Assembly: GCA_016928395.1 (NCBI GenBank)
Contig: JAFGKV010000200.1
Location: forward strand, 1-9,970
DNA: 9,970 bases
Reading direction: 5' to 3'
Source of the DNA: Candidatus Fermentibacterota bacterium
GTDB taxonomy: Bacteria; JAFGKV01
In this document: positions 1 through 9,970 of the stretch, one piece after another
How positions within the stretch are numbered: position 1 is the first letter of the stretch
Layout of the letters: every line of letters begins with the position of its first letter
Made by a program: the position numbers and the translations under genes
Notes under the pieces: generated by a model
Told to the model about the DNA's origin: nothing
What the model saw: the letters and a program-made list of their open reading frames with translations, nothing else
The model's database searches: none

Positions 1-566
1 ATACATGGCTGCGAACCATTCCCAGTAACAACTCTGCAGGAAAGCGCCCACCTGAAACGCTCTCCATGGGCAGTAGAACGGAGTTAGGCCAGAGTCACCG
101 GCCGAGGTGCCGTCGAATCCGTCAGCTCTCCGCCGAAGTCCATACGAATACGGTCCGAGTGCCGGCTCGAACATCACTATTGACGACGATAAAGCGAGGG
201 GACTAGGGACGTAGGTGCAATGTCAACTTACTGAGCGACGGAGCCGCCAGATAAGACTTCCGGACCAGTTGAAACAGGCCGAACGTTACTCCGTGACCGT
301 GGTCGGCCGAGGGACGTTCATTAGTTGAGGGCTTTCACTTCGCGGCCCGTGCACCAGCGGTCCTCACGGGCTGGCCGGGGGAGTGGCGTCCCTCGCACCC
401 GAACCGCTTGACCGTGCATGAGGCGCCGGCTTCCTTGAAGCCTGTTCTGTTGCGAGCGGCAGGCTGGGGTCGTGTACTGCATTGTGGGATTCTCCGAGAG
501 CCCCAGAGTGGTGATCCTCGTCGAGCCTCGGTCAGACAGACTTCCAGAGTGGACGAAGGCTACTCC
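1..566. other. Gene-free stretch at the left edge
   Basis: I see no gene here. Reading frames in the first 320 bases are broken by frequent stops, and the longer open frames between about 320 and 780 on either strand have Arg/Ser/Thr-rich, low-complexity translations and no recognisable domain. The only local structure noted is a weak inverted repeat, GCCCGTG at 345-351 and CACGGGC at 365-371 (7-bp stem, 13-nt loop). It could be decayed mobile or coding DNA, but no family is recognisable. Confidence 0.6.
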
Positions 567-595
567 TTGACGCCATGCCAAGAGAGACGTATACT
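567..595 (+). promoter_or_regulatory. Sigma70-type promoter of the vapBC operon
   Basis: A -35 box TTGACG (567-572; 5 of 6 to TTGACA) is followed by exactly 17 bases and a -10 box TATACT (590-595; 5 of 6 to TATAAT). Transcription would start near 602, giving a leader of about 25 nt that holds the AGGAGG ribosome site of the vapB start. In a GC-rich window such a good match with ideal spacing, directly upstream of a toxin-antitoxin operon, is unlikely to be chance. The housekeeping factor of this organism is inferred to be sigma70-like. Confidence 0.75.
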
Positions 596-613
596 TGTGT
601 CGAGAATACACGT
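587..613. promoter_or_regulatory. Operator-like imperfect palindrome over the vapBC -10 box
   Basis: The left arm ACGTATACT (587-595) and the right arm AATACACGT (605-613) are inverted copies at 7 of 9 positions, separated by 9 bases. The site covers the -10 box and the predicted transcription start, where a repressor would block initiation. VapB antitoxins with a ribbon-helix-helix domain bind such palindromes to autorepress their operon, so this is a candidate operator. The symmetry is imperfect and no binding consensus is known for this protein. Confidence 0.4.
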
Positions 614-627
614 CAGGAGGTACGGGA

Positions 628-885
628 GTGCACACGAAACTCACTCTTCGGATGGAAGATGAGACGGTCCGAAGAGCCAAAGCGTGGGCGCAGGCGCGCG
701 GCGTGTCCCTGTCGGATACGGTGGCAAAGTTCTTCCGGGAGGTCTCCTCGGAAGAAGAGGCCAGGCCGCGGCTTTGCACGTGGACTCAACGGCTCTCCGG
801 CGCTGTGGCCGCGGGAGGAGAATTCCCGCGAGACGATGAGATCCGAGATGCGTATCATGATCACGTTGAGCGGAAGCACCGATGA
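628..885 (+). CDS. vapB: VapB-type antitoxin, ribbon-helix-helix (DUF6364-like)
   Basis: Antitoxin of a type II toxin-antitoxin pair. It should neutralise the downstream PIN-domain RNase and repress the operon. The 85-aa protein starts with a beta strand (about residues 3-8, KLTLRM) and two helices (about 10-24 and 27-39, including GVSLSDTVAKFFREV), the ribbon-helix-helix DNA-binding pattern. The acidic/basic tail ending DDEIRDAYHDHVERKHR is the likely toxin-binding part. I chose GTG at 628 because AGGAGG lies 7 bases upstream (615-620) and the conserved HTKLTLR strand begins there; an earlier in-frame start at 595 would fall in the promoter. Its stop overlaps the toxin start as ATGA (882-885), so the two are translationally coupled. 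Assignment to DUF6364 is from memory of the pattern; the VapB role is strongly supported by the partner gene. Confidence 0.87.
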   Translation: MHTKLTLRMEDETVRRAKAWAQARGVSLSDTVAKFFREVSSEEEARPRLCTWTQRLSGAVAAGGEFPRDDEIRDAYHDHVERKHR

Positions 886-1289
886 GGCGCGTCGTCTATG
901 ACCTGAACGTGATTCTTGATGTCCTGCTCAAGCGTGAACCCTTTTTCAGCGCCTCCGCCCGAGCGCTGGACGCCGCGGGAAGAGGAGCAGTTGAAGGGTT
1001 TATCGCGGGGCATTCCGTCGCAACGCTTCATTATGTCTTGAGGCGCTGCGTCGGAGACCGGAAGGCGCGACTCCTGATGAGCGAGCTCTTCCAGCGACTC
1101 ATCGTGGCGCCAGTGAGTGACGCAGGGGTACGTCGAGCCTTGGAGTCCCCGGTGGAAGACTTCGAGGACTCCCTCGTTAGCGCCGCGGCCGCCGAGGTGA
1201 ACGCTGCGGTTATCGTGACGCGTAACACGTCGGACTTCAGGCGTTCATCGATCCCCGCACTTCTCCCAGAGGTCTTCACGGCCACGTAG
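882..1289 (+). CDS. vapC: VapC-type PIN-domain ribonuclease toxin
   Basis: A 135-aa PIN-domain protein, expected to be a Mg-dependent endoribonuclease that cleaves tRNA or rRNA when freed from its antitoxin. The N-terminal strand YDLNVILDVLL carries the first acidic residue (D7). The segment VEDFEDSLVSAAA (91-103) carries D93 and D96, and VTRNTSDF (112-119) carries the C-terminal N115/D118 pair typical of PIN domains. The central acidic residue seen in many PIN enzymes is not obvious: the equivalent helix SVATLHYVLRR has Thr/Leu/His instead. Some PIN_3-like toxins also lack it, so activity is still likely. Length is normal for VapC and the frame is intact. It begins inside the antitoxin stop codon (ATGA), and the tight overlap supports co-expression from the promoter at 567. 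Confidence 0.93.
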   Translation: MRRVVYDLNVILDVLLKREPFFSASARALDAAGRGAVEGFIAGHSVATLHYVLRRCVGDRKARLLMSELFQRLIVAPVSDAGVRRALESPVEDFEDSLVSAAAAEVNAAVIVTRNTSDFRRSSIPALLPEVFTAT

Positions 1290-1410
1290 CGGTTCTGTTG
1301 GGTTCGGGGATGCAGATGTCGGCGTGTCGTGGAGGGGACAGCCCAGGGTTGCGCAGAGAAGAAGAGGTCATTCTCACATCGGCTGAAGAAGAGCCATTTC
1401 AAGACGGCGT

Positions 1411-1785
1411 TGGCACCATCTCTTTGTGCGGAGCGGGACGGCGCCGCTGAGCATGGGGATGCGTCGAATGCTCACCGGGTACGCAGTGCGATTCAACCTG
1501 CGACACCGTCGACACGGGCATCTGTTCCAGAACCGTTACCGTTCGGTGCTATGCCAGGAGGAGCCCTATCTTCTTGAGTTGGTGCGGTACATTCACCTGA
1601 ACCCGCTCCGAGCCCGGCGACGTGCGGAGGCACGGAGCGTGGCATGCTACTGGGCGACGAGGGAGTTGGAGAGGACCACGGAGGAGGCAGGGAAGGCGTG
1701 GGGGTTGAGTCAGTCGGCGGTGAGCAAGGCAGCGAGGCGCGGAGAAGCGATCGTGCGGGAGCGACAACTGATGTTCGAATCTTGA
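1411..1785 (+). pseudogene. Remnant of a REP-associated tyrosine transposase (RAYT, Y1_Tnp)
   Basis: The frame contains MRRMLTGYAVRFN, RHGHLFQNRYRS, CQEEPYLLELVRY and IHLNPLRA, a hallmark run of IS200-like/RAYT transposases, single-strand DNA transposases using an HUH motif and a catalytic tyrosine. Upstream in frame only WHHLFVRSGTAPLS (from 1411) remains. In intact proteins this is roughly NHFHLLVRTGTVPLS, so the HUH motif has lost its middle residue, and the N-terminal strands before it are absent; an in-frame stop lies at 1384-1386. After IHLNPLRA the frame jumps within a few codons to ACYWATREL and GLSQSAVSKAARRGE, the C-terminal helix-turn-helix tail, so the usual intervening segment is deleted near 1618-1640. 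The frame is otherwise open from GTG 1426, but the catalytic core is damaged at both ends, so it is a dead copy. It marks a past insertion between the vapBC operon and the propeller cluster. Confidence 0.85.
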
Positions 1786-1841
1786 GAGTCCCAAATTCAT
1801 CTAGGTCCCTTGCGCCGTGCGCCACGGGAGGATCGCTGGGA

Positions 1842-1955
1842 ATGGGGAGGGTAGCGATCATTGGTTCAGATGCGTTGGCGGCCCTGACCATGTTGAAGGC
1901 AGGTCCACGTGACCTAGAGGTAGTGCTTGTGCAACGCTACGGAGAGAGGGCGTGA
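1842..1955 (+). CDS. Possible 37-aa peptide coupled to the propeller lipoprotein gene
   Basis: A short ORF starting ATG 1842, preceded by GGGAGG (1826-1831) with a 10-base gap. It contains GRVAIIGSDALAALTML followed by KAGPRDLEVVLVQRYGERA. Its stop overlaps the start of the next gene as TGATG (TGA 1953-1955, ATG 1955-1957), an arrangement that favours translational coupling. No signal peptide or known domain is recognised; the alternating hydrophobic stretch looks like a beta strand plus helix. It may be a leader peptide, the stump of a lost gene or a chance ORF. The purine-rich GGAGAGAGG near its end also serves as the ribosome site of the propeller gene. Confidence 0.35.
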   Translation: MGRVAIIGSDALAALTMLKAGPRDLEVVLVQRYGERA

Positions 1956-3061
1956 TGGTGCGAAGGCGAATCGGCCGTGCTTTGATACTGCTCCTGGTTG
2001 CCCTTGGGGCGTGCTCGAAGGAGAGGGGCACCTATCGGGGCGTCGTGGTCCTCGATCGGAGCACGGCCCGGCCCATCGTGGCGACGTGGGCAACGTCGAA
2101 AGCAACGGAGAGCACGGATCCCGGGGATCCGCTCGCTGACCTGTATGAGCCGGTAGACGTCGCCATTGGCCCAGGCGACTCGATCTACGTCGCCGACATG
2201 GGGTCCGGCCGAATCATCGTCTATTCTCCTGAGGGAAGACCTGCTCGTACTATCGGACGGTTCGGCCAAGGGCCGGGAGAGTTCGAGCATCTGAGGACCG
2301 TCACGATAGATGGCGAGGGGAGGATCTGGGCGGGGGAGATGGGGCGGCTCCAGGTGCTTTCGGCAGATGGGGAGTGCCTGGCGCTCTCGACTCTCGCGCG
2401 GTTTTTCCCGTTGAGCCCTGTCTTGGCTGCCCTGCCAGATGGAAGGGTTTGGGCAGGAGGTTCATTCCTACGCCTTGTGCAAGAAGAGGACGGCTGGGCC
2501 ATAGCCTCTGCTGATAACGTTGTCGATCTGCTTGCCCATGATCCCGCCAAGACGCTGAAGGCGCAGAAGCGGCTCAGGGTGCTCGACGTCATCTCTCAGC
2601 TTGGCGTGCGATCGAGTCATGGCTATGTCCTGCTCGCTCACCTCGTGACGGCGCGGAAGCCGTATGCATGGCTTCAGGAATTCGACCAGAACGGAGTGTT
2701 GAAGTCGGTATTCGATGTGGATCCCGCGTGTACAGATTCCAATTACATCGCCACGAAGCGGATGCTGGGAGATGATGGGTACATGCCGGCTTTCCGCAGA
2801 CTCCTGATTGATCAAAGGGGCGACGCCGTGTTGGTGACAGCCGATCCTCCATTGCTGTGCAGATTCGATCCGCTACGTTGCGCATTTGCTGACGTGAGCG
2901 AGATCCACTTCAGATCATCCGACAATGGAATGCAGCGTCTGCCCACCGCATGGTCAGCCGCCGTCGATTCACAGGGAAGAATTGTCGTCACAGGAATCAC
3001 CAAGTCCCTGAAGCGAGTCGTGATGCAGCTTCCTTGGCAGGAAGGAGGTGATGTCTCTTGA
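1955..3061 (+). CDS. Lipoprotein with a 6-bladed beta-propeller (NHL-like)
   Basis: A 368-aa exported protein. Residues 3-8 are basic (RRRIGR), 9-18 are hydrophobic, and the lipobox LGAC places the lipidated cysteine at C20, so it should be anchored to a membrane facing the periplasm or outside. The mature part has propeller strands such as PVDVAIGPGDSIYVADMGSG (about 66-85), a blade turn SPEGR (91-95) and the signature GRFGQGPGEF (101-110), as in NHL-like and DUF5128-type 6-bladed propellers. Such proteins bind peptides, glycans or other proteins; no catalytic residues can be assigned. ATG 1955 is preferred over GTG 1952 because it is better spaced from GGAGAGAGG (1941-1949). It overlaps the small ORF upstream and is followed after 64 bases by the secreted-peptide gene, so the three are probably co-transcribed. 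No promoter was found in 1786-1841. Family is fairly sure; ligand unknown. Confidence 0.9.
   Translation: MVRRRIGRALILLLVALGACSKERGTYRGVVVLDRSTARPIVATWATSKATESTDPGDPLADLYEPVDVAIGPGDSIYVADMGSGRIIVYSPEGRPARTIGRFGQGPGEFEHLRTVTIDGEGRIWAGEMGRLQVLSADGECLALSTLARFFPLSPVLAALPDGRVWAGGSFLRLVQEEDGWAIASADNVVDLLAHDPAKTLKAQKRLRVLDVISQLGVRSSHGYVLLAHLVTARKPYAWLQEFDQNGVLKSVFDVDPACTDSNYIATKRMLGDDGYMPAFRRLLIDQRGDAVLVTADPPLLCRFDPLRCAFADVSEIHFRSSDNGMQRLPTAWSAAVDSQGRIVVTGITKSLKRVVMQLPWQEGGDVS
3042..3052 (+). promoter_or_regulatory. Eleven-base Shine-Dalgarno match at the end of the propeller gene
   Basis: AAGGAGGTGAT matches the complement of the conserved 3' end of bacterial 16S rRNA over 11 bases. It lies in the last codons of the propeller gene. 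ATG 3051 is only 2 bases beyond GGAGG, too close for normal initiation. The best-spaced start is TTG 3058, which would open a 23-codon frame whose stop overlaps ATG 3126 of the secreted peptide as ATGA (3126-3129). It may load ribosomes for the peptide gene, cause pausing, or be chance in a GGA/GGT codon run. Confidence 0.4.
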
Positions 3062-3125
3062 GGGTATGCTCCTCAGATCACGGAGTCCTTACAGAACGGG
3101 TATCAGGAAAATGGAGGCAAATCAG

Positions 3126-3425
3126 ATGACGATCCGCTTTCCCGCAGGTCTGATTCTCTCTCTACTGGCCGTCACATCGGCCAACTTGCTTTGGGTATCT
3201 CCCGCCCTGGCAACGATGAACCAGGGCGTGCCGTCATGTTCCGTATCCATTGGATGCCCAAGTGGATCGGGAGTTCCGTCAGTCCTCTGTACGTGCTGGA
3301 GCAACGATAGTTCTTGCTGGTGCGGATACAGCGTGAGCACAGTCCAATGCCACAGCTCAACCAGTGGGAGCTTCAAGGACTGTTCGGGAGGGGAAGTCTA
3401 CTGGTGGATCATCTACCTTCCCTAG
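3126..3425 (+). CDS. Small secreted cysteine-rich peptide
   Basis: A 99-aa product of no recognised family. Residues 1-29 form a Sec signal peptide: Arg4, a long hydrophobic core and a cleavage site at SPALA before residue 30. The predicted mature peptide of about 70 aa is rich in Ser, Gly and Cys, with eight cysteines at 38, 44, 55, 57, 64, 66, 75 and 86 (C-x5-C-x10-C-x-C-x6-C-x-C-x8-C-x10-C), including two CxC pairs, and an aromatic tail VYWWIIYLP. An even number suggests four disulfides or a metal site. I chose ATG 3126 because GGAGG (3113-3117) lies 8 bases upstream and the signal peptide is compact; ATG 3111 and 3051 are alternatives in the same frame. It follows the propeller lipoprotein by 64 bases. 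The layout recalls NVEALA peptides beside TolB-like propellers in Bacteroidales, but no NVEALA motif is present. Candidate roles are ligand or partner of a propeller, or a surface or bacteriocin-like peptide. Confidence 0.7.
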   Translation: MTIRFPAGLILSLLAVTSANLLWVSPALATMNQGVPSCSVSIGCPSGSGVPSVLCTCWSNDSSCWCGYSVSTVQCHSSTSGSFKDCSGGEVYWWIIYLP

Positions 3426-3436
3426 GAGGCATGCCT

Positions 3437-3464
3437 TGATAGAGCGAGGAGGACGGCTCTATCA
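3437..3464 (+). terminator. Hairpin after the peptide gene (terminator or attenuator)
   Basis: TGATAGAGC (3437-3445) and GCTCTATCA (3456-3464) form a perfect 9-bp stem with a 10-base loop, starting 11 bases after the peptide stop codon. No clean T-tract follows, so it is not a standard intrinsic terminator. CGAGGAG (3445-3451), mostly in the loop, can also pair with CTCCTCG (3477-3483), giving a mutually exclusive structure. It may partly end transcription, protect the upstream mRNA 3' end, or tune expression of the gene starting at 3513. Confidence 0.5.
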
Positions 3465-3512
3465 GCAGAAGTCGTTCTCCTCGTTTCCCTCAGTCAAGAG
3501 AAGAGGTGTCTC

Positions 3513-4106
3513 GTGAATACAAGGATCGTGGCTACCTTACTTTTGCTGGGCTTTCCCGCTCTCCCCCTCTATGCGGGAGAGCCCGAGGCCCGTTTCCCAG
3601 TCTCCATGGAACATGGGCCGATCCAAGCGACCGAACTGCAGGGAGCGCTACAGCTGCTCGGCGTCAATATGTATCGCTTCTCGTATTCCGTGCCGTTCGT
3701 GCATGCGATCAAGTACCGAGCATGCGCGTATGTGAGCGGCAAGGAGCAGCCGCTTGGAGACGGAGATGTCAAGGGTTTGGAGCCAGGCAAGCAGGCCATC
3801 ACGGTGATCACGCGCAAGTCAGAGGGCATGCTTGATCTGACTGTGACGTGCGGCCGGGATTCCGACGTTCCGCGGAATCTCCTCGGTGGGGAGAAGAGGG
3901 CTGTCCCGCTCTCTCTGGATGGCTATGGACCTCGAGGGTCGTCGGTCCCTCCCAATGTCACGCTGGAGGCGGGCAAGGAGGTCCCCATCTGGGTGTTCTC
4001 GGCCAGCAGCGGGCAGTGGTCGATGTTCACGGGCAGGGAGTCCATCCAGGACTACGCGAAGCGAACCGACCTGGTGGTGGTCGTGTATGTGACGTTGTTG
4101 GGATAG
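3513..4106 (+). CDS. Exported protein of unknown function
   Basis: A 197-aa protein with a clear N-terminal signal: MNTR, a hydrophobic stretch VATLLLLGFPALPLYA and likely cleavage after A21 (LYA before GEP). The mature protein of about 176 aa has no recognised domain. It contains two cysteines (C71 in KYRACAYV and C113 in LTVTCGRD), which could form a disulfide, and strand-rich segments such as AITVITRKSEGMLDLTVTCG and TDLVVVVYVTLLG at the C terminus, suggesting a small beta-sandwich in the periplasm or outside. The start is GTG 3513, with GAGAAGAGG at 3498-3506 and a 6-base gap; the signal peptide begins there. It sits between the secreted peptide and the second propeller gene in the same direction, so a shared role is likely, but what it does cannot be inferred. 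Confidence 0.82.
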   Translation: MNTRIVATLLLLGFPALPLYAGEPEARFPVSMEHGPIQATELQGALQLLGVNMYRFSYSVPFVHAIKYRACAYVSGKEQPLGDGDVKGLEPGKQAITVITRKSEGMLDLTVTCGRDSDVPRNLLGGEKRAVPLSLDGYGPRGSSVPPNVTLEAGKEVPIWVFSASSGQWSMFTGRESIQDYAKRTDLVVVVYVTLLG

Positions 4107-4222
4107 GCGTCAGGGTTTGCCGAGGGTTCAGGGGTGGCGGTGCGCAAGGCCGTCGTCCACGAACAGAGAGCCGGGAAGTGGGCAGGCGCTCACCACGACC
4201 AGGGATCCCGAGATGGAGGACC

Positions 4223-5320
4223 ATGCGATACGTGAGTGTCCTTATCTTGGCCATGACAGCCACGGTGGCAAAGGGGGTGCCATCGAACACGGAGCGTGCA
4301 GAAGGCGAAGCCCCGATCGTGGCCAACCGTGGGGAGGGGCTGTGGGGCGACACCATCACAGACCGCATCAGATTCACGGAGACCCTCTCCATCGGTTCCG
4401 AGCACGGCCAACCCCATGAAATGCTCTGGAATCCCAGGGCCCTTGCCGTTGACTCCGCTATGAACATCTACCTACTGGATGCGGTTCGTTCGGAACGCGC
4501 CAACGCCGTTGGGGCCTGCCGCGTCATGAAGTTCGACCGAGAGGGGCGATTTCTGTGGAGCAGGGGACAACGGGGTGAGGGCCCGGGCGAGTTCATCAAC
4601 CCGTCCGACGTCTTGATCAGTCCGTCAGGGGAGCTTGTGGTGGTGGAGACCCTGGGCTACAAGAAGTGCCGGCTCCAGTACTTCGACACGGAGCTAGAAT
4701 ACCGGCGATCGGCAACCATCGCTGAGCAGATGCGGAGCGTCTCGTTCCTCAGCGATGGGAGCTTGCTGGTCAGCGAATGGGTGAAAGGCCAACCCGGGAT
4801 CTCAGGTCACTACTACTCGGCGGAAGGGGAGTTTCTGCGGTCTTTTCCGGATGACTATCGCTATGGGCCTCTTCTTCCGGAGGGATGCGGCCTCGATGGC
4901 GGGGTATTCCATGCGCAGGAGGGACGGGTGTACATGGTCACGCCGGACGCGTATGAGATCCGCGAGTATCGCGAGGATGGTTCTCGAGTCCGGACGATCC
5001 GGAGGGATGTCAAGCTGGCGCCCGCGAAGTTCAAGATCACCGGTGACCGAGCCGGATACGATCCCGGCGACGGGTGCGGGCCATGCTACTCATACAAGGA
5101 CAGCTATCTCCTCAACTTCCGTTTCATCCGGCGAGGCCATGGGGGGGGCGATCTGTTCCTTGACTTGTTCGACCGGGAGGGGGTATTCTTAGGGTCGTAT
5201 CAGAATCCCGGGGTCTCTGGCCTCGTCACGATCGATAACGAGGGGAACTTCTACTGCCTGGTGAACGACCCGGATCCCCGGATGCTGCGCCACGCCATGG
5301 AGGTTGTGGGAACACCATAG
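4223..5320 (+). CDS. Exported 6-bladed beta-propeller protein (NHL-like)
   Basis: A 365-aa paralog of the lipoprotein at 1955. The N terminus MRYVSVLILAMTATVAKG looks like a short Sec signal without a lipobox, so the product is probably periplasmic or secreted. Propeller features include NPRALAVDSAMNIYLLD (about 70-86), FDREGRFLWSRG (104-115), GEGPGEF (118-124), then SPSGELVVVE and LSDGSLLVSEW blade strands. Cysteines in GDGCGPCYSY are a local oddity (CxxC) and might be a disulfide or metal site. The frame is open much further upstream, to 3848, but that part overlaps the 197-aa gene and reads as low-complexity Arg/Gly sequence, so it is not coding. ATG 4223 has GGAGG at 4215-4219, only 3 bases away, unusually close; GTG 4232 is an alternative that would lose the basic N terminus. 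A strong GC hairpin follows the stop. Confidence 0.87.
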   Translation: MRYVSVLILAMTATVAKGVPSNTERAEGEAPIVANRGEGLWGDTITDRIRFTETLSIGSEHGQPHEMLWNPRALAVDSAMNIYLLDAVRSERANAVGACRVMKFDREGRFLWSRGQRGEGPGEFINPSDVLISPSGELVVVETLGYKKCRLQYFDTELEYRRSATIAEQMRSVSFLSDGSLLVSEWVKGQPGISGHYYSAEGEFLRSFPDDYRYGPLLPEGCGLDGGVFHAQEGRVYMVTPDAYEIREYREDGSRVRTIRRDVKLAPAKFKITGDRAGYDPGDGCGPCYSYKDSYLLNFRFIRRGHGGGDLFLDLFDREGVFLGSYQNPGVSGLVTIDNEGNFYCLVNDPDPRMLRHAMEVVGTP

Positions 5321-5328
5321 CACGAATG

Positions 5329-5356
5329 CGTGCGTGCCGCCGGCCCGGCGCGCGCG
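5329..5356 (+). terminator. Strong GC hairpin just after the propeller gene
   Basis: Bases 5329-5339 pair with 5346-5356 to form an 11-bp stem (two G-T wobbles, otherwise G-C) closing a 6-base loop CCGGCC, beginning 8 bases after the stop codon. It is placed like a terminator at the end of the exported-protein run, but no T-tract follows, so it may act with Rho or as an mRNA 3'-end stabiliser. Confidence 0.45.
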
Positions 5357-5760
5357 GGGTGCAAGAGCGGGGTCAGTAGTAATGTCGGAGACTTGGAGGG
5401 GCGGAGGTGGCGCGTCGGCGTGGGGTGAGCTGGGCGTGCATCAGCCGGATCGTGGCGAAGGAGAAGATGAGCCGGACAGCCCTCGAGATTGTGGCGCAGT
5501 GGAGGGCGCACGTTGCGTTCAGCCCCAATGTCCCCATAGTGCCCTGACTGGCCACCTTCAAGCCGACTCCACGCCGCCCCCCTTGCTCTGACGCATCTCA
5601 AGCCCTCGGACCACATGTGACTCCTCGCTCCGCGCGCCCGCATGACCCCCGGGCACGCTTGACGGGCACGGAGTCCCCACCTTCCTTCGCGGAGTATCAG
5701 CAGTATGCTTCATCACCGCGGGTGAGCGATGCATTCGAGCCGTGGACGGAGAGTCAAGGA
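5357..5760. other. Gene-free spacer upstream of the second toxin-antitoxin pair
   Basis: I see no convincing gene. Open frames on both strands give Arg/Pro/Ser-rich translations without domains. The motif GGGGTCAG occurs at 5369-5376 and again at 9670-9677; similar GGGGTCAG ends are often seen, from memory, at RAYT/IS200-associated and other short mobile elements, so the spacer may be mobile-element debris. The frame of the RelB-like antitoxin stays open back to 5617 but without a plausible start or domain. Confidence 0.5.
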
Positions 5761-5761
5761 C

Positions 5762-5836
5762 GTGATCACCTCGAGGCGGTAGCCGGCTTGAGTGTGCATG
5801 CCCATTCGGCCATCGACCTCCCGATCACACGATCAC
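5762..5836. promoter_or_regulatory. GATCAC boxes upstream of the RelBE-like operon
   Basis: The palindrome GTGATCAC lies at 5762-5769 and two direct GATCAC copies at 5823-5828 and 5831-5836, the latter only 20 bases before the antitoxin start. Toxin-antitoxin operons are usually autorepressed at repeated or palindromic sites in this position. I find no good -35/-10 pair here, so the promoter is not placed. The operator role is inference. Confidence 0.35.
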
Positions 5837-5856
5837 ATCTCAGTCTTGGAGACGAT

Positions 5857-6060
5857 ATGAGAGCCGAGAAGCTGCACCCGGAGTATGTCACTGACAGTGT
5901 GGGTCGTAGGAAGGCGGTCATCCTCCCTGTCGAGGAGTTCGATGGATTGCTCGAAGACCTCGACGATCTCGCCTGCGTTGCGGAGCGACGAAATGAACCG
6001 ACCGTAGCCCATGCAAAGGTCATGGAAGACCTGAACAAAGATGGCTACCTACAGGGTTGA
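5857..6060 (+). CDS. RelB/Phd-like antitoxin
   Basis: A 67-aa antitoxin for the RelE-family toxin that follows. The N-terminal half HPEYVTDSVGRRKAVILPVE (7-26) followed by EFDGLLEDLDDL (27-38) resembles the Phd/YefM-type or related DNA-binding fold, in which a strand reading 'kaVilpveeF' precedes a helix. The C-terminal tail EPTVAHAKVMEDLNKDGYL (47-65) is the expected toxin-wrapping segment. The start is ATG 5857, with GGAG at 5848-5851 and 5 bases between; the frame is open back to 5617 but that part lacks conserved features. Its last 20 bases overlap the toxin gene, typical of tightly coupled pairs. Whether it is best called RelB, Phd/YefM or another antitoxin type is uncertain. Confidence 0.85.
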   Translation: MRAEKLHPEYVTDSVGRRKAVILPVEEFDGLLEDLDDLACVAERRNEPTVAHAKVMEDLNKDGYLQG

Positions 6061-6304
6061 ATGGAAAGCCTCCGCTGTCCGCGAACTGACGAAGCTGGAT
6101 CGTCCAGTCATCCCGAGAGTCGCAGAGGCGGTTTCTGCGCTGGCCTCGAATCCACTGCCACGGGGAGCCCGGAAGTTGCACGGTGGAGAGCGTACGTATC
6201 GAATCCGGGTGGGGGAGTACAGGGTTGTGTACGTCGTCCGTGAAAGCGAACGGGTTGTCGAAATCAACCGGGTTCGCCACCGCAGAGACGTCTACAGGCC
6301 ATAG
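6041..6304 (+). CDS. relE: RelE/ParE-family toxin
   Basis: An 87-aa toxin of the RelE/ParE superfamily. RelE members cleave mRNA in the ribosomal A site; ParE members inhibit gyrase. The helices are YRVEWKASAVRELTKLD (4-20) and VIPRVAEAVSALASNP (23-38). Then come the typical ARKLHGG (43-49), TYRIRVGEYRVVYVV (52-66) and INRVRHRRDVYR (75-86). The basic and aromatic residues used by RelE for RNA cleavage have plausible counterparts: R54, R56 and R61 in the sheet, and H80, R81 and Y85 near the end. This pattern, and the C-terminal HRRDVYR, favour an RNase of RelE type over ParE. It starts within the antitoxin gene (20-base overlap), is of full length and is intact. Confidence 0.92.
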   Translation: MATYRVEWKASAVRELTKLDRPVIPRVAEAVSALASNPLPRGARKLHGGERTYRIRVGEYRVVYVVRESERVVEINRVRHRRDVYRP

Positions 6305-6309
6305 CCTGC

Positions 6310-6669
6310 TTGGCTGACAGGGGCGCCCAAGAACCCTACATCGCAACGACTTTTGTATTCTTCTCGGAGTCTCCGCTGGTGCCGCTCGTTTCACGGTCGT
6401 TCTGGCCTCTGGTGCTCGCTTTCGCGGTGCGCGCCCTCAGGGAGTTCGGTGAGCCGTCTCGGAAGGCCCTGATCATGGACCTCGCCCCCGGGGACAAGAA
6501 GGCAACCACGTTGGGGCTCTACTGTCTGGTGCGGGACACCATCGTCTCGGTCGCGGCCTTCGGTGGCGCGTTCCTCTGGCTCATCTCACCGTCCACCATC
6601 TTCCTAGCCGCCTCGGCGTTCGGCCTCATCGGCACGCTGTGGTTCGCATGTCGCGGGCGGGATCTGTGA
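6310..6669 (+). pseudogene. C-terminal fragment of an MFS transporter
   Basis: The frame encodes about 119 aa beginning near the toxin stop codon. FWPLVLAFAVRALREFGEPS followed by RKALIMDLAP is a motif of one MFS branch, and two hydrophobic spans follow: DTIVSVAAFGGAFLWLI and IFLAASAFGLIGTLWFA, with a terminal RGRDL. These match the last transmembrane helices of a 12-helix transporter of about 400 aa; the first two thirds are absent. There is no good start codon or ribosome site (the first possible is TTG 6310), and the RelBE-like pair ends only 5 bases upstream. The rest of the transporter was not found on the other side of the toxin-antitoxin pair, so the 5' part was deleted or replaced. 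Confidence 0.75.
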
Positions 6670-6807
6670 GTTTTGGGGCACGCTGATGCAGGAAGTCCGC
6701 AGCGGGGCGAAGGGGATGCCGAGGTTGAGGGCTGGAGTTGCCCCGGCTTCGTGGATACCCAATCATTTGGCAAGAGGAAGGAGACCACGATCAAAGGAAA
6801 CCATCGA

Positions 6808-9048
6808 GTGTTTCCGCCTGAGCATCGGTGCCAGAGGGTGAAACTCGTGCGGGCATGTCTGCCCTTCGTCCTCGCGACCGGCGTGTCTTCCTGTGCCTCA
6901 AGGACAGAGCACGGAGACACCATCCTCGCGAAAGAGATGCGCCAATGGCTCCAATGGGCGCAGGGTTCCCACACGGATCTCTGGGACGAAGTGCCGGGGA
7001 AAGGGCTGGCGTTTCGCCTTGTCCGGACGATAGGCGGCGAGGCCGAAGACCCGAGCTTCTACTCCATCGAAGCCATCGCCGTTGCAGGCGACACTATCTT
7101 CGTCGCAGACCAACAGGTCGAGCGCCTCGTCGCACTTGACTCGTCCGGGCGTCTTCTCTGGAGAGCCGGCCGTCCGGGACAGGGCCCTGGCGAGTTCTCG
7201 GGTGTGTCGCAGATCGCCGTCAGCGACACCCTTGTGGCGGTCAGCAATCTCTACAACTACCGCGTTGACCTGTTCTCCCGTGATGGCCTATGGCTACGCT
7301 CGTTTCCCGCCCGAAGGCCCTACGACCTGACATTCCTCGACGACAGCACCTTGGTCGTGGTGAGTCACGAAGAACCGGGAGGACTGGTGACTCTCTTCGA
7401 CCTGGACGGGGATCGCAGGGCTTCGTTCGGCGAGTGGCCCCTCTTCAGCCGGAATCTCGGGGGTAACCGCGACCTCCATTGCGCACGGATCGGAACCCGG
7501 CACCTGGCGGTGTGCAGCTACTACAGCACCAGGATAGAGTTGTATGAATGCGACTCAGGACGGCTCCTGAGAGCGTTTTCCCGGCCTCTTCCCGGCAAGA
7601 TCCCGGAACCCGAGTCGAGCGAGCACACCGACGGCGGTGTCTCCTTTGCCTTGTCAACGGTACTTCTTGACATCTTCGAGGGTCCCACGGGGACCATCGA
7701 CGTGCTGCTGCGCCCATTCTGCCGGGATCGCTCCACAGACTGCCCACCGAAGGAGATAGCGCCCGTCTCCCTTGTCGATCGCTTCAGCCTTGAAGGTCGC
7801 TACAAGGGTAGCTACGTGCTCCCGGTTCGCGCTGGGCAATGTGTCTACAGCGGCGGGATGCTGTTCCTCGCCGATGAGGACTCGCCCTCCATTGCGCAAG
7901 TTCGGGTCACTCTGGACGGCGGAACGTCCTACGAGAGGTTCGATGAACCCAAGGAAGAGCCCTCAAACGAAGCCACGGTCAAACCCGAGGCGCCGACGGA
8001 AGGCACCCATTCCATTGTTCCCTGGCCCGAGAGTTGCGACGTCTCTGCGCTTGTCTCCGGCCCACGCCTGCGAGTGCACTTCTCATCGATAATCCCCGCG
8101 AGCGAGTACGGCAATCGGCGCCCTTCCCAACTCGCGTGCGACAGCCTTGGCGTTGTCCTTACGGGATTCGATGCCGGTTCCCCGCGTGGCCTTCCCGCGG
8201 CCCTTGACTGGGACGGCCGCCCGCTGTGGAGAGGGTTCGATGCCCATCTTGAGGAAGGACGACCTCCGGCGTCTGGGGCTGGAGGCATCCTGTCGGACGG
8301 TCGGATCCTGGTATCGTGCCCGGATCTTCGAGTCCGCTACCACCGAAGGGACAGTGGTGCCTATGACGGTGAAGGCATATTGGGAGGCAGTCTTCACATG
8401 AGAATGTCGGAGAGGACGCAGGAACTCGGGCAGAAGCCCCCGATGGTCCCGGCCTCAAGCTTCTGCGCTTCCAAGACCTTGCTCTCCTTTGGCTGGACGC
8501 ACGTAACGGCGCATCATTGCGGGATAGTCGCGTCGGTGTACGACCATGCTCTGCGTGAGCTTCTGAGTATTGAGCCTCGTCTGTCCCACACCGAGCGGTT
8601 CGCGTCCTGTCGGGTCGCATGCAGTGAGAACGCCGTCTTTCTCGCCTCGGTGGCCGGAGATGTCGTGGGAGTTGACACTCGCGGACAGCTTGCGGTGTGC
8701 GTGAGGGGAGGGCATTCGGCGAAGGGAGATCTCATCAAGCCTTCAAGAGAGCCCGGTCGCACCATCGTTCTGCCCATGGTCGCGGATATCCGTTTCGTGG
8801 AGCCCGACAGCCTCTGGATACTCTATGGACCTGGGGCGTTGCCGGATTCGGTCGAGATCTGCCTCGTGACATTGTCGAACATGCAGGCACATCGAACGCG
8901 CTTCCCGGGAATGGCGGCAAGTCTGGCGGTGTGCGGGAATCGAATTGCTGTCGCCCTGGTGAGCGAGGACGTGTCACCAGGGAGCCACATGTGGGCTGGC
9001 GAGGAGAACCGCATATGCATGGGCACGTGGCATGTTGCGGCCGAATGA
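6808..9048 (+). CDS. Large lipoprotein with tandem beta-propeller-like domains
   Basis: A 746-aa protein, twice the length of the two other propeller proteins here. With GTG 6808 as start, the segment VKLVRACLPFVLATGVSSC (11-29) is a lipoprotein signal with its cysteine at 29. AAAGGA (6793-6798) lies 9 bases before 6808; GTG 6838 is an alternative start giving a textbook short signal but with GAGG directly abutting it. The first domain (about 65-372) has AVAGDTIFVADQQVERLVAL, DSSGRLLWRAG and GRPGQGPGEF (121-130), clearly the same propeller family. A charged, Pro/Glu-rich linker (about 375-410) leads to a second domain (about 411-746) with ALDWDGRPLWR (465-475), echoing ALDSSGRLLWR (109-119), and strands such as GGILSDGRILVSCPDLRVRY. 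The second half therefore looks like a diverged copy without the GPGEF motif. Function is unknown, probably surface or periplasmic binding. Confidence 0.88.
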   Translation: MFPPEHRCQRVKLVRACLPFVLATGVSSCASRTEHGDTILAKEMRQWLQWAQGSHTDLWDEVPGKGLAFRLVRTIGGEAEDPSFYSIEAIAVAGDTIFVADQQVERLVALDSSGRLLWRAGRPGQGPGEFSGVSQIAVSDTLVAVSNLYNYRVDLFSRDGLWLRSFPARRPYDLTFLDDSTLVVVSHEEPGGLVTLFDLDGDRRASFGEWPLFSRNLGGNRDLHCARIGTRHLAVCSYYSTRIELYECDSGRLLRAFSRPLPGKIPEPESSEHTDGGVSFALSTVLLDIFEGPTGTIDVLLRPFCRDRSTDCPPKEIAPVSLVDRFSLEGRYKGSYVLPVRAGQCVYSGGMLFLADEDSPSIAQVRVTLDGGTSYERFDEPKEEPSNEATVKPEAPTEGTHSIVPWPESCDVSALVSGPRLRVHFSSIIPASEYGNRRPSQLACDSLGVVLTGFDAGSPRGLPAALDWDGRPLWRGFDAHLEEGRPPASGAGGILSDGRILVSCPDLRVRYHRRDSGAYDGEGILGGSLHMRMSERTQELGQKPPMVPASSFCASKTLLSFGWTHVTAHHCGIVASVYDHALRELLSIEPRLSHTERFASCRVACSENAVFLASVAGDVVGVDTRGQLAVCVRGGHSAKGDLIKPSREPGRTIVLPMVADIRFVEPDSLWILYGPGALPDSVEICLVTLSNMQAHRTRFPGMAASLAVCGNRIAVALVSEDVSPGSHMWAGEENRICMGTWHVAAE

Positions 9049-9323
9049 TGCGGATTGCTACTCGGGGGCCCAGGTCACCGGAGCACGGTTCAGGTCATGT
9101 GTCAACTTGACCCTTTGTCACGAGGTGCACGAGGAGCTGACGGGGGTCCTCATACGCGGCATTCCCGTCTGGCTGGACGCGGCTGATCACTTCGTTGCTC
9201 ACATGGGGGCACCCAAGACGCCGTTGAAGGTTCTTTGCGACTGAAACGGCCGGACCCGTGTATGAGGCCGGAGGCGTGATCCCCGGTCCATGCGTTGCGG
9301 ATCCCAGAAGGCCAAGATAGGAG

Positions 9324-9345
9324 GGGCGACCGTCTCTGGTCGCCC
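9324..9345. repeat. Inverted repeat GGGCGACC / GGTCGCCC
   Basis: GGGCGACC (9324-9331) and GGTCGCCC (9338-9345) form a perfect 8-bp stem with a 6-base loop GTCTCT. Hairpins with this GGGCGACC core recur as dispersed intergenic repeats in several phyla, from memory, so it may be one copy of such a family. Confidence 0.7.
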
Positions 9346-9490
9346 GGGGGCGGAAGCAAACAGGCGCCCACGTGGCGGTGAGGGGCGAGGCGAGGCCGGT
9401 CGAGGTGAACTTCATTCTTTGAAGATTGCCCTCAGGGGCCTGCACGGCGTCGTGGAGTCCAGGAGCGAGATCACATTCCCGCGAGAGAAC

Positions 9491-9508
9491 GCGGTGGCGC
9501 GCCACCGC
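9491..9508. repeat. Perfect 18-bp palindrome
   Basis: GCGGTGGCGCGCCACCGC is a perfect palindrome with no spacer, lying outside any gene. It may be a protein-binding site, an element sub-end or a hairpin. It is the longest perfect palindrome I noticed in the window. Confidence 0.75.
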
Positions 9509-9518
9509 ACTCCAAAGA

Positions 9519-9538
9519 GGAGGGCAGAGACGCCCTCC
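9519..9538. repeat. Inverted repeat GGAGGGC / GCCCTCC
   Basis: GGAGGGC (9519-9525) and GCCCTCC (9532-9538) form a perfect 7-bp stem with a 6-base loop AGAGAC. It lies 10 bases after the 18-bp palindrome, so the two could fold as neighbouring hairpins. Confidence 0.65.
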
Positions 9539-9789
9539 CCCATGGAGGAGGACCGGCGGGGTTGGAGGCAGGCGTGAAGTGCCGGGGTGGCCGGCGGAGG
9601 GAGTCCCCAGCGATTTCCTCGAGGATGTGCCACGGGCGAGCCTGGCCCGCGGCGGAGTGTGTGGAAAGTGGGGTCAGACCAGGTACCACAGCCAGGCAAA
9701 CGGGCAGGAAAGTCTACCGGCACCGTCAGACCTCGAGGACGTCGTGCGTCGAGAGCCGAGGTCCTTGACAGGAAGGAGTTCGAAAACCG

Positions 9790-9970
9790 GTGTCAGCCGG
9801 ACCGGGAGGATATCCTTGTGTTGCAAAGCGAAAGAACCCCCCTGCCTTTCTCCTGGCACTCTGCTTCGGCCCGCTCGCAGACTTGCCCCTCCACGCAGGA
9901 TGCCTCCACGGCCTGCAGCCTCCTGGGGCTGACACGAACAGCGAAGCGCGAAAAGTAGCACCGCGCCCAC
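9790..9970 (+). CDS. Possible start of another exported protein, cut by the window edge
   Basis: One frame is open from GTG 9790 to the edge and contains VAKRKNPPAFLLALCFGPLA, a basic segment followed by a hydrophobic core, which looks like a signal peptide. GGAAGGAG (9771-9778) lies 11 bases before GTG 9790. A better ribosome site (GGGAGGA, 9804-9810) precedes GTG 9818 by 7 bases, but that start reads another frame and stops at 9958. The two frames would join if the run of six C at 9837-9842 had one more base. Either GTG 9790 is the true start, the sequence has a slip in the C-run, or this is not a gene. Confidence 0.3.
   Translation, partial: MSAGPGGYPCVAKRKNPPAFLLALCFGPLADLPLHAGCLHGLQPPGADTNSEARKVAPRP

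Follow-up and report, generated by a model that had tools for sequence, protein, structure and literature searches.

The NVEALA peptides of the Bacteroidales and their propellers form a gene pair, and we know of no function for it. In a Bacteroides locus that we analyzed (L138), a true NVEALA gene (PF14055, 2.2e-8) overlaps the gene for a DUF5128/DUF4934 propeller, and a DUF1573 protein with weak similarity to redoxins is encoded nearby. Propellers can also be joined to redox modules: SOQ1 and NHLRC2 have a thioredoxin-like module and an NHL propeller in one chain. Laterosporulins are disulfide-rich bacteriocins for which we know of no propeller partner. A speculated role of MauE in methylamine dehydrogenase is the formation of disulfide bridges, and genome mining in Streptomyces (decRiPPter) identified MauE-linked precursors with at least eight cysteines as candidate RiPPs (PMC7794033). 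We did not find any earlier description in the literature of propellers paired with such peptides or with MauE.

Here, we examine a peptide gene in a 9,970-base window, which is the whole of contig C248 from a 4.79-Mb draft genome. As in the NVEALA pairs, the peptide gene is adjacent to a gene for a 6-bladed propeller on the same strand. PF14055 does not match the window peptide (the peptide from L138 was the positive control), and the NVEALA-type motif before the mature part is absent: the window has WVSPALA and then T, with the predicted cleavage between them. Judging from these comparisons, the window peptide is not a member of the NVEALA family.

The peptide gene and its neighbors

The precursor consists of a signal part, MTIRFPAGLILSLLAVTSANLLWVSPALA, and a mature part, TMNQGVPSCSVSIGCPSGSGVPSVLCTCWSNDSSCWCGYSVSTVQCHSSTSGSFKDCSGGEVYWWIIYLP, and it is predicted to be exported by Sec. 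All eight cysteines lie downstream of the signal peptide and include two CxC pairs. The mature part also contains four tryptophans, and the aromatic tail is VYWWIIY. Thus, the signal peptide, the mature part of about 70 amino acids, the eight cysteines, the two CxC pairs, and the aromatic tail are all as originally predicted. The coordinates also bear out the predicted distance: the peptide gene begins after a 64-base gap from the stop of the propeller lipoprotein gene at 3061. Because GGAGG lies ahead of the ATG at 3126, we favor this start over a longer frame from 3048 or 3111.

Features of the peptide gene and its surroundings in the window
Feature	Position	Strand	Basis
Propeller lipoprotein 1 (lipobox LGAC), which opens the unit	1952..3061	+	Pfam matches
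Shine-Dalgarno GGAGG, 8 bases before ATG 3126	3113..3117	+	Read directly
8-Cys secreted peptide precursor, 99 aa	3126..3425 (stop included)	+	Translation
Signal peptide (cleavage predicted after ALA, residue 29)	3126..3212	+	Sec signal rules, read by eye
Mature region of 70 aa with aromatic tail; Cys spacing 5-10-1-6-1-8-10	3213..3422	+	
Strong intercistronic hairpin after peptide stop	3442..3486	+	z -3.3 for stretch 3415-3515
Family X secreted protein, 197 aa	3513..4106	+	C309 homologue 41% identical
Propeller 2, secreted (Sec signal)	4223..5320	+	DUF5128 PF17170 1.5e-3

We searched the peptide's own genome, 59 further genomes, and a wider collection of genome contigs, and found no credible relative of the window peptide by sequence; there was no close homologue even within its own genus or family. 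The phylum is represented by only three genomes in the collection searched. The best outside match (L003, E = 0.007) was rejected because it is antisense to long frames, which by eye resemble a methionine adenosyltransferase and a sugar kinase. No Pfam family matched the peptide at E ≤ 1, and a search of PDB sequences with the peptide alignment gave chance matches only. A structure model built from a 10-row alignment was too poor to be used (pLDDT 49).

Both propellers (1955-3061 and 4223-5320) are genuine, although their matches are weak. Propeller 1 has weak matches to NHL (PF01436, 2.9e-7) and DUF5128 (PF17170, 6.5e-5), and its PF17170 score was 22.7 bits when we used the called ORF but 23.3 bits in a six-frame scan (the cut-off is 22.9). 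The protein encoded after the peptide has no match in Pfam or NCBIfam, and we call it family X. Propeller 2 possibly belongs to the same gene group as propeller 1, the peptide, and family X.

The rest of the window contains two pairs of toxin-antitoxin type: a PIN_3 protein (PF13470, 1.8e-23) directly preceded by a short ORF (595-1289; toxin-antitoxin-like), and a RelB-like antitoxin (6.1e-5) with a ParE toxin (4.2e-13; 5617-6304). An ORF at 1426-1785 looks by eye like the end of a REP-associated transposase, and in Pfam it has weak HTH matches only. A frame of 791 amino acids (6673-9048) contains a third propeller along with another large domain that matched nothing; it has a probable lipobox near GVSSC, and translation probably begins inside the frame.

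Within the genome, propeller 1 has a single good paralogue, on contig C309 (36% identity, E = 1e-40). The gene after it encodes a secreted peptide of 103 amino acids with 12 cysteines in the mature part, and the gene after that encodes the homologue of family X, with 41% identity and an identical 18-residue C-terminus (DYAKRTDLVVVVYVTLLG). So, the series of propeller, cysteine-rich peptide, and family X occurs twice in the genome, with conserved flanking proteins and a strongly diverged peptide. Because the trio is duplicated with its order kept, we consider it to be a unit. On C309, a hairpin with a perfect 13-bp stem lies at the same place after the peptide stop; its sequence is unlike that of the window hairpin, and the region overall is not unusually stable (z -1.2). 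A third propeller locus (C35) has a gene for a secreted peptide with four cysteines upstream of the propeller; downstream of the propeller, it encodes a membrane-anchored protein that carries a CTSC motif. Neither of the phylum's other two genomes has family X, and propeller 1 of the trio was not found as such in them either.

Cysteine-rich secreted peptides beside propellers in other phyla

Scanning genome contigs with both window propellers gave 63 named loci (about 0.6 Mb). In these we searched mechanically for short ORFs whose N-terminus resembles a signal peptide and whose mature part has at least four cysteines. Such ORFs touch propellers in KSB1, Rhodothermaceae, Acidobacteriota, Bacteroides, and the unplaced bacteria SM23_31, Zod_Metabat.86, and PL23a_bin.125, and one is close to a propeller in Gemmatimonas. 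Within the 63 named loci, every unmasked signal-peptide ORF with at least eight mature cysteines is in a propeller cluster.

An adjacent cysteine-rich secreted ORF was found for 8/75 propellers and 1/260 other genes in the named loci (p = 3e-5), and for 31/210 propellers and 7/545 other genes (p = 2e-12) if we include propeller surroundings from further genomes, some of which were picked because their first locus had a peptide; these p-values are a guide only because a few of the 31 ORFs are doubtful (L201, L255), we fixed the criterion when the first hits were already known, and the loci are not independent of each other. The sole non-propeller gene among the 260 encodes a thioredoxin in a propeller cluster. 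About 85% of the propellers have no cysteine-rich secreted neighbor.

Where the pair occurs, the two genes are on the same strand and mostly under 100 bp apart, and they often overlap. The peptide may be upstream or downstream of the propeller. We propose a class of propeller-linked cysteine-rich secreted peptides that have a signal peptide, at least four mature cysteines, and a propeller gene within about 150 bp on the same strand. The window peptide belongs to this class.

The original prediction was of a peptide/propeller system in another lineage, analogous to that of the Bacteroidales, with the peptide as a candidate ligand or partner, and its link to the known pairs was by layout only. 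This prediction is partly supported. We found the pairing again elsewhere in the genome and in several other phyla, and peptides are enriched beside propellers, so the case for such a system now goes beyond layout. The pairing of these peptides with propellers is a recurrent, cross-phylum genomic association that joins the NVEALA pairs.

A conserved cysteine pattern among homologues was named at the outset as something that would support a system. Such conservation is found within other families. For instance, the A7 family has five 8-cysteine copies in one Acidobacteriota genome. Each copy overlaps a propeller frame at the frame's 5' end, and all eight cysteines are invariant, with 43-67% identity of the copies to the first member. 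The window peptide itself has no close homologue. Other loci have a tandem triplet of 8-cysteine peptides after one propeller (L128) or a pair of peptides beside a propeller (L142). The number and spacing of the cysteines differ greatly across families, several subfamilies look unrelated, and profile comparisons between families are weak. The nearest peptide to the window's is from L236, where the peptide gene is 16 bases upstream of a propeller, but this similarity is marginal (40 of 20,000 shuffles; we made about 40 such comparisons). Given the differing spacings and the marginal similarity to L236, common descent of the peptides is not established. The structure model of the A7 peptide (pLDDT 63, with most of the mature part at 66-80) had no significant fold match in a structure search.

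A second type of peptide, probably helical and often in tandem, is also found beside propellers (L256 2827-3302, L260 2831-3306, and L229 6804-7252). The peptides from L256 and L260 have two C-x6-C pairs (spacing 6-20-6), like CHCH hairpins. Also, a genome from the Longimicrobiales (L122/G068) has 139 propeller matches, and we saw no convincing cysteine-rich peptide beside the propellers in the stretches that we read.

At eight loci (L103, L112, L128, L221, L251, L283, L284, and L286), the unit of propeller and peptide includes a gene for MauE (PF07291). The usual order is an AraC-type HTH protein, MauE, a membrane-anchored protein of ~180-200 amino acids, and then the propeller and the cysteine-rich peptide in either order; not all parts are present at every locus. 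In L251, from KSB1, a clear redoxin (AhpC-TSA, 2.4e-17) is encoded between MauE and the propeller, and L142 has a Thioredoxin_4 protein (4e-7). MauE was not found in any of the three genomes of the window's lineage (G000, G001, and G002), and neither was VKOR.

By eye, the membrane protein of ~180 amino acids between MauE and the propeller looked like a thioredoxin. Pfam and PDB searches did not support this, and its comparison to the redoxin of L251 was weak, so we describe it as membrane-anchored instead. In two of the cassettes, MauE is fused to a rhodanese (L221 5785-6654 and L283 1555-2352). In L288 (G064:C370, 3288-5911), the MauE gene is followed by genes for a 174-aa protein and an exported-looking 189-aa protein with 16 cysteines, and then by further large genes, which resembles the mau cluster by layout only. 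We considered the 16-cysteine protein beside MauE in L270 and L288 as a light chain of methylamine dehydrogenase, and rejected this as it has no Pfam match.

Possible roles of the peptide

We give about an even chance to the idea that the disulfide-rich secreted peptide acts with the propeller of its own operon as a dedicated partner. By layout, the peptide is probably co-transcribed with the upstream propeller lipoprotein and the downstream family X. The hairpin after the peptide gene probably makes the peptide's message more stable or reduces how much the next gene is transcribed, and either way the peptide might be made in excess. After cleavage of the signal, the 70-aa peptide would fold around up to four disulfides in an oxidizing periplasm or outside the cell. 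The propeller could then serve as a scaffold anchored in the membrane, binding the folded peptide in order to hold, present, or sense it. In other lineages, MauE and, in some, redoxin-type proteins would form or proof-read the disulfides. The window's lineage, which lacks MauE and VKOR, would have to use another oxidant.

This partnership is suggested by the duplicated operon, the enrichment beside propellers, the families with invariant cysteines, the MauE cassettes, and the NVEALA pair of Bacteroides. It is weakened by the lack of a close homologue of the window peptide, by its merely marginal similarity to the L236 peptide and the weak profile comparisons, by the ~85% of propellers that are free of peptides, by the lack of MauE and VKOR in the same genome, by the way in which some of the enrichment genomes were picked, and because neither related genome yielded the propeller or family X of the trio as such.

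Another explanation is that the peptide is a secreted antibacterial (a disulfide-stabilized bacteriocin) with the propeller or family X serving to protect the producer or to aid export. The peptides do diverge quickly and multiply in tandem beside a more conserved propeller, as in the triplet of L128 and the pair of L142. Also, family X is in just one of three related genomes and has toxin-antitoxin genes nearby, as in accessory islands, and the published MauE-linked precursors with at least eight cysteines are candidate RiPPs (PMC7794033). The model of a propeller-linked 8-cysteine peptide weakly resembles laterosporulins, but this fold match (Z = 2.5) is tied with unrelated rows and is not significant. 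On the other hand, the mature peptide is not cationic, and the window has no export transporter or known immunity gene. To our knowledge, propeller lipoproteins are not a known type of immunity protein. We consider this role to be rather unlikely. An enzymatic role, in which the pair forms a two-subunit enzyme like methylamine dehydrogenase, perhaps with a tryptophan-derived cofactor and matured by MauE/MauD-type proteins, seems improbable. Several cassettes share the mau kit of a propeller, MauE, and a small cysteine-rich exported protein (with a redoxin in L251), and the four tryptophans of the mature window peptide would suit such a cofactor. But Pfam's families for the heavy and light subunits match nothing in the window or in the other loci tested, the propellers are of the NHL/DUF5128 type, the window's lineage lacks MauE, and no pair of tryptophans is conserved across the peptides.

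It is also unlikely that propellers and small cysteine-rich secreted proteins merely share accessory islands or a secretome, without functional contact. Varying orientation, the great differences in cysteine count and spacing, and the many propellers without a peptide would fit with this, but the very tight spacing on the same strand, often with overlap, the duplication of the unit with its order kept, and the enrichment relative to other genes of the same loci do not. That the peptide ORF is spurious is very improbable. The ORF has no homologue by sequence, and the GC content by codon position of this short frame is uninformative, but it has a Shine-Dalgarno site, a signal peptide, and cysteines that are confined to the mature part, and the paralogous operon has a cysteine-rich secreted ORF at the same place. 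Furthermore, the confinement of signal-peptide ORFs with at least eight cysteines to propeller clusters, together with the enrichment beside propellers, argues against a chance ORF.

Returning to the dedicated partnership, recurrence across phyla gives one common hypothesis, of a disulfide-rich peptide with its own propeller. Slightly short of an even chance, in our view, is the broader proposal that these are widespread, undescribed two-part secreted systems found across many phyla of bacteria, in which fast-evolving disulfide-rich peptides have their own propellers, often with a dedicated cassette for disulfide formation (MauE, a redoxin, an AraC-type regulator). The NVEALA peptides of gut Bacteroidales would be one branch, and the window would represent a MauE-free branch from a phylum that is seldom sampled. 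The pairing also supplies a rule by which to look for many small genes that lack annotation.

Comparison with known systems

Laterosporulins have a small disulfide-rich beta fold, to which the match of our propeller-linked peptide model is weak and not significant. The A4 propeller profile matches the solved chains of SOQ1 and NHLRC2, but each of those is a single fused protein without a gene for a cysteine-rich peptide. The decRiPPter candidates from Streptomyces with MauE or MauD (PMC7794033) share a cysteine-rich precursor (at least eight cysteines) beside MauE; the window differs in lacking MauE.

The mau cluster encodes a heavy subunit that is a propeller, a cysteine-rich light subunit, MauE, and MauD. 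The cassettes related to the window are similar in having a propeller, a disulfide-rich small exported protein, and MauE, with a redoxin in L251. However, the type of propeller differs from that of methylamine dehydrogenase, neither subunit family is matched, and the window's lineage does not have MauE.

Relative to the NVEALA peptides, the window peptide has more cysteines, has family X as a partner, and is from a lineage outside the Bacteroidales. What it shares with NVEALA peptides and their propellers (PF17170/DUF4934/PF15869) is a small exported cysteine-containing peptide whose gene touches that of a 6-bladed propeller.
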